This document shows positions 1 to 64,000 of a stretch of 64,000 nucleotides of DNA, piece by piece. A model generated the notes under the pieces. It did no database searches and was not told the DNA's origin. It saw nothing but the letters and a program-made list of their open reading frames with translations. The position numbers and the translations under genes are program-made. How positions within the stretch are numbered: the first letter of the stretch is position 1; each line of letters opens with the position of its first letter. Origin of the DNA: a bacterium (GTDB lineage Bacteria > Oederibacteriota > JAAXVQ01 > JAUVAV01); the NCBI GenBank assembly GCA_021108215.1, contig JAIORK010000012.1, positions 62,001-126,000 on the forward strand, written 5' to 3'.

Positions 1-2833
1 CATTTCAGGGGAATCGCTTGACACTGAAGGAATTGAAATGGGGGACGGATCTTTCTTTCTCCGGCGAGGCGGTTTTCGGAAAAAAACTTTTTGCCAAACT
101 ACAGCTGCAGACGCAGTCCGGGAATGGGTCGCACCTGGAACGGGGGCTTTGTCGGAAAAAATTTCCGGTGCACTCGCGATTCAGGTTGACCATAATAATA
201 TTGATGCCAATTTGCGCGTACATTCCGGGAAAGATGAGATGCAAGGGGAGTTTGAAGCGCGTCTGAATGGAAGGCGGTTGTCGCGATTTCTGGGGCGGCT
301 GCAAATTCAGGATATCCATACACCCTTGTTGTTTGATTTGTTTATGCTGGCCAAACCGGATCATTCTCCGCAAGGAAGAGTTTCGGGGCGTGTTCTTTTT
401 GATGGCGAGCAGGGACAATTGGATCGACTCGAGGGTGATTTGCAATTTTCTGATTTTAAATTTGGGGAGTGGCATTTTATTACACTTAAAACCGCCTGGG
501 AGAAACGTGGTCCGCAATGGAAACTTAAACTGCTTGAAGGCACACAAGCCAGAGGCCGTCTGCAGGCTGAACAAGGCGGCATGCAGGCCAATCCGGATGG
601 GTCCTTTGCAATTTCCCTTGATTTGCTGACGGATAATTTCAGTTTTTTTTCCAGGAAGTATCACGGGCATTTTGCGGTAGACGGAAGTTTGGATTTGCAA
701 CCTGCGCCTGATCTCCAGTTGGCGGTGGTGAGTTCTGATTTCCAACTCGATCGATACCCCTTTGGCGATTTTCACGCATCGGTCCGGTTTTGGGATGATA
801 AAATCAGGATTCGTACGCCGCCGGATATTCCTGTCCAGATTGCCGGGGATCTTGGTTTGTCGCCGGACGGGGCAGTCATTTTTAACCGTCTCTCGATTTA
901 TGACCGGCACCAAGTATACATAGAATCATCCGGCCGGATTGACGGTACGCGGACTTCTGATCTTCGTATCAAGGTGAAGAACGTTAAGGCGGATTTGCTG
1001 ACCCGCTGTTTGGGGTGGCCCCAACCCTGGACCGGTATTGCGAACGGGACCTTCCATTATACAGATGCTGAAGGAATTCCGAATTTTGATATACAGGTTA
1101 AAGTTGAGAACGGCAGTGTGCTTGATTTGCCGTTTGATGTTTTTCATGGAAACATTGTGATTGATCATCATTGGCTTTATTTCAGGGGACGCGAAGGCCA
1201 TGCGGTTTTAAACCGGCACGGCTGTTACCAGCTGAATCTTAGTGGTAAGCTTCCGGTGCCGCAAAATGCCGAGGCAACGAAACGTCTTCAGGGCGCTGAA
1301 ATGGATATACGGGTGCGGATGCCGGAAGGCGATTTGTCTTATATAACGTTTATTCCGTATTTTTCCAGGGCAACCGGTAAGAGCATGTTGGATTTGAATA
1401 TCAAAGGGACGATGGACTATCCTGCCATCTTCGGCAGAGCTACAATTGACGGGGGCACTTTGTGTCCGCGGGTGTATACCCCTAAAATTGAAAAACTCAA
1501 TGCAGATATTGTCTTTGAAGATAACCGGGTTTATATTAATCAACTTGAGGGCATGATCGGCGGTAGTAAACTGGAAATTACTGCAGGCCCCAAGGCGGAT
1601 TGGGCGAGTGTTTTTCGGAGATTGCAGCCGCATGAACTGAATTTAAAACTGGATACCCGCGCTGGGGCAATCAAAACCGGAAATACCGATGATTATGAAT
1701 TCATGGATGCCAAGGTGAAGATGGATGCGACCCTGGGGGGGACCTATGAAGCGCTGGTTTTAGGCGGTGTTTTTGAAGTGGCAGACGGACAATTTACTTT
1801 TCCGCCGCGGATGCTCACGGAGTTTGCCAAAAAAATGAAGACCGTCAATGTGAGTTACGATAATTTTAAAACCATCACGAAAAACAATTTATGGTTTTAT
1901 AATGATGTGGTAAGGGCTTTGTTGAAACAAAATCAGACCGTTGTTTTCAACGGCGGCAAACATAATTTTTCCGCTGAAGGGCAAATTTCAGTGGTGCGTG
2001 GTTCTTTTACCTACCTGGACACGGATTTTAATCTTAATGCCAATGAAGAAACAGTTGTGGATTTTCAAAAACAGGCGAAACCGCAACTCAGGGGTCTGGC
2101 GGAAACAACCATTCGCAATGTGGGTATTAAAGATGAGGGACGGTCGCGTGATGCAACCATCTATCTCCAGGCGCGTGGAACGGTTGGAGAACTTAAAATA
2201 AGTTTGTATTCCGATCCTGAAATGACACAAGCGCAAATTGTATCCTTGCTGACATTGGGTGAGGACTATTCCAGCTGGTCGCAGGAAGAAATTGATCAGA
2301 AGGTCCAGAATGCCGGTGCACGTGTCTTGGGGAGACTGGCGGGAAATTTAATTGGAAGAGAAATTGAGAAAAGTATAAAAAAGATTACCCCGCTGGATGT
2401 TATTGATATACGGCTGGGCGGGGTGGAGAAACTCGCGGACTCAATTATGACAGGGAGCGGCAATTCCGGCAGTGCACAAGCCGGTGAACAGGATGATATT
2501 ACGGGAACGAGTCTTTTAGACGAGACAGAGATTGGTATGGGAAAGTATTTGACCAACGATCTTTTTCTTAATTACCGGGGAACATTGAGGGATAGAGGAA
2601 CTGAAGGCGGCGGGCTCTCGTGGGAATCATCCGTGGGTCTGGAATACAATCTCGATTCTTCCAAAAAAATAAAAATTTATAAGAACTTTGATGAAGATTC
2701 CAACCAAGAACTTTTTTGGGGTATTGAAGGCCGCTTGAAATTTGAGGGGTGGTCGCCGGACAAAGCAACAAAAGAAATAGAAGCGGCCGCTGAACTTGAA
2801 TTGACCGTAACACCGGATTTGAAAAAAAAATGA
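1..2833 (+). CDS. tamB: TamB-like translocation/assembly protein, 5' truncated and frameshifted
   Basis: Large AsmA/TamB-family (DUF490) protein that spans the periplasm and moves lipids or helps outer-membrane assembly. Its 5' end lies outside the window. The body is repetitive beta-strand sequence. The C-terminal part (from about 2100) has the TamB-domain pattern, with GKYLTNDLFLNYRG followed by SVGLEYNL. The last ~890 codons are in one frame, but the first ~45 codons read convincingly only in another frame (from base 3: FQGNRLTLKELKWGTDLSFS). The frames must switch between about 110 and 165, probably at the six-A run 156-161. An ATG at 38 opens the downstream frame but gives an implausible Arg-rich N-terminus. 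It lies directly before bamA, a usual neighbour. Family call firm; integrity uncertain. Confidence 0.85.
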   Translation, partial: ISGESLDTEGIEMGDGSFFLRRGGFRKKTFCQTTAADAVREWVAPGTGALSEKISGALAIQVDHNNIDANLRVHSGKDEMQGEFEARLNGRRLSRFLGRLQIQDIHTPLLFDLFMLAKPDHSPQGRVSGRVLFDGEQGQLDRLEGDLQFSDFKFGEWHFITLKTAWEKRGPQWKLKLLEGTQARGRLQAEQGGMQANPDGSFAISLDLLTDNFSFFSRKYHGHFAVDGSLDLQPAPDLQLAVVSSDFQLDRYPFGDFHASVRFWDDKIRIRTPPDIPVQIAGDLGLSPDGAVIFNRLSIYDRHQVYIESSGRIDGTRTSDLRIKVKNVKADLLTRCLGWPQPWTGIANGTFHYTDAEGIPNFDIQVKVENGSVLDLPFDVFHGNIVIDHHWLYFRGREGHAVLNRHGCYQLNLSGKLPVPQNAEATKRLQGAEMDIRVRMPEGDLSYITFIPYFSRATGKSMLDLNIKGTMDYPAIFGRATIDGGTLCPRVYTPKIEKLNADIVFEDNRVYINQLEGMIGGSKLEITAGPKADWASVFRRLQPHELNLKLDTRAGAIKTGNTDDYEFMDAKVKMDATLGGTYEALVLGGVFEVADGQFTFPPRMLTEFAKKMKTVNVSYDNFKTITKNNLWFYNDVVRALLKQNQTVVFNGGKHNFSAEGQISVVRGSFTYLDTDFNLNANEETVVDFQKQAKPQLRGLAETTIRNVGIKDEGRSRDATIYLQARGTVGELKISLYSDPEMTQAQIVSLLTLGEDYSSWSQEEIDQKVQNAGARVLGRLAGNLIGREIEKSIKKITPLDVIDIRLGGVEKLADSIMTGSGNSGSAQAGEQDDITGTSLLDETEIGMGKYLTNDLFLNYRGTLRDRGTEGGGLSWESSVGLEYNLDSSKKIKIYKNFDEDSNQELFWGIEGRLKFEGWSPDKATKEIEAAAELELTVTPDLKKK

Positions 2834-2932
2834 ACTAAATTTTTTCATCAGTGTCCTATTTGCATGCCAAGGGGAACGAATCACAGCACACGATCACGAT
2901 ACCTTGGCTACCTCACGTTTGGGATTGACACC

Positions 2933-2957
2933 GGGGCAGGGTTGTGATGCCTGCCCC
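2933..2957 (+). terminator. GC-rich hairpin after tamB
   Basis: Perfect 8-bp stem GGGGCAGG/CCTGCCCC with a 9-nt loop, in the 233-bp gap between tamB and bamA. No T tract follows, so it may be a weak or factor-dependent terminator, or a simple structured spacer. Confidence 0.35.
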
Positions 2958-3000
2958 CAATTCTTTCGCAATTTAAATATGGGTATATCGCGGGAATCGC

Positions 3001-3029
3001 TTGACGCAGCATGGCAGTTCTGATAGAAT
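3001..3029 (+). promoter_or_regulatory. Sigma70-type promoter for bamA operon
   Basis: TTGACG (3001-3006), 17-bp spacer, TAGAAT (3024-3029), with TG at 3021-3022 making an extended -10. It lies 37 bp upstream of the bamA start and probably drives bamA through lpxI. Confidence 0.65.
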
Positions 3030-3066
3030 CGGTCAAATTTTTAGAGAAATGGAGGATTTTTAGCCT

Positions 3067-5451
3067 GTGTTTTCAAGGCTTTTTAAAGTAATTTCACTTT
3101 TAGCGGCTCTCTTTTATTGCCTATCTCATACCTCTTTTGCGGTCCAGTTGAAGAACAAAGTGATCAGCGACGTGCAGGTAACCGGCAGCACGACGATTGC
3201 AGGTGATGAGATTGTTTCCTGGTTGGCTGTTAAACCCGGTGAGGAATTTCAGGATGTGCGTTTGGTTTTGGACCGGGATTTAAAAAATATCTGGAAGACC
3301 GGAAAATTTGAGGATGTCAGTTTCGCCGTGGTTCCGCTGTCGGATGGAACCGTGCGTCTTTTGATTTCAGTCGAAGAAAAACCGGTGGTAAAAGAAATTC
3401 TTTTTACCGGGAACAAAGCGTTTGACAAAAAAAAACTATTGGAAAAAATGGAACTCAAAATCGGTGCCAGATATGATGCGTTCACCGCAGAAGCTGCTTC
3501 CGAAAAAATTGCTGATTTTTATAAAGAAAAAGAATATTATAAGGTGTCTGTTATACCGTCGGCGGAAGTTAAAACCGGCGATGCAGAGATAACGTTTGCA
3601 ATTGTCGAAGGGATGAAGGTTAAGATCACCGAGATCGTGGTAACCGGCAACAAAGCCTTTGCCGAGGGTAAAATAAAGGGCTTTATGGAAACCAAAGAAG
3701 CGGGATGGTTTGTGGGCGGGATTTATAAAGAAGAAACTTTTATTGAAGATATGAAAAAAGTGCTTTTGCATTACGCCAAAGAAGGTTATTTAAAAGCCCG
3801 TGTTTTTGGGTTCGGTCTCAATGATATAGAATTAAATCGTAAAACCATTGTGAACAAAGCTTTGTTTGTGAATGAGACGGAAAAGGAAATGACGATCACG
3901 CTGGAAGTGGAAGAGGGGCTGCAGTATCAGGTGAAAAACATTACGGTGAAGGGCAATATTATTTATTCAAGTGAAGACCTTTTTGAACGTATGGCACTTA
4001 AACCCGATGCCATTCTTGATTTGATTACATTTGAACAGGATATGCATATGATTCGTATGGCATATTCGGAAAAAGGATATATCTTTGCGGATATTTCACC
4101 GGAAATGGAGTACAACGATGATGCCGGCACCGTAGAAATTGAAATTATTATCCGTGAAGGCACGATTGCCCGGGTTGAACGTGTTGATATTCGCGGCAAT
4201 ACCATGACCAAGGACAAAGTGATACGCCGTGAATTAACGGTGAAACCGGGGGAACCGTTCGATTCCAGGAAAATACAGCGGTCCCGGGAAAAAATTTCAA
4301 ATCTTGGTTTTTTTCAGGACGTCAAGGTAACCACGGAACCGGGCAGCACCCCTGCCGAGCAGGTGTTGGTCTTCGATGTGGCAGAGCGGCATACAGGCAC
4401 CATCAGTCTTGGCGCTGGGTATTCATCCGTAGATTACTTAATGGGATATTTACAGTTGACCCAGGCCAATTTATTTGGTAACGGTCAGTCGGTGAGTTTG
4501 CAGTGGGAATTGGGAAGCTTGCGCCAGAGTTGGCAAATGTCTTTTACAGAGCCATGGTTGTTTGATTCGCCGGTCTCTTTTGGCGTGGATGTCTGGAATA
4601 TCAACAAGCAGAGGGGATATTCCGGCCAAGATTACAATCTACTTTCACAAGGTGGCGATATCCGGTTGGGACGCCGTTTTACTGAACATTGGAAGGGGTA
4701 TTTAACGTATAAATTGGAGAGCAATGAATATACGGACCTTGACTCTTCGTTGGATGGAATTTATGAAGAAGGCCGCAGCGATACCAGCTCTGTGACACCC
4801 ACGCTCGTTTATGATACCCGAGATAATATTTTTGATCCCACCCGCGGGACGTATCAGAAGTTTTCTATTGAATGTGCGGGTGGTTTTTTGGGCGGGGACA
4901 ATAATTATTTTAAGTACAACTTGGATAGTACCCTTTATATCCCGCTTATTTGGCGGTTGGTGCTGGCCTTGCATGGTGAAGCAGGGTATGCCCGGGCGTT
5001 TGACTATGGCATCAGTGCTGTTTCCAATGTTCCGCCGGCAGAGCGTTACCGTGTCGGCGGTACGGATTCGGTGCGGGGTTATGGTGAGGGTGTTTTCGGG
5101 TCGAATTTGGAAGGCAACGGCGGCCGTTTTAAGCTTAATACCAATATTGAATTACATTATCCAATTATCGGTCCTTTAAAAGGTGTGGCCTTTTTTGATG
5201 CGGGGAATACATGGAGCGGCATTAGCGAAGCGTTTGATGAGGAGATTTTTCCTGATCGTGAAACAATCGGGGCGGTCACTTATTTTTCAAAGAATCCCTC
5301 ATTATACAAAGGGGTGGGCGTGGGATTTAGGTTGACGGTTCCCGGGACGGTTATTTTAATCCGCTTTGATTTTGGGTATCCTCTGGACAACAATCCCAAT
5401 GGTGGTCCGCCGTCTTTGCAGTATCACTTTAATATCGGAAATATTTTTTAG
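3067..5451 (+). CDS. bamA: BamA outer-membrane protein assembly factor
   Basis: Omp85-family core of the BAM complex, which inserts beta-barrel proteins into the outer membrane. The GTG start is preceded by GGAGG at 3051-3055. The protein has 794 residues: a signal peptide (1-25, ending SFA), then five POTRA repeats starting near residues 30, 106, 183, 284 and 366, each opening with a V-x-G-N/S-x-x type strand. A C-terminal beta-barrel runs from about 444, with the diagnostic Omp85 motif VRGYGEG near 668. The last residue is Phe, as the BAM recognition signal requires. It is followed at short distance by ompH and the lipid A genes, a classic diderm arrangement. Length is typical and no key element is missing. 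Confidence 0.97.
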   Translation: MFSRLFKVISLLAALFYCLSHTSFAVQLKNKVISDVQVTGSTTIAGDEIVSWLAVKPGEEFQDVRLVLDRDLKNIWKTGKFEDVSFAVVPLSDGTVRLLISVEEKPVVKEILFTGNKAFDKKKLLEKMELKIGARYDAFTAEAASEKIADFYKEKEYYKVSVIPSAEVKTGDAEITFAIVEGMKVKITEIVVTGNKAFAEGKIKGFMETKEAGWFVGGIYKEETFIEDMKKVLLHYAKEGYLKARVFGFGLNDIELNRKTIVNKALFVNETEKEMTITLEVEEGLQYQVKNITVKGNIIYSSEDLFERMALKPDAILDLITFEQDMHMIRMAYSEKGYIFADISPEMEYNDDAGTVEIEIIIREGTIARVERVDIRGNTMTKDKVIRRELTVKPGEPFDSRKIQRSREKISNLGFFQDVKVTTEPGSTPAEQVLVFDVAERHTGTISLGAGYSSVDYLMGYLQLTQANLFGNGQSVSLQWELGSLRQSWQMSFTEPWLFDSPVSFGVDVWNINKQRGYSGQDYNLLSQGGDIRLGRRFTEHWKGYLTYKLESNEYTDLDSSLDGIYEEGRSDTSSVTPTLVYDTRDNIFDPTRGTYQKFSIECAGGFLGGDNNYFKYNLDSTLYIPLIWRLVLALHGEAGYARAFDYGISAVSNVPPAERYRVGGTDSVRGYGEGVFGSNLEGNGGRFKLNTNIELHYPIIGPLKGVAFFDAGNTWSGISEAFDEEIFPDRETIGAVTYFSKNPSLYKGVGVGFRLTVPGTVILIRFDFGYPLDNNPNGGPPSLQYHFNIGNIF

Positions 5452-5485
5452 ACAAGAGGCTTTAAAAAATAAGGGAGGCATGGCA

Positions 5486-5995
5486 ATGAAAAGAAAGCAA
5501 TTATTACAATGGATCGTGATTCTGGCAGGTGTTTTAACCCTCGGGTTTCATTCGACAGCTTGGGCCAAAGTTGCTGTTGTTGACACGGGAAAAGTGGTGA
5601 AAGAATATAAGAAGATGCAAGAAGCCCAGACCCGGCTGGAAAAAGATGTGGAAGATAAAAAAATGGAACTGAAGCGCATGAGCTCCGACTTGGAAAAAGA
5701 TAAGAACAATCTTGATAAACAAAAAGGTATTGTCTCGGAATCCAAGTATAAAAAATTGCAAGGCAAATTTGAAAAGAAGCAGGATGTCCTGCGTGAAAAA
5801 TATCGTGAAATGCAGAACTCTTTAATGAACCAACAGAAAACATTGCTGGAAGGTATTGTCAATGATGTGAAGGCAATTGTTGCCAAAATCGCCAAAAAAG
5901 AAAAATATGAATTGGTCCTGGATAAGGAAAGTGTTCTGTTCTACGATGGTGATGATATTACCTATAAAGTGTTGGATAAATTGAATTCGAAATAA
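5486..5995 (+). CDS. ompH: Skp/OmpH-like periplasmic chaperone
   Basis: Periplasmic holdase that carries unfolded outer-membrane proteins to BamA. The start at ATG 5486 is chosen because GGGAGG (5473-5478) sits 7 nt upstream; the in-frame ATG at 5480 is too close. The 169-residue product has a signal peptide (1-27, cleaved after AWA), then KVAVVDTGKVV, the usual first strand of the OmpH trimer core. A long charged coiled coil (about 40-125) follows, and a C-terminal strand segment (YELVLDKESVLFYDG) closes the core. The length matches the family. It lies 34 nt behind bamA and 23 nt before lpxD, presumably in one transcript. Confidence 0.93.
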   Translation: MKRKQLLQWIVILAGVLTLGFHSTAWAKVAVVDTGKVVKEYKKMQEAQTRLEKDVEDKKMELKRMSSDLEKDKNNLDKQKGIVSESKYKKLQGKFEKKQDVLREKYREMQNSLMNQQKTLLEGIVNDVKAIVAKIAKKEKYELVLDKESVLFYDGDDITYKVLDKLNSK

Positions 5996-6018
5996 TTGAA
6001 ATTACGGAGTATGCGTGA

Positions 6019-7053
6019 ATGGCTTTTTCAAAAACGTTAAAAGAACTGGCTGAATTGACCGGTGCGACCTTGAGCGGGCCCGATGCTGAATCCGTGGTGA
6101 TTTTAAGTGTCGGGCCGCTTGAACAGGCGGGTGCAAATACGCTGAGCTTTTTAGCCAATAAAAAATATCGCAATCAGTTGGAAACCAGCACGGCGGCGGC
6201 GGTTGTGATTCCGCCTATGATTGAGTATGACAAACCATGTCTCGTCAGCAAAAACCCCTATTTGGATTTTGTGAAAATTGTGTATCTTTTTGCGCCCCCG
6301 ATTCCTGTTCCCGAACCGGGCGTGCATGCAATGGCAGTGGTGCATCCCGGGGCCAAGCTGGGGAAGGATGTGGCAATCGGACCTTTTTGTGTGGTAGGTG
6401 AAAACACCGAGATTGGTGATCGCACGGTTCTTGTAGCTCAGGTTTATGTCGGCGAACAAGTGAAGATTGGCAATGACTGCTGTCTTTATCCTCAGGTCGT
6501 CCTGCGGGAACGCTGTGTGCTGGGTAACCGGGTCATACTGCATCCAGGTGTGGTGATCGGTGCGGATGGTTTTGGATTTGCACCTGATGGCGAGACATAT
6601 AAAAAGATTCCCCAGATCGGGAATGTTGTGATTGAGGATGACGTAGAAATTGGTGCCAATACCACAGTGGATCGTGCGGCTTTGGGTGAAACCCGGATCA
6701 ACCATGGGAGCAAAATCGATAATCTTATTATGATCGCTCACAATGTGAAAATCGGGAGCAATACGGTTATTGCCGGACAGGCCGGTATCAGTGGCAGTAC
6801 CAAGATTGGTAACAATGCCATGGTGGGAGGTCAAGTCGGCACGGCAGGGCACATTCATATTGGGAATAACACGATTTTAGGTGCTCAAGCAGGTATTTCG
6901 CGTGATGTTCCGGATGGGGCGTTTGTTTCCGGCTATATGGCCCGCCCCCACAAGGAAGCTATGCGTATTTTAGGGGAGACGGTACGTCTGCCTGGGCTGA
7001 GAAAAAAAGTTGAGGATTTAGAAGCGCGTTTGAAACAACTGGAAAAAGAATGA
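6019..7053 (+). CDS. lpxD: UDP-3-O-acylglucosamine N-acyltransferase
   Basis: Third step of lipid A synthesis: transfers a hydroxyacyl chain from ACP to the 2-amino group of UDP-3-O-acyl-glucosamine. The 344-residue protein has the N-terminal LpxD domain (1-100; LSFLANKKYRNQL). A left-handed parallel beta-helix of hexapeptide repeats (about 105-310; IGPFCVVGENTEIGDRT and many more) follows, and a C-terminal helix (LPGLRKKVEDLEARLKQLEKE) closes it. The catalytic His is probably the one in MIAHNVKIG (about residue 240). GGAG at 6005 precedes the ATG. The stop overlaps the lpxC start by 4 nt (ATGA), suggesting translational coupling. Confidence 0.97.
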   Translation: MAFSKTLKELAELTGATLSGPDAESVVILSVGPLEQAGANTLSFLANKKYRNQLETSTAAAVVIPPMIEYDKPCLVSKNPYLDFVKIVYLFAPPIPVPEPGVHAMAVVHPGAKLGKDVAIGPFCVVGENTEIGDRTVLVAQVYVGEQVKIGNDCCLYPQVVLRERCVLGNRVILHPGVVIGADGFGFAPDGETYKKIPQIGNVVIEDDVEIGANTTVDRAALGETRINHGSKIDNLIMIAHNVKIGSNTVIAGQAGISGSTKIGNNAMVGGQVGTAGHIHIGNNTILGAQAGISRDVPDGAFVSGYMARPHKEAMRILGETVRLPGLRKKVEDLEARLKQLEKE

Positions 7054-8360
7054 GCAAACCGGTTTTAGTTCAAACGACCTTAGCGAAGCCGGCGAGTCTG
7101 GAAGGTATTGGGCTGCATACCGGTGTCACGTCTCAGGTTGTGTTTGAACCGGCGCCTGCAGATACCGGTTATGTGATTGTTCGTACCGATCTTCCGGGAG
7201 AACCCCGGCTTTGCCCGGCAGTGGACCTGGTCTCGCAAACCACGCGGGGAACAACCCTAAAAGACGGTGATGTCGAAGTACATACCGTTGAGCATGTCCT
7301 GGCGGCACTGGTAGGCTTGGATATTGATAACTGTATTATTAAATTATCCGCCTTTGAACCGCCGGTCATGGATGGGTCTTCGCAGGAATTTTCCGAAGCG
7401 ATGGTTGCAGCCGGTATTGTGGATATTCCGGAGAGTGAAAAGAAAATTTACCGGGTTACCGAACCACTCGTGATTCAAGACGGCAAGAAAAGTATTGCAG
7501 CCTGGCCTTATCCGGGCTTGCGTATCACCTATGAATTGTATTATGATCATCCTTGGCTGCAACCCCAGCGGGTTGATCTTGAAATCAATCCGGAGGTTTT
7601 TCGCGCACAATTGGCGCAATGCCGCACATTTTGTTTGGAACAGGAAATTGATTGGTTAAAATCCCAAGGATTGGCCAAAGGCGGGACACGGGAAAACGCC
7701 CTGGTGATTGGTGAACACGGACTGGTTAATCCGCCGTTTCGCTGTGAACATGAATTGGCATTTCATAAAGTGTTGGATTTTATTGGGGATCTGGCATTGG
7801 CGCGTTGTAGGGTGGAAGGACATTTTGTTGCCAATTTTACCGGCCATGAGATGAATGCCCGTCTGGTGAAAGCACTTTTGAATCAAGCAAAAAGAATAAA
7901 GCATTTGGAGAGGGGGAAGGGAACATTGGTTATTGAAGCGCAGGAAATTGAGCAGTTGTTGCCGCACCGTTATCCCATGTTACTGGTTGACCGTGTGATA
8001 GATCTTGAGGTCGGCAAACGGGTTGTGGGAATTAAAAATGTAACAATGAATGAACATTTTTTTCAAGGGCATTTTCCCGGGCATCCGATTATGCCGGGGG
8101 TACTGATTTTGGAAGCCATGGCACAATGCGGTGGTGTGCTGCTTATGAAAAGCTCCCCGGATTCAGTCGGGAAGGTTGTTTATTTTGTGGGCATTGATAA
8201 AGTCCGGTTTCGCAAACCTGTGGTGCCGGGTGATCAACTCCGTTTTGAACTTTCGGTTGACAAAATAAAAGCCAGAATTGCAAAAATGCTGGCAAAGGCT
8301 TATGTCGGGGATACGTTGGTTTGTGAGGCGGAATTTATGTCGACCTTAGTCGCCCGCTAG
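7050..8360 (+). CDS. lpxC-fabZ: Bifunctional LpxC deacetylase / FabZ dehydratase fusion
   Basis: A 436-residue fusion of two consecutive ORFs of many other diderms. Residues 1-290 are LpxC, the zinc UDP-3-O-acyl-GlcNAc deacetylase and committed step of lipid A. Zinc and catalytic residues are visible: E81-H82 in VEHVLAAL, H239 and D243 in HKVLDFIGD, H266 in GHEMNARL. Residues 293-436 are FabZ, the 3-hydroxyacyl-ACP dehydratase of fatty-acid elongation. It has LPHRYPMLLVDRV and the active-site segment HFPGHPIMPGVLILEAMAQ (His near 340, Glu near 354). Both halves look intact. The same fusion is known in Bacteroidetes and some candidate phyla. It starts inside the lpxD stop codon. Confidence 0.96.
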   Translation: MSKPVLVQTTLAKPASLEGIGLHTGVTSQVVFEPAPADTGYVIVRTDLPGEPRLCPAVDLVSQTTRGTTLKDGDVEVHTVEHVLAALVGLDIDNCIIKLSAFEPPVMDGSSQEFSEAMVAAGIVDIPESEKKIYRVTEPLVIQDGKKSIAAWPYPGLRITYELYYDHPWLQPQRVDLEINPEVFRAQLAQCRTFCLEQEIDWLKSQGLAKGGTRENALVIGEHGLVNPPFRCEHELAFHKVLDFIGDLALARCRVEGHFVANFTGHEMNARLVKALLNQAKRIKHLERGKGTLVIEAQEIEQLLPHRYPMLLVDRVIDLEVGKRVVGIKNVTMNEHFFQGHFPGHPIMPGVLILEAMAQCGGVLLMKSSPDSVGKVVYFVGIDKVRFRKPVVPGDQLRFELSVDKIKARIAKMLAKAYVGDTLVCEAEFMSTLVAR

Positions 8361-8401
8361 TTGGATTTTCAAAAAACGAAAATTCTTTAAGGAGAGAAAA
8401 C

Positions 8402-9175
8402 GTGGCTGTTAAAATCCATTCTGCTGCAATTGTACATCCTGATGCGAAACTTGGGGTTGATGTTGAGATTGGTCCGGGCGCAATTGTGGGAGAAAATGTT
8501 GAAATAGGTGATCGTACTCAGATTGGCGCCTATGTGGTGATTGACGGAGGTACAACGGTGGGGATAGAAAATCGTGTCTTCACCGGTGCGATTCTCGGCA
8601 GTGAGTGCCAGGATCTGAAATTTAAAGGGGAACGCTCTTTTACCAAAATCGGCGATCGAAATACGATTCGTGAATATGTAACCATAAACCGGGCAACCGC
8701 GAAGGATCTTTATACCACCGTTGGAAATGATAATTTGATTATGGCCTATGCCCATGTGGCGCATGACTGTACGGTTGGGAATAACAATGTGCTCGCCAAC
8801 GGACTGGCCATGGCAGGGCATGTCACCATTATGGATCATGCTAATATTGGCGGATTAAATGCATTGCATCAGTATGTGCGTATTGGTTCCTATTCCATGA
8901 TTGGCGGTCTTTCCCGCGTTCCTAAAGATGTACCACCCTTCATCATGTGTGCAGACACACCCTTGCGGATTGTCGGAATCAATAAAATTGGTCTGGAAAG
9001 AAAAGGGTTTGGCAAAGAACAGGTCAAGGCAATCGAAAAAGCCTACCGGATTTTATATCGCTCCAAGCTGAATACGTCTCAGGCCTTGAAAAAACTGGCT
9101 GAAGAGCCCGGTACGCCGGAAGTGGATATGCTCATTCAATTTATAAAAGAATCCGAACGTGGCATCGCGAAATAA
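8402..9175 (+). CDS. lpxA: UDP-N-acetylglucosamine acyltransferase
   Basis: First step of lipid A synthesis: acyl-ACP dependent O-acylation of UDP-GlcNAc in the cytosol. The 257-residue protein starts at GTG with AAGGAGAG a few bases upstream. It has the trimeric left-handed beta-helix of hexapeptide repeats (1-190) and the LpxA C-terminal helical domain (GLERKGFGKEQVKAIEKAYR). The family's catalytic His is in the segment YAHVAHDCTVGNNN (near 122). HIHS-type N-terminus (KIHSAAIVHPDAKLG) is typical. Its 3' end overlaps lpxI by 17 nt. Confidence 0.97.
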   Translation: MAVKIHSAAIVHPDAKLGVDVEIGPGAIVGENVEIGDRTQIGAYVVIDGGTTVGIENRVFTGAILGSECQDLKFKGERSFTKIGDRNTIREYVTINRATAKDLYTTVGNDNLIMAYAHVAHDCTVGNNNVLANGLAMAGHVTIMDHANIGGLNALHQYVRIGSYSMIGGLSRVPKDVPPFIMCADTPLRIVGINKIGLERKGFGKEQVKAIEKAYRILYRSKLNTSQALKKLAEEPGTPEVDMLIQFIKESERGIAK

Positions 9176-9986
9176 ACCGGCTGTAATCCCTAAAATCGGG
9201 CTTATTGCCGGTTGGGGTGAATTTCCCTTTTTGGTCGCGCAGACCATGCAGCAAAAGGGGAAGCGCGTGGCGGCGGTTGCTTTTCCCGGCGAAACTTTTC
9301 CTGAAATAAAAACGTGTGTCGACGAACTGCATTGGATCAGTATTGGGCAATTGGGTGAGATGATTAAGATTTTTAAGACCGCAGGCATTACTCAAGTTGT
9401 CATGGCGGGAATGATTCGGCATAAACACCTGTTCGCAAATTTGAAGCTTGACTTAAAGGCGGTTAGTTTGCTGGCGACCATGAAAGATAAACGTGCTGAT
9501 TCAATTTTGTGCGCAGTCGCAGGCGTCTTGGAAAAAGAAGGAATACGTCTTGTTTCGCCTTTACCGTATTTAAAAGTCAACCTGCCAGGAAAAGGATTGT
9601 TGACAAAGCGTAAACTAACTCAAAAAGAGCAGCGTGACATTACGTTTGGATATAAAATTGCCAAGCATGTCGCGCGGGCGGATATCGGTCAGACCGTTGT
9701 GGTCAAGGACCAAGCGGTGATTGCCGTGGAAGCCATGGAAGGTACGGACGCCTGTATTCTCAGAAGTGGTGAGTTTACCCGTGGCGGGGCAGTTGTCATC
9801 AAAGTGCTTAAACCAACCCAGGATTTGCGTTTTGATACACCGGTGATCGGACCCAATACAATTGAGTCGATGCTGAAGGTTAAAGCCGCTGTGCTGGCAT
9901 TTGATGCGGATAAAACCCTTTTTCTTCAGAAAGAAAAAACCATTGTTATGGCAAATAAGAAAAAAATTACCCTGATTGGTGTCTAG
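9159..9986 (+). CDS. lpxI: UDP-2,3-diacylglucosamine pyrophosphatase LpxI
   Basis: Hydrolyses UDP-2,3-diacylglucosamine to lipid X and UMP, the step done by LpxH in gammaproteobacteria. LpxI is the unrelated replacement (DUF1009 family) known from Caulobacter and other lineages. The 275-residue sequence has the N-terminal Rossmann-like half (IGLIAGWGEFPFLVAQ) and the C-terminal half with VVKDQAVIAVEAMEGTDACILR, conserved in the family. The GTG start lies inside lpxA (17-nt overlap). The final TAG codon forms part of the inverted repeat that follows. lpxB and lpxK are not in the window. Confidence 0.93.
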   Translation: MASRNKPAVIPKIGLIAGWGEFPFLVAQTMQQKGKRVAAVAFPGETFPEIKTCVDELHWISIGQLGEMIKIFKTAGITQVVMAGMIRHKHLFANLKLDLKAVSLLATMKDKRADSILCAVAGVLEKEGIRLVSPLPYLKVNLPGKGLLTKRKLTQKEQRDITFGYKIAKHVARADIGQTVVVKDQAVIAVEAMEGTDACILRSGEFTRGGAVVIKVLKPTQDLRFDTPVIGPNTIESMLKVKAAVLAFDADKTLFLQKEKTIVMANKKKITLIGV

Positions 9987-10139
9987 GAGTTTAAGCAATT
10001 AGTTGCTTTTAGGTATTGTTCGTCACCCCGGTGAAAACCGGGGTCCAGAAAAAGTTTTAAAATTCAGATTCCTGGATACCGGCTTCCGCCGGTATGACGG
10101 CAAAATATAAATAATCCGACTAAATGCTCAGACTCCTAG
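9983..10139. repeat. Nested inverted repeat (MITE/REP-like) overlapping lpxI stop
   Basis: About 157 bp with two levels of dyad symmetry. Outer arms: CTAGGAGTTTAAGCAATTAG (9983) against the complement of the segment ending at 10139, 17 of 20 matching. Inner arms: CGTCA...GGGGTCCAG from 10021 against CTGGATACC...TGACG ending at 10099. The inner arms contain small hairpins CCCCGGTGAAAACCGGGG and ACCGGCTTCCGCCGGT. The inner part resembles the widespread 'GTCATTCCGGCGAAAGCCGGAATCC' class of bacterial repeats. No transposase is present. It also separates the convergent genes lpxI and the OMP gene and may end both transcripts. Confidence 0.75.
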
Positions 10140-10162
10140 GCCGCAATACTAACCGCAAAGTT

Positions 10163-10756
10163 TTAAAATGCAATTCCCAGATAGATGCCACCTCCAACAA
10201 TATAAGCCAGCGCCAGTAATTCGGAAGCATCCGGCGCTTGAGCTGTGACATATCCGCCGTTCACAAATAGTCCCAAAACGACCCGCTGGGCAATGATAAA
10301 TTTGTAGCCGGCCTCGAGATGGGCTGTGCCAATTAGAACATTGGTATCAACCGGAGCTTCATTATGAGCCCGGTCTTCATAAGTTCCGCTAAATCCTATA
10401 AAGTCAAAACGCGGGCCGAGATGAAATCCTTTAGGAGCTGCGCCGAAAGGATAAAACCGGCCTGAGATACCTGCACCATAGCCGCTGACCGAATAAATCC
10501 AGTCGTAATCATCATCTGAACTGCTTTTTCCCCCCTTGGCCTCCCAGATTGGGATAATGTTGGCACGGATACCCAGGCCGAAATGATTGCCTAAGGCGAT
10601 TTCGTATTCTGGACCATAATTACCTGTGGCGACTCCTAAAAGATTGACCATTAAATTGTTTTTCAGTTGTGAGGCAGAGGCGGTATGACTGATGACTGAA
10701 AAGATGACAAATGCCAGGAAAAAACTTAAAAATAACGTTTTTCTTGAGAACAACAT
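10163..10756 (-). CDS. Small outer-membrane beta-barrel protein, function unknown
   Basis: A 197-residue secreted protein with signal peptide (1-29, cleaved after TASA) and alternating hydrophobic/aromatic strands. Gly-rich turns suggest an eight-stranded porin-like barrel (GPRFDFIGFSG, AHLEAGYKF, VVLGLFVNGGY), and it ends in Phe. The length and strand pattern recall DUF3575/OmpW-like proteins, but I do not recognise a specific family. The start is well supported: AAGGAGGAAAT lies just upstream on the minus strand (around 10762-10772). It is the only minus-strand gene in the first 38 kb and is a single-gene unit between lpxI and smc. Confidence 0.75.
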   Translation of the reverse strand: MLFSRKTLFLSFFLAFVIFSVISHTASASQLKNNLMVNLLGVATGNYGPEYEIALGNHFGLGIRANIIPIWEAKGGKSSSDDDYDWIYSVSGYGAGISGRFYPFGAAPKGFHLGPRFDFIGFSGTYEDRAHNEAPVDTNVLIGTAHLEAGYKFIIAQRVVLGLFVNGGYVTAQAPDASELLALAYIVGGGIYLGIAF

Positions 10757-10857
10757 CTAGTATTTCCTCCTTTTTGTGATTTTTAAAGTTGCACACAGTA
10801 TATGGTATGAGTATGGTTATGCAAATCTAAATTTTGTGTTTTTTGTCGGATAACTGC

Positions 10858-10887
10858 TTGACAGAACATTTTATCAGATGGTATAGT
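10858..10887 (+). promoter_or_regulatory. Sigma70-type promoter for smc
   Basis: TTGACA (10858-10863), 18-bp spacer, TATAGT (10882-10887). It lies about 130 bp before the smc start, and a perfect palindrome begins at the next base. Confidence 0.6.
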
Positions 10888-10907
10888 CACCACAATATAT
10901 TGTGGTG
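10888..10907. promoter_or_regulatory. Perfect 20-bp palindrome at smc transcription start (operator-like)
   Basis: CACCACAATATATTGTGGTG is an uninterrupted 20-bp palindrome immediately downstream of the -10 box, so it covers the expected +1. Such a position is typical of repressor operators. The core CACAATATATTGTG resembles the NrdR-box pattern, but a single box before smc is not the usual NrdR context, so the regulator is left open. Confidence 0.6.
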
Positions 10908-11015
10908 GACACCTATTTTACTCAAAGTATCGGTACAGTATGGGGTTTACTTAATTTAATTAATTGAAAGACCGGTATTATTTTAGATGTGATTTTGAAC
11001 GAGGGGGACTGGAAC

Positions 11016-14000
11016 GTGTATTTTAAACGACTGGAGCTGCAGGGTTTTAAATCATTTGTGGATCCCACACGGCTTGATTTTGAATCTGGTATTTCAGCAA
11101 TCGTTGGACCCAACGGATGTGGGAAATCAAATATTGTCGATTCCATTCGCTGGGTTTTAGGAGAACAAAGCGCCAAATCCCTGCGTGGTGCACGCATGGA
11201 GGATGTTATTTTTAATGGTACGGACCAGCGTAAGGCGGTTGGTATGGCCGAGGTTTCCCTCACCATGGACAACCAGGATCGTCAACTGGCGAGTGATCAT
11301 GATGAAATTACCATTACACGTAGAGCTTTTCGCTCCGGTGAGAGTGAATATCTGATTAACAAAACCGCCTGTCGTTTACGGGACATTCATGACCTTTTTA
11401 TGGATACAGGTATTGGCACCAACTCCTATTCGATTCTGGAACAGGGAAAAATTGATTTAATTGTATCCTCTAAACCTGCAGACCGGCGGTTTGTATTTGA
11501 AGAAGCTGCCGGTATTTCCAAATATAAGTCACGCAAAGATGAATCGTTGCGAAAACTGGAGGCTACTGAACAGAACTTTTTACGTGTTAATGATATTGCC
11601 GTGGAAGTAAAGCGGCAGATTAATTCTCTGGAACGGCAGGTGCAAAAAGCGCGGCGGTATCAAACTTTTAAACAGGAGTTGACAACGCTGGAGGTTGCTC
11701 AGGGGCGCAAGGAATTAAAAGTGCGGCGTAGGCAGCTTCGGAAGATTGAACAGCAGTGGGAGGAACGGCGGACACGTGCAGATGAATCCGCGCGGGGTAA
11801 GCAGACATTTGAAAACGAACTGTTTCATTTAAACAATGATCTCGCAGAAGCGGAAGCGCAGCTGTCACAGGCGCAGGGCTCAGTGCATCAGGTTGCCGAA
11901 GAAATTATTAAAACCGAGGATTTTGTTCATTCCTCCGAACTTCGGAAAAATGATCTTGAAATTGGTATTGCACGTTCGGAAGAGGAAGTCAAGGCATTGG
12001 ATGGAAAAGAAAATCAGTTGCGGGAGCAGAATAAAGATACGCTGGATGCCCGGGAGAAAAAGGAGCAAGAGTTTAGGTCCGGACAAAGCGACTTGGTTAC
12101 AGAGGAAGATCGCCTCAACACGCTGGAACAGGAACTCAAAGAACGGGCGGCCAAGGTTCAGGATCAGCAGAGCCGCTTGCTTCAACTCGTTGATCAAATG
12201 TCAACCCTGCGGAATGCTTTGAAAAATTTGGAACTTCGTATGGGCGAACAAAAACAACAGCTGGGGAAGTATGATTACCAGCTTGACCAGTTGGCGGAAC
12301 AAAATCGTGAAATGCTTGAGGGGAAAAATACGTTGGAAAATGAGTTTGCCGGTGTTAACCAGTCACTGGAAGCACTGCGGACGGAACGCGACCGCTTAAG
12401 CATTGAAAAAGAACGGCTTGAGCAGGTGATGAAAACCTTAGCGGCCATGCTGGAAAATTTTAATAAAACCATTACTCAACTTACCTCACGCCTGACTTGG
12501 ATCGAGGAATTGAAGAACGGACTTGATGGATATGAAATGGGGGCCAAGACCATTTTGCTTGAACATAATGCCGATCCGGATAAATTTCCCGGCATTATCG
12601 GACCTTTGGTCAATTTTATCCGAACGGAACAAAAATATGAGTTTGCCTTCGAAGCCTTGTTTGGGCATCAACTACAATATATTTTGGTGAAAACGGAGTT
12701 ACAGGGGCGGGAGGCCATTGCTTTTCTGGCGGAGGACAATCGAGGCCGGGCGACATTTATTCCGCTGGAAGCGTATACGGCGGCATCAGAATCGGGGACC
12801 GGTGTTGAATCAGTAGTGTCTTGGATGCAGCTGCCCGGCATCTATGGTCCGGCAAAAGAGCTGGTAAGGGTTGATGAGCGGTTCCGCAGGGTTTTTGATT
12901 ACCTTTTGAAAGATGTTGTGATTGTAGAATCTGCTGAGACAATTAAGCAGGCACGTGCCAATGGTGCAACCTGTACGTTGGTTTCGATAACCGGTGAACT
13001 TCAGACCAGCGAAGGCTGGTTAACGGGCGGGAGCCAGGATATCATGGAACGCGGATTGCTTGGCCGCGAACGTGAAATCGAGGAATTGAAAAATGAGCTG
13101 GAGCTTTTGGAATCCAATCTGGCCAAAACTCAGGCTGAATCAGACGAAACTGTTTTGAAACTTGAGGAAACTACCGGGAGCCTTGAAGGTGCCAACACTG
13201 AATTGCATGAATTGGAAATACGGTATGCCCAGATTGAGAAATCTTTGGAAAGTTTACAGCTGCAATTAGGCGAAGTGGAAAAACAGATGGAATCACTTCA
13301 ACAGGAAAGAACAACGGTGCAAACGGCACTTGATCAGACCACGGAAGCGCATACGACAACCGCCCGGCAGCTGATGGATCTGGAATTAACGGATCAAAAA
13401 ACCCAGGAAGAGCTTTCCCAGCATCAGGTGGAAATTGAGGAACGGCGCAAAGAATATGATGAACGTTCCATGCGGGCCGGCGAGTTGCGGGTTCGTGCGG
13501 CTTCACTGGAACAGCAAATGAACAGCATGAATGCGGAATTAAGCCGGGTAACAACGGAATTAAACGAGATGGCCAATACCAAGGCCGAGAAAAACAATAC
13601 CATCCACCGTGACAGGGAACGGTTTTCCGATATTGATTTTCAAATGAAGGAAAAGCAGGCATTGCTGGAAAGGCTCTCGGAAAATAAAACCAGTCAGGAA
13701 CAAGAACTCGATTCTTTGCGGCAAAAGCGCCAGGAGCTTGTTTCGAGCAAGACCCATAAAGAAAAGCATTCGCGGGAAATTCTGGATGTGTTGGACGTTA
13801 TTAAACAAGAACTCCATGAACTGGAATTGGAAAAAAGCCAGTTGCGGATGAATTTGAAGTCATTGGAAACATATCTTGAGGAAGAATATAAACTTAATGT
13901 GACCATGGAAGAGAGTGATGATCAAGTCGAAGAGGCACCGGCTGAGGAATTCCAAAGTCCGGAAGCGTTGCAATCGCGGGTAAAAGAATTAAAAAATAAG

Positions 14001-14663
14001 ATAGAAGGTATGGGAACCGTCAATTTGGTTGCGATGGAAGAATATGACGAACTCCAGGAGCGGTATGAATTTCTTTCGAAGCAACTCGCTGATTTGAAGG
14101 ATGCAAAAGAAAATCTTCAAAAACTGATCACCAAGATTAATCATGAAAGTCGTGAACGTTTTTCAGATACTTTTACGCAGGTTCGCGCAAAATTCAAAGA
14201 TGTTTTTCGTGGTCTGTTTAATGGCGGGGATGCGGATCTGGTGCTGGTGGATGAGACCAATCTGTTGGAAACCGGGATTGAGATTATTGCCCGGCCGCCG
14301 GGAAAGCGGCTTCAGAATATTTCATTGCTTTCCGGTGGTGAGAAGGCCTTGACGGCAATTGCATTGTTATTTGCTGTTTTTTTGATTAAGCCGAGTCCTT
14401 TTTGTATTTTTGATGAAATGGATGCACCGCTGGATGATACCAATACCGGACGTTTTGGAAAAGTTTTGAAGGAATTTGCCAAGAAATCACAGTTTATTGT
14501 GATTACCCATAATAAAATAACCATGGAGATGGCAAGTGTCATGTATGGTGTTACCATGCAGGAATCAGGTGTCTCGCGGCTTATTTCAGTTAAATTTGCA
14601 GGGGAACAAGCTCCTCAACCGGTGGTGGCCCCGGTTGCAGAAGAAGAAGCAGCACTGAATTAA
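11016..14663 (+). CDS. smc: Chromosome segregation protein SMC
   Basis: Structural maintenance of chromosomes ATPase that compacts and segregates DNA. The GTG start at 11016 is preferred over GTG 10989 because GAGGGGG (11001-11007) lies 8 nt upstream and the protein then starts MYFKRLELQGFKSF, the family norm. There are 1215 residues. Walker A is GPNGCGKS (31-38). Long coiled coils run about 170-510 and 680-1010. The hinge is near 524 (FPGIIGPL...ALFGHQLQYILV). The ABC signature LLSGGEKA is near 1104 and Walker B CIFDEMDAP near 1130. A 20-residue acidic/Pro tail ends it. ScpA and ScpB are not in the window. Confidence 0.97.
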   Translation: MYFKRLELQGFKSFVDPTRLDFESGISAIVGPNGCGKSNIVDSIRWVLGEQSAKSLRGARMEDVIFNGTDQRKAVGMAEVSLTMDNQDRQLASDHDEITITRRAFRSGESEYLINKTACRLRDIHDLFMDTGIGTNSYSILEQGKIDLIVSSKPADRRFVFEEAAGISKYKSRKDESLRKLEATEQNFLRVNDIAVEVKRQINSLERQVQKARRYQTFKQELTTLEVAQGRKELKVRRRQLRKIEQQWEERRTRADESARGKQTFENELFHLNNDLAEAEAQLSQAQGSVHQVAEEIIKTEDFVHSSELRKNDLEIGIARSEEEVKALDGKENQLREQNKDTLDAREKKEQEFRSGQSDLVTEEDRLNTLEQELKERAAKVQDQQSRLLQLVDQMSTLRNALKNLELRMGEQKQQLGKYDYQLDQLAEQNREMLEGKNTLENEFAGVNQSLEALRTERDRLSIEKERLEQVMKTLAAMLENFNKTITQLTSRLTWIEELKNGLDGYEMGAKTILLEHNADPDKFPGIIGPLVNFIRTEQKYEFAFEALFGHQLQYILVKTELQGREAIAFLAEDNRGRATFIPLEAYTAASESGTGVESVVSWMQLPGIYGPAKELVRVDERFRRVFDYLLKDVVIVESAETIKQARANGATCTLVSITGELQTSEGWLTGGSQDIMERGLLGREREIEELKNELELLESNLAKTQAESDETVLKLEETTGSLEGANTELHELEIRYAQIEKSLESLQLQLGEVEKQMESLQQERTTVQTALDQTTEAHTTTARQLMDLELTDQKTQEELSQHQVEIEERRKEYDERSMRAGELRVRAASLEQQMNSMNAELSRVTTELNEMANTKAEKNNTIHRDRERFSDIDFQMKEKQALLERLSENKTSQEQELDSLRQKRQELVSSKTHKEKHSREILDVLDVIKQELHELELEKSQLRMNLKSLETYLEEEYKLNVTMEESDDQVEEAPAEEFQSPEALQSRVKELKNKIEGMGTVNLVAMEEYDELQERYEFLSKQLADLKDAKENLQKLITKINHESRERFSDTFTQVRAKFKDVFRGLFNGGDADLVLVDETNLLETGIEIIARPPGKRLQNISLLSGGEKALTAIALLFAVFLIKPSPFCIFDEMDAPLDDTNTGRFGKVLKEFAKKSQFIVITHNKITMEMASVMYGVTMQESGVSRLISVKFAGEQAPQPVVAPVAEEEAALN

Positions 14664-14743
14664 AGCAAGCTGGTTGGAACACTTCTTGATTATTATAGGT
14701 TTAATTTGTTCGGACAAAATCTAACAAAATAAATAATGCGCGA

Positions 14744-14773
14744 TTGACAATTTATTTTCCTACATGCTAGAAT
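14744..14773 (+). promoter_or_regulatory. Sigma70-type promoter for lipoprotein-sensor-J-Hsp70 operon
   Basis: TTGACA (14744-14749), 18-bp spacer, TAGAAT (14768-14773) with TG at 14765-14766 (extended -10), the same TGnTAGAAT form as before bamA. It lies about 200 bp upstream of the lipoprotein start, in a 308-bp gap that holds nothing else recognisable. Confidence 0.6.
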
Positions 14774-14971
14774 CGTATGAAAAATCAATGGGATAGAGCC
14801 AGATACATTCATTAGAAAGAACATTTTTGTTTATTGGTTGTATACCGGCAGTTTATTTTTCCCATCAAATTCCTATTTTATTATGTGTGTCTGGAAAAAA
14901 ACAGATAGATCAGGATGACCACAGAGAGTGCGTTGTGGAATTTTATTGAAATGTTGGAGGCGACAACAAAG

Positions 14972-16369
14972 ATGATACTGCGCAAAATCCCAGTGCTACC
15001 TGCCCTTTTAATTCCGTTTGTTTTATTGATGTTTTCCGGTTGCGGTAAACCATCCAAGGAAAAAGAAATTAAGATCCAGTTTAATGTTTCCGGCAATGCG
15101 CAAACCCAGCAAAAGGCTGCGGAACAGCAACGTATTATTGCCGAGCAACAACGCAAATTGGATGAACTGCGCAAAGCGCTTACGCAGGTTCGCCGCAGCG
15201 GCGGCACCCGGTCCCGGAAACAGGTGGAGCAAATTGAGCAGCAGATTGCAGCTGTGGAAGAACAGATTTCCACAGTGCCTGTTTCGCAGGCGTCGGGCGC
15301 TAAGAAAGCTGTGCCAAAGATTTCGGCAGCCAAAGCAACCGGTTGGGCAATGTTCAGGAAAAATGCCAAAAACCGTCCTGCATCCGGTACGCCGATTTCG
15401 CCGCCGCTTGATTTGCAATGGAAATACCGGACTGGCGAACAAATTGATTCTTCACCGGCTTTGGTGGGCGGTGTGGTTTATATCGGTTCCGGTGACGGGA
15501 AAGTCTATGCGATCAATGCCAAGGATGGCAGGCAGATTTGGGAAAAAACAACGGGCGGTGGGATTACATCTTCACCCTCGGTTGTGAAAGGTAAGGTCTA
15601 CATTGGTTCTCAGGACACCTATTTGTATTGTCTCAATGCTAAAAACGGAAAAATGGTCTGGCGCGCACTGACCGGCGGCCCGATTAATTTTTCCAGTCCG
15701 GCAGTTATCGGAAGTGTAGTGATTATCGGCAGTATGGATAACTCACTCTATGCCTTCAACGCGGGAAACGGCGTCGCAGTTTGGAAAAAGCAACTTGACG
15801 GTCCGGTTGCCGCCAGTCCCAAGATTAAGAACGGCAAGGTTTATATTGGCAGCTTGGGCGGGACGTTCTATTGTTTGGATGCTGCCAGTGGTGATGTTGC
15901 TTGGAAATTTAAAGCGGAAAGACAAATTTTTTCAAGTGCAGCCATTGGAGAAAACATGGTTTATTTTGGTTCGGATGACAAAAATATTTATGGCCTCAAT
16001 CTTGAGTCCGGAGAAGTGGCGTGGAAATGTGCTACCGGCGGATGGGTTTCCTCGAGTCCGTGTATTTCAGGGAAATATTTATTTGTCGGCTCCAAGGACA
16101 AAACTGTTTATGCGCTAAACAACGAGACGGGTGGCATTCGTTGGAAGACGAAGTTGAAAGGGACGATTCTTTCTTCGCCGGTTGAATTCAACGGTATTGT
16201 TTACATTGGTGCCGGCACCTCGGTTTTTGCCCTGCGTGCCAAAGATGGCAAAGAAAAATGGAAGTATACCGCCGGGGGAGCAATTAATTCTTCGCCGATT
16301 ATTTCCGAGACCCTGTTGGTAGTGGGATCTTTTGATAAGAGTGTCTACGGATTTACTTATATTCCATAA
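14972..16369 (+). CDS. PQQ-type beta-propeller lipoprotein (BamB-like fold)
   Basis: The 465-residue protein starts at ATG 14972 (GGAGG at 14956-14960), giving a lipoprotein signal with lipobox FSGC (Cys24); an ATG at 14951 is the alternative. Residues 35-90 are Gln/Glu/Arg-rich coiled coil. From about 130 there are roughly eight repeats of the PQQ/quinoprotein-propeller type, each with V-x-x-G-S-x-D/G-x-x-x-Y-A/C-x-x-x-x-x-G and a following W. BamB has this fold, but PQQ repeats are generic scaffolds and nothing here shows cofactor binding. It heads a likely operon with the sensor protein 15 nt downstream, suggesting an extracytoplasmic sensing or scaffolding role. Confidence 0.85.
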   Translation: MILRKIPVLPALLIPFVLLMFSGCGKPSKEKEIKIQFNVSGNAQTQQKAAEQQRIIAEQQRKLDELRKALTQVRRSGGTRSRKQVEQIEQQIAAVEEQISTVPVSQASGAKKAVPKISAAKATGWAMFRKNAKNRPASGTPISPPLDLQWKYRTGEQIDSSPALVGGVVYIGSGDGKVYAINAKDGRQIWEKTTGGGITSSPSVVKGKVYIGSQDTYLYCLNAKNGKMVWRALTGGPINFSSPAVIGSVVIIGSMDNSLYAFNAGNGVAVWKKQLDGPVAASPKIKNGKVYIGSLGGTFYCLDAASGDVAWKFKAERQIFSSAAIGENMVYFGSDDKNIYGLNLESGEVAWKCATGGWVSSSPCISGKYLFVGSKDKTVYALNNETGGIRWKTKLKGTILSSPVEFNGIVYIGAGTSVFALRAKDGKEKWKYTAGGAINSSPIISETLLVVGSFDKSVYGFTYIP

Positions 16370-16384
16370 GGAACTGGTTAAACC

Positions 16385-17823
16385 ATGGCAAATACGAAAA
16401 CAAAGGTTCAATTTGGATTAACGCACAAAATAACCTTGCTGGTTATTATTGTCGTAACCGTGATTATGGGAATTGTCTCTTATTTTACTATTTTTCAGGA
16501 AGAACAACTGAAAATAAAGCAGACTGACAAGCGGATGACGGATACCGCCAATATGATCGCCGCACTCAAGTTGATTGAACCGCTGGCAGGGGAACGGGTG
16601 GCATGGCCGATTTTCCGTGAGTTTATTAAAGTTGTGCGGAATCTTGATTCTAATATTTTATATATCTCTATTGTGGATACCGACGGCAAGATCAAGGCGT
16701 TTGCGCTTAATCCGGCGACTGCGGCATCCTTAGACACCACATTGGAAGGGATCGATGAGAGTGAAGATTCCCTATTGAAATTAACCCAGCATACGTTTTC
16801 GTTTGAAAATACAGCTAAAATATCCGGTGATATTATTGTTGAAAATACCACGATTGCAACGGTTAATCTGCGTTTTTCGCTGCTGGCATTAAATCGGGAA
16901 CTTATGCTGGCAAAAATACGAAATATCCTGTTGACGTTTGTCATGATGGCATTGGGGTTTGGCGGGGCATTTTGGGTATCGAAAACCGTTACACCAATGC
17001 GATGGCCCGAGTGGCCACGGGTGACTTGAGTGTTGCGGCAATTGTTAGAAGTAAAGACGAGATCGGTCTTTTAACCCAAAGTTTTAATCTTATGGTCCAG
17101 GATCTCAAAGAAAAAGTCCGGATTAAGGATGCCTTTGATGTGGTGGCGGATGAACTTAAAGAAGTTGAAAAAATAAAGGAATCCTTTGAACTTTATATCA
17201 GCAAAGAAGCTCAGGAACGTTTTGTGGATATTTCTGCATTGAAGATTACTGAGCATGCGGGGAACCGTCATCCGGTGACACTATTATTTGCAGATCTGAC
17301 TCAGGTTGCCCAACAAGCGACGACACAGGATGCAGCCAGTCTTTCCGAAGCGCTGGAAGCCTATTTCCGGAAATTTGTAGCGACGCTTTTTGAATATGAA
17401 GGACAGGTTTACAAATTTACTGAAAATATGTTTTTGGTTGCTTTTGGTATTCCGACAGTTCATCAAGATGACGATCGGCGCGCCATATTAACCGCTGTTA
17501 GTGTTCAAAAAACCCTGGCGGATATCAACAAAGGACGCATGACCCGGCAGGAGCCTCCGCTTTATGTTTCGTTGGGTGTTGTTTCCGGAGAAGCGGTGGG
17601 GTCTTTGTTGACACCCAAAGGATTGGGGCCGACCGAAGTCGTGCGTGATTATCTTGGGTTTACCCAGAAGATGAGCAAGCAACCATTTTCTGTGGTTATG
17701 ATTGCCGGCGATATTTTCCGGCGGGTTAATAATTTAATTCGCGGAGAAAAAGTTGAAGACCTCCAAATGCCGGATACGGGTGAGACCTTGGAAGTATACC
17801 GGATTACAGGCGCTAAGTTTTAG
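16385..17823 (+). pseudogene. HAMP-linked class III cyclase-like sensor, frameshifted
   Basis: Two overlapping frames (16385-17029 and 16972-17823) together make one sensor protein. Part one has a TM segment (about 18-38), an extracytoplasmic sensor region (40-180) and a second TM ending WVSKTVTP at the start of a HAMP domain. Part two resumes inside the HAMP (NAMARVATGDLSV...SKDEIGLLTQSFNLM). A short coiled coil and an adenylate/guanylate-cyclase homology domain (HPVTLLFADL...) follow. About five HAMP residues are missing at the junction, so a small deletion plus frameshift is likely. The cyclase domain keeps the first metal Asp (FADL), but KFTENMF replaces KFxGDxx, and the N/R of NxAxR are absent. 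It is probably non-catalytic even when intact. Sequencing error is not excluded. Confidence 0.75.
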
Positions 17824-17845
17824 AAATTTCAGGGAGTGTGTTGCT

Positions 17846-18385
17846 GTGGACCAAAATTATTATGAAATATTGGAAGTTTATCCGGCAGCCGGTGATGATG
17901 AAATCGAGACCAATTACAGGATGCTGCTTTATAAATATCATCCTGATCATAATCCCGACCGGGCTGATTGGGCGCATAAAATGACGTCCAAGGTGGTCGA
18001 GGCATTTCAATGCCTCATTGATCCCGCGAAAAGAAAATTGCATAATTTTCAAATTTACTGCCCGGTAAAAAAGAAAGTCCCGGAAAAGAAATTTATGTTT
18101 TTTCAAGGGAAAAAGAAACAACAGTGGCAGGCTTCCATGGCACAATTCGGCGCAGGGATTGCGTTGTTTGACAGGCAAAAATCCAAAGCGATGGTCAAAT
18201 TTAGAGAGGCTGTTTTGCAATGGCCGAAATTCCCGGAATCACTTTATAATATCGGGCTCTGCTTTGTCGATATGCGTAAATTTGATGAGGCCCGGACCTA
18301 TTTTAAAAAAGTAAAGGCCTTGAATCCCAAGGATACCGATATCCAGAAAACGCTACGGCGTCTGGATGACCTGCTAAAAAAGTGA
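17846..18385 (+). CDS. J-domain/TPR co-chaperone
   Basis: A 179-residue protein starting at GTG 17846 (AGGGAG at 17831-17836; the first residues are then DQNYYEILEV, a normal J-domain opening). Residues 2-65 are a J domain with HPD at 32-34 (YKYHPDHNPD), which stimulates Hsp70 ATPase. A basic linker (70-90) follows, then a TPR-like region (105-170; MVKFREAVLQWPKFPESLYNIGLCFVDMRKFDEARTYF, broken here across two repeats). It lacks the Gly/Phe and zinc-finger regions of true DnaJ. It lies 21 nt before the Hsp70 gene, so it is probably that chaperone's dedicated partner. Confidence 0.88.
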   Translation: MDQNYYEILEVYPAAGDDEIETNYRMLLYKYHPDHNPDRADWAHKMTSKVVEAFQCLIDPAKRKLHNFQIYCPVKKKVPEKKFMFFQGKKKQQWQASMAQFGAGIALFDRQKSKAMVKFREAVLQWPKFPESLYNIGLCFVDMRKFDEARTYFKKVKALNPKDTDIQKTLRRLDDLLKK

Positions 18386-18406
18386 ACGGATTGAAAGGCG
18401 GCAGTT

Positions 18407-20113
18407 ATGTCCAAGATTATTGGAATTGATTTAGGGACCACGAATTCCTGTGCAGCGATTATGCAGGACAATGAGTTGGTTATTATTCCTAATTCCGAGG
18501 GTATGCGGACAACCCCGTCGGTTGTCAGTGTTATGAAAAATGGCGAGATTGTCGTCGGCGAGCCGGCCAAGCGCCAGGAAGTTATTAATCCCGAGAGTAC
18601 GATTTTTTCGGTGAAACGTTTTATGGGGCTGAAACTGGATGATCCTTCCGTGCAAAAGGATCTTGAATTGATTCCGTACAAACTGGTGGCAGCCTCCAAC
18701 GGTGATGTGAAAATCGAGATTTACGGCAGGAGTTATTCACCGCCCGAAATATCAGCGATGACGCTTGGGAAAATCAAGCGGGATGCAGAAAGTTTTCTTG
18801 GGGAAAAAATTGAAAAAGCTGTGATTACCTGTCCGGCTTATTTTAATGACTCGCAACGACAGGCGACCAAAGATGCGGGTAAGATCGCAGGATTGGAAGT
18901 CTTGCGTATCATTAATGAACCCACGGCGGCATCATTGGCATCAGGGTTTGATCGCAAGATAAAACGTAAGGTCGCGATTTATGATTTGGGCGGTGGTACA
19001 TTTGATATCAGTATTTTGGAATTGGGGAATGGTGTTTTTGAAGTTAAATCAACATCAGGTGATACCCACTTGGGCGGGGATGATTTTGATCAAAAAGTCA
19101 TTGATTGGCTTATAGAAGAATTTTTAAAGCAGGAAAAAATAGATCTGCGCAGTGATCGTATTGCCTTGCAGCGGCTTAAAGAAGTTGCTGAGAAAGCCAA
19201 GTGTGAAGTTTCCGATAAACCGGTGGCTGAAATTACATTGCCGTTTATTGCCTCGGACGAAAGCGGGCCCCGGCATTTAAATGCCAAATTAACGAGGGCC
19301 AAGTATGAAGAACTTACCAAGCAGCTGGTGGCAAGCACGATTACGCCCTGTGAACAGGCATTGCATGATGCCGGTTTGAAGCCTGCTAATATTGATGAAG
19401 TGGTGATCGTAGGCGGCATGACGCGTATGCCCAAGGTGCGCGAGGCTGTAAAACGACTGTTTAATAAAGATCCGTATCCGGGCGTTAATCCTGACGAAAC
19501 GGTTGCCGGTGGTGCGGCCATTCAGGCTTCGGTGCTCAAAGGAAATATTCGCGATATTTTATTACTGGATGTAACGCCTTTTTCACTGGGGATTCGTACA
19601 GAAGGCGGCATGATGTCTAAAATCATTGAAAAAAATTCAACCATTCCGGTAAGAAAGGGTGAGATTTTTTCTACAGCCAAGGATAATCAAACCTTTGTTA
19701 GAATTCAAGTTTACCAGGGTGAAAAACCCATGGCCGCAGACAACAAATTGATCGGTACGTTTGATTTGGTTGGGATTCCTTCTGCGCCGCGGGAAGTGCC
19801 GCAGATTGAAGTTTCATTTGATGTCGATGCCAACGGTATTGTCCGCGTCTCGGCAACTGATTTGGGAACCGGAAAAGAACAGGCGATTAAAATCACACCC
19901 AATTCGGGTCTCTCGGAATCCGAGATTACGAAGTATGCCAAAGAACAAAGCGAGGCCAAAATGCCTGACCGGCATGATGCGAGCAAGCATAAATCATTTG
20001 AGCAGGGGAAACAAGTAGACTACTCGGAAGTGGAATCCGATAAACCGGAAGATGAGGCGGAATTGAAAAAAATAGGGAAAAAGAAAGGGTTGTTCGGACT
20101 TTTCGGAGGGTAA
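18407..20113 (+). CDS. DnaK-family Hsp70 lacking the helical lid
   Basis: A 568-residue Hsp70. The nucleotide-binding domain is complete: [13 protein letters not shown] (6-18), [45 protein letters not shown]. The interdomain linker DILLLDVTP and beta-sandwich substrate domain are normal up to about residue 495. Only about 74 residues follow instead of ~130. After one short helix ([16 protein letters not shown]) there is a charged, probably disordered stretch and a terminal GLFGLFGG in place of the alpha-helical lid and EEVD-like tail. It probably works with the adjoining J/TPR protein, distinct from a housekeeping dnaK-grpE-dnaJ set (not in this window). No frameshift is visible at the end. 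Confidence 0.92.
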
Positions 20114-20247
20114 TTCATTTATTCAGCTGCCTCGAATCATCAAATAAAACGTTTTCAAATTAACCAAAATATTTTAAAATAGGCCTATATTTATATTGTT
20201 TTATAACCTGTTACAGTATATCCGTTAATCCCATAAGGAGGGATATC

Positions 20248-22056
20248 ATGGCAACCAGTAAGGGTCACCGCATCGGTGAAATGCTGTTGGATGAGGAAAT
20301 TATTACAGAAGAACAACTTAAAGAATGCCTTCAGGAACAAAAAGTCACCGGTGAAAAAGTCGGTGAAGTCATGGTGCGCAAAGATTATGTGACACTTGAA
20401 GTCCTGATGGCATTTTTAGGGAACCAGATGGGGGTTCCCTATATTTCGCTCTCGGAAATGAAGAATGTACCTCAGGCGCTTTTAAAGTTGATTCCGGAAC
20501 AGTTGATGCGAACCCAGCATGTTATTCCAGTGAGTAAAAAGGGCAATACCCTGATTCTGGCCATGGTAGATCCCACCAATGTGTTTGTCACAGATGATAT
20601 TAAGATGACAACCCGCTGTGAGTTGGAATTGCGGCTTTCTTCTGAAAAAGAGATTAAATCGGCATTGGATAATTACTTTGGTTTTAGAGAAGAGGATACC
20701 GGCGAGTTGGTGAAGGCCTCGACGTCGGATGATGCATTTGGAGTTGCTCCGGCAGGGATGAATGCGCAACCGGCAAAGGTATCCCCGGCGGCACCAAGTA
20801 TGTCTTCGATGGCATCTGCTGCGGAGGCGGCTGCGCCGCAAATGGATTCCGGTATGGAACAGGCTTCGGCGATTCCGACTGCGACCGCCACCGGCACCGG
20901 TGATACACCGGTTATTAATTTTTTAACCAGTGTTTTGGTAGAAGCTTCAAAAGTAGGTGCTACGGACATTCATTTTGAACCGTATGAAAAAAGTTTTCGG
21001 ATTCGCTGGCGGATTGACGGTATTTTGCAGGAGGTTCAGTCACCGCCGCGTTCCTTGGCCAACGCCCTGTCATCGCGTTTGAAGGTTATGGCTGAGATGG
21101 ATACGCAATCTCAGGGACAGGCTCAAGTGGGGAAGTTGAAATTAAAAATCCCCGGCAAAGATGTCTCCATGTCTATTTTGATTGCTCCCACGATGTGGGG
21201 TGAAAAAGTTGTCATGCATATCATGAATACGGAAAATGTTATTCTGGAAGTTGATAAACTTGGGATGGATCCGGCGCAATGCGATCTCTATCGTCGTTTG
21301 ATCCAGCAGCCGCATGGAATGATTCTTATTATTGGACCCAGAGGGAATGGTAAGACCACGACGGCTTATGCAACCTTGAATACGTTAAATCAATCAACAA
21401 AAAATGTTTCTGCGGTTGATGAGGCGGTTGACTATTCCCTGCCGGGGGTTAATCAGGTGGTTGTGAATGAAAAACGCGGGGTGACCTACCAGTCGGGTGT
21501 CCGCTCAATGTTGGATCAGGATTCGGATGTGCTTTTGGTGGGTGAGCTCAATGACCTGGAAATTGCGCGCATGGTGCTTGATGCAGTCCCCTCCGGGCAT
21601 ATGATTATTTCCACCCTGCATGCAAATGATGCCGTATCAACGCTACAATATATGGTCAACATGGGTATTGAACCGTATTTGGTGGGTGCTGCCATTACGG
21701 CGATTGTCAACGAACGCTTGGTTCGGATGGTCTGTCCGCAATGCAAGGAAAGCTATGCGGCTCCGCCTGAAATTGCGAAGTATTTGGGAGCACCGGCCGG
21801 TAAAAAAGCTGCGCTGACACGGGGGAAGGGCTGTGAGCATTGTTCGCAAACCGGGTACCGCGGCCGTCAGGCGGTTTTTGAGGTGATTCCAATTAAGGAA
21901 GCGGTTCGCGATATGATTATCAATAAAGCACCTGCTGCTGTGATTAAAAAAGCGATTGCCGAGACACCGGGTTTTGTTTCCCTCAAGGCGCAGGTTGCCA
22001 AGAAAGTACTCGCCGGTATCACATCCTATGATGAGCTGCTTAGGGTGGCCAGTTAA
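20248..22056 (+). CDS. GspE/PilB-like secretion ATPase, degenerate
   Basis: A 602-residue type II secretion/type IV pilus assembly ATPase homologue. AAGGAGG lies upstream of the ATG. Residues 1-150 are the MshEN/GspE N-terminal domain, 155-215 an Ala/Met-rich linker, then the ATPase core. Walker A is GPRGNGKTTT (near 363). A tetracysteine zinc motif (CPQC...CEHC) is near 495-535. Several conserved motifs deviate: DEAVDY for EDPVEY, GELND for GEIRD (Arg lost), SGH for TGH. ATP hydrolysis may be weakened or retuned. No other pilus or T2SS gene is nearby; it is flanked by its own gaps. Confidence 0.88.
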   Translation: MATSKGHRIGEMLLDEEIITEEQLKECLQEQKVTGEKVGEVMVRKDYVTLEVLMAFLGNQMGVPYISLSEMKNVPQALLKLIPEQLMRTQHVIPVSKKGNTLILAMVDPTNVFVTDDIKMTTRCELELRLSSEKEIKSALDNYFGFREEDTGELVKASTSDDAFGVAPAGMNAQPAKVSPAAPSMSSMASAAEAAAPQMDSGMEQASAIPTATATGTGDTPVINFLTSVLVEASKVGATDIHFEPYEKSFRIRWRIDGILQEVQSPPRSLANALSSRLKVMAEMDTQSQGQAQVGKLKLKIPGKDVSMSILIAPTMWGEKVVMHIMNTENVILEVDKLGMDPAQCDLYRRLIQQPHGMILIIGPRGNGKTTTAYATLNTLNQSTKNVSAVDEAVDYSLPGVNQVVVNEKRGVTYQSGVRSMLDQDSDVLLVGELNDLEIARMVLDAVPSGHMIISTLHANDAVSTLQYMVNMGIEPYLVGAAITAIVNERLVRMVCPQCKESYAAPPEIAKYLGAPAGKKAALTRGKGCEHCSQTGYRGRQAVFEVIPIKEAVRDMIINKAPAAVIKKAIAETPGFVSLKAQVAKKVLAGITSYDELLRVAS

Positions 22057-22075
22057 ATAAATTTTTAGAAAACAA

Positions 22076-22144
22076 AACAGTATAGGGGTGAAGCCGCATC
22101 CTTTGGGTATGTCTGTATGGGGATGAACATTCACCCCTATTGTT
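22076..22144. repeat. Inverted repeat after the GspE-like gene
   Basis: Perfect 11-bp arms ATAGGGGTGAA (22082-22092) and TTCACCCCTAT (22130-22140), extended by AACA/TGTT, enclosing a 37-nt loop. It could terminate the upstream transcript; the loop holds no gene. Confidence 0.55.
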
Positions 22145-22178
22145 TTATCAGGTTAACGCGAACACAATAGTCAGCCTG

Positions 22179-22204
22179 CCCGCCAGGTGAGCTGGTGGGT
22201 TTTT
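22179..22204 (+). terminator. Intrinsic terminator upstream of recJ
   Basis: Stem CCCGCCAG / CTGGTGGG (8 bp with one G-U pair), 5-nt loop GTGAG, directly followed by TTTTT (22200-22204). It separates the GspE-like gene from the recJ operon. Confidence 0.7.
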
Positions 22205-22259
22205 AGTGAAAGATTCACCGGGATTTTTTAAGTATGCGGCATTTTGCAAAGGGAACACT

Positions 22260-23978
22260 GTGAAATCAAAAAAATGGATTTACCCTATACCGGTCGCGGA
22301 AGATGCACTTAAGGAATTTACTGAAGAATTAAATGTGCTCCCTGTGACAGCAGCCGTCTTGCATCAAAGGGGATTGCGCGGAGATGCTGCCAAACAATTT
22401 ATCCGTCCGGCAGGCTTGCGGTTGTGTGATTTTCGTGATTTGCCTGGAACGCAAACAGCCGGATCACGGATCGCACATGCGATTAGAAATGGTGAAAAGA
22501 TCGCCGTTTTTGGCGATTACGATGTAGACGGCATAACATCTTCAGCACTCATGGGGGAATTTATCCGGAGTCGTGGCGGGGAGTGTAAAATTTTTCTACC
22601 CAACCGGCTTGAAGATGGATACGGCTTGAACCGGCGTGCAATTGAACAGGCAGCCGAAAATGGCGTTCGTTTGTTGATCACGGTTGATTGCGGTATTACC
22701 GGATATGAAGAAGTCGCGATGGCGCGGCGAATGGATATTGATACCATTATTACCGATCACCATGAACCGCCCGAAAAATTACCTGATGCCAATGTGATTG
22801 TGAATCCTAAATTGGACGGACCTGAAGAACTTACGGTATTGGCCGGTGTGGGAGTGACACTTCAGGTGGTGCGGGCCACGGCGCATGCATTGGGTGAAAA
22901 AGACCCGGAGCAATTGCGGCGTCACCTGGATTTGGTGGCATTGGGAACGGTTGCGGATGTTGTCCCCTTATTTGGTGAGAATCGTTCTTTGACACGGGCA
23001 GGATTGGCTGTGATAAATCGCGGGACGCGATTGGGTTTGCAGGCACTGCTGCGTGTGTCAGGGCTGGAATCGGGTGCAATACGCTCGCAAGACCTTGCTT
23101 TTCGTGTTGCACCGCGGATAAACGCGGTTGGTCGTCTTGGGGATGCGCAGGTGGCACTCGACTTATTGATGGCAGAAGATGCCAATGAGGCGGATCGGTT
23201 GGCCCGGATACTCAATGAACAAAACACCAAGCGGCAGGGAATTGAAAAACAGGTTCTGCACGAAGCTGAAGCGAAGTTGCAGGCGATGACGGCAGTGCCG
23301 GAGGTTATTGTTCTCTCGGATGCCCGCTGGCCGATTGGGGTTGTGGGGTTGGCGGCGTCCCGGTTAAGTGAAAGGTATTACCGTCCCTGTTTTGTGCTTT
23401 CGGAACAAAATGGATTTGCCAAGGGATCAGGGCGGAGTATTGCCGGATTTTCACTCTATGCCGCGCTGGATGCCGTGTCTCCGATTTTGGAAAAGTGGGG
23501 CGGCCATGAAATGGCGGCCGGTGTAACTCTGGCCAAGGAAAAACTTCCTGAATTTTTCGACAAATTACAGCGCTTGGCATCGGAACAACTCTCGGAGGAT
23601 GCGAAAGAGCAGGTTTTATATATTGACGCGGTTTTACCCCTGGCGGAGATTGATGACAGATTGTTGAATGAATTTGGGAAATTGGAGCCTTTTGGTTATA
23701 AGAACACCCGCCCCTTGCTGGTGCTGGAGAATTGCCGTATTTGTCTTCCGCCGCGTGTGGTGGGAGAACGGCATTTGAAAATGAAAATTACGGATGACCA
23801 AAATAATTTTTTGGATGTCATCGGATTTGGATTGGGCGAGAGGGTTCAGGAAATAAATATAAATAATTTTATTGATATTGCCGGCCATGCGTCGGAAAAT
23901 GTCTGGAATAATACTCGTATACTACAAATTGAGATGAAAGATTTTCAGAAGACTGACACCATTGCGGATCATTCGTGA
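22260..23978 (+). CDS. recJ: Single-stranded-DNA-specific exonuclease RecJ
   Basis: 5'-3' ssDNA exonuclease of recombination and mismatch repair. The GTG at 22260 (AGGGAA just upstream) gives 572 residues starting MKSKKWIYP; a longer GTG start at 22206 overlaps the terminator and is less likely. DHH-family motifs are all present: FGDYDVDG (I), VDCGITG (II), ITDHHEPP (III, near 160), LVALGTVADVVPL (IV). DHHA1 has RSIAGFSLYAALD and GGHEMAAG. The C-terminal OB-fold (DRLLNEFGKLEPFGYKN) is complete. It overlaps the next gene's upstream region and probably starts the 22-30.6 kb run. Confidence 0.95.
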   Translation: MKSKKWIYPIPVAEDALKEFTEELNVLPVTAAVLHQRGLRGDAAKQFIRPAGLRLCDFRDLPGTQTAGSRIAHAIRNGEKIAVFGDYDVDGITSSALMGEFIRSRGGECKIFLPNRLEDGYGLNRRAIEQAAENGVRLLITVDCGITGYEEVAMARRMDIDTIITDHHEPPEKLPDANVIVNPKLDGPEELTVLAGVGVTLQVVRATAHALGEKDPEQLRRHLDLVALGTVADVVPLFGENRSLTRAGLAVINRGTRLGLQALLRVSGLESGAIRSQDLAFRVAPRINAVGRLGDAQVALDLLMAEDANEADRLARILNEQNTKRQGIEKQVLHEAEAKLQAMTAVPEVIVLSDARWPIGVVGLAASRLSERYYRPCFVLSEQNGFAKGSGRSIAGFSLYAALDAVSPILEKWGGHEMAAGVTLAKEKLPEFFDKLQRLASEQLSEDAKEQVLYIDAVLPLAEIDDRLLNEFGKLEPFGYKNTRPLLVLENCRICLPPRVVGERHLKMKITDDQNNFLDVIGFGLGERVQEININNFIDIAGHASENVWNNTRILQIEMKDFQKTDTIADHS

Positions 23979-24001
23979 ATCGCATTAAGAGGGGGTATTT
24001 A

Positions 24002-25573
24002 ATGTCAAAGATATTTATTTATGATACAACACTGCGTGATGGGTCGCAGGCTGAGGAAATTGAGTTTTCTTTGGAAGATAAGCTGGCCATCGCCCGATTG
24101 TTGGATGAGATGGGTGTTGCGTACATTGAAGGCGGCTATCCGGCACCTTCCAATACCAAAGATCTGGCTTTTTACCGGCAGATGCGCAAGCAACCCTTAA
24201 AAAATGCTACCTTGGTGGCTTTCGGAAGTACGCGTCGCGCAAAATACAAAGTAGCACAAGATCCGGCGATACAGGTATTGTTGGATACCGGCGCCCCGGC
24301 GGTTGCCATTGTGGGGAAAACCTGGGACTTGCATGTTCAGGAAGTTCTCCGGATTTCATCGGAAGAAAATTTGCGCATGATACGTGACAGCGTTGCTTAT
24401 CTTAAGTTAAAGAAAAAAGAGGTTTTGTTTGATGCGGAGCATTTTTATGATGCCTATTTGGCCAACCCCGATTATGCAATGAAGGTTTTGGAGGCGGCAG
24501 CGAGCAATGGTGCCGACTGGTTGGTTTTGTGTGATACCAATGGTGGAACCATGTCGGAAAAACTGGAGACTATTACGACAGAGGTCAGACGGAGTTTCGA
24601 TACACCCGTTGGCATTCATGCGCATAATGATACGGAATTGGCAGTGGCCAACAGTATGGCGGCAGTGCGTTCGGGCGCGGCCATGGTTCAAGGGACGATG
24701 AATGGCTATGGTGAACGCTGCGGAAATGCCAATCTTTGTTCGTTGATTCCGAATTTACAAATAAAAATGAAGAAGCAGTGTATCGCCCATAAAAAGCTCC
24801 GGGGATTGAATACGGTTGCCCGTACGGTTGCGGAGATTGCCAATGTGCCGATGCGGGAGAACAGCGCCTATGTTGGTTTGAATGCTTTTGCCCATAAAGG
24901 CGGTTTGCATGTTGATGCAGTACGCAAGACACCGGTTTCCTATGAACATGTTCCGCCGGAATCAGTGGGGAATGAACGCAGAATTATCATGTCGGAGCAA
25001 TCCGGTGTCGCATCCGTTATTTTCAAAGCACAAGCGATGGGGCTTGAATTAAAATCCGGTTCTGATGAAGCGAAAAAAATTATCGAGAGTGTTAAAAAAC
25101 TGGAGCATTTGGGATATAAATTTGAAGGGGCTGACGGAAGTTTCCGGCTTTTGGCGGAACGGAGCCTCAAAGAGCGACGGTCTTTCTATGATTTGGACGG
25201 ATTTCGGGTCATTGTGGAAAATTGTAGAGGGGCGCTTGTTTCTGAGGCGACGATCAAGCTGAGTATTAAAGGTAAATTGGTACATACCGCTGCGGAAGGG
25301 GATGGACCGGTGAATGCAATGGATAATGCCCTGAGAAAAGCGCTGGAGCCTTTTTATCCCAATCTAAGGAAAATGCATTTGGTGGATTTTAAGGTCAGGG
25401 TCCTGGGGTCTAAAACCGGAACTGCGGCAAGGGTCCGGGTATTTATCGAAAGTCAGGATGAAAAATCAGCCTGGGGTACGGTGGGTGTATCAACGAATAT
25501 TATTGAAGCGTCCTGGGAAGCACTCGTGGATGCCTTTGAATATAAATTGCACAGTGACAGAAAATGGCGATAA
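24002..25573 (+). CDS. cimA: (R)-citramalate synthase CimA
   Basis: Condenses pyruvate and acetyl-CoA to (R)-citramalate, opening the threonine-independent route to isoleucine. The ATG at 24002 has GAGGGGG (23989-23995) 6 nt upstream, better than GTG 23975. The 523-residue protein has the DRE-TIM barrel motif YDTTLRDGSQ (6-15), metal-binding HAHND (near 205) and the G-Y-G-E-R-C-G-N-A-N segment. The C-terminal LeuA-type regulatory domain (430-520; EGDGPVNAMDNALRKAL) is where isoleucine normally feeds back. The length and YIEGGYP (rather than EAGFP) favour CimA over 2-isopropylmalate synthase. The 3' end overlaps murI by 10 nt. Confidence 0.9.
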   Translation: MSKIFIYDTTLRDGSQAEEIEFSLEDKLAIARLLDEMGVAYIEGGYPAPSNTKDLAFYRQMRKQPLKNATLVAFGSTRRAKYKVAQDPAIQVLLDTGAPAVAIVGKTWDLHVQEVLRISSEENLRMIRDSVAYLKLKKKEVLFDAEHFYDAYLANPDYAMKVLEAAASNGADWLVLCDTNGGTMSEKLETITTEVRRSFDTPVGIHAHNDTELAVANSMAAVRSGAAMVQGTMNGYGERCGNANLCSLIPNLQIKMKKQCIAHKKLRGLNTVARTVAEIANVPMRENSAYVGLNAFAHKGGLHVDAVRKTPVSYEHVPPESVGNERRIIMSEQSGVASVIFKAQAMGLELKSGSDEAKKIIESVKKLEHLGYKFEGADGSFRLLAERSLKERRSFYDLDGFRVIVENCRGALVSEATIKLSIKGKLVHTAAEGDGPVNAMDNALRKALEPFYPNLRKMHLVDFKVRVLGSKTGTAARVRVFIESQDEKSAWGTVGVSTNIIEASWEALVDAFEYKLHSDRKWR

Positions 25574-26391
25574 TCAAACAACCGCAGCATAAATTTTCTA
25601 TTGGTATTTTTGATTCCGGTGTTGGCGGGCTCACGGTCGTTAAGGCGATTCGAAAAAAACTCCCCAAAGAAGACCTGATTTATTTAGGGGATACCGCACG
25701 AACGCCCTATGGCAGCAAAGCCGGTGAAACAGTGGTGCGTTTCACCCGGCAATGTATTCGTTATCTCATGCAACACAAAATTAAAGCACTTGTGGTTGCG
25801 TGTAACACGGCATCGGCATATACCTTGCCTATGTTGCGCCGGAATTTTAAAATACCGATTATCGGGGTTATTCAGCCGGGGGCACATGCAGCGGTGGCAT
25901 CCTGCATACAGGGACCCATCGGCGTCATTGGCACAAAAGCAACTGTAAAATCCAATGCATACACAGAATCGATTCAGCGACTCAATCATAAATGCCGGGT
26001 TGTCAGCCAATCCTGTCCTTTATTAGTGCCTTTGGTGGAGGAAGGCTGGTTGGATGGGCCAATACCTAAAAACATCATTAAAACCTATCTTTCCCCCATG
26101 CTTCGGAAGGAAATACGCAGTTTGATATTGGGTTGCACACATTATCCGGCTTTGAAACCTGTCCTGCAGAAGGTATGTGGAAAAAGGGTCCGGATTATTG
26201 ATTCAGCGGAAGAAGTGGCCAAGGCATTGGAAATCATTCTCGATGCAAAAGGTCTTAGAAATATGCGGGAAACGTCAGGCAAACAGAAATACCTGGTGAC
26301 GGATATCCCGGAGCAGTTTATCCGGGTGGGCAGTACTATTTTGGGTCGTCCCATCAGCAATGTCCAGCGTATTGCCGTACTGGAGGAGTGA
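25564..26391 (+). CDS. murI: Glutamate racemase
   Basis: Supplies D-glutamate for peptidoglycan. The 275-residue protein carries the family landmarks: IGIFDSGVGGLTVVKAI (about 12-28, with the catalytic-base Asp/Ser region), VACNTASAY (first catalytic Cys, near 79) and ILGCTHYPALKP (second Cys, near 190). GDTARTPYG is also conserved. The start lies within cimA. Ten overlapping bases and queD 6 nt downstream suggest co-transcription. Confidence 0.95.
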   Translation: MAIIKQPQHKFSIGIFDSGVGGLTVVKAIRKKLPKEDLIYLGDTARTPYGSKAGETVVRFTRQCIRYLMQHKIKALVVACNTASAYTLPMLRRNFKIPIIGVIQPGAHAAVASCIQGPIGVIGTKATVKSNAYTESIQRLNHKCRVVSQSCPLLVPLVEEGWLDGPIPKNIIKTYLSPMLRKEIRSLILGCTHYPALKPVLQKVCGKRVRIIDSAEEVAKALEIILDAKGLRNMRETSGKQKYLVTDIPEQFIRVGSTILGRPISNVQRIAVLEE

Positions 26392-26397
26392 TAGACA

Positions 26398-26766
26398 ATG
26401 TATGATATTGTGATTGAAACGGAAATTTCAGCTGCGCATCAATTGCGTGAGTATTGCGGGAAATGTGAAAATCTCCATGGCCACAATTGGAAAGTTCGGC
26501 TGGAAGTAAGCTGTGAGATTTTGGATAAACTTGGCATGGGTATCGACTTCACGGATTTAAAAAAAGTGCTCAATGAAGTATTGGCGCGATATGATCATGC
26601 CATGCTCAATGACTTAGAGGCTTTTCAAAAAATTAATCCAACCTCGGAAAATCTTGCAAATGTGATTTATCAGCAGTGTGTTCACGCCATCAAGACCTAT
26701 CCGGTCAAGATGAAGTCGGTTTCCGTCTGGGAATCAACCAAGGCATTTGTCCGTTACTATGAATAA
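26398..26766 (+). CDS. queD: 6-carboxytetrahydropterin synthase QueD
   Basis: Converts dihydroneopterin triphosphate to 6-carboxytetrahydropterin in queuosine precursor (preQ0) synthesis. At 122 residues it has the typical length. Zinc-binding His residues lie in SAAHQLREY and NLHGHNW; the catalytic Cys is in YCGKCENLHGHNW. MGIDFTDLKKVLNEVL and the late Glu (VSVWESTKAFVRYYE) are the usual structural and catalytic elements. Its stop overlaps the queE start by 8 nt. queC and queF are not present in the window. Confidence 0.95.
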   Translation: MYDIVIETEISAAHQLREYCGKCENLHGHNWKVRLEVSCEILDKLGMGIDFTDLKKVLNEVLARYDHAMLNDLEAFQKINPTSENLANVIYQQCVHAIKTYPVKMKSVSVWESTKAFVRYYE

Positions 26767-27517
26767 GCAGGTTGGCTATCTTTTTGAGCTGTTTGTCAGC
26801 TATCAAGGGGAAGGGCCGTGGGTAGGAAAAAGACAGTTGTTTATTCGGCTGGCAGGATGCTCACGCAGCTGCGCTTATTGTGATACCCAAAAGTCCTGGA
26901 AAGCCCGACCAGCCCACTGGACGCTATACCCGGGAAACGAGCAGGTACTCCGGCGAGCTAATCCTGTGCGTGTTATGGATATTATTCAGGTAATCCGAAA
27001 AATTCGAAAAGATAATGGGCAGTTTGATTGCATTGCGATTACCGGCGGGGAACCGCTTGAACAGCGGGATTTTGTCACAGGACTCGCAGTTGGATTGAGA
27101 AAAAACTTTAAAAACTTAAAAATATTATTGGAAACAAACGGTTTAGAAAACATTGTCGATAATGAATTGATCACTGCTATTGATTATTTTTCTTTGGATT
27201 TTAAAATTAAATCAGCCAGCCGGATAAAAGCAAAGCCTGATATCACCGCTAAAATTTTGAGTCGTTTGAAAGGGAAAAAAGGCTGTATCAAGGTTATTAT
27301 CAATGAAAAAACCCGTTCGCAGGAATTGATGACGCTGGCCCGGCTTGTGAAAAAACGCCAGCCAAAATGGGAAATAATCATTCAGCCCGCATCCGGGAGT
27401 ATGAGGAATAAACAGTTAATGTATGAAAAATCTGATAAAATTATCCAGGCAATGCTGCCAATTCATTCTCAGATTAGATTGTTGCCGCAGATGCACCGGT
27501 ATTTTGGAATGAAGTAG
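26759..27517 (+). CDS. queE: 7-carboxy-7-deazaguanine synthase QueE
   Basis: Radical-SAM enzyme turning 6-carboxytetrahydropterin into 7-carboxy-7-deazaguanine, the step after QueD. The ATG at 26759 lies inside the queD stop region and gives 252 residues. The 4Fe-4S motif is GCSRSCAYCDT (Cx3Cx2C, near 30-37). FVSYQGEGPWVG before it and ITGGEPLEQ (SAM-binding GGEP) after it match the family. The overlap with queD implies coupled translation. The oxygen-sensitive cluster fits the anaerobic signals elsewhere. Confidence 0.93.
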   Translation: MNKQVGYLFELFVSYQGEGPWVGKRQLFIRLAGCSRSCAYCDTQKSWKARPAHWTLYPGNEQVLRRANPVRVMDIIQVIRKIRKDNGQFDCIAITGGEPLEQRDFVTGLAVGLRKNFKNLKILLETNGLENIVDNELITAIDYFSLDFKIKSASRIKAKPDITAKILSRLKGKKGCIKVIINEKTRSQELMTLARLVKKRQPKWEIIIQPASGSMRNKQLMYEKSDKIIQAMLPIHSQIRLLPQMHRYFGMK

Positions 27518-27527
27518 GTTGGAATTC

Positions 27528-28553
27528 ATGATGGATTATTCAAAAAAAGAGCTTATTGGTATTACATCGACCGTGCCGGTTGAGATTATTTATGCGGGTA
27601 ATTGTACCCCCGTTGATTTAAATAATGCTTTTATCACGGATTTTCATCCGCAAATACTTGTTGATGAGGCTGAACGCATCGGGCTGCCGCGCAATACGTG
27701 CACCTGGATCAAAGGGATTTATAGCGTCATACGCAATTCATTCATCCATACCGTGATCGGCGTGGTACAGGGCGATTGTACGCATATGATCAGTATGCTG
27801 GAATCTTTGTTGCCGCATGGCGTGGAATTTATACCCTTTTCTTTTCCGTATGAGAAAAGCCGGCAATTGCTTCGTTGGGAAATGCAGAAGATCATGGATT
27901 ATTTTGGGGTGCAGTGGGATGTGGTTGCTGAGACAAAAAATAAGTTGGATGGAATTCGCGTACTGGCGCATAAAATTGATCGTATGACCTGGGAGGAAAA
28001 TTTGGTCTCCAGTGCGGATAATTTTTACGCTCTGGTTAATTGCTCGGATTTTTTGGGAGATCCGGAAAATTTTCAAAAAAAACTTGAGACGATTTTACAG
28101 AGATCTGTCACGCCGTATTCGCGCAAAGAATTGCGGCTGGGGTTGGTGGGTGTGCCGACGGTGTATACCGATTTTTATGAGTATCTTGAAGCAAGGGATG
28201 TGCGCGTTGTTTTTCACGAAGTGGCGCGTCAGTTTGCCATGCCGGATTATGGCAAGGACTTATTGGATCAAAATCTTTCTTATACCTATCCCTATAGTTT
28301 TTACGGACGGATACACGATATACAAGAACAGACCCATTTGCGGAATTTGGACGGCTATGTTCATTATGTGCAGTCATTTTGTCATCATCAAGTGGAAGAC
28401 CTGGGGATGCGCAAACACTTAAATTTGCCTATTCTAACGCTGGAAGGGGACCGGGTCGGTCCGCTGGACGGCCGTGCCAAGACAAGATTGGACACGTTTA
28501 TTCAAATGCTTTGGCAGAAGAAAGGCCGTCGAGATGAAGCGCTTAGGCATTGA
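27528..28553 (+). CDS. 2-hydroxyacyl-CoA dehydratase HgdB-like protein
   Basis: Member of the HgdB/BcrC (2-hydroxyglutaryl-CoA dehydratase D-component) family, which carries a 4Fe-4S cluster and is activated by an ATP-dependent partner. About 341 residues from ATG 27528 (ATG 27531 equally possible). Candidate cluster cysteines are in AGNCTPVD, NTCTWIKG and GDCTH. The C-terminal half (VQSFCHHQVEDLGMRKHLNLPILTLEGD) is typical. Dehydratases usually have two such subunits; only one is here, followed with a 20-nt overlap by its activase. This single-subunit plus activase pairing is common in anaerobes, but the substrate is unknown; no acyl-CoA pathway gene is adjacent. Confidence 0.85.
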   Translation: MMDYSKKELIGITSTVPVEIIYAGNCTPVDLNNAFITDFHPQILVDEAERIGLPRNTCTWIKGIYSVIRNSFIHTVIGVVQGDCTHMISMLESLLPHGVEFIPFSFPYEKSRQLLRWEMQKIMDYFGVQWDVVAETKNKLDGIRVLAHKIDRMTWEENLVSSADNFYALVNCSDFLGDPENFQKKLETILQRSVTPYSRKELRLGLVGVPTVYTDFYEYLEARDVRVVFHEVARQFAMPDYGKDLLDQNLSYTYPYSFYGRIHDIQEQTHLRNLDGYVHYVQSFCHHQVEDLGMRKHLNLPILTLEGDRVGPLDGRAKTRLDTFIQMLWQKKGRRDEALRH

Positions 28554-29298
28554 TATCGGGTCGCGCAAAGTGAAATTTGCTCTGCAAACAGATAATGCCG
28601 AGCCGGAACTTTGGGATATGGCGACACCTGTTTTGTATCACAAATATTTACAGCGTCATGCAAACGACGGGCATACGCTGGATCTTATGCGTCTTGGCTT
28701 AGGCGAGGTTGATGTGGTTGCGGCCACGGGTTATGGTCGGAACAACGTGAAGCTTCATGATGTTTTTGTAGTGAGCGAAATGTTGGCCCATGCCGAAGGG
28801 GCGTTGCGCACCGGGAAAAATAATTTTCTCATGTTGGATGTCGGTGGTCAGGATACAAAAGCGGTACTGGTCACAGACGGTATGGTGGAAGATTTTTCAG
28901 TCAATGACAAATGCGCAGCCGGCAGCGGCCGGTATTTGGAGAATATGGCAAGTGTCATGGGGGTTGAACTGGAAGATCTTTTTAAATATTATACGGAACC
29001 GGCTGATCTTTCCACGACCTGCGCCGTGTACGCTGAATCGGAGATTATCGGCAAGCTCGCAGACGGTATTACGATTGAACAGTTGTGTGCCGGTGTTAAT
29101 CACTCGATGTTTTTAAGAATTCGGCCGATGTTGGAACGGTGGCCGGTCAAAGATCTGGTTTTTGTGGGTGGCGGCGCAAAAAATGCAGCCATCGTCTATT
29201 TTTTAGAAGAGGCAGGCTATGAGGTAACAATTCCGGAATACCCGGAATTTAATGGTGCTTTAGGATGCCTGACCATGCTGGATAAGGAGAGAAAATAA
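28534..29298 (+). CDS. BadF/BcrA-type activase ATPase
   Basis: HgdC-like archerase: an ASKHA-fold ATPase dimer with a shared 4Fe-4S cluster that delivers a low-potential electron to the dehydratase encoded just upstream. ATG 28534 gives 254 residues. Visible motifs: [14 protein letters not shown] (phosphate 1), [12 protein letters not shown] (phosphate 2), [13 protein letters not shown] (first cluster Cys), [12 protein letters not shown] (second Cys) and FVGGGAKN (adenosine). All family residues look intact. It overlaps the dehydratase gene by 20 nt and rph by 1 nt. Confidence 0.93.
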
Positions 29299-30011
29299 TG
29301 AGATTAGAAGGACGAAAAGCAGATGCGTTGAGAACCATCAAGATCACGCGTCATTACCTTAAGGATGTTGAAGGCGCGGTCCTTATTGAGGCAGGTCATA
29401 CCAAGGTGATTTGTACTGCCACCGTTCAGGAGGATGTTCCGCCTTTTTTAAGAGGGAAAGGTCAAGGCTGGGTAACCGCAGAATATGGTATGCTGCCGCG
29501 ATCTTCTTCCAGCCGGATTCAACGTGAGGCCGGTAGAAGTAAAAGCGGCAGAACACAGGAGATACAACGCCTGATTGGCCGGTCTTTACGTGCGGTGGTT
29601 GATCTGGAAAAGCTTGGAGAAAGAACCATTATTCTTGATTGTGATGTGATTCAGGCAGACGGGGGCACACGTACCGCCGCGATTACAGGCGCGTATATTG
29701 CATTGGCGGATGCGTGTCAGGCAGCCCAGGAAAAGAAGGGACTTGCAGCTTGGCCTTTGAAGGACCATGTTGCCGCTGTCTCAATCGGAGTGGTGGGTCA
29801 GGACATCCTGCTGGATCTTAACTATGCGGAAGACAGCACGGCGGAAGTGGATATGAATGTGATTATGACCGGCAGCGGTCATTTGATTGAGGTTCAGGGT
29901 ACAGCTGAAAAAGATCCGTTTTCAAGAGAGCAAATGAATGGTATGCTGGATATGGCTGCCAAAGGAATTGGGGAGTTGGTTGAAAAACAAAAAGGGGCGC
30001 TTTCATTATGA
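29298..30011 (+). CDS. rph: Ribonuclease PH
   Basis: Phosphorolytic 3'-5' exoribonuclease that trims tRNA 3' ends. The 237-residue length is standard. Conserved segments: [56 protein letters not shown] and [18 protein letters not shown]. Start and previous stop share one base (TAATG). The 3' end overlaps rdgB by 4 nt (ATGA). rph-rdgB is a widely conserved pair. Confidence 0.97.
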
Positions 30012-30619
30012 GTGAAAGAAAAAAAATAGTCTTAGTCGTTGCAACGCGTAATCAACATAAGCTTTCGGAGATAAAAAAAATAGTGCGCGGTTCCGGTATT
30101 TCCGTCAAGCCGCTTTCAGAGTTTTCCGGATTATCGGAAGTGGTGGAGAATGGGAAAACACTGGAAATTAATGCCATAAAAAAAGCGCAGACAGTCACGC
30201 GTGCGCTAAAGCTGCCGGTGTTGGCGGATGATTCCGGGCTGTTTGTTCCGGCGCTGGATGGAGAACCCGGTGTGAAATCCGCCAGGTATGCGGGGCCGTC
30301 GTGTGATTATGCTGCGAATAATAAAAAACTATTGAAGCGCATGAAACACCTGGAAGGCAAGGACCGCTGTGCCTATTTTGCAACCACCATGGTTTTGGCC
30401 AAACCGGACGGCACCCTGGAAGCCAGGACTGGGAAAATTTGGGGACAGATTCTCGAAACACCGATTGGGAAAAATGGTTTTGGTTATGATCCGGTTTTTC
30501 AACCGTGGGGGCAGGAAAAAACGTTTGCCCAAATGTCTGCAGCTCAGAAAAATCTTATCAGCCATCGCGCACTGGCGATGCAGAAAATTTCTCCGGTGAT
30601 ACGCAGAAAAATGCAGTAG
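30008..30619 (+). CDS. rdgB: XTP/dITP pyrophosphatase (RdgB/HAM1)
   Basis: Removes deaminated purine triphosphates (ITP, dITP, XTP) from the pool. The 203-residue sequence has the substrate motif [16 protein letters not shown] (nucleotide-binding T-x-N-x-x-K), [25 protein letters not shown] (catalytic Asp and metal site) and [20 protein letters not shown]. It is the last gene of the 22-30.6 kb run. The 145-bp gap after it holds an A/T-rich stretch that may contain the tRNA-Pro promoter (TATAAA near 30733). Confidence 0.95.
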
Positions 30620-30764
30620 TCAGCTGGGTCTGAGAAATACCATCTTCGCGGCAACCGGGAGAAAAAGAGTATTTTCAAATTTTCCATCCATCCGGCTTCA
30701 ATTGATTTTTCTTGATAAATTTAACTAAAAAGTATAAAACAATAATCCTTTAATTTGGTGATAT

Positions 30765-30840
30765 CGGGGTGTAGCGCAGTGGCTAGCGCACCTGCTTTGG
30801 GAGCAGGGGGCCGTCAGTTCAAGTCTGACCACCCCGACCA
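30765..30840 (+). tRNA. tRNA-Pro (TGG)
   Basis: 76 nt, with complete cloverleaf: acceptor CGGGGTG/CACCCCG, D arm GCGC...GCGC, anticodon arm CCTGC-TTTGGGA-GCAGG (anticodon TGG), T arm GTCAG-TTCAAGT-CTGAC, discriminator A and encoded CCA. Confidence 0.97.
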
Positions 30841-30869
30841 AATTTTCCGTAGAACGAAAAATTTGGTCG
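30835..30869. repeat. Hairpin overlapping tRNA-Pro 3' end
   Basis: Arms CGACCAAATTTTCCGT (30835-30850) and ACGAAAAATTTGGTCG (30854-30869), 15 of 16 pairs, loop AGA. The 5' arm includes the tRNA's last bases and CCA. AGAGTAATTGA starts at the next base, as it does after three other hairpins in the tRNA loci. Confidence 0.7.
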
Positions 30870-31007
30870 AGAGTAATTGAGCAAATGGAGAAATTGAAAA
30901 GCTCAATTACGGTCTGCTGATCCGCTGTTCAGCTGATCTTGGTTGGTTTTTTTTGAGCAGCAGAGCCGCTCCGCTACCGCGTCGCATGTCCCAGTAGCTC
31001 AGCTGGA
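30870..31007 (+). repeat. Duplicated tRNA spacer, copy 1
   Basis: Begins AGAGTAATTGAGC and runs through a stem-loop (GTAATTGAGC 30873-30882 / GCTCAATTAC 30901-30910). It continues through GGTCTGCTGATCCGC, GCAGAGCCGCTCCGCTACCG and CGTCGCAT into the first 20 bases of a tRNA-Arg. It is nearly the same as 31113-31267, apart from an internal indel of roughly 17 bp near 30945. Confidence 0.85.
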
Positions 31008-31112
31008 AATTGCATGACCTGATAGGAACCGCCTTCGGCGATTATTGTAAAGCAGGTTAGAGCAACGGATTTCTAATCCGTCGGTCGCAGAGCTTCGCGT
31101 CTGGCGCGAAGC
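30988..31112 (+). pseudogene. Broken tRNA-Arg(TCT) copy with D-loop insertion
   Basis: Identical to the intact tRNA-Arg(TCT) at 31248 for the first 20 nt (30988-31007) and again for 33 nt (31058-31090; anticodon arm with TCT). The D loop is split by 50 nt (31008-31057). The T arm and 3' acceptor strand are replaced by a perfect hairpin GCTTCGCG-TCTGG-CGCGAAGC (31092-31112). It cannot form a normal acceptor stem, so it is not a functional tRNA even if the insert were removed. Confidence 0.8.
31008..31057 (+). other. Structured 50-nt insertion in tRNA D loop, copy A
   Basis: Can fold with outer stem ACCTG (31017-31021) / CAGGT (31053-31057) and inner hairpin CGCC-TTC-GGCG. The same-length element recurs at 50112-50161 with about 40 of 50 bases identical, and the inner stem there is TGCC-TGT-GGCA, a compensated C:G to T:A change. 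No known family recognised. Confidence 0.75.
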
Positions 31113-31267
31113 AGAGTAATTGAGCAAATGGAGAAATTGAAAAGCTTAATTACGGTCTGCTGATCCGCTGTTCAGCTGATCTTGGTTAATTCTTTCTCGA
31201 ACAGCAGAGCAGTTGAATAGCAGAGCCGCTCCGCTACCGCGTCGCATGTCCCAGTAGCTCAGCTGGA
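31113..31267 (+). repeat. Duplicated tRNA spacer, copy 2
   Basis: Second copy of the 30870-31007 spacer, from AGAGTAATTGAGC through GTCGCAT to the D loop of the intact tRNA-Arg(TCT). One stem base differs (GCTTAATTAC). It carries extra sequence TTCTTTCTCGAACAGC and AGTTGAATAGC. Confidence 0.85.
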
Positions 31268-31324
31268 TAGAGCAACGGATTTCTAATCCGTCGGTCGCAG
31301 GTTCGAATCCTGCCTGGGATACCA
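31248..31324 (+). tRNA. tRNA-Arg (TCT)
   Basis: 77 nt with acceptor GTCCCAG/CTGGGAT (last pair G-U), D arm AGCTC...GAGC, anticodon arm ACGGA-TTTCTAA-TCCGT (anticodon TCT), T arm GCAGG-TTCGAAT-CCTGC and encoded CCA. It is the intact partner of the broken copy 240 bp upstream. Confidence 0.96.
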
Positions 31325-31373
31325 AACTAAGAAAAGGGACAAGTGTTTAGTATTTGTCCCTTTTCTTAGTTTG
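31323..31373. repeat. 20-bp perfect hairpin after tRNA-Arg(TCT)
   Basis: CAAACTAAGAAAAGGGACAA (31323-31342) pairs perfectly with 31354-31373; the loop is 11 nt. The 5' arm begins with the tRNA's CCA. It could terminate or protect the tRNA precursor in either direction, although no clean T tract follows. Confidence 0.75.
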
Positions 31374-31384
31374 ATTAGCATATT

Positions 31385-31509
31385 GCAGGATTCGAAGCGA
31401 ACAGCCGCCGAGCGAATAGCGAGGGAGAGCCCTCCGGGCGTCAGGCTGTGAGGTGAGGCTACGCAACGAGCTCTGCGAGTGTAGTGGCCGAATCCTGCCT
31501 GGGATACCA
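31385..31509. repeat. Duplicated tRNA-Arg 3' end (att-like) and inverted T-arm copy
   Basis: Bases 31489-31509 repeat exactly the last 21 nt of tRNA-Arg(TCT) (31304-31324), from CGAATCC to the CCA. Bases 31385-31396 (GCAGGATTCGAA) are an inverted 12-nt copy of its T arm. Direct duplication of a tRNA 3' end is the usual footprint of site-specific integration. Only about 165 bp lie between the copies and no integrase is seen, so it would be a remnant. Confidence 0.7.
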
Positions 31510-31519
31510 GAAATAGCAA

Positions 31520-31548
31520 AGCTCCCTTTTTGGAGGGGGCTGGGTTTT
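31520..31548 (+). terminator. Possible terminator after the tRNA locus
   Basis: AGCTCCC (31520-31526) pairs with GGGGGCT (31535-31541) with one G-U pair, followed after GGG by TTTT. Confidence 0.4.
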
Positions 31549-31623
31549 ACTACTCCACAAGTGTTGCGTTAAATTACCGGAACTACCTAAACATAATAAT
31601 TGGGATTATTGAGGACAGAAGAG

Positions 31624-31902
31624 ATGAAATCAAACAGAGCTGGAAAGCACATTTCAAAAATTGAAGTACTAAACATTTCGAGAAATGGTTTTTGGATAAT
31701 GGTTTCTGAAAAGGAGTATTTTTTGCCCTTTAAGTATTTCCCGTGGTTTAAAAATGCCCGAATTTCTGAAATTCTTTCAATTCAAGCTACTTCGCCCAGG
31801 CATCTTTATTGGCCGAAATTAGATGTTGATTTGGGAATTGATACGATAGAGCATCCGGAGAAGTATCCTTTGGTGGATTCTGGAATGAAGATGAGTGCTT
31901 AA
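31624..31902 (+). CDS. DUF2442 protein
   Basis: A 92-residue protein from ATG 31624 (GAGG at 31611-31614). It matches the DUF2442 pattern: ISKIEVLNISRNGFWIMVSE, a loop with FPWFKNARISEILSI, and the ending LYWPKLDVDLGIDTIEHP. DUF2442 genes commonly sit beside a DUF4160 gene in toxin-antitoxin-like pairs, but no DUF4160 partner is visible here. Its place just after the att-like tRNA duplication suggests it may be cargo left by an integrated element. The function is not established. Confidence 0.8.
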   Translation: MKSNRAGKHISKIEVLNISRNGFWIMVSEKEYFLPFKYFPWFKNARISEILSIQATSPRHLYWPKLDVDLGIDTIEHPEKYPLVDSGMKMSA

Positions 31903-31992
31903 GCTGTATTGCACGACATTAGAAACCATACCTTTACGGAATAAGCCCGGTTGACGCGTAAATCCACCCCTGACCCTTAAAAAATCCATTCG

Positions 31993-32022
31993 TTGAATTT
32001 TCTTGTCCGGTTGGCGTATAAT
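31993..32022 (+). promoter_or_regulatory. Promoter for trehalose-synthase-like gene
   Basis: TTGAAT (31993-31998), 18-bp spacer and a consensus TATAAT (32017-32022), 54 bp before the start codon. Confidence 0.55.
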
Positions 32023-32075
32023 AACCGGCAAGCTACAATGATGAACCACTCTGACACAACGAGGTCATACGTATT

Positions 32076-34034
32076 ATGGAAAATGATCCTTTATGGTATA
32101 AAGACGCGATTCTTTATGAGCTGCATGTCAAAGCTTTTTGCGACAGCAATGGTGACGGCATCGGTGATTTTAAAGGGTTGGTGGAAAAACTTGATTACCT
32201 TCAGGAATTGGGAATCAACTGTATTTGGCTGCTGCCTTTTTATGAGTCGCCATTGAAGGATGATGGCTACGACATTTCCGACTATCGCTCGATTCTGCCG
32301 GAATACGGCACAATGAAAGATTTTAAGCGTTTTGTAAGAGAAGCTCACAAGCGCGATATTCGCGTATTGCTTGAACTGGTCATCAATCATACCTCGGATC
32401 AGCATGTGTGGTTTCAGGAAGCCCGGTTGTCCAAAAAATCCAAGAAACGTGATTTTTATGTATGGAACGATGAGCCGCTGAAAAAATACAAGGATGCCAG
32501 GATTATTTTTATGGATTCAGAGAATTCCAATTGGGCCTGGGATGCACATTCAAAGCAATATTACTGGCACCGTTTTTTCAGTCATCAGCCTGATCTGAAT
32601 TATGATAATCCGATTGTTTGCCGCACCATGCTGAATATTCTTTCCTTCTGGCTTAATACCGGGGTGGATGGGTTTCGACTGGATGCGGTACCGTACCTTT
32701 TTGAACGGGATGGTACCAATTGTGAGAATCTTCCTGAGACCCACGAGTATTTGAAATCATTGCGGCAACATTTGGATAGAAAATATAAGAATAAAGTTTT
32801 ATTGGCCGAGGCCAATCAGTGGCCGGAAGATGTGCGTCCCTATTTTGGCGAGGGGGATGAATGTAATATGGCATTTCATTTCCCATTGATGCCCCGGATA
32901 TTTATGGCATTGCGCAAAGAGGACAGTCAACCGATTGTGGAGATTATGGGTAAGACGCCTGCTATTCCGGAAAACTGTCAGTGGGCGATTTTTTTGCGCA
33001 ATCATGATGAATTAACCCTGGAAATGGTCACGGACGATGAACGTGATTATATGTATACTGAATACGCCAAGCATCCCAAGGCCAAACTTAATTTGGGGAT
33101 ACGGCACCGGCTGGCTCCGTTGATGAATAAAGGCCGGCGTCAGATTGAACTCTTGCACAGCATTTTATTTACCATGCCCGGCAGCCCGATTATTTATTAC
33201 GGGGACGAACTCGGCATGGGCGACAATGTCTATCTGGGTGATCGGAACGGCGTACGCACACCTATGCAGTGGACCGGGGATAGGAATGCAGGTTTTTCCA
33301 AGGCGGACACGGCGCAGCTTTATGCACCGCCGATTGTCGATCCGGTGTACGGGTATCAGGCAATCAATGTTGAGGCACAGCAAAGAACGCCGACCTCGCT
33401 TTTGAATTGGATGAAAATATTTATCAGCACCCGGAAAAGGCATAAAGCGTTTGGTCGGGGCAGTCTTGAGTTTTTAAAACTTAACAATAATAAAGTATTG
33501 GCCTATTTTCGGGAATATCAGGATGAGGTTTTGTTAATCCTTAATAATCTTTCCCGGTATTCCCAGCCGGCGGAAATGGACCTGAGTAAGTATAAAGGGT
33601 ATACACCGGTTTCGTTGATCGGGAATGTCCGTTTTCCGAAAATCGGTGATTTGCCGTATTTTATTACTTTCGGTCCGCACACATTTTATTGGTTCCGTCT
33701 GGAAGAACCGGCAATACAAAAGGAAGCGGATGCACCTACGGTGGCGAAGAACGAGTCTGCGCCTGCCGACAAAGCCATTGCGACTGCGACCCAGGCAGTT
33801 GAAGCTGCGCAAGAGGTCATTGCCAGCATGAGGAAATCAAAGGGTGGCGTGAGAAAAGAAAGAAGGAAAAAACTGAGGACACCTCAATCAGAACCGGCGG
33901 CAGAAGATGTCATAACAAAAGTCGCGGAGGCGGCGACCAAAGTGGTGGAAGCCGCCACCCATGTTGTACAGGCGACACAGGAAACAGCGGTGGTGATCAA
34001 AGAAAAGTCAGGGCCGGACAAAGAGCAAAAGTAG
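32076..34034 (+). CDS. treS: Trehalose synthase-like GH13 enzyme with long C-terminal tail
   Basis: GH13 alpha-amylase superfamily, closest to maltose/trehalose interconverting trehalose synthase (TreS). It has WYKDAILYELHVKAFCDSNGDGIGDF at the N-terminus (broken here across the typical opening), VINHTSDQHVWF, nucleophile Asp in GFRLDAVPYLFE (near 203), acid Glu in LAEANQWPED (near 245), Asp in FLRNHDEL (near 311) and YYGDELGMGDN with GDRNGVRTPMQW. The catalytic body ends near 550. The last ~100 residues are an unusual Ala/Val/Thr/Lys-rich tail with heptad-like repeats (QAVEAAQEVIASM, KVAEAATKVVEAATHVVQA). The maltokinase found fused or adjacent in many TreS systems is absent. Confidence 0.88.
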   Translation: MENDPLWYKDAILYELHVKAFCDSNGDGIGDFKGLVEKLDYLQELGINCIWLLPFYESPLKDDGYDISDYRSILPEYGTMKDFKRFVREAHKRDIRVLLELVINHTSDQHVWFQEARLSKKSKKRDFYVWNDEPLKKYKDARIIFMDSENSNWAWDAHSKQYYWHRFFSHQPDLNYDNPIVCRTMLNILSFWLNTGVDGFRLDAVPYLFERDGTNCENLPETHEYLKSLRQHLDRKYKNKVLLAEANQWPEDVRPYFGEGDECNMAFHFPLMPRIFMALRKEDSQPIVEIMGKTPAIPENCQWAIFLRNHDELTLEMVTDDERDYMYTEYAKHPKAKLNLGIRHRLAPLMNKGRRQIELLHSILFTMPGSPIIYYGDELGMGDNVYLGDRNGVRTPMQWTGDRNAGFSKADTAQLYAPPIVDPVYGYQAINVEAQQRTPTSLLNWMKIFISTRKRHKAFGRGSLEFLKLNNNKVLAYFREYQDEVLLILNNLSRYSQPAEMDLSKYKGYTPVSLIGNVRFPKIGDLPYFITFGPHTFYWFRLEEPAIQKEADAPTVAKNESAPADKAIATATQAVEAAQEVIASMRKSKGGVRKERRKKLRTPQSEPAAEDVITKVAEAATKVVEAATHVVQATQETAVVIKEKSGPDKEQK

Positions 34035-34502
34035 GCATAGAAAAAACAATTTTTTTAGGCAGTGGCCATGGCGCCAGCCTTGCCGGATCAGATACGTTTT
34101 TTTTGTTTTGGCCGTTTTTTTGCAGCACCGGTTGTACTGGAAATCGTTTAGAAGAATTATTTTACGCCCTAGGCGGATGTCAATTATGGGCAGGCAAAAG
34201 CGGAGCTGGTTTGCTTCGCTAAGAGTTCAACAATACCAGTGAAATTGTATATCTTGCATATTCCGCAGTGTTTCTGAAATACTGACAATCTTCCGGCTGG
34301 TTCAATGATACAAAAGTTTGCATAATTGAAGTCGACAGGGGCCGGTTTGCGTGGTACTCATATTGGATTGGAAATTCTGCCGGGAGATGGAACGTTAAGC
34401 TGTGTTCTGGTTCTATCTGTATTATTTTGTAGGTAGGCCTGCCGGGTGATTTGAATAATTGATTAATTTGTGGATGAGTTTTTAGAAAGAAGGGGAGTTG
34501 TT
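34035..34502. other. 468-bp intergenic region, no gene recognised
   Basis: No coding stretch with a ribosome site, tRNA or recognised riboswitch is visible. T-rich runs (around 34098-34120) may end the treS transcript. The stretch 34330-34490 is likely to hold the promoter of the next gene, but no clear -35/-10 pair stands out. Confidence 0.4.
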
Positions 34503-37500
34503 ATGAAAAGTTTAGGAATATGTTTGGGTGCTTCTACAGTTAGTGCTGTGGTACTGGAGAAAAATGAGAAAGGCATTACTGTTTTAGATTATAAACGCGC
34601 TTCTCATGAGGGTAATCCCAAAGGAACATTGAAAAAACTGCTGGAGAGTAATGTGTGGCAAGTTGACCATGTTGCAGTAACCGGACGAAAATTTCGTCAT
34701 ATTTTGAAAATGCCTTCAATTACAGAACCGGAAGCAGTGGAAGTGGCATTGGGTTATGTTTGGAAGGACAAAAAATTACCTGAAGCGGTCATATCGGCAG
34801 GCGGCGAAACCTTTATGGTTTATCTACTGGATACTGAAGGCAAAATCCATAATGTGACGACCGGCAATAAATGCGCATCCGGTACCGGTGAGTTTTTTTT
34901 GCAGCAAATTAAACGCATGGATTTAACCATTGAAGACGCTATTGAAAAAGGCAAACAAGGTAAGGCCTATTCAGTGAGCGGGCGGTGTTCGGTTTTTTGT
35001 AAAAGTGATTGTACGCATGCGTTGAATAAAGGTGTGCCGATTACAGATATAACCGCAGGTTTGTGTAAAATGATTTCCAGTAAAATTCATGAGCTTCTAC
35101 TGAAGGAAAAAATAAAAAATATCATGGTGATTGGCGGTACCTCGAAAAATGAAGTGGTGATGGATTATCTGCGTGCAGAAGTCGATACCTTGATAATCCC
35201 TGAAGAAGCTGCTTATTTTGAAGCATTGGGAACAGCCCTCTGGGGATTTGATAATAAAGATACTGTTCCGGCTAAATGGGATGAAATATTTGAGGAATTT
35301 ACAACCAGTTTTAATTTTTTACCTTCCTTCAAATCTTCACAAGACAAAGTGGTTTTTAAAGAAGCATCACGGATTTCTTTAAATGAAGGTGATGAATGTG
35401 TTGTTGGATTGGATGTTGGATCAACCACAACTAAGGCGGTGGTTGTGCGGACAAAAGATCATGGGATTGCAGCTTCCATCTATCTGCGCACGAATGGCGA
35501 TCCTATTCAAGCATCACGCAATTGTTATAAAGCGTTGCTGGAACAAATTGGTGATATCAAAATCAATGTGATTGGATTGGGTACAACAGGTTCCGGCAGA
35601 CAAATCGCAGGATTACATGCTTTAACCGATGGAATTATTAATGAAATTATTGCTCATGCCAGAGCAGCCTCTTTCTATGATCCGGAAGTGGATACTATTT
35701 TTGAAATCGGCGGGCAGGACGCTAAATATACTTATTTAACCAATTCTGTACCATCGGATTATGCCATGAATGAAGCATGCTCTGCAGGAACCGGCTCGTT
35801 TTTAGAAGAAGCGGCGTTCGAGTCATTGTCCGTGGATGTCAAAGATATTGGCGATATCGCTATGCAGGCAGAAGAGATACCGAACTTCAGCGACCAGTGT
35901 GCTGCATTTATTTCCAGTGACATTAAAACCGCTTTTCAGGAAGGCGTGAGTCGGGAATCGGTGATCGCCGGATTGGTTCATTCCATTTGTTTGAATTATG
36001 ATAATCGTGTCAAGGGACACCGTCCGGTTGGTAAAAAAGTATTTATGCAGGGTGGTGTCTGCTACAACAAAGCAGTACCCATTGCTATGGCGGCATTAAT
36101 TGGAAAAAATATTATTGTGCCGCCGGATCCGGGATTAATGGGTGCATTTGGTGTGGCTTTGGAAGTTCAGGCACAGATTGAGCTGGGTTTTTTAGAGAAA
36201 GGCTTTTTTGATTTAACGATTCTAAAAGACCGCATAGTTGAATATAAAGATAGTTTTACTTGTGGCGGCGGCCGGGAAAAGTGTGATCGCGCCTGTTCTA
36301 TTAACCGCATAAAGATAGAAGATCAAATATATCCATTTGGCGGTGCCTGCAATATGTATTATAATTTGCGCCACAAAATTAATGTCAGTTCAAAAAAATT
36401 CGATCTGATTGAGTATCGCAATCATCTCTATTTTAATAAGTATGCGCCTGTGCAGGAAAATCTTGCCTCTGATGCCCCTTCTGTAGGTATTAATAAAACC
36501 TTTCATCAGCACTCGGTCTTTCCGCTTTTTTATCATTACTTCAATCAACTCGGGGTCAAGATCCATTTGTCCGACAGAGTTTGTGATGAAGGTGTTGATC
36601 GTAAAGAAACCTCGTTTTGTTTTCCCTGTGAGCTGGCACTCGGATTATTTCATGATTTATTGGAAAAAAAACCGGATTATATTTTTATGCCTCACTTAGA
36701 AGAAATGTATGTAAATGATAAAGAAAATCCGCGGAAAGAATTTCACTGCACATGTATTTTTATTCAAGGGGAAGCGTTTTTCTTGATGGAAGGATTCAAA
36801 GACCGCAAGACGGAATTTAAATCCAAGATGATCTCGCCAACACTTAATTTTTCAAAAGGCTTTGAGAGTGAACAGGATGTTTTTGGAAAAATGGCACAGA
36901 AGTTTGGCAAAACTTATGAAGAAGGTATTGCGGCATTTAAATTTGGTATTATGCAGCAGAAGGCATTTTGGAAGGAATGCAAAGAGGCATGCAATGAAGT
37001 GTTAAAAGAGATAGAAAAAGATAAGGAAAAAATCGGTATTGTAATTATAGGCAGACCGTATAATTCTTTTGCTAAAGAAGCGAACAAAGGCATACCTTAT
37101 AAGTATGCATCACGTGGTATTTATGTAATTCCCCATGATATGCTTCCCTGGGAAGAAATAGAAGATGATCCTGATATGTTCTGGGAAATGGGACATCGGC
37201 TTATGAAGGCGACAAAGTTTGTTAAGCAGCATCCGCAACTATTTGCCACGTATATTATGAATTTTTTATGCGCGATTGATTCCATCTTAATTACCTATTT
37301 TAGGGATATCATGGGTGTTAAACCATCGTTGACACTTGAATTGGATGGCCATACCGCTGATGCCGGGATTAATACCCGAATAGAAGCTTTTCTTGATATC
37401 ATAAGAAATTATAAAAAAATGAGTGCTGATTTGAAGGATATTGATTATTCAGAATATAAACCTTCGCATATGGAAAAAATCGGCAGTGATTTGTATATGA

Positions 37501-38831
37501 TTAATTCGAGAAAAGAAAAATATGCGATTACAGATCCGCGTGTAAAACTTATTCTACCCAATATGGGTGATGCGACCACGCGGTTGCTGGCGGCCGCGTT
37601 TGTGAGTTGTGGAATCAATGCAGAACCGCTGCCGGTACCGGATATGCAAGTACTGAAGTACGGCCGTGCCAATACGACGTGTAAAGAGTGTTTGCCTATG
37701 TTGCTGTGTATCGGCTCTTTTTTGAAGTATCTTTTACATGCAAGACCTAAAGGGGAAAATATAATTTTATTTGTTCCGGCTGCTGCCGGCTATTGCCGCT
37801 TGGGTCAGTATCGTATTTTTATTCGCGATATGTTGAAAAAACTGAATATTCGTGATGTGAGCATTTTATCATTGGAAAACGAGAGTAGTTATGCCGGTCT
37901 GGGAGCGAATTTTAAGCTTGCGGCCTGGAAAGCAGTTGTGATGGGTGATGTCCTTAAAGATATCAATAATTCCATACGGGCCATGGCCCAAGATCCGGAA
38001 GCTGGACAGAAAATCTATGACGAGGAACTTGACCGCATTGTCGGGATTGTTAAAAATAAAGGCAAGCATTTATATAGGACCTTGAGTAATTCAGCCCGGC
38101 GTTTTGCGAAGATTTCGCGTAAGTTTGAATTGTTGGAAGCGAATTTTGTTGCTATTGTAGGCGAAATTTTTGTGCGGCGTGATCGTTTTTCGCGGCAAGG
38201 ATTGATTGGCCGGTTGGCAAAAGATGGTTTTGTTGTTCGTGTCGCGCACTTGTCGGAATGGATGTACTACATGGATTATATGATTAAACACGGGATGTTT
38301 CAGACGAACCATACCTGGCGCGAAAAAATGGAGATGAAAATCAGTAATATGTTTCAACAACATATAGAAAAAAAATTAAAAAGAATATTTATTAAATCCG
38401 GATTACTGGAAATCAGTTATGTGGATCTCGATAAAACGATTGCGCATTCCACACATATTTTGCCTCGGGAACTCAAAGGTGAGCCGGGGATGATTATTGG
38501 TATGGCACTTGATGAGTCAGCGCATAAATATGCCGGTATTATCAATATTGGCCCTTTTGGGTGTATGCCGGTGAGGTACATTGAATCAACCTTGACACCA
38601 TCCATGACAATTGGAGGGAAAAAAGAGGGTTTGGAAGAGGCTGGGGTGGAACTTGATTTGTCAGGGTTTAAAGATACGGATGTACTGCCTTTCCTGACTT
38701 TGGAAACAGACGGTAATCCATTTCCGCAAATTATTGAAGCGCGCATTGAAACTTTTTGTTTGCAAGCCAAACGGATGGGAGAGAAGATAAAAGAAGAAAA
38801 AAAATTCAAGCGGCTGGCACACACACATTGA
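34503..38831 (+). CDS. Giant acyl-CoA dehydratase activase / dehydratase fusion
   Basis: A 1442-residue protein; ATG 34503 has AGGGGAG (34491-34497) 5 nt upstream. Domains: first BcrA/BadF-type ATPase (1-260; LGICLGASTVSAVVL, cluster Cys in NKCASGTGEF), second ATPase (about 300-575; VGLDVGSTTTKAVVV, EIGGQDAKYTYL, cluster Cys in NEACSAGTGSFLEE). A DUF2229-type region (about 680-900) follows, then a 2-hydroxyglutaryl-CoA dehydratase-like region (about 1000-1300, LPNMGDATTRLLAAAF...GRANTTCKECLPM). Numerous Cys could bind several Fe-S clusters. This architecture recurs in anaerobes as 'activase-related protein'; its reaction is unknown. It is a single-gene unit, convergent with the next gene. Confidence 0.92.
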   Translation: MKSLGICLGASTVSAVVLEKNEKGITVLDYKRASHEGNPKGTLKKLLESNVWQVDHVAVTGRKFRHILKMPSITEPEAVEVALGYVWKDKKLPEAVISAGGETFMVYLLDTEGKIHNVTTGNKCASGTGEFFLQQIKRMDLTIEDAIEKGKQGKAYSVSGRCSVFCKSDCTHALNKGVPITDITAGLCKMISSKIHELLLKEKIKNIMVIGGTSKNEVVMDYLRAEVDTLIIPEEAAYFEALGTALWGFDNKDTVPAKWDEIFEEFTTSFNFLPSFKSSQDKVVFKEASRISLNEGDECVVGLDVGSTTTKAVVVRTKDHGIAASIYLRTNGDPIQASRNCYKALLEQIGDIKINVIGLGTTGSGRQIAGLHALTDGIINEIIAHARAASFYDPEVDTIFEIGGQDAKYTYLTNSVPSDYAMNEACSAGTGSFLEEAAFESLSVDVKDIGDIAMQAEEIPNFSDQCAAFISSDIKTAFQEGVSRESVIAGLVHSICLNYDNRVKGHRPVGKKVFMQGGVCYNKAVPIAMAALIGKNIIVPPDPGLMGAFGVALEVQAQIELGFLEKGFFDLTILKDRIVEYKDSFTCGGGREKCDRACSINRIKIEDQIYPFGGACNMYYNLRHKINVSSKKFDLIEYRNHLYFNKYAPVQENLASDAPSVGINKTFHQHSVFPLFYHYFNQLGVKIHLSDRVCDEGVDRKETSFCFPCELALGLFHDLLEKKPDYIFMPHLEEMYVNDKENPRKEFHCTCIFIQGEAFFLMEGFKDRKTEFKSKMISPTLNFSKGFESEQDVFGKMAQKFGKTYEEGIAAFKFGIMQQKAFWKECKEACNEVLKEIEKDKEKIGIVIIGRPYNSFAKEANKGIPYKYASRGIYVIPHDMLPWEEIEDDPDMFWEMGHRLMKATKFVKQHPQLFATYIMNFLCAIDSILITYFRDIMGVKPSLTLELDGHTADAGINTRIEAFLDIIRNYKKMSADLKDIDYSEYKPSHMEKIGSDLYMINSRKEKYAITDPRVKLILPNMGDATTRLLAAAFVSCGINAEPLPVPDMQVLKYGRANTTCKECLPMLLCIGSFLKYLLHARPKGENIILFVPAAAGYCRLGQYRIFIRDMLKKLNIRDVSILSLENESSYAGLGANFKLAAWKAVVMGDVLKDINNSIRAMAQDPEAGQKIYDEELDRIVGIVKNKGKHLYRTLSNSARRFAKISRKFELLEANFVAIVGEIFVRRDRFSRQGLIGRLAKDGFVVRVAHLSEWMYYMDYMIKHGMFQTNHTWREKMEMKISNMFQQHIEKKLKRIFIKSGLLEISYVDLDKTIAHSTHILPRELKGEPGMIIGMALDESAHKYAGIINIGPFGCMPVRYIESTLTPSMTIGGKKEGLEEAGVELDLSGFKDTDVLPFLTLETDGNPFPQIIEARIETFCLQAKRMGEKIKEEKKFKRLAHTH

Positions 38832-38845
38832 TGGCGGCTGTCTGT

Positions 38846-40573
38846 TTAAATCATTAGATCATCCAATTCCAGCCGATGGAGGTCTCGGGATGCAGGATGC
38901 CAGACAGAGGTGTCCTTGATCGCGTTGATGCGTTTTTGGATCTGGTGTGAGAGGACGGTGTTCTGCTTTTTTTCGTAGAGCAGACCCAACTGCTCAAGTG
39001 GGATAAGCAGCATGGCATTGTTTTTGCCATAAACTTTTTCAAAAATTTCCAGAGATTTGGCCAAAGCATTCTCTGCGGCAATGAAATTATTTTGAAAAAT
39101 ATAGAGATCCGTTATTTTGATCAGCTGCCCGGCATAAAGGGCATTGTCCTCACCGATTGCCCGGCGGGTGATTTCCAGGGCTTGTTTGATCTGATAGTCT
39201 GCATCATGAAATTTTCCCTGAGAAAAATAAATTTTTCCCAATTGACATGCAGAGGCTGCGGTGGCGGTGTGCGCAGTACCGAAATATTTTTCATTGACAA
39301 CGTACGCATGCGCGGTCAGATACTCGGCCTGGAGCAGGTGTTTTTGTATGAATTTAAGCGCGCCCAGTTTGAGGAAAACGGAGGAAACCAGTGGGTTTTC
39401 AAGCCCCAGCGTTTGTTCGGCGATTTTTTTTGCCTGCTCATAAAATTTTTCAGCTTGATCCAACTTGAGCAGGTCCCTATAAAAATCACCCATACGTTCC
39501 AGGAAGAAACAGGTATACATGTTGTAGCCCTTTGAGGATTTCACCGCCAAATTGAGTGCTTCGATATGGAATTTTTCTGCCTGATCATAGCGGCAATAGG
39601 CTTGGTTGATGACCCCCAGGTTGCTGTAGATAAGCGCGAGGGTACCTAGGATGACAGGATGTTTTAAGTTTTTGGGATATTTCTCCAGTATTAAAAGACA
39701 GTTGTTGGCAATGGGGCGGGCTTGGTCATAGCGGCCCTGATAAATATAATTTGAAACCAGGTTGTTCATCATAAACAGGACAAAGAGATGGTCTTCGCCG
39801 AATTGTGATTGATAGAGACGTAATAAATTGTTGGCAAGTGTGAAAGCACTTTTGTGGTCGCCGGTTTTTAATTTGAATTCCAGCAAGTCTGATTGCAACG
39901 CTATGGTGAAATGGTTTTCCTGACCCAGTTTCATGCGTGCCAAACGGACGGTGTTTTCAGCCAGCCGGATACCGGGAACAAAACGGCCCTGGAAATAAAT
40001 GTGTTGGTAATCTTGACGCAGCAGGCCCAGTTCGCGGGAGCGGATATCCGGTGCAAACCAGGACAAAACCCAAGAGGAAATATTAGCGCGTCTGATTTGC
40101 GTATCAAAAAGATGGATGTTGAAGAGCGACGGGAGCAGCAGGGTGACTGCCAGCATGGCAACCAGCAGGATGAAAGGTGCAGGCCATTTGACATTGCCGC
40201 GTTTTTTCAAGGCGGTGAAGCGGTCGGTTTTTTCCCGGTCTGCAAGGGCGCGCGCTTTATGAAATGCCGATAGATAGACAAGGTTGGCAATCAGTCCGGA
40301 GAAAAGCATAAGCTCAATGCTAAAGGTGAAATAGAGGGGATTGGTGGTAAAGAAAAAATCGAAAATGAGATAACCCAACGCCAGAACAAGGCTCCAGCCG
40401 TACTGTTTACGATAAGCAAACCAAAGCGGCCCGGCAATGAAGGCGCCCCAGTTCCATACCCCCAATCCGCGGGTGAAATTCCATTTGTATAAAAAATAGC
40501 GGCTATTGTGAACTGTGAAAGTTGTGATCTCGGATTCATTCAAGAGGTCTTTTTTAGCGGGAGTTTGTGTCAT
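38846..40573 (-). CDS. Membrane-anchored TPR protein with DUF2628 domain
   Basis: A 575-residue protein. Residues 20-110 are a DUF2628-like region with hydrophobic segments (WNWGAFIAGPLWFAYRKQYGW and following). A further TM helix lies near 133-150. From about 195 to the end are tetratricopeptide repeats of the kinesin-light-chain/TPR_12 type: repeated A-x-x-x-Y-x-x-A/Q-A-x-x-I with G-x-x-x-P/H-x-x-V spacers. It is likely a protein-interaction scaffold facing one side of the inner membrane. No clear Shine-Dalgarno precedes ATG 40573. It is convergent with the giant fusion gene (14 bp between stops) and divergent from the oxidase gene. Confidence 0.82.
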   Translation of the reverse strand: MTQTPAKKDLLNESEITTFTVHNSRYFLYKWNFTRGLGVWNWGAFIAGPLWFAYRKQYGWSLVLALGYLIFDFFFTTNPLYFTFSIELMLFSGLIANLVYLSAFHKARALADREKTDRFTALKKRGNVKWPAPFILLVAMLAVTLLLPSLFNIHLFDTQIRRANISSWVLSWFAPDIRSRELGLLRQDYQHIYFQGRFVPGIRLAENTVRLARMKLGQENHFTIALQSDLLEFKLKTGDHKSAFTLANNLLRLYQSQFGEDHLFVLFMMNNLVSNYIYQGRYDQARPIANNCLLILEKYPKNLKHPVILGTLALIYSNLGVINQAYCRYDQAEKFHIEALNLAVKSSKGYNMYTCFFLERMGDFYRDLLKLDQAEKFYEQAKKIAEQTLGLENPLVSSVFLKLGALKFIQKHLLQAEYLTAHAYVVNEKYFGTAHTATAASACQLGKIYFSQGKFHDADYQIKQALEITRRAIGEDNALYAGQLIKITDLYIFQNNFIAAENALAKSLEIFEKVYGKNNAMLLIPLEQLGLLYEKKQNTVLSHQIQKRINAIKDTSVWHPASRDLHRLELDDLMI

Positions 40574-40774
40574 TTTGTTGCGCTCGCTTTTGCAGGGGTA
40601 AAATGATTTCGCTCATCATAACGGAGTTTTAAAAAGGTGTCCATGATAAATCAATCCGGTGGGAGGGTGTTTTGCTCAGTGGGACAGTAACGCTTTTAAA
40701 AACACTGTTTATCTTTAAAATTATTTTTGATAGAGTTGTTGGAGTTTTTAACCACGACCAAAGGAAGAATTTTT

Positions 40775-41878
40775 ATGAATTTTCGATACACGGTTATTGG
40801 CGCCGGCGTAATCGGTTTGGCCGTTGCCCGATCACTCTTGCAACACTGCCGACCCGGGGAAACTGTTTTGGTGGTGGAAAAAGAAGGCCGCTTTGGATGC
40901 GGGATCAGCAGCCGGAACAGTGAAGTGATTCACGCAGGGATTTATTATCCGACCCATAGTCTCAAGCACACACTCTGTATTGCCGGCCGCCGGATGCTGT
41001 ATGCCTACTGTGACGCGCATAAAGTCCCGCATGCAAAATGTGGCAAATTGATTGTCGCAACCACGCCGGAAGAAGAGACTGTTTTAGAGGATGTTGAAAA
41101 ACAAGCACTGGCAAATGGTGTTGAGGCAGTGCGCCGCTTAACCCGCTCTCAGGCACTGGAAATGGAACCGGACATAAAAGTTTTTTCAGCGCTTTTCTCT
41201 GAAGAAACCGGTATGATAGATACTCACAAGTTTATGCAAAGCATGGCAGCTGAAATAGAGGCGGCCGGGGGGATAATCGCCTATGGCGCTGCGGTGACTG
41301 ACGTGGAATTGAAAAAAGGGGACTATGTTATTCGTCTGGCGGATGATACGGTATTTCACTCTGGTTATGTTATCAATGCAGCGGGGTTGCAGGCGCTTGA
41401 GATAAGTAAAATGATCGGGGTGGAACCGGTAAGGCTGCATCCTTGCAAAGGCAGCTACTTTTATTATACGGGTAAGCATCGTGTAAAACATCTTGTTTAT
41501 CCGGTGCCGGAAAAAAAGTTAACCGGATTGGGTGTCCATGCCACCCTGGATTTAACGGGGCGTTTGAAATTTGGTCCGGACACGGAATATGTGCATGCCG
41601 GCGATGACTATGAAATTGATGAAGGGAAAAAGAAGTCGTTTTTTGAAGCAGCTCAAAAAATAATTCCGTCAGTAAAATACGATCAACTGGTTCCGGATAT
41701 GGCAGGGATTCGTCCCAAAATCCAAGGGCCGGAAGATCCGGTGGTGAAAGATTTTTATATTTGTGAAGAAAAAACATCTCCCAAATGGATCAATCTTTTA
41801 GGGATCGAATCGCCGGGGCTTACCTGCGCTCTGGCCATTGGTGATTATGTTGTGCAGGATATTATTGGGTTGGCATAG
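40775..41878 (+). CDS. L-2-hydroxyglutarate oxidase-like FAD protein
   Basis: DAO-family flavoprotein of 367 residues. ATG 40775 has AAGGAAG (40761-40767) 7 nt upstream. FAD-binding Rossmann motif VIGAGVIGLAVARSLL (6-21), then EKEGRFGCGISSRNSEVIHAGIYY (crossing the conserved S-S-R-N-S-x-V-I-H-A-G-x-Y-Y motif of LhgO-type enzymes), and PDMAGIRPKIQGP near the end. LhgO oxidises L-2-hydroxyglutarate to 2-oxoglutarate with quinone reduction. A related role on another 2-hydroxy acid is possible. Adjacent to the 2-hydroxyacyl-CoA-type activase genes only at a distance, so a pathway link is speculative. It is followed 21 nt later by the sugar cluster. Confidence 0.85.
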   Translation: MNFRYTVIGAGVIGLAVARSLLQHCRPGETVLVVEKEGRFGCGISSRNSEVIHAGIYYPTHSLKHTLCIAGRRMLYAYCDAHKVPHAKCGKLIVATTPEEETVLEDVEKQALANGVEAVRRLTRSQALEMEPDIKVFSALFSEETGMIDTHKFMQSMAAEIEAAGGIIAYGAAVTDVELKKGDYVIRLADDTVFHSGYVINAAGLQALEISKMIGVEPVRLHPCKGSYFYYTGKHRVKHLVYPVPEKKLTGLGVHATLDLTGRLKFGPDTEYVHAGDDYEIDEGKKKSFFEAAQKIIPSVKYDQLVPDMAGIRPKIQGPEDPVVKDFYICEEKTSPKWINLLGIESPGLTCALAIGDYVVQDIIGLA

Positions 41879-41899
41879 TAAGAAAACAGGAGGAAGCTT

Positions 41900-42940
41900 G
41901 TGCATATTTTGGTGACTGGGAATCTGGGATTTATTGGTTCTTTGGCAGTTGAGATGCTCAAAGAACGGGGAGACCATGTGACCGGGTTGGATATCGGGTA
42001 TTATACCGGATGTGATTTTGCAACGCTCACAGAACCGGATGTTCAGCTGATACGCGATATTCGCAATGTGAAGGTCGAAGATCTCGACGGGATTGACGCT
42101 GTTTTTCATTTTGCGGCGCTTTCAAATGATCCGACCGGTGAATTGAATCCCGAGCTTACCCAAGCCATAAACTTTAGAGCTTCGGTTGATCTGGCCGGAT
42201 TGGCCAAGCGGGCCGGGATTGATCGGTTTGTTTTCTCGTCTTCCTGCAGTCTTTATGGTAAGGCGGAAGGGGATCGCCCGAAAACCGAGGACGATGCCAT
42301 GAATCCTTTGACCGTTTATGCCAAATCGAAGGTTTGGTCTGAAGAGGCGATTACACAATTGGCTGATGAGAATTTTTGTCCGATTTTTATGCGCAATGCG
42401 ACCGCCTACGGGATTTCCCCGCGGCTCAGGCTTGACTTGGTGCTGAACAACCTGACTGCGGTTGCCTTTGCCACTCAGGAGGTAAGGATTATGAGTGACG
42501 GCACACCCTGGCGGCCTATCATTCATGCCCGGGATATTGTGAATGCGTATTGTGCGGTTTTGGAAGCGCCGCGCGAGGTGGTGTTCAACCGGAAATTTAA
42601 TGTGGGTGTCAATGCGGAAAATTATCAAGTACGCGCGATTGCTGATATGGTCCAGTCCGTATTGAAAAACTGTAATGTTGTGTTTACCCAAGAACATGGT
42701 ACGGATACGCGTTCCTACCGGGTTGCATTTGATAAATTTCATCAAGCGGTTCCGGGGTTTGAAGCGCAGTGGACTGCCATGCAGGGGATTGAGGAATTGT
42801 GCCGTGCGTTTAAGGAAAAATCTTTTAGTCATGCGGACTTTTTATCGCGCAAATATACCCGCTTGAAACAAATTGAGTATTTAATTCAAAACAGGATTTT
42901 TGATGAAAATCTTGCCAGGATGGAGACGGACGCATGTTAG
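41900..42940 (+). CDS. NAD-dependent sugar epimerase/dehydratase
   Basis: Extended short-chain dehydrogenase of 346 residues. GTG start with AGGAGG just upstream (41889-41894). NAD-binding VTGNLGFIGSLAVE (5-18; the usual G-x-x-G-x-x-G has Asn-Leu inside), FHFAALSNDP, SSSCSLYG and the active-site pair Y-x-x-x-K in VYAKSK (near 138). It resembles UDP-glucose 4-epimerase/4,6-dehydratase relatives of O-antigen clusters. Nothing in the sequence fixes the substrate. The 3' end overlaps the RmlC-like gene by 7 nt. Confidence 0.85.
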   Translation: MHILVTGNLGFIGSLAVEMLKERGDHVTGLDIGYYTGCDFATLTEPDVQLIRDIRNVKVEDLDGIDAVFHFAALSNDPTGELNPELTQAINFRASVDLAGLAKRAGIDRFVFSSSCSLYGKAEGDRPKTEDDAMNPLTVYAKSKVWSEEAITQLADENFCPIFMRNATAYGISPRLRLDLVLNNLTAVAFATQEVRIMSDGTPWRPIIHARDIVNAYCAVLEAPREVVFNRKFNVGVNAENYQVRAIADMVQSVLKNCNVVFTQEHGTDTRSYRVAFDKFHQAVPGFEAQWTAMQGIEELCRAFKEKSFSHADFLSRKYTRLKQIEYLIQNRIFDENLARMETDAC

Positions 42941-43485
42941 GTTTTCAGAAAACCGATCTTGAGGGTGTGCTGGTGATGGAGGCTAAAATAGTGCAGGATG
43001 AGCGCGGTGCGTTCGTGAAAAATTATCAAGCGGAAATGTTCCGCGAACAAGGCATTGATTTTACTATGCAAGAGTGTTTCTATTCCGTTTCCAAAAAAGG
43101 TGTCCTGCGGGGAATGCACTTTCAGAGTCCGCCTTGTGATCATGCCAAAATGGTTTTTGTGCCGAGCGGGTCCATCCACGATGTTGTGTTGGATATTCGG
43201 GCGGGTTCGCCGACCTATGGTCGTGCAGTTGAAATGATGCTTTCCGGTGAAAACCGGCGCTCGCTTTATATTCCGGCTGGATTTGCCCATGGTTTTTTAG
43301 TGGAAAGCGATCAGGCGATTGTGGTGTACCAGGTTTCCACGCAGTATGCGCCTGACCATGATCATGGTATCCGCTGGGATTCTTTTGGATATCCCTGGGA
43401 AAATACAGAACCGGTTGTTTCTGAAAGAGACCGCGCATTGCCGGATTGGGAATTATTTCAAACACCATTTCAATATCGAGGTTGA
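42934..43485 (+). CDS. RmlC-like nucleotide-sugar epimerase
   Basis: A cupin of the dTDP-4-dehydrorhamnose 3,5-epimerase family, 183 residues. It has QDERGAFVKNY, the catalytic His in GVLRGMHFQSPP (near 63), the VLDIRAGSPTYG strand pair and IPAGFAHGFLV. The partner Tyr is replaced or shifted into the YQVSTQYAPDHDHGIRWD segment. In its setting next to an E1 dehydratase it may be the CDP-sugar epimerase (AscE-type) rather than true RmlC; no rmlA, rmlB or rmlD is present. Confidence 0.85.
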   Translation: MLGFQKTDLEGVLVMEAKIVQDERGAFVKNYQAEMFREQGIDFTMQECFYSVSKKGVLRGMHFQSPPCDHAKMVFVPSGSIHDVVLDIRAGSPTYGRAVEMMLSGENRRSLYIPAGFAHGFLVESDQAIVVYQVSTQYAPDHDHGIRWDSFGYPWENTEPVVSERDRALPDWELFQTPFQYRG

Positions 43486-43491
43486 TGTTAT

Positions 43492-44391
43492 ATGAAAATT
43501 GTAATTACGGGTGCAAGCGGATTTGTGGGAAGTCATCTGGTGCGCCGCCTGCGCAAGGACGGCATTGAAGTATCTGCCATTGTACGCGCTTCGACGGATA
43601 CGGAGTCGCTCCGAGCGCAAGGTGTTGACGTTTTTGTGTATCAAGATGATGGTGTTGCTTTGTATGATTATTATAAAAAACAGGCGTTTGACGGGTGCGT
43701 TCATCTGGCTGCTTGCTTTGTGAAACACCACACCACAGACCAGGTCGGGACGTTGATTGACGCCAACCTGAAATTCGGCGCGCACTGTCTTGAAGCAGCT
43801 GCCAAAGCCGGGGTCCCCTGGTTTGTTAACACCGGAACATTTTGGCAACACTATGAAAATCACGTTTATTCGCCGGTGAACTTGTATGCCGCGACCAAGC
43901 AGGCATTTGAAAGTCTGGCGGGATATTATCTGGAAACAACCACCCTTCAGTTTGTGACGCTCATGCTCAATGATACCTATGGACCGGATGATAAACGGTT
44001 TAAGATCATGAATTTATGGGACCGGCACAGCCGAACCCAAGAGGTGCTTGTCATGTCGCCGGGCGAACAATTTATCGATATCGTTTATATTGATGATGTG
44101 GTGGAAGCTTATTGCCAAATGATCCGTCTTTTGGACCAGGGGAAAGGCGCGGCATTTAGAGGGAGACAGTTTGCGGTCAGTTCAGGTAATTTTATTACTT
44201 TGAAAGATCTGGCCGATTTGTTTTCTGGAATTGTCAAGCGGCCGTTGAAAATTGATTGGGGGAAACGGCCTTATCAGGCGCACGAGATCATGGTTCCCTG
44301 GAATCAGGGAGAACCGGTTCCCGGCTGGCATGCCAGGGTCGGGCTGGAAGACGGGATTCGAGAAACGTTTTGCAAGGAAGGCACAACGTGA
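43492..44391 (+). CDS. NAD-dependent epimerase/reductase (RfbJ/AscF-like)
   Basis: A 299-residue extended SDR. VITGASGFVGSHLVRRL (3-19) is the NAD motif, HLAACFVKHHTTDQVG follows, and the active-site pair is YAATK (near 127). Size and neighbours fit the 4-ketoreductases that finish CDP-3,6-dideoxyhexoses (abequose or ascarylose synthases). The gene lies 6 nt behind the RmlC-like gene, and its TGA overlaps the GTG of rfbH. The final sugar is not predictable. Confidence 0.8.
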   Translation: MKIVITGASGFVGSHLVRRLRKDGIEVSAIVRASTDTESLRAQGVDVFVYQDDGVALYDYYKKQAFDGCVHLAACFVKHHTTDQVGTLIDANLKFGAHCLEAAAKAGVPWFVNTGTFWQHYENHVYSPVNLYAATKQAFESLAGYYLETTTLQFVTLMLNDTYGPDDKRFKIMNLWDRHSRTQEVLVMSPGEQFIDIVYIDDVVEAYCQMIRLLDQGKGAAFRGRQFAVSSGNFITLKDLADLFSGIVKRPLKIDWGKRPYQAHEIMVPWNQGEPVPGWHARVGLEDGIRETFCKEGTT

Positions 44392-45728
44392 AACAAACCG
44401 AACGCTTAAGAGAAGAGCTTCTTGAAAAAGTTAGATTGTTTTATCAGGCTCAGGCAGCGGAACATACTGCTTTTGTGCCGGGGGAATCTAAAATCAGTTA
44501 TGCAGCCAGAGTTTTTGATGACAAGGAAATGGTGTCCTTGGTAGATGCCTCGCTGGATTTTTGGCTCACAGCCGGTCGCTTTGCAGAAACGTTTGAAAAA
44601 CAATTGGCCCGGTTTTTATCCATTGCGCATTGTTCGTTATGCAATTCCGGGTCTTCTGCCAACCTTTTGGCGTTTATGGCCTTGACCTCACCTGAGTTGG
44701 GAGAGCGGCGGATTGGCAAAGGGGATGAAGTGATCACCGTGGCGGCAGGATTTCCCACGACCATCACCCCGATTATTCACTATGGTGCTGTTCCGGTTTT
44801 TGTGGATGTGAGCCTGCCGACATACAATATTGATGTCAGTCAGTTGGAATCGGCACGTTCTGAGCAGACCAAAGCGGTTATGCTGGCGCACACGCTGGGC
44901 AATCCGTTTGATGTGGGTGCGATTAAAGCTTTTTGCGAGCAATACAATCTCTGGCTGATTGAGGATAATTGTGATGCATTAGGGTCGCGTTACGACGGGT
45001 GTTATACCGGGGCGTTCGGTGATTTGGGGACATCCTCTTTTTATCCGCCGCATCATATTACCATGGGTGAGGGCGGGGCGGTGTATACTCAAAATAAGCT
45101 GCTGCAGCGCTTGGTGAATTCTTTTCGGGATTGGGGGCGGGATTGCTGGTGTCCGCCCGGCCGGGATGATTCTTGTGAAAAACGTTTTACCGGCCAATTT
45201 GGGGATCTGCCAAAAGGGTTTGATCACAAATTTGTTTATTCTCATTTTGGATACAATTTGAAAGTGACGGATATGCAGGCGGCGGTAGGCTGCGCCCAAT
45301 TGGAGAAATTACCGGCATTTATTTTAGCGCGGCGAAATAATTTCAAACAATTGCGTGAAAAATTAAAGCACCTGGAAGGGCCTTTGCTGTTTGCCGAGCC
45401 GACACTCAAATCTGATCCTGCCTGGTTCGGGTTTGTGATCACGGTGGCTGAGGATGCCGGGTTTACCCGCAATGACCTTGCCGCGCACTTAGAAGCGAAT
45501 AAGGTCCAGACGCGTAATTTGTTTGCAGGAAATATTTTAAAGCACCCCTGTTTTGCGCAATTGGAAGCAGGACGCGATTTCCGTATTGCGGGGAATCTGA
45601 CCCAGACGGACCGTATTATGCATCAGACACTTTGGATTGGGGTTTATCCGGGCATGACCCCGGAAATGATAACGTATATGGTTCAGACCATCTCTGATTT
45701 TGTCGGGAAAAGATGTACCGGGTTATAA
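44388..45728 (+). CDS. rfbH: CDP-4-dehydro-6-deoxyglucose 3-dehydratase (E1, RfbH)
   Basis: PMP/[2Fe-2S] enzyme removing the C-3 hydroxyl in 3,6-dideoxyhexose synthesis. GTG 44388 overlaps the previous stop (GTGA), with AAGGAAG upstream. The 446-residue protein has the DegT fold, but the PLP-lysine is replaced by His in SFYPPHHITMGEGG (222-223), the E1 hallmark. The cluster motif C-x57-C-x-C-x7-C is exact: C195 (EDNCD), C253, C255 (DCWCPP) and C263. The partner reductase E3 (ddhD/ascD) and CDP-glucose synthesis genes (ddhA, ddhB) are not in the window. Confidence 0.95.
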   Translation: MKQTERLREELLEKVRLFYQAQAAEHTAFVPGESKISYAARVFDDKEMVSLVDASLDFWLTAGRFAETFEKQLARFLSIAHCSLCNSGSSANLLAFMALTSPELGERRIGKGDEVITVAAGFPTTITPIIHYGAVPVFVDVSLPTYNIDVSQLESARSEQTKAVMLAHTLGNPFDVGAIKAFCEQYNLWLIEDNCDALGSRYDGCYTGAFGDLGTSSFYPPHHITMGEGGAVYTQNKLLQRLVNSFRDWGRDCWCPPGRDDSCEKRFTGQFGDLPKGFDHKFVYSHFGYNLKVTDMQAAVGCAQLEKLPAFILARRNNFKQLREKLKHLEGPLLFAEPTLKSDPAWFGFVITVAEDAGFTRNDLAAHLEANKVQTRNLFAGNILKHPCFAQLEAGRDFRIAGNLTQTDRIMHQTLWIGVYPGMTPEMITYMVQTISDFVGKRCTGL

Positions 45729-46570
45729 GGCGGGTCGCTTGCTGCGGCATTTTGCTGGCCGGTATCCTGCTGTGGGGACGCTATGTGCTTGAAGCATCCG
45801 AACCGGAAACGATTCGATTGAAAACGCTTGATCAGATTGAAATTCAGGCAGCCTGGTATCATGGCGATACCCTGGGTAAGGGGAACTCACAGCTGTTGGT
45901 GATTGCACCGGGGTTTGCCCAACACCCCCGGACCCGCTCAATGCGGCTTTTGGCCCAGGCGTTGGAACCGTATTTTGATGTGGTGGTGATTTCATTTCGC
46001 GGCAACCAAGGCAGCCAAGGCAGGTATTCCTTCGGCGCCAAGGAGGTGATTGATCTCCAGGCACTGATTGACTGGGCACGAACCCGGTATACCCGGGTAA
46101 GTCTGCTCGGCCTTTCTTTGGGAGCGTATAGTGCTTATCTTTATTGCGCGCTTATGCCGGGAACTGTTTCGGAATTGTTTTTGGTTTCGTGCCCTCCGTC
46201 GGTTGAGACGGTTGTGACCAGTGGTGCCGCTTTTTTAAATCCTTTGATTATTCTTTTTCGGGAGACGGCCTATGTGCATGAACCGGAAAATGATGTTTTT
46301 TTTAAATGGGACTGGCCGTTTATCCAAAAGAATAATTTGGTGTTGATTGGAGATAAGGTGACGATTCCCAGTCATTTTTTGGTTGGGCAAAAGGATACGC
46401 TGGTTTATCCTGCGTTGACAAAAAAAGTTTTTACTGCGACGCAAGGGCCGAAAACCTGGCTGGAAGTCAAAGCAGGACTGCATGCGGAACATATGTTTCA
46501 TCAGGATCCGGCATTTTTTATCAATTGGATTTTGAACCACCGGCAAGTTGTGGAAGAAAGCAAAAAATAA
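45713..46570 (+). CDS. Membrane-anchored alpha/beta hydrolase
   Basis: A 285-residue serine-hydrolase-fold protein overlapping rfbH by 16 nt. Residues 7-27 are a hydrophobic signal anchor. The nucleophile elbow is GLSLGAYS (near 137). The Asp is probably in VGQKDTLVYP (near 226), and the His in AGLHAEHMF (near 257). It has the oxyanion segment APGFAQHPRTRSM. It may act on cell-surface glycans or lipids, given its overlap with the sugar cluster, but the substrate is unknown. Confidence 0.82.
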   Translation: MYRVIRRVACCGILLAGILLWGRYVLEASEPETIRLKTLDQIEIQAAWYHGDTLGKGNSQLLVIAPGFAQHPRTRSMRLLAQALEPYFDVVVISFRGNQGSQGRYSFGAKEVIDLQALIDWARTRYTRVSLLGLSLGAYSAYLYCALMPGTVSELFLVSCPPSVETVVTSGAAFLNPLIILFRETAYVHEPENDVFFKWDWPFIQKNNLVLIGDKVTIPSHFLVGQKDTLVYPALTKKVFTATQGPKTWLEVKAGLHAEHMFHQDPAFFINWILNHRQVVEESKK

Positions 46571-46585
46571 TTATTGAGGTGTCCA

Positions 46586-46954
46586 ATGCGCGCGTGTTTG
46601 TCATGGGGGGATGAGAAGGCTTTTTTACGGTTCAATGAGAGCGAGACCTCGCGGAAACTTTATGCCAAATTACCGTTGACGGCCGTTGCCCAGACCTGGG
46701 GAGAAGAAGTGTATTTCAACGTGCCGGTCCATACCGAGCTGGAACCGGATGCTTGTCAAGTGGTCGAAGCCGGGACGCTCTGTTTTTGGGTGGAAGGCAG
46801 CTCGGTCGCCATTCCTTTTGGCACAACCCCTGCTTCGCGCAACCAGGAATGCCGTCTGGTCACATTGGTTAATATTATTGGTAAAGTAGAGGGCGATCCG
46901 TCTCACCTGGGAATGATTCGCGCGGGAGAAAAAATTACATTGTTCGTAGTTTAA
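46586..46954 (+). CDS. Cyclophilin-like fold protein (TM1367 type)
   Basis: A 122-residue protein from ATG 46586 (TGAGGT upstream; a TTG at 46574 is in frame but less likely). It has the small cyclophilin-like barrel pattern TSRKLYAKLPLTAVAQTWGEEVYF, GTLCFWVEGSSVAIPFG and a final LGMIRAGEKITLFVV. This matches the PF04126-like family seen in Thermotoga TM1367. Peptidyl-prolyl activity is not implied, because the cyclophilin active-site Arg/Phe set is not evident. It lies 15 nt behind the hydrolase gene. Confidence 0.75.
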   Translation: MRACLSWGDEKAFLRFNESETSRKLYAKLPLTAVAQTWGEEVYFNVPVHTELEPDACQVVEAGTLCFWVEGSSVAIPFGTTPASRNQECRLVTLVNIIGKVEGDPSHLGMIRAGEKITLFVV

Positions 46955-47108
46955 ATGATGGTCAACGAACCCTGTTGGTATTGCGGTGTCAGATAGAATA
47001 CTCTTGTCCAAATTAAAAAAATACAGCACTTAGGGCGAATAGAAGACAGTGTGTTTAATAACTTGGACAACAGTGATATTGGGCAGTATACAAAAAAAGG
47101 AGTTTGGG

Positions 47109-47771
47109 ATGAGATTTTGGATGGCGGAACACGCGGATGTGCTGTTTTATGGGATGCTGGTTGTGATACTCATGTGGCAGATTATGCTGAGGCTTATCCT
47201 TAAAGTGAGAAAAAATAGTCAGTGGTTGGAATATGCAGATTCTTTTCTTATTGCCATCATTCTGGCTTTGGTGATACGAACCCTGGTTGTTCAGACATTT
47301 ATTATTCCCAGCGGATCAATGGAAAAATCCCTCTTGATCGGGGACCAACTCATTGTAAATAAATTTCTTTATGGTACTCAGGTTCCCTGGAGCCCTAAAA
47401 TTATTCTGAAAATTCGTGATCCGAAACGAGGCGATATTATTGTTTTTAAATATCCCAAGGACCTTAAAACGCCGTATATTAAACGCTGCATTGGTGTGCC
47501 GGGCGATACCATCGCGATTGAAAATAAAACGGTGTTTGTTAATGGGATTGCCTTGCGTGAACCTTATGCGTACTTTGGCGATTCCCGGGTATTATCTTCG
47601 GGCCGCGACAATCTTGGGCTGTTTGTCGTGCCGCCTGGTCAGTACTTCATGCTTGGTGATAATCGGGACTTTTCATCGGATTCGCGTTTTTGGGGGTTGT
47701 TGCCCAGGCATTTGATCGAAGGGAAGGCCATGGTTATCTATTGGCCGTTTATTCGTTGGCGCTTGATTTAA
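47109..47771 (+). CDS. lepB: Signal peptidase I
   Basis: Inner-membrane serine protease releasing secreted proteins. ATG 47109 has AAGGAG (47097-47102) 6 nt upstream, giving 220 residues; the longer GTG start at 47049 lacks a ribosome site. Two N-terminal TM segments (10-30 and 45-65) are followed by box B PSGSMEKSLLIGD (nucleophile Ser near 74), box D KRCIGVPGD (general-base Lys near 127) and box E LGDNRDFSSDSRFWG. All catalytic elements are present. Confidence 0.95.
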   Translation: MRFWMAEHADVLFYGMLVVILMWQIMLRLILKVRKNSQWLEYADSFLIAIILALVIRTLVVQTFIIPSGSMEKSLLIGDQLIVNKFLYGTQVPWSPKIILKIRDPKRGDIIVFKYPKDLKTPYIKRCIGVPGDTIAIENKTVFVNGIALREPYAYFGDSRVLSSGRDNLGLFVVPPGQYFMLGDNRDFSSDSRFWGLLPRHLIEGKAMVIYWPFIRWRLI

Positions 47772-47840
47772 ATAAAATGATCCCGCCGCAAATTGGATTG
47801 TTCGCTACCTGAATCTTTTTAATATGTCAACCACGAATAT

Positions 47841-47963
47841 CCCGGGTTTCAAACCGGGGACAGTTTGTTTGAGAAACAAACTGCAGGAGAGTAATAATGA
47901 TTTTTTACAGATCATATCCAAGTCCCCGCTCTCTTGTCCGGCGAATGCCGGATTAGAGCGGGG
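47841..47963. repeat. Tandem hairpins between lepB and the PD40 lipoprotein
   Basis: Three structures in 120 bp. CCCGGGTTTC/AAACCGGGG (47841-47859) is followed by perfect CAGTTTGTTT-GAG-AAACAAACTG (47861-47883). Last is a two-tier palindrome CCCCGCTCT (47924) / AGAGCGGGG (47963) enclosing TCCGGC-GAAT-GCCGGA (47937-47952). They may terminate lepB and belong to dispersed palindromic repeats. No coding stretch lies in this 280-bp gap. Confidence 0.65.
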
Positions 47964-48051
47964 AAATTGAACAATCAAGAAACACTAGAAATAAACCGAT
48001 GAATATATTAGGATAAGCGTTGGTGACAACGTTTGAAAACAAGGGGGCACT

Positions 48052-49566
48052 ATGGGAAAAACAATGCGTTACGATGCAATAGCTTTGATTCTTTGTGGAT
48101 TGATCATTGCCGGATGTTCCGGGACATCGGGCGGCAATATTGTCAGGGAGGTTACAGAGACCGAGATTGCCCGTTTAAATGATGTTCCGCTGGATACATT
48201 GGCAATAGCATCTGATCATCAAACCTACTCCTATATTCTTTCTAAGGACGACAAAGAACAGATTATTGTGGGGGATATTAAGAGCTTGGAGTATGACGAA
48301 GTGGGGTGGCTGACGTTTAGTGATGACGGCAAGCGGTTTTTATACGGCGCCTTAAAAGGGAAAAAATGGGCAGTGGTAATTGACGGCAAATCCGGGAGAT
48401 TTTATGACAGTGTGGCCGCATTGAAATTCAGCCCCGACAGCGGCAAGGCAATTTATATTGGTGAAAGCGGCGGGATGGAATTTTTGGTTGTGAATGGCCG
48501 CCCGCAAACACGTTATAAGAAAATACTTCCGCCGGTATTCAGTGCTGATGGTAAACGCATGGCTTATGCCGCGAAAATCGGGGAAAAAAAGGTTCGGATG
48601 GTCATTGACGGCAAACCCGGTCCGGTGTATAGCGAGATCGGCGATCCGGTATTCAGTGCAGATGGCAAACATCTGGCCTATCGCGCCAGCATTGGAAAAA
48701 AAGAGTTCGTTGTCAAAGACTGGAAAGCACAAAAAACATATGGTTTGGTAGGGGATCCGGTATTTAGTCCGGACAGCCTAAAACTCGCGTATGCGGTTGT
48801 GATAGAGGCATTTGAGCATGTCGTGATCAACGGTAAGGAAGGCAAGGCGTTTGATGTGGTGGAGAAAGATTCTTTGGTTTTTAGCCCGGACAGTCAGCGG
48901 CTGGCTTGTATTGTTAAAATTAAAAAAGAGTATGCCGTTGCGGTGGATGAAGAGGTCGGGGAGACCTATCAGATGGTATTAAAAGATACATTGATATTTA
49001 GTCGGGACGGGAGCCGTGTGGCCTTTGGAATTGAATTGGATAATCCCAAAATCAAACTTCAAAAATTTCAGTATGTGGTGGTTGACAATGAAATGAGTCC
49101 TCCGTTTGATGTGATTGTTTCACCGGTCTTTAGTCCGGATGGGAAACACCTGGTTTTTACCGCAGAAAAAGATGAGCGCATGTCCATGGTCGAGGACCGG
49201 AAAGTTTCCGGAACCTACGATTTGGTCAAACCGCCGGTGTATAGTCCTGATGCTCAATGGATGATTTACCGGGCCAAGAAAGGGATGAAACTTTTTTCAG
49301 TGGTCAATGGTAAAAAACATCCGGCATATGATGATGTATGGTCAACTGTTTTTAGTCCCGCAGGAAAATATTTTGCATATATAGCGACCTCAGGTGATGA
49401 ACGGTTTGTTGTGCTCAACGGTAACGAGGGAAAAAAATATTACAATGTTCTTAGCGGGACCGTCACCTTTCTTTCTGAAACTGATATTGAATATGCAGTG
49501 GTGGAACTGGCTGAAGACAAAACAGCCAAAATTATCAAAGTGGTTGAAAAAATTACGGGGAAATAA
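48052..49566 (+). CDS. PD40/TolB-like beta-propeller lipoprotein
   Basis: A 504-residue protein with lipoprotein signal (lipobox IIAGC, Cys near 22; GGGGG-type ribosome site upstream). About ten PD40-like repeats follow, each carrying V-F-S-x-D-G/S-K-x-L/M-A-Y (VFSADGKRMAYAAKIG, VFSADGKHLAYRASIG, VFSPDSLKLAYAVVIE) alternating with V-V-N/D-G-K strands. TolB and related periplasmic scaffolds share this fold. It stands alone, without tol-pal genes. It is likely a surface- or periplasm-facing interaction platform of unknown partner. Confidence 0.85.
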   Translation: MGKTMRYDAIALILCGLIIAGCSGTSGGNIVREVTETEIARLNDVPLDTLAIASDHQTYSYILSKDDKEQIIVGDIKSLEYDEVGWLTFSDDGKRFLYGALKGKKWAVVIDGKSGRFYDSVAALKFSPDSGKAIYIGESGGMEFLVVNGRPQTRYKKILPPVFSADGKRMAYAAKIGEKKVRMVIDGKPGPVYSEIGDPVFSADGKHLAYRASIGKKEFVVKDWKAQKTYGLVGDPVFSPDSLKLAYAVVIEAFEHVVINGKEGKAFDVVEKDSLVFSPDSQRLACIVKIKKEYAVAVDEEVGETYQMVLKDTLIFSRDGSRVAFGIELDNPKIKLQKFQYVVVDNEMSPPFDVIVSPVFSPDGKHLVFTAEKDERMSMVEDRKVSGTYDLVKPPVYSPDAQWMIYRAKKGMKLFSVVNGKKHPAYDDVWSTVFSPAGKYFAYIATSGDERFVVLNGNEGKKYYNVLSGTVTFLSETDIEYAVVELAEDKTAKIIKVVEKITGK

Positions 49567-49772
49567 AGCAGGACCGGTTAAAGCATCCAGGTGAGTATTG
49601 ACAGCTTGTGTGTGAAGAGGCGCCGGTGGTGAAAAATCTATTAAAAAACTTATGAATAAAGGTTTTTTCTAAAAAATTAATACTTGTTTTTGATCGGATG
49701 TTGTCTCGGGAATCCGATAGTCTCTTTTTGTCCTTAGCAAGTAAGCTTTTTAACCATTTCCCAGGAAAACAA

Positions 49773-49800
49773 TTGACAAACAAGGATCTTTTCGTAAAAT
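49773..49800 (+). promoter_or_regulatory. Promoter for the tRNA-His locus
   Basis: TTGACA (49773-49778), 16-bp spacer, TAAAAT (49795-49800), 82 bp before tRNA-His. It is the only feature recognised in the 315-bp gap 49567-49881. Confidence 0.55.
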
Positions 49801-49881
49801 ATAGCTTCTGATTTTTTTTAAGCGGGAGTTTATGTGCAAGCCATTGGATTTTTATTGGTTTCAAAGCGTATTGTAGTGTAT

Positions 49882-49959
49882 GGTGGACGTAGCTCAGTTG
49901 GTTAGAGCGCTAGGTTGTGGTCCTGGAGGCCGCGGGTTCGAGTCCCGTCGTCCACCCCA
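49882..49959 (+). tRNA. tRNA-His (GTG)
   Basis: Acceptor GTGGACG/CGTCCAC with the extra 5' G (49882) opposite discriminator C73, as expected for His. Anticodon arm with TTGTGGT (anticodon GTG), T arm CGGG-TTCGAGT-CCCG and encoded CCA. A hairpin follows: GATTTTTTCG (49960-49969) / CGCAAAAATC (49975-49984), with AGAGCAATTGA at the next base. Confidence 0.96.
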
Positions 49960-50092
49960 GATTTTTTCGTAAAGCGCAAAAATCAGAGCAATTGAATTTT
50001 GTAGGGAGGAATTTTGTATTCGCCCCTGGCTGGGCGATTACATCCGGCATTTGCCGGACACAAGTGGGATCGCCCCTATGATTGATATTTTT

Positions 50093-50198
50093 GCGCCGGT
50101 AGCTCAGTGGAAATTGTATGACCTGAGCGGAGTTGCCTGTGGCAATTATTGTAAAGCAGGTTAGAGCAACTGCTCATAGCGCCTCGCTACACAGGCGC
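50093..50198 (+). pseudogene. Broken tRNA-like sequence with D-loop insertion
   Basis: First 19 nt (50093-50111) differ at one base from the intact tRNA-Arg(CCG) just downstream. TAGAGCAAC (50162-50170) resumes the D arm after a 50-nt insert. No anticodon arm, T arm or acceptor 3' strand remains. Instead there is a CTCATAG stretch, then a perfect hairpin GCGCCT-CGCTACAC-AGGCGC (50179-50198) followed at once by AGAGTATTG. The parent isotype is unclear (Arg by the 5' half). Confidence 0.75.
50112..50161 (+). other. Structured 50-nt insertion in tRNA D loop, copy B
   Basis: Same length and position as copy A at 31008-31057. Outer stem ACCTG/CAGGT is unchanged; inner stem is TGCC-TGT-GGCA with a compensated pair relative to CGCC-TTC-GGCG in copy A. 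ATTATTGTAAAGCAGGT is identical between the copies. Confidence 0.75.
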
Positions 50199-50218
50199 AG
50201 AGTATTGGATTATTTTAT

Positions 50219-50294
50219 GCGCCTGTAGCTCAGTGGATAGAGCAACGGCCTCCGAAGCCGTGTGTCGGACGTTCGATTCGTCTCAGGCGCACCA
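50219..50294 (+). tRNA. tRNA-Arg (CCG)
   Basis: 76 nt: acceptor GCGCCTG/CAGGCGC, anticodon arm ACGGC-CTCCGAA-GCCGT (anticodon CCG), T arm GGACG-TTCGATT-CGTCT with one G-U pair, and encoded CCA. Confidence 0.95.
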
Positions 50295-50319
50295 ATTTTT
50301 TGCGAAGCGGAAAGCTGTA

Positions 50320-50342
50320 GGGGCGAATCTTGTATTCGCCCC
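50320..50342. repeat. Palindromic repeat GGGGCGAAT/ATTCGCCCC
   Basis: Perfect 9-bp arms with loop CTTGT. A degenerate copy (GGGAGGAAT-TTTGT-ATTCGCCCC) lies upstream at about 50003-50025. Both are followed by a GGGCGAT segment. This 'GTAGGGGCGAAT' type of dispersed repeat is common in bacterial intergenic DNA. Confidence 0.65.
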
Positions 50343-50490
50343 TTTCCGGGCGATCACAAGGATCGCTAAAGGAAATTTAAAATTCAGAGCAGTAGAACAG
50401 TAGAACAGTTGACCGCAGGTTCGCATTTTTTTAATCACCTGCTCAACTGATCGATTGTTCACCTGCTTTGATGCTTGCTCCGCGAGCATT

Positions 50491-50566
50491 GGGTGCTTAG
50501 CTCAGTTGGTAGAGCAGCTGACTCTTAATCAGCTTGTCACAGGTTCGATCCCTGTAGCACCCACCA
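50491..50566 (+). tRNA. tRNA-Lys (CTT)
   Basis: 76 nt: acceptor GGGTGCT/AGCACCC, D arm AGCTC...GAGC, anticodon arm GCTGA-CTCTTAA-TCAGC (anticodon CTT), T arm ACAGG-TTCGATC-CCTGT, CCA encoded. Confidence 0.96.
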
Positions 50567-50635
50567 AGTAATCTTCCCCCGGCGTGTCAGGGGCGGCCGG
50601 GGAGGGGACGTATGCCTGGGAGCGGGGAAATTGAA

Positions 50636-50661
50636 TAGGTCCTATAGGTATATAGGGCCTA
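50636..50661. repeat. Hairpin between tRNA-Lys and tRNA-Leu
   Basis: TAGGTCCTATA and TATAGGGCCTA pair over 11 bp with one G-U; the loop is GGTA. TATTATTT follows, so it may be a terminator for tRNA-Lys or a regulator ahead of tRNA-Leu/tig. Confidence 0.55.
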
Positions 50662-50670
50662 TATTATTTG

Positions 50671-50677
50671 AAGGAGG
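50671..50677 (+). promoter_or_regulatory. Shine-Dalgarno sequence cut off from tig by tRNA-Leu
   Basis: AAGGAGG is a full ribosome-binding consensus. The only nearby downstream initiation codon (TTG 50684) meets a stop after four codons. The next gene, tig, starts at 50774 beyond tRNA-Leu and has no other ribosome site. Confidence 0.6.
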
Positions 50678-50685
50678 GTCAAATT

Positions 50686-50768
50686 GCGAGGGTGGTGAAA
50701 TTGGCAGACACGCTAGACTTAGGATCTAGTGCTTCGGCATGTGGGTTCGAGTCCCACCCCTCGCACCA
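50686..50768 (+). tRNA. tRNA-Leu (TAG)
   Basis: 83 nt with acceptor GCGAGGG/CCCTCGC, class II variable arm (TGCTTCGGCA), anticodon arm CTAGA-CTTAGGA-TCTAG (anticodon TAG), T arm GTGGG-TTCGAGT-CCCAC and encoded CCA. Confidence 0.96.
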
Positions 50769-50773
50769 TTATT

Positions 50774-52057
50774 ATGATAAAAGTAGATATTAAAGAAAAA
50801 AATGAAACCACTCGAATTTTGGATGTGACGGTTCCGCAGGAAACCGTGGATCAACAATTTGCCCAGGCGCTTCATCAGGTTCAGAAAAAAGCTGAGCTTC
50901 CGGGATTTCGCAAAGGAAAAGTGCCGCAAGATATCGTTGAAAAAAAATATGCTTATGAGATTCGTGAAACAGTTTTGGATCAATTATTCAATGAATCGTA
51001 TAAGCAGGCATTGGAGCAGACAAAATGTGTGCCGATCCAGCAGCCCAAGCTTGAAAAAATGGATCTGGAAAAAGGTAAACCGTTGGTCTATCAGGTCATG
51101 GTGGATGTTTTGCCGAAAGTGAAGCTGGGCGACTATAAAGGGTTGAAGCTTAAGCAGAAAAAAAATGAAGTTAAATCACAAGAAGTGGATGATGTTGTCA
51201 ACCGGTTGCGCGAACAAAGTGCTGTTTTAGAACCTGTTGAAGATCGTCCGGTGGCCAGCGGTGATGTCGTCACAATCGATTTTGAAGGGAAAAAAGACGG
51301 GGAATTGGTTCCAGGCACCAAGGCGGAAGCGCATACGGTGGAAACCGGCAAGGGACAAACAATTCCTGATTTTGAAAAAAACATCATCGGCATGCAATTG
51401 AATGAAACCAAGACGTTTGCAGCTGATTTTCCGGAAGATTACCACGCCAAGGAAATGGCCGGACAGTCGATTGACTTTACAGTGACAGCCAAGGCTATTC
51501 AAAGTAAAAAACTTTCAGAGCTCAATGATGATTTTGCCAAGCAAATGGGTAAATTTGACACGTTGGAGGCATTGCGTAAACGGATTGAAGAGGATCTGGT
51601 TGCAGAAAAAGAGAAGCAGAATCGTACCCTGTTTACCGATCAAATTATGCAGCAACTCTCGAAGAGTACGCAGGTGAAAGTGCCGGCGGTTTTAATTGAA
51701 CGTTCTTTGAAGAACCTTTGGAAGGATCATGAAAACCGGTTGGCTCGCCAGAATCAAACAGTTGAGCAAGGTGGAATAACGGAAGAAGATTTTAATAAAA
51801 AAAACAGCAGTCAGGTCGAGATTGAACTGAAAGCACGGTTGGCCCTGCGCGAAATCGGGATATTGGAAACAATCGAAGTGACGGATTCCGATGTTGATGG
51901 TGAAATAGATCAAATGGCTTTGGGCATGCGTCAGAGCCCGGAAGTTATCCGTAATTGGGTCGAGAAAAACAACAGTTGGGAAGATATCCGGGACAGGTTG
52001 CGGGATAAAAAAACCCAGGATTTTATTATCGCCAGCGCGAAGATAAGCATCAGTTAA
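50774..52057 (+). CDS. tig: Trigger factor
   Basis: Ribosome-bound chaperone and peptidyl-prolyl isomerase. ATG 50774 gives 427 residues beginning MIKVDIKEKNETTRILDV, as in the family; any longer start would translate the tRNA. The ribosome-binding motif GFRKGKVP is near 43-50. The FKBP-type PPIase domain lies at about 150-235 (VTIDFEGKKDGELVPGTKAE), and the C-terminal helical arms at 250-420. The start codon is only 5 nt after the CCA of tRNA-Leu, with no ribosome site between. clpP, clpX and lon follow, the usual proteostasis cluster. Confidence 0.95.
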   Translation: MIKVDIKEKNETTRILDVTVPQETVDQQFAQALHQVQKKAELPGFRKGKVPQDIVEKKYAYEIRETVLDQLFNESYKQALEQTKCVPIQQPKLEKMDLEKGKPLVYQVMVDVLPKVKLGDYKGLKLKQKKNEVKSQEVDDVVNRLREQSAVLEPVEDRPVASGDVVTIDFEGKKDGELVPGTKAEAHTVETGKGQTIPDFEKNIIGMQLNETKTFAADFPEDYHAKEMAGQSIDFTVTAKAIQSKKLSELNDDFAKQMGKFDTLEALRKRIEEDLVAEKEKQNRTLFTDQIMQQLSKSTQVKVPAVLIERSLKNLWKDHENRLARQNQTVEQGGITEEDFNKKNSSQVEIELKARLALREIGILETIEVTDSDVDGEIDQMALGMRQSPEVIRNWVEKNNSWEDIRDRLRDKKTQDFIIASAKISIS

Positions 52058-52078
52058 TCGGAACAAGGAGGCAATACA

Positions 52079-52663
52079 ATGGCATTGATTCCTATGGTGG
52101 TGGAACAAACACAACGCGGTGAACGGGCCTATGACATTTATTCCCGTCTGCTTAAGGAACGGATTATTTTTTTGGGAACCGGGATAAATGATGATATCAG
52201 CAATTTGATTATTGCCCAGCTCTTGTTTTTGGAATCAGAAGAGCAAAAGGAAATTTCCATGTATATCAACAGCCCCGGAGGCGTGGTTTCTTCGGGTCTG
52301 GCTATTTATGATACCATTCAGCATATTAAATCACCGGTATCGACACTTTGTGTCGGGCAGGCGGCCTCGATGGGTGCGGTGTTGTTGGCAGCCGGCGCAC
52401 CGGGAAAGCGGCACGCCCTTCCCAATGCCCGGATTATGATGCATCAGGGATCCGCCGGTTTTCAGGGAACCATGCCGGACATAGACATCCAAGCCAAGGA
52501 AATTATGCGTGTGCGTACAGTAATGAATGAAATTTTAGCCAACCACACCGGCCAGACAGTAGAAAAAATTGTTGCGGATACAGAACGGGACTTCTGGCTT
52601 TCCGCGGAAGAAGCCAAGAACTATGGCGTGATTGACAAAGTCATGACGGTTAATTCGAAATAA
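52079..52663 (+). CDS. clpP: ClpP protease subunit
   Basis: Serine peptidase of the ClpXP/ClpAP barrel. 194 residues, with catalytic Ser97 in GQAASMGA, His122 in [10 protein letters not shown] and Asp171 in [31 protein letters not shown] at the N-terminus (broken here across the axial-loop region) is typical. ACAAGGAGG precedes the ATG. It lies 21 nt behind tig and 18 nt before clpX. Confidence 0.98.
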
Positions 52664-52681
52664 AACAAAGGAGACGGCACA

Positions 52682-53944
52682 ATGGTGCGCTCTCAAACGC
52701 CAAATGATATCGCGTGTTCTTTTTGCAACAAGGATGCTAAGAGTGTAAAAAAAATTATCAAGGGTCCGGGTGTTTATATTTGTGATGAATGCATTGTATT
52801 CTGTAATGATATTCTTTCGCATGAACACCAGGTCATGCCCGGCCGCAAAGAACAGTATCTGCTAAAACCTGCGGAGATAAAACAGGTTATGGATCAGTAC
52901 ATCATCGGGCAGGAACGCGCCAAACGTGTGCTGGCGGTTGCGGTCCATAATCACTATAAGCGGATACAAATTCAGCAGACTGTTACACAAGATGATGTCG
53001 AATTGATGAAAAGCAATATTTTGTTGATTGGTCCGACCGGAACAGGGAAAACCCTTATGGCGCAGACACTGGCGCGGATTTTACAGGTGCCTTTTGCCAT
53101 TGTGGATGCCACAACATTGACCGAAGCAGGGTATGTCGGTGAAGATGTTGAAAATATTATATTAAAGCTGCTGCAAAATGGAGATTATGATGTTGAACAG
53201 ACGCAGCGGGGTATTATTTATATTGATGAAATCGATAAAATAGGTCGGAAGAGTGAGAATCCTTCAATTACGCGTGATGTTTCAGGCGAGGGTGTCCAGC
53301 AGGCATTGTTGAAAATTATTGAAGGTACGGTGGCCAGTGTGCCGCCCAAAGGCGGACGTAAACATCCCCATCAGGAATATTTAAAAGTGGATACAACGAA
53401 TATTTTGTTTATTTGTGGCGGTGCTTTTAATGGGCTGGAAAAAATTATTGAGCATCGGATTGGGAAAAAGTCGATTGGATTTGGTGTTGAACATTTTACC
53501 CATGAAAAACGCGGGCATGATGAACTGCTGGGTCATGTTCAACCGGATGATTTGATTAAATACGGCATGATCCCGGAATTTGTTGGACGTCTGCCCGTTG
53601 TTTCCGTGCTTAATGAACTGGATGAAGTGGCGTTGATAAAAATTTTGTCTGAACCTAAAAATGCATTAATCAAGCAGTATCAAAAGTTTTTTCAGATGGA
53701 AGATGTCTTGCTTACCATAAGGCCTGAAGCCCAGGTGGCGGTTGCACAGGAAAGCTTAAAACGAAAAACCGGGGCACGCGGCTTACGTGCGGTTATGGAA
53801 GATATTATGCTGGATTTAATGTATGATCTTCCCGGACGTGATGACGTTCGTGAGTGTATTATTACACCGGAAGTTATCAGTAAAAGCGCCAAACCTCAAT
53901 TGGTTTTGATCGAAAATGAGGACGCAGAAGAAAAACTCGCGTAA
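52682..53944 (+). CDS. clpX: ClpX unfoldase
   Basis: AAA+ unfoldase partner of ClpP; 420 residues. The N-terminal zinc-binding domain has CSFCNKD...CDECI (Cys at 14, 17, 36, 39). Walker A is GPTGTGKT (near 119), Walker [11 protein letters not shown] (near 180), sensor-1 and the RKH-type pore region lie between. The IGF-type ClpP-docking loop is at SIGFGVEH (near 262). The arginine finger and sensor-2 ([15 protein letters not shown]) complete it. AAGGAGA lies before the ATG. Confidence 0.97.
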
Positions 53945-56426
53945 AAAAATGAAAAGAAAAAGTGCCATGATGTTAAAAAACAAAAATAAACAACCGGTTG
54001 GCAGGCAAACACTGCCATTGATGCCTTTGCGGGATCTGGTTGTCTTTCCGCATATGATCGTTCCTTTGTTTGTGGGACGGGAAAAATCAGTGGCTGCTTT
54101 GGAAGCGGCCATGCTGGAAGATCGTATGATTGTGTTGGCAACCCAAATGCGTGCTCAGATTGATGATCCAACAATCGAGGATGTCTATTCTGTGGGTATT
54201 CAGGCACAAGTATTACAGGTGCTTAAGATGCCGGATAATACGATCAAGGTGTTGGTTGAGGGCAAGGAGCGGGTTCGTATTCAGTCGTTTATTGAAAATG
54301 ATAAATACTATTCCGCTCTTGTCGGTAAGATCACTGAAGTCCCCGGACCTGCGGCGACAACCAAGGCGCTGATGCGCAATTGTATTCAACTTTTTGAGCA
54401 TTATGCACGTTTGAATAAAAAAATTCCTTCTGACATTATTTCGAGTGCGGCACAGATCAATGAACCAAAACGGTTTATCGATACAGTCGCCGCGAACATG
54501 AATTCCAAGATTGAGGAAAAACAGCGTCTGTTGGAGATTGAGGACACTATCGGCCGCTTGGAACTGTTGGGGAAGCTGCTTTCCGATGAAATTGAAATCC
54601 TTGAAATTGAGCGCCGCATTAAGGGGCGGGTCCGGAAACAAATGGAACATACTCAGAAGGAATATTATCTTCAGGAACAGATGAAGGCCATTCGGAAAGA
54701 ACTGGGACAAAAAGATGACGGAAATGAAATTGAATCCCTGAGACAAAAAATTAAAAAAGCGAAAATGCCTGAAGAAGCTGAAGAAAAAGCATTGAAAGAA
54801 CTGCAGCGTCTCGAACGGATGCAGCCGATGTCACCTGAAGCGGCGGTAATTCGTACTTATATCGACTGGTTTCTATCTTTGCCCTGGGCGATACGCACGC
54901 GGGAAAAACTTGAATTGCGGAATGTTGCGCGGCAAATGGATAAAGATCACTATGGACTCAAAAAAGTTAAGGAGCGTATTCTGGAATATCTGGCAGTGCG
55001 TAAATTGGCACCGGCGATGAAGGGGCCGATTTTATGTTTGGTAGGTCCTCCGGGTGTGGGGAAGACTTCATTGGCCAGGTCGGTGGCCAAGGCGATTAAT
55101 CGAAATTTTGTCAGAATTTCATTGGGCGGAGTTCGCGACGAAGCGGAGATACGCGGGCATCGTCGAACTTACATCGGCGCCTTGCCGGGGCGGATCATTC
55201 AGTCGTTGAAAACAGCTAAAAGTAAAAATGCGTTACTGTTGTTTGACGAACTGGATAAAGTCGGATCGGATTATAGGGGCGATCCGGCGGCTGCGCTTTT
55301 GGAAGTTTTGGACCCGGAACAAAATGTTCATTTTTCAGATCATTATCTGGATGCGTATTTTGATCTTTCGGAAATCATGTTTATTGCCACGGCCAATGTC
55401 ATGCATCATCTTCATCCCACGCTCAAAGACCGCATGGAGATTATTGAGATTCCGGGATACACATTGGAAGAAAAGGTGAAAATTGCTGAAAAACATTTGG
55501 TGATGCGTTTGATGACGGATCATGGTTTGACACCCGGAGATATTAGTTTGTCCCGGGAGATGATTGAAAAAATCATTATGGGTTATACGTCTGAAGCAGG
55601 GGTTCGGAATCTCAATCGTGAGCTGGCAGCGGTTATGCGTAAAGTGACACGCTTGAAAGTTGAAAAAAAAGTTTCGTCCGGCGGTAAAAAAATTAATACT
55701 GCGGATTTAGTGAGGTTTCTCGGAGCGCCTAAATATTTGAAACGAAAAGGTGAACGCAAGCATACTGTAGGTGTTTCAACCGGACTGGCTTGGACTGAAG
55801 TCGGGGGTGAGATTTTGGTCATCGAGGTGACTTTGATGCCGGGAAAAGGGCAACTGATTTTAACCGGTAAGCTGGGTGAGGTGATGAAAGAATCCGCGCA
55901 GGCAGCGGTTAGTTATGCCAGGGCGCATGCACAGGATATCCAAATTCCGGCTGATTTTTATCAGCAGACGGATATTCACATTCATGTCCCCGAAGGGGCG
56001 ATTCCCAAGGATGGGCCGTCTGCCGGGATTGCAATTGCCACCGCAATTTTATCGGCACTCTCGGGAAAGCCGGTCAATAAGGATGTGGCCATGACCGGTG
56101 AGATTACATTGCGGGGACACGTGCTGGCCATCGGCGGCCTCAAAGAAAAACTTTTGGCAGCCACCCGGGCCGGTTTGAAAATTGTTTTGGTTCCAAAAGA
56201 AAATGAGAAAGATTTGTCGGACTTGCCGTCGGAAGTGAAAAAAAGCCTTGCAATTAAACTGGTGGAAGATATGTGTGATGTTTTGCCGGTTGCATTGTTG
56301 GGCGCGTCTAAAAAAAAGAAACAGGTAAGCGGTGCTGTTAGGAAAAAAACAGTGGCGGAGCAACCGGCGCAACACATTTGCCGAACACTTAAACATGAAA
56401 AACGTATATGGTTCAACGGTCGCTGA
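53916..56426 (+). CDS. lon: Lon protease
   Basis: ATP-dependent serine protease, up to 836 residues. The start is uncertain: ATG 53916 overlaps clpX by 29 nt, while ATG 53949 and ATG 53967 also lie before the LON domain ([19 protein letters not shown]). Walker A is [11 protein letters not shown] (near 379). The C-terminal protease domain has the Ser-Lys dyad at Ser702 (PKDGPSAG) and Lys745 (GGLKEKLL) when numbered from 53916. A basic ~40-residue tail after [15 protein letters not shown] is longer than usual and overlaps the engB start by 19 nt. Confidence 0.95.
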
Positions 56427-57034
56427 CACTCATCAAGACGGCTTTTGAAAGCAAGCAATTTCCGCCGGAAACCGGCGTGGAAATAGTCTTGGCAGGTCGT
56501 TCCAATGTTGGGAAATCAACATTGATTAATCAACTTGGCGGGCAAACCGGGAAAATCCGGACCCGGGCCGGGGCGCGGGTTTCGCAAAAACCGGGGTGTA
56601 CGCAATCAATTAATTTTTATGCCTGGGAATCCGGAATTACATTGGTGGATTTTCCCGGATTTGGGTATGCCAAACTGCCCATGGCACTACGCAAGAAGAT
56701 TCAAGGATTGATTGATAGTTATTTTGCAAAAAGACAGAATATCGGGTTGTTGGTTCACTTGGCGGATGCGCGACTTCCGGTGCAGAAATTGGATTGGCAG
56801 ATGATTGAGTGGGGAAAACATTTTGAGTATCCCTACTTGTTTACTTTGAACAAATGTGATAAATTGTCGCGGTCGCAAATTGCAGTACGAACCAATGAAA
56901 TGAAGCAATTGCTTCGGACGGTACTGAAAAATCACCAAATTGTTCCCATATCGGCACAAACCGGACAGGGTATCAATACATTGAAACAGATGATTAAGTC
57001 GGCAGCTGAAACATTTCGTTCCACTGACGGCTGA
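56408..57034 (+). CDS. engB: Ribosome biogenesis GTPase EngB/YsxC
   Basis: Essential TRAFAC GTPase for large-subunit assembly; 208 residues. G1 GRSNVGKST (near 30), G2 in SQKPGCTQSINFY, G3 DFPGFGYAK, G4 NKCDK (near 145) and G5 PISAQTG are all present. The start overlaps lon by 19 nt. tig-clpP-clpX-lon-engB is a conserved order. Confidence 0.95.
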   Translation: MVQRSLTLIKTAFESKQFPPETGVEIVLAGRSNVGKSTLINQLGGQTGKIRTRAGARVSQKPGCTQSINFYAWESGITLVDFPGFGYAKLPMALRKKIQGLIDSYFAKRQNIGLLVHLADARLPVQKLDWQMIEWGKHFEYPYLFTLNKCDKLSRSQIAVRTNEMKQLLRTVLKNHQIVPISAQTGQGINTLKQMIKSAAETFRSTDG

Positions 57035-57078
57035 AACGGTCATCAGCTTGTGCGGGTGTGTTTAAAAGAGAGGAGTAA

Positions 57079-58239
57079 ATGACAATGATGTATAAAAAAA
57101 GACTCATGACACCTGGTCCCACCGATGTCCCGCCTACAGTACTTTCTGAGGCAGGTAAGCCGATGATTCATCATCGGACTCCCCAATTCCGGAAGGTTTT
57201 GACCGGTGTGGTTGCAGGCCTCAAACGGATTTTTCAGACAGAAAATGATATGCTGGTTTTTCCTGCTGCCGGAACCGGCGGCATGGAATCAGCCATCGTC
57301 AACTTGTGCTCACCCGGAGATAAAATTTTGGTTGCATCTTGCGGTAATTTTGGTAACCGCTGGACAGCCATTGCTAAAGCTTATGCAGTGGAGAGCGAGC
57401 ATTATGAGGTGGCTTGGGGTGAGGCGGTGGATCCTTTGGAAATTGAAAAACGTCTCCAGGCCAATAGCGGTATTAAAGCCGTTTATATTACCCTGTCGGA
57501 AACATCGACCGGCATTGAATCAGATGTTCAGAAAATCGGTGAGATTGTATCAAAATTTAAGGCAGTTCTGGTGGTGGATGCCATTTCCGGGCTGGGTGCA
57601 ACGGCCATGAAAACCGATGAGTGGAAAGCGGATGTGGTTGTGGTTGGCGCGCAAAAGGGACTGATGATTCCGCCGGGATTGGCCATGATCTCTATTTCAA
57701 AAAAAGCCTGGGACGTGGTGAAGGAATCCACGTTGCCCAAATTTTATTTTAGTTGGGAAAAGAGCCGGAAATCCATGGTTGCCGAGGAATTGGCCAATAC
57801 ACCTTATACACCTTCCGTATCTTTGATTATGCAGTTGGCAGAGGCGATTAAAATTATTGAAAATGAGGGCCTGGAAGCGATTTGGGCGCGTCATGCAACC
57901 ATGGCGGAAGCGACACGGGCAGCCATGGTTGCGCTGGGTCTGAAATTATTTGCGACCGGCAGCCCCAGTAATGCAGTGACCTCGATTTGTGTTCCTGACG
58001 GGGTAGACGGCGGAAAGTTGTTTAAAACAATTCGCGATACCTATGGCATTACATTGGCCGGTGGTCAGGGGCAGATTAAAGGAAAGATTTTTCGGATCGG
58101 GCATTTAGGCTATGCTGACGACTGGGATGTTATTGCTGCGGTTGCCGCAGTTGAACGGGCGCTTCAGGAACAAGGTTTTAAGTTTGAACTTGGAAAAGGT
58201 GTTGCTGCTGCCGAAAAAGTTTTGTTTGCAGGATCCTAA
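57079..58239 (+). CDS. Class V aminotransferase (serine/alanine-glyoxylate type)
   Basis: PLP enzyme of 386 residues. It has TPGPTDVPPTVL, HHRTPQFRKV, PAAGTGGMESA (cofactor phosphate binding), SETSTGIESDV and the Schiff-base Lys in VVVGAQKGLMIPPGLA (near 194). AGGAG lies just before the start. It belongs to the serine-pyruvate/alanine-glyoxylate aminotransferase group. Placed 17 nt before serA and with no serC in the window, it may serve as the transaminase of serine synthesis; the exact amino donor cannot be read from the sequence. Confidence 0.88.
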   Translation: MTMMYKKRLMTPGPTDVPPTVLSEAGKPMIHHRTPQFRKVLTGVVAGLKRIFQTENDMLVFPAAGTGGMESAIVNLCSPGDKILVASCGNFGNRWTAIAKAYAVESEHYEVAWGEAVDPLEIEKRLQANSGIKAVYITLSETSTGIESDVQKIGEIVSKFKAVLVVDAISGLGATAMKTDEWKADVVVVGAQKGLMIPPGLAMISISKKAWDVVKESTLPKFYFSWEKSRKSMVAEELANTPYTPSVSLIMQLAEAIKIIENEGLEAIWARHATMAEATRAAMVALGLKLFATGSPSNAVTSICVPDGVDGGKLFKTIRDTYGITLAGGQGQIKGKIFRIGHLGYADDWDVIAAVAAVERALQEQGFKFELGKGVAAAEKVLFAGS

Positions 58240-58256
58240 GATGGAGGGATGAGAAG

Positions 58257-59843
58257 ATGTTTAAGGTACTGATTAGTGATAATTTGGCAGTAGAAGGCCA
58301 GGAAATTCTTAAGAATGATCCGGAGATTGAACTTGATGCACGGGAGAAAGTAACTGCAGAAGAATTGCTTAAAATTATTCCTGACTATGATGCATTGATT
58401 ATCCGGAGTGCCAGCAAAGTTACCTTGGAGGTGCTGGAAGCGGCAAAAAAATTAAAGGTTATTGGTCGTGCTGGTGTTGGTATTGATAACATTGATCTGG
58501 CCGAGGCAACCCGGCGGGGTGTCATTGTGATGAATACGCCGGATGGCAACACGATTTCCACTGCGGAGCATACTTTTTCTTTGATTATGGCGATTTCGCG
58601 CAATATTCCCATGGCAGATAAATCAGTGAAAGAAGGGAAATGGGAGCGGAAGAAATTTATGGGAACAGAGCTCTACGGGAAGACGCTGGGTATTGTCGGG
58701 CTTGGCCGTATCGGCACCGAGCTGGCCAAGCGTGCGCAGTCTTTTGGTATGAAGATCATGGCATTTGATCCTTTTTTAACCAAAGAAAAAGCGGACAAAT
58801 TGAGTGTGAAACTTGCAACCTTGGATGAAATTACAACTCAGGCGGACTACATTACGGTACATACGCCGAAAAATAAGGAAACGGCAGGCCTGTTTAGCAA
58901 AGCGCAATTTGCAAAAATGAAAAAAACCACCAGGATTATTAATTGCGCCCGCGGTGGGATTGTCAATCAACAGGATTTGAAAGAGGCATTGGAAAATGGT
59001 GTCGTAGCAGGTGCAGCACTGGATGTTTTTGATTCGGAGCCGCCTGAGGATAATGGGCTGTTTGCTCTCGGAAATATCGTTTTAACCCCGCATCTTGGTG
59101 CGTCGACAGAAGAAGCACAGATCAATGTCGGGATTATTATGGCAGAACAGGTAAGGGACGCACTCAAGGGTGGTATGATTCGCAGTGCGGTGAATATTCC
59201 TACGGTTGCACCGGAAATACTAAAGGAAATTGCTCCTTATCTTGACTTGGCGGAATGTTTGGGTAGTTTTCAGGCACAGATGCTGGAAGGTCAGTTGAAA
59301 AAAATAACCATTAAATATGCCGGAGATGTATGTGATAGCCCAACTGATTTGATTAGTGTGGCGGCGGTTAAAGGTTTTTTATCCAGCATGCTCTCTGAGT
59401 CTCTGAATTTTGTCAATGCCCGGGTCCTGGCAAAAGAGCGGGGTATTGAAATTGTAGAAACAACTTCCACGGATACGGTTGATTTTACCAGCACCATTGC
59501 CGTGCAGGTTGAAACAGACAAAGAAGATCGTGAAATCGTGGGGACATTGATTAGTAAGAAGCGTGAACCTTATGTCGTTTCTTTATTCGGCTATCACACA
59601 GATTTTATTCCCAAAGGAAATCTACTGGTTTTTACACACAAGGATGAACCCGGGATCGTCGGTAAGATGGGGTCGATTCTTGGAAACGGTGGGATTAATA
59701 TTGCAACGCTGCGCATGGGACGCGACGAAATCGGCGGAGAAGCAGTCAGCATTTTAAGTGTTGACTCAGAAGTGCCGGGAAATATTTTGAAGGAATTAGC
59801 TCAGGCAGCAGATATCAAGACAATTAAAAATGTTAATTTGTAA
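58257..59843 (+). CDS. serA: D-3-phosphoglycerate dehydrogenase
   Basis: First step of serine synthesis; 528 residues, the long form. NAD-binding GIVGLGRIGTELAKRA (near 145). Catalytic residues are Arg in NCARGGIVNQ (near 235), Glu near 264 in DVFDSEPPEDN and His in LTPHLGAS (near 283). An allosteric substrate-binding domain (about 325-440) and a C-terminal ACT domain (KGNLLVFTHKDEPGIVGKMG) suggest serine feedback. AGGGATGAG lies upstream of the ATG. Confidence 0.96.
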   Translation: MFKVLISDNLAVEGQEILKNDPEIELDAREKVTAEELLKIIPDYDALIIRSASKVTLEVLEAAKKLKVIGRAGVGIDNIDLAEATRRGVIVMNTPDGNTISTAEHTFSLIMAISRNIPMADKSVKEGKWERKKFMGTELYGKTLGIVGLGRIGTELAKRAQSFGMKIMAFDPFLTKEKADKLSVKLATLDEITTQADYITVHTPKNKETAGLFSKAQFAKMKKTTRIINCARGGIVNQQDLKEALENGVVAGAALDVFDSEPPEDNGLFALGNIVLTPHLGASTEEAQINVGIIMAEQVRDALKGGMIRSAVNIPTVAPEILKEIAPYLDLAECLGSFQAQMLEGQLKKITIKYAGDVCDSPTDLISVAAVKGFLSSMLSESLNFVNARVLAKERGIEIVETTSTDTVDFTSTIAVQVETDKEDREIVGTLISKKREPYVVSLFGYHTDFIPKGNLLVFTHKDEPGIVGKMGSILGNGGINIATLRMGRDEIGGEAVSILSVDSEVPGNILKELAQAADIKTIKNVNL

Positions 59844-59862
59844 ATATTCAACACATTAAAAA

Positions 59863-59982
59863 GTGATTCTGCTACAAAATCCTTTTTGCTGTCTTTGCGA
59901 GGAGCGGTAGCGACGAAGCCCCGATCGGTTGGGGAATCGTACGGGACTTCCTGTGGTCGTAATGGGGGAGCAGCAGAATCAC
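59863..59982. repeat. 120-bp inverted-repeat element between serA and purA
   Basis: Perfect 11-bp terminal inverted repeats GTGATTCTGCT (59863-59873) and AGCAGAATCAC (59972-59982). They enclose TTTGCGAGGAGCGGTAGCGACGAAG, a motif of a widespread 'TTGCGAGGAGC' dispersed-repeat class. No ORF; resembles a MITE. Confidence 0.75.
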
Positions 59983-59989
59983 AAGTTAG

Positions 59990-61282
<1,293 letters not shown>

Positions 61283-61289
61283 GGTGAAT

Positions 61290-61365
61290 GAGCCGGTAGC
61301 TCAGTTGGTAGAGCACCGCCCTTTTAAGGCGGCTGTCGAGAGTTCGAGACTCTCCCGGCTCACCA
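61290..61365 (+). tRNA. tRNA-Lys (TTT)
   Basis: 76 nt: acceptor GAGCCGG/CCGGCTC, anticodon arm CCGCC-CTTTTAA-GGCGG (anticodon TTT), T arm GAGAG-TTCGAGA-CTCTC, CCA encoded. Confidence 0.96.
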
Positions 61366-61468
61366 TAACTTGTTATTTTATAAGTGTTTTGTTTTAAAAT
61401 ATTAAAAAAAACCACTAATTTTATTACAAAAATATTATTAATTATTTACAAAAAAGCAAGAGAAAAAG

Positions 61469-61497
61469 TTGACAAAAAATATAAATTAAGTTAAATT
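61469..61497 (+). promoter_or_regulatory. Promoter for the TPR gene
   Basis: TTGACA (61469-61474), 17-bp spacer, TAAATT (61492-61497) in a very A/T-rich stretch. Confidence 0.5.
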
Positions 61498-61550
61498 TAA
61501 ATAAAGCGACACTCTTCGTCAAAGCGTGATTTTATGAAAGAGGCCTTCAG

Positions 61551-63521
61551 ATGGGCTATAAAAGTTCCCGCAATAAAACGGCGACTATTTTAATACTTTT
61601 AAGTGTGTTTATTATAGGCGCTATATCCTTGAGTAGAGCTGAATCTGATAATTTAAGCAAACTAAAAAATTTGGCGGCAACACAATCCAAAAATCCCAAT
61701 GCACAATTTAATCTCGGTTTGTATTATTTCCAACAGGGTAAATATATACTCTCATTAGCTTATCTTAAAAAGGTCATTCAACTTAATTCTAAAGACGAAG
61801 AAGCGCTGGTGCTGTTGGGATCGGTTTATTTGCGATTGGGAAATCTTCAGGATGCAGAAAAAAATCTGCGTAAAGTTCTGGATATTAATCCGGATAATAT
61901 CGATGCAAGAAACAACCTGAGTCTGGTTTATCTGAATCTAAGTAGGCCGGATGATGCCATCAATGCTTTGCAGGAGAGCTTACGGCTTCAGCCGAATAAT
62001 CTGGATGCACTTAATAAACTCGCTTTTATTTATGTAACTTTGAACCGGGCGGATGAAGCGATTCGGGTGTATAAAAAAATTCTAAACATTGATCCGAAAT
62101 CCATTTATTCCTATGAGAGGCTGGCGCAGCTTTATTTTGATTTAAAAAAACATAGTGAAGTTATTAAGCTCTACGGGCAATCCAAAGCAAAGAAAGTGTC
62201 GGTGACGGCTAAATTTTTGAATAGGGTTGCATTCGCCCATTTTTATAAAGGTGAAGTGAAAGCGGCCTACGAATATTTTTCGCGCGCCCATAAAATAAAT
62301 CCCGGGGATGCGGAGAGTCATTATGGAATGGGGTTGGTGGCTTATAAAAAAGCCAATCTAGATATCGCGCTAAAAAAATTCAAACAGGCGATAAAAATTA
62401 AAAAAGATTATATTGAAGCATACCGGCAACTTGCCGTGACCTATGAGGATAAGGGCGAATATATTAAGGCACTCTATTTTTACCGTCAGGTACTCAAAAT
62501 TTCTCCCGCAGACCGTTCGGCCAAAAGAAATTACCGGACCATCCGAACCAAAGCAATTGATTATTATCTCCGTAAGGGCAGTAAGGCTTACTTTGATGGC
62601 GATTACGAGGCGGCGGTAAAAGCCTGGAGCAATGTCCGAAAACTTGATTCTAAAAATGCCACAGCCAATAAATTTATTAAAACCGCCAGGGTGAAGCTGG
62701 CCTCTAAAATCAACGAGCATAGCGATCGCGCCGAAGCTTATTTGCGGCGTGGTCTGCATCAGGAAGCCTATCGTGAATTCAGGGCCGCGTTGCGGTTGGA
62801 TCCTAAAAACAAGAAGGCACGCCGCGGAATGGAACGGGTGAAATTAAAGCAAAAGGAAAAAGATGAGATTAAAACTGCGCAGGCATTAGACAGTATTAAA
62901 CGGGGCGGGAATGTGAAAGCCGCATTGCGGGATCTAAAGAGTATTTCAAGAAAAGATCCCACCAATATTACTGCAAAGAGAATGGTTCGCAAAGTACAGA
63001 CGGAACAAAAATCCGGTACGGAAAGAAATTATCGGAAGGGCATTGAGTTGTTTTCCAAAGGGAAATTGCGCGAAGCGATTGTTAGTTTGGAACGCGCCAT
63101 GGAGATGGATCAAAACAATCAGGGCATTAAAAATCTTTTATATAAAGCCCGGACCCAACTGCGGGAAAATATTAAAGCGCTTATGGCGCGCGGGATTGAA
63201 TTGGCCAATTCGGGTAGAATTCCGGAGTCCAAGGAGAAATTTACGGAAGTACTTAAATTGGACCCGGACAATTCCGAGGCCAATGACTATTTAAAGAAGT
63301 TTACAGGAAAAATAGCTCAGGTTACTGTTAGTAAAGAAGAAATTAAAAAACTGTATTATGACGGCGTATCGCTCTATTTGGACGGACAAAATCGCAGGGC
63401 AATTGAAGTGTGGAAAAAAATCCTTCTGTTGGACCCGGAAAATCAGGAAGCAAAAAGTTCTATTACCAAGGCGGAAATGGAATTGAAAGAAATGGAAAAA
63501 CGTGGTATCAAATCACAGTAG
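61551..63521 (+). CDS. Exported TPR-repeat protein
   Basis: A 656-residue protein with an N-terminal signal or anchor (11-31, ending SRAES). Tandem tetratricopeptide repeats cover nearly the whole length: about eight close together from residue 38 to 325 (for example ARNNLSLVYLNLSRPDDAIN). A more divergent, Lys-rich set at 335-645 ends with GVSLYLDGQNRRAIEVWKKIL. TPR scaffolds organise complexes, often in gliding, secretion or outer-membrane systems. The partner is probably the sensor protein encoded 32 nt downstream. AAGAGG precedes the ATG. Confidence 0.88.
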   Translation: MGYKSSRNKTATILILLSVFIIGAISLSRAESDNLSKLKNLAATQSKNPNAQFNLGLYYFQQGKYILSLAYLKKVIQLNSKDEEALVLLGSVYLRLGNLQDAEKNLRKVLDINPDNIDARNNLSLVYLNLSRPDDAINALQESLRLQPNNLDALNKLAFIYVTLNRADEAIRVYKKILNIDPKSIYSYERLAQLYFDLKKHSEVIKLYGQSKAKKVSVTAKFLNRVAFAHFYKGEVKAAYEYFSRAHKINPGDAESHYGMGLVAYKKANLDIALKKFKQAIKIKKDYIEAYRQLAVTYEDKGEYIKALYFYRQVLKISPADRSAKRNYRTIRTKAIDYYLRKGSKAYFDGDYEAAVKAWSNVRKLDSKNATANKFIKTARVKLASKINEHSDRAEAYLRRGLHQEAYREFRAALRLDPKNKKARRGMERVKLKQKEKDEIKTAQALDSIKRGGNVKAALRDLKSISRKDPTNITAKRMVRKVQTEQKSGTERNYRKGIELFSKGKLREAIVSLERAMEMDQNNQGIKNLLYKARTQLRENIKALMARGIELANSGRIPESKEKFTEVLKLDPDNSEANDYLKKFTGKIAQVTVSKEEIKKLYYDGVSLYLDGQNRRAIEVWKKILLLDPENQEAKSSITKAEMELKEMEKRGIKSQ

Positions 63522-63553
63522 GTTTTCAAGATTTTTAAAGAAAGGTCGGCTGC

Positions 63554-64000
63554 ATGGCTATTGACAATACGGAAGCTAAAGTGCCAATCATAAAATTAAA
63601 ATCCAAGCGTGGTTTGCGTTTTAAGTTTGTCCTTTCGATCACATTGCTTTTAACTCTGACAATTATTTTTATCAGTTTTTTTGCATTGCAAGGAGAGCAA
63701 AAGGCTTTGCGTGCCGAAATGGAGCAGCGTGGTATTACGATCGCCAAAAATATGGCAGTGAATGCAGCGAAACCACTTTTGCGGGGAGAGATTTTACCCT
63801 TGGCATCGTTGGTGAAGGATGCCATGGGGAACAAAGGTGTTATGTATGCGCTGTTGGTGGATGAAAATGGGATGATTGTTGCCCATAATAACATTTCTGA
63901 ATCAGGGAAACCTTATCAACGCCCGCCAGGTGTTCTTACGCTTGAGAGTAAGTCGATTGCTATTTCTAAAATTTTTCAATATCAAACCGTCAAAACAGTG
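63554..64000 (+). CDS. Membrane sensor protein, 3' end beyond window
   Basis: 149 residues of an open frame that runs off the window. ATG 63554 follows AAAGAAAGG. A basic N-terminus is followed by a TM helix (25-46) and a periplasmic sensor region (50-149) with EMEQRGITIAKNMAVNAAKPLLRGE and YALLVDENGMIVAHNN, similar to CHASE/dCACHE-like sensors attached to HAMP and cyclase, kinase or chemoreceptor outputs. The layout mirrors the sensor at 16385. The output domain is not visible. Confidence 0.75.
   Translation, partial: MAIDNTEAKVPIIKLKSKRGLRFKFVLSITLLLTLTIIFISFFALQGEQKALRAEMEQRGITIAKNMAVNAAKPLLRGEILPLASLVKDAMGNKGVMYALLVDENGMIVAHNNISESGKPYQRPPGVLTLESKSIAISKIFQYQTVKTV

Follow-up and report, generated by a model that had tools for sequence, protein, structure and literature searches.

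Broken tRNA-Arg Copies and a Small Structured T-Loop Element at tRNA Genes of a Bacterial Genome

Introduction

Genes for tRNA are classic landing sites for mobile DNA, which is normally accompanied by an integrase. Structured inserts are tolerated by structural RNA genes, examples being the Rickettsia palindromic elements and the intervening sequences of 23S rRNA. In integron attC sites, with their R boxes (RYYYAAC/GTTRRRY) and IntI, the ends of a unit pair through a short inverted repeat that encloses a folded core, and the units form head-to-tail arrays. IS200/IS605 and REP/RAYT systems have a guide followed by a hairpin and a cleavage site to which the guide base-pairs, and comprise small non-coding hairpins. 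Partial tRNA copies that stem from integrative elements are well documented (PMC9897764), and those elements carry integrases and large cargo. The ssrA-GIs of Dehalococcoides (PMC3146451) resemble the element described below in their insertion in the T-loop, a direct repeat from T-loop to CCA, tandem occupancy, an upstream gene left intact and the presence of tmRNA among the targets. The element differs from them in being only ~200 nt long, with neither integrase nor cargo module, and in having a conserved three-way-junction core, a left arm complementary to the T-arm, and many tRNA types as hosts.

The starting point was a window of 64,000 nucleotides (contig C12, 62001-126000) from the genome G000 of an uncultured bacterium (3.56 Mb, 67 contigs); the genome was read in stretches around tRNAs and candidate genes. 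What emerged is a structured, apparently non-coding unit of ~110 nt. It is found at one T-loop position, its hosts are tmRNA and many kinds of tRNA from different phyla, and its arm follows the sequence of the host tRNA. The route by which it enters T-loops and the reason for the arm match are direct, testable questions, and care is due in tRNA gene prediction and in assembly around the tRNA clusters of these phyla.

Results and Discussion

Broken tRNA-Arg Copies at Two Loci

Loci A (30765-31324) and B (49883-50294) share one layout, in which a tRNA is followed by a hairpin, a broken tRNA-Arg with a 50-nt D-loop insert, another hairpin and an intact tRNA-Arg (Table 1). All of the intact and broken tRNAs that a preliminary description had placed at locus A are present in the order given. 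Its claim that this order recurs at 49882-50294 also stands, but the broken copy there (pseudo-B) lacks the anticodon arm as well. The units of a hairpin plus a fixed motif that it counted as parts of the cassette do exist, but the motif differs, reading AGAGCAATTGA after tRNA-His and AGAGTATTGGA after pseudo-B, and they are not peculiar to the cassette: a hairpin followed by AGAG stands after 20 of 44 G000 tRNAs (vs. one on the opposite strand of those flanks) and is a general tRNA 3' flank, i.e., a normal spacer feature of this genome.

Table 1. Features of loci A and B, in coordinates of the window.
Feature	Position	Strand	Evidence
tRNA-Pro(TGG), intact	30765-30840	+	ARAGORN, Rfam
Hairpin overlapping tRNA-Pro 3' end, then AGAGTAATTGA	30835-30880	+	Inverted repeat 30835-30850/30854-30869
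Spacer copy 1 (duplicate of 31113-31247)	30870-30987	+	Direct repeats D1/D2
Pseudo-tRNA-Arg(TCT), positions 1-20	30988-31007	+	100% identity with intact gene
D-loop insert A, 50 nt; hairpin closed by TGACCTG/CAGGTTA	31008-31057	+	
Pseudo-tRNA-Arg(TCT), positions 21-53, without T-loop, T-arm 3' strand and CCA	31058-31090	+	100% identity
Hairpin GCTTCGCGTCTGGCGCGAAGC replacing the missing tRNA 3' part of pseudo-A	31092-31112	+	
Spacer copy 2, probably the ancestral Pro-Arg spacer	31113-31247	+	Direct repeats; relatives
tRNA-Arg(TCT), intact	31248-31324	+	ARAGORN, Rfam
Perfect inverted repeat, 20 bp, probable terminator	31323-31373	+	
Left arm GCAGGATTCG, reverse complement of the adjacent tRNA-Arg T-arm 3' strand	31385-31394	+	
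Structured T-loop element core, three-way junction with GCCGAGCGAATAGCGAGG	31387-31496	+	Model R1
Second tRNA-Arg 3' end, position 57 to CCA	31489-31509	+	21/21 identical
tRNA-His(GTG), intact	49883-49959	+	ARAGORN, Rfam
Pseudo-tRNA-Arg(CCG), 5' part	50093-50111	+	18/19 identical to Arg-CCG start
D-loop insert B, 50 nt	50112-50161	+	41/50 identity with insert A
Remnant TAGAGCAA, hairpin (AGCGCC...GGCGC), AGAGTATTGGA	50162-50218	+	
tRNA-Arg(CCG), intact	50219-50294	+	ARAGORN, Rfam

The broken copy at locus A (pseudo-A) consists of positions 1-20 of tRNA-Arg(TCT), the insert, and positions 21-53, its tRNA parts matching the intact gene, which lies 158 nt downstream, at every position; on its 3' side the hairpin at 31092-31112 is followed by AGAGTAATTGA. 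Pseudo-B retains the acceptor 5' strand and D-stem only, and its insert is followed by TAGAGCAA and nothing further that is tRNA-like. Missing from pseudo-A is the part from T-loop to CCA, and from pseudo-B everything past the D-stem, anticodon arm included. The D-loop insertion point is identical in both (GGA / TAGAGCAAC), and the two inserts agree without gaps at 41 of 50 positions, vs. a best chance match of 25-28/50 in ten shuffles of the window. Their nine differences spare the flanks and leave the outer TGACCTG...CAGGTTA pairing unchanged; most of them are confined to the inner hairpin, one of whose C-G pairs has become T-A. Taken alone, the folding energies of the inserts are unremarkable (z of -1.2 and -2.0). 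The spacer of locus A is duplicated too, its copies differing at 2 of 76 nt and at 2 of 51 nt.

Misassembly by duplication is unlikely because the inserts differ at nine of 50 positions, and a split, permuted or spliceable tRNA gene was rejected on account of the tRNA parts missing from pseudo-A and pseudo-B. The idea that an element splits a tRNA and then restores it is not supported: a pseudo-tRNA without its T-loop-to-CCA portion could not be restored by removal of the insert, and the arrangement fits better with duplication of a tRNA, the extra copy being tolerant of inserts. The hairpin that follows pseudo-A is similar to the one in the Pro-Arg spacer of the family relative G001, which suggests that the second spacer of locus A is probably ancestral and the pseudo-tRNA unit the newcomer. 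REP-like GTAGGGGCGAATCTTGTATTCGCCC repeats occupy tRNA spacers at 50001-50045 and 50317-50361 of the window, and similar GTAGGGGCGGACCTCCGTGTCCGCCC repeats occur between tRNA-Pro and tRNA-Arg in G005 (L059).

Distribution of the D-Loop Insert and of Broken tRNA Copies

The D-loop insert is a local curiosity; of the two features, the neighboring T-loop element is more widely distributed and better supported. Two copies of the insert were found in G000, both within dispensable tRNA copies, and searches of 98 genomes, of viral contigs and (by exact pattern) of a genome-contig collection returned chance hits only, e.g., L003 and L004, which have no tRNA context. A widespread D-loop element was therefore rejected, and the role of mobile agent that had been proposed for the insert is not supported. 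The pseudo-tRNAs were also looked for in relatives, where the orthologous clusters contained spacer only: His-Arg(CCG)-Lys in G001, G002, G003, G005, and G006, Pro-Arg(TCT) in G001, G005, and G006, and Gln-Glu(CTC) in G001. Judged by these comparisons, the pseudo-tRNAs of loci A and B are specific to the lineage of G000.

The proposal of a repeated process at tRNA genes fared better, with the T-loop element found across phyla and partial tRNA copies near five loci among the 45 tRNAs of G000, namely Arg-TCT (both sides), Arg-CCG, Glu-CTC (two fragments), Ser-GGA, and fMet (a 3' copy). Upstream of the intact tRNA-Glu(CTC) and tRNA-Ser(GGA) these copies are 5' fragments, and those before the former gene are two broken copies arranged in tandem as perfect units of 239 nt (L040 1470-2200, - strand). 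The broken Glu and Ser copies stop at the T-loop, where GGGGTTCG and GGGTTCG, respectively, give way to a hairpin, and the pseudo-tRNA breaks of Arg-TCT, Glu and Ser all lie in the T-arm or T-loop. Broken tRNA-Ser(GGA) also has 16-nt inserts in its anticodon loop and T-loop that are mutual reverse complements (L035:9081, 9149). Considered as a further partial copy, tRNA-Ser(CGA) was rejected, being intact in L035. Only 3'-type partial copies occur in G001, and no adjacent partial copies were found at the sampled tRNAs of G003, G004, and G006. At L035 9042-9496 the order is broken tRNA-Ser(GGA), a GIY-YIG ORF (PF01541) and then the intact gene. G000 contigs C12 (at its end), C33, C42, C50, and C59 start or stop ~300 nt or less from a tRNA gene, a pattern that assembly breaks at tRNA-associated repeats would produce.

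Anatomy and Fold of the T-Loop Element

Downstream of the intact tRNA-Arg of locus A, after a strong terminator-like inverted repeat, lies the T-loop element (31385-31509), a three-way junction of ~110 nt whose end repeats the tRNA 3' end. Its order is GCAGGATTCG-core-CGAATCCTGC, then the remaining tRNA 3' end, and the 21 nt at 31304-31324 are repeated at 31489-31509, spanning T-loop to CCA. Model R1 scores the core at 112 bits (E 5e-25), with this copy itself belonging to the model alignment. Rfam contained no such family, its matches above gathering score in the window and 16 loci being limited to tRNA, tmRNA and SRP; no known RNA family was matched by insert or element, and no earlier description of the element appeared in the literature searched.

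The same succession of tRNA, flank, left arm, core, and T-arm 3' strand to CCA was found at ~40 non-redundant loci, in units of ~200 nt that are apparently non-coding and contain no integrase. Left arms match their own tRNA over 7.64 nt vs. 4.77 ± 0.18 nt when permuted (n = 53), and the maximum in 10,000 permutations, 5.45 nt, is below the own-tRNA value. Changes in the arm are accompanied by changes in both 3'-end copies at the orthologous Arg-TCT site of G000 and two family members. In arrays and apparently young copies (L064, L096, L111, L133, L150, L175) the repeat is longer and takes in the flank; decayed cores occur at L037 and L040. The consensus three-way junction derived from 19 cores has 97.5% of cells paired, and 14 of its 28 pairs have changed on both sides, with a covariation score of 0.369 vs. 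0.120 when shuffled; all slid controls collapse. The helix made with the T-arm is among those showing compensatory change.

Hosts and Spread of the Element

Relatives of the element were found in Omnitrophota, Goldiibacteriota, FCPU426, Deltaproteobacteria, spirochaetes, and others. Host genes represent at least 13 tRNA identities plus tmRNA, and include tRNAs for Gly, Ser, Gln, Asn, Val, Leu, Ala, Thr, Arg, Glu, Trp, Met, Lys, and Pro. The 18-nt hairpin motif of the core occurs in 98 stretches of the genome collection, compared with ~15 by chance as estimated from collection size; its viral and Clostridia matches stand in other contexts and were rejected as elements, and the core was not found in plasmid records. 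Searches with model R1 located the element in 8 of 59 genomes, patchily within the phylum. It sits at the same gene in G000, G001, and G005, and none was found by the model in G003, G004, and G006. The 3' end of the tmRNA gene carries the element at L095, L107, L132, and L160, including Treponema. A second, different structured core, also ending in a repeated tRNA 3' end, is present in G001 at tRNA-Thr(TGT) and tRNA-Pro(CGG) (L253 1899-2080, L256 1814-1995). At L164, upstream of the core, a tRNA 3' end is preceded by group I intron-like sequence beside the T-loop element.

Relation Between Pseudo-tRNAs and the T-Loop Element

We connect the pseudo-tRNAs with the element on account of two other genomes. 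In G026, a genome from the same phylum which we take to be a member of the Goldiibacteriota, four units (two of them partly N-masked) follow tRNA-His and precede an intact tRNA-Arg(CCG), each composed of the tRNA-Arg(CCG) 5' part to the T-stem, the core exactly in the T-loop, and the T-arm 3' strand. The order is that of locus B and the gene, Arg(CCG), is also shared; the core occupies the T-loop in place of an insert in the D-loop. In G007, a relative from the same order, a tRNA-Arg(TCT) on a contig shared with tRNA-Pro has the core from the T-arm onward, running off the contig (L056). Within G000 the connection is one of co-location only; insert and core have no sequence in common, and the link thus rests on co-location and the T-arm breakpoints. 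The repeated tRNA-targeting process suggested initially is supported in part, in that tRNA genes are hit repeatedly and the T-loop element is lodged in them across phyla, and is not supported for the D-loop insert.

We favor, at a probability of roughly one half, a combined account of tandem tRNA-Arg duplication and a T-loop element that lodges in tRNA and tmRNA genes. The tRNA-Arg gene would have been duplicated in tandem together with its spacer, after which one copy would keep tRNA function and the redundant copy would take structured inserts in its loops and lose its 3' part. The small non-coding element may drive, or at least accompany, duplication at tRNA T-loops: at locus A it lies downstream, and locus B involves the same Arg(CCG) gene as the Goldiibacteriota arrays. 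We infer both that the element is mobile and that it is causally linked with the pseudo-tRNAs bearing D-loop inserts.

The alternative that survives best, although we consider it rather unlikely, is that two unrelated things meet at one locus, i.e., that decayed tandem tRNA duplications were hit by a small palindromic repeat of this lineage, comparable to Rickettsia palindromic elements, independently of the T-loop element. It would accommodate a D-loop insert limited to two copies in dispensable tRNAs, a Glu locus that is a plain, perfect 239-nt tandem repeat, and the occurrence of T-loop elements without a 5' pseudo-tRNA in G001. Against it, the breaks of Arg-TCT, Glu and Ser fall in the T-arm or T-loop, the three genomes in which R1 found no element (G003, G004, and G006) also lack adjacent partial copies at the tRNAs sampled, G000, G001, and G005 have the element at one and the same gene, and in G026 the core itself makes the pseudo-tRNA.

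Candidate Enzymes

Two tyrosine recombinases are encoded in 12 of 13 genomes and one in G007, whether the element is present or not, and they are therefore probably XerC/XerD only; no recombinase dedicated to the element was found among the 13. Most element-bearing genomes lack serine recombinases, and most lack reverse transcriptases, RVT_1 being missing from G001, G005, G007, G020, G023, and G026, where past action is possible. With no consistent gene in the carriers, a retroelement or a serine or tyrosine integrase was rejected as the agent. Y1 transposases are present in all 13 genomes, and no REP-like, tRNA-like or AGAG motifs were found around the five Y1 genes of G000; a REP mobilized by a Y1 transposase/RAYT was rejected, as the element shows no linkage with Y1 genes. 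No autonomous version of the T-loop element was seen.

These surveys weigh against a second, improbable alternative, in which the partial copies are attL/attR scars of lost integrative elements that entered the T-loop and brought a new 3' end with them. As with integrase-type elements, the 3' end of the tRNA is directly repeated and a functional tRNA is restored. Every unit is ~200 nt and devoid of an integrase gene, these genomes have no dedicated tyrosine integrase, and the same covarying core recurs across several phyla at no fewer than 13 tRNA types, each time with an arm matched to the tRNA. More improbable still is a selected function as RNA (as tRNA-like decoys or regulators made from the tRNA transcript, for example) for the pseudo-tRNAs or the structured element, for which one might cite A/B insert differences that spare the flanks and cluster in the inner hairpin (one C-G to T-A) and an element structure conserved at an orthologous site across genera, but the lineage-restricted pseudo-tRNAs, tandem arrays, decayed copies (L037, L040), and variety of unrelated host tRNAs suggest a mobile repeat rather than a gene.

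Possible Mechanism and Comparison with Folded Mobile Units

Under the combined account, the ends of the element would pair with each other via the host gene's own T-arm, with the consequence that the tRNA 3' end, from T-loop to CCA, is found twice and the upstream tRNA is left intact. The mechanism is constrained because the unit is non-coding and ~200 nt long, its junction lies in the T-loop, and its arm matches the host. The active, recombining form is most likely a folded single strand of DNA or RNA, as in attC or the ends of IS200/IS605. The arm match would be kept by hairpin-templated correction or by targeting, and could derive from the former rather than the latter.

Like integron attC cassettes, the element has paired ends around a folded core and forms tandem head-to-tail arrays, but it lacks R boxes (RYYYAAC/GTTRRRY), and the paired ends are the T-arm of the host tRNA. 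With IS200/IS605 and REP/RAYT it shares the order guide, hairpin and site with base pairing, as well as small non-coding hairpins, and differs in its lack of association with Y1 genes, a pairing of 7-14 nt, and the duplicated tRNA 3' end. Structured inserts in structural RNA genes are likewise tolerated in the case of Rickettsia palindromic elements and 23S rRNA intervening sequences, whereas in the present case the functional tRNA is an intact copy apart from the interrupted one, and no sequence relation to those inserts was shown. Tentatively, and at odds well short of even, the element may represent an undescribed class of miniature mobile element, made of a folded core only, targeting the T-arms of tRNA and tmRNA genes with a target-complementary arm that would be either acquired or employed for targeting at every new site, and forming arrays and pseudo-tRNAs beside an intact copy, in effect a guide-like, protein-free tRNA parasite in several phyla.

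Several minor observations concern individual copies. The 18-nt hairpin GCCGAGCGATTAGCGAGG of the core also occurs inside integron attC-like sequences at L078 and L081. A 23S_rRNA_IVP ORF (PF05635; L040 883-1251, - strand) lies between tRNA-Glu and a decayed T-loop core (786-874, - strand). At L132, L127, and L133 the element has hairpin loops ACAGGATGT / CATGGATG, which we take to resemble the CsrA binding consensus.
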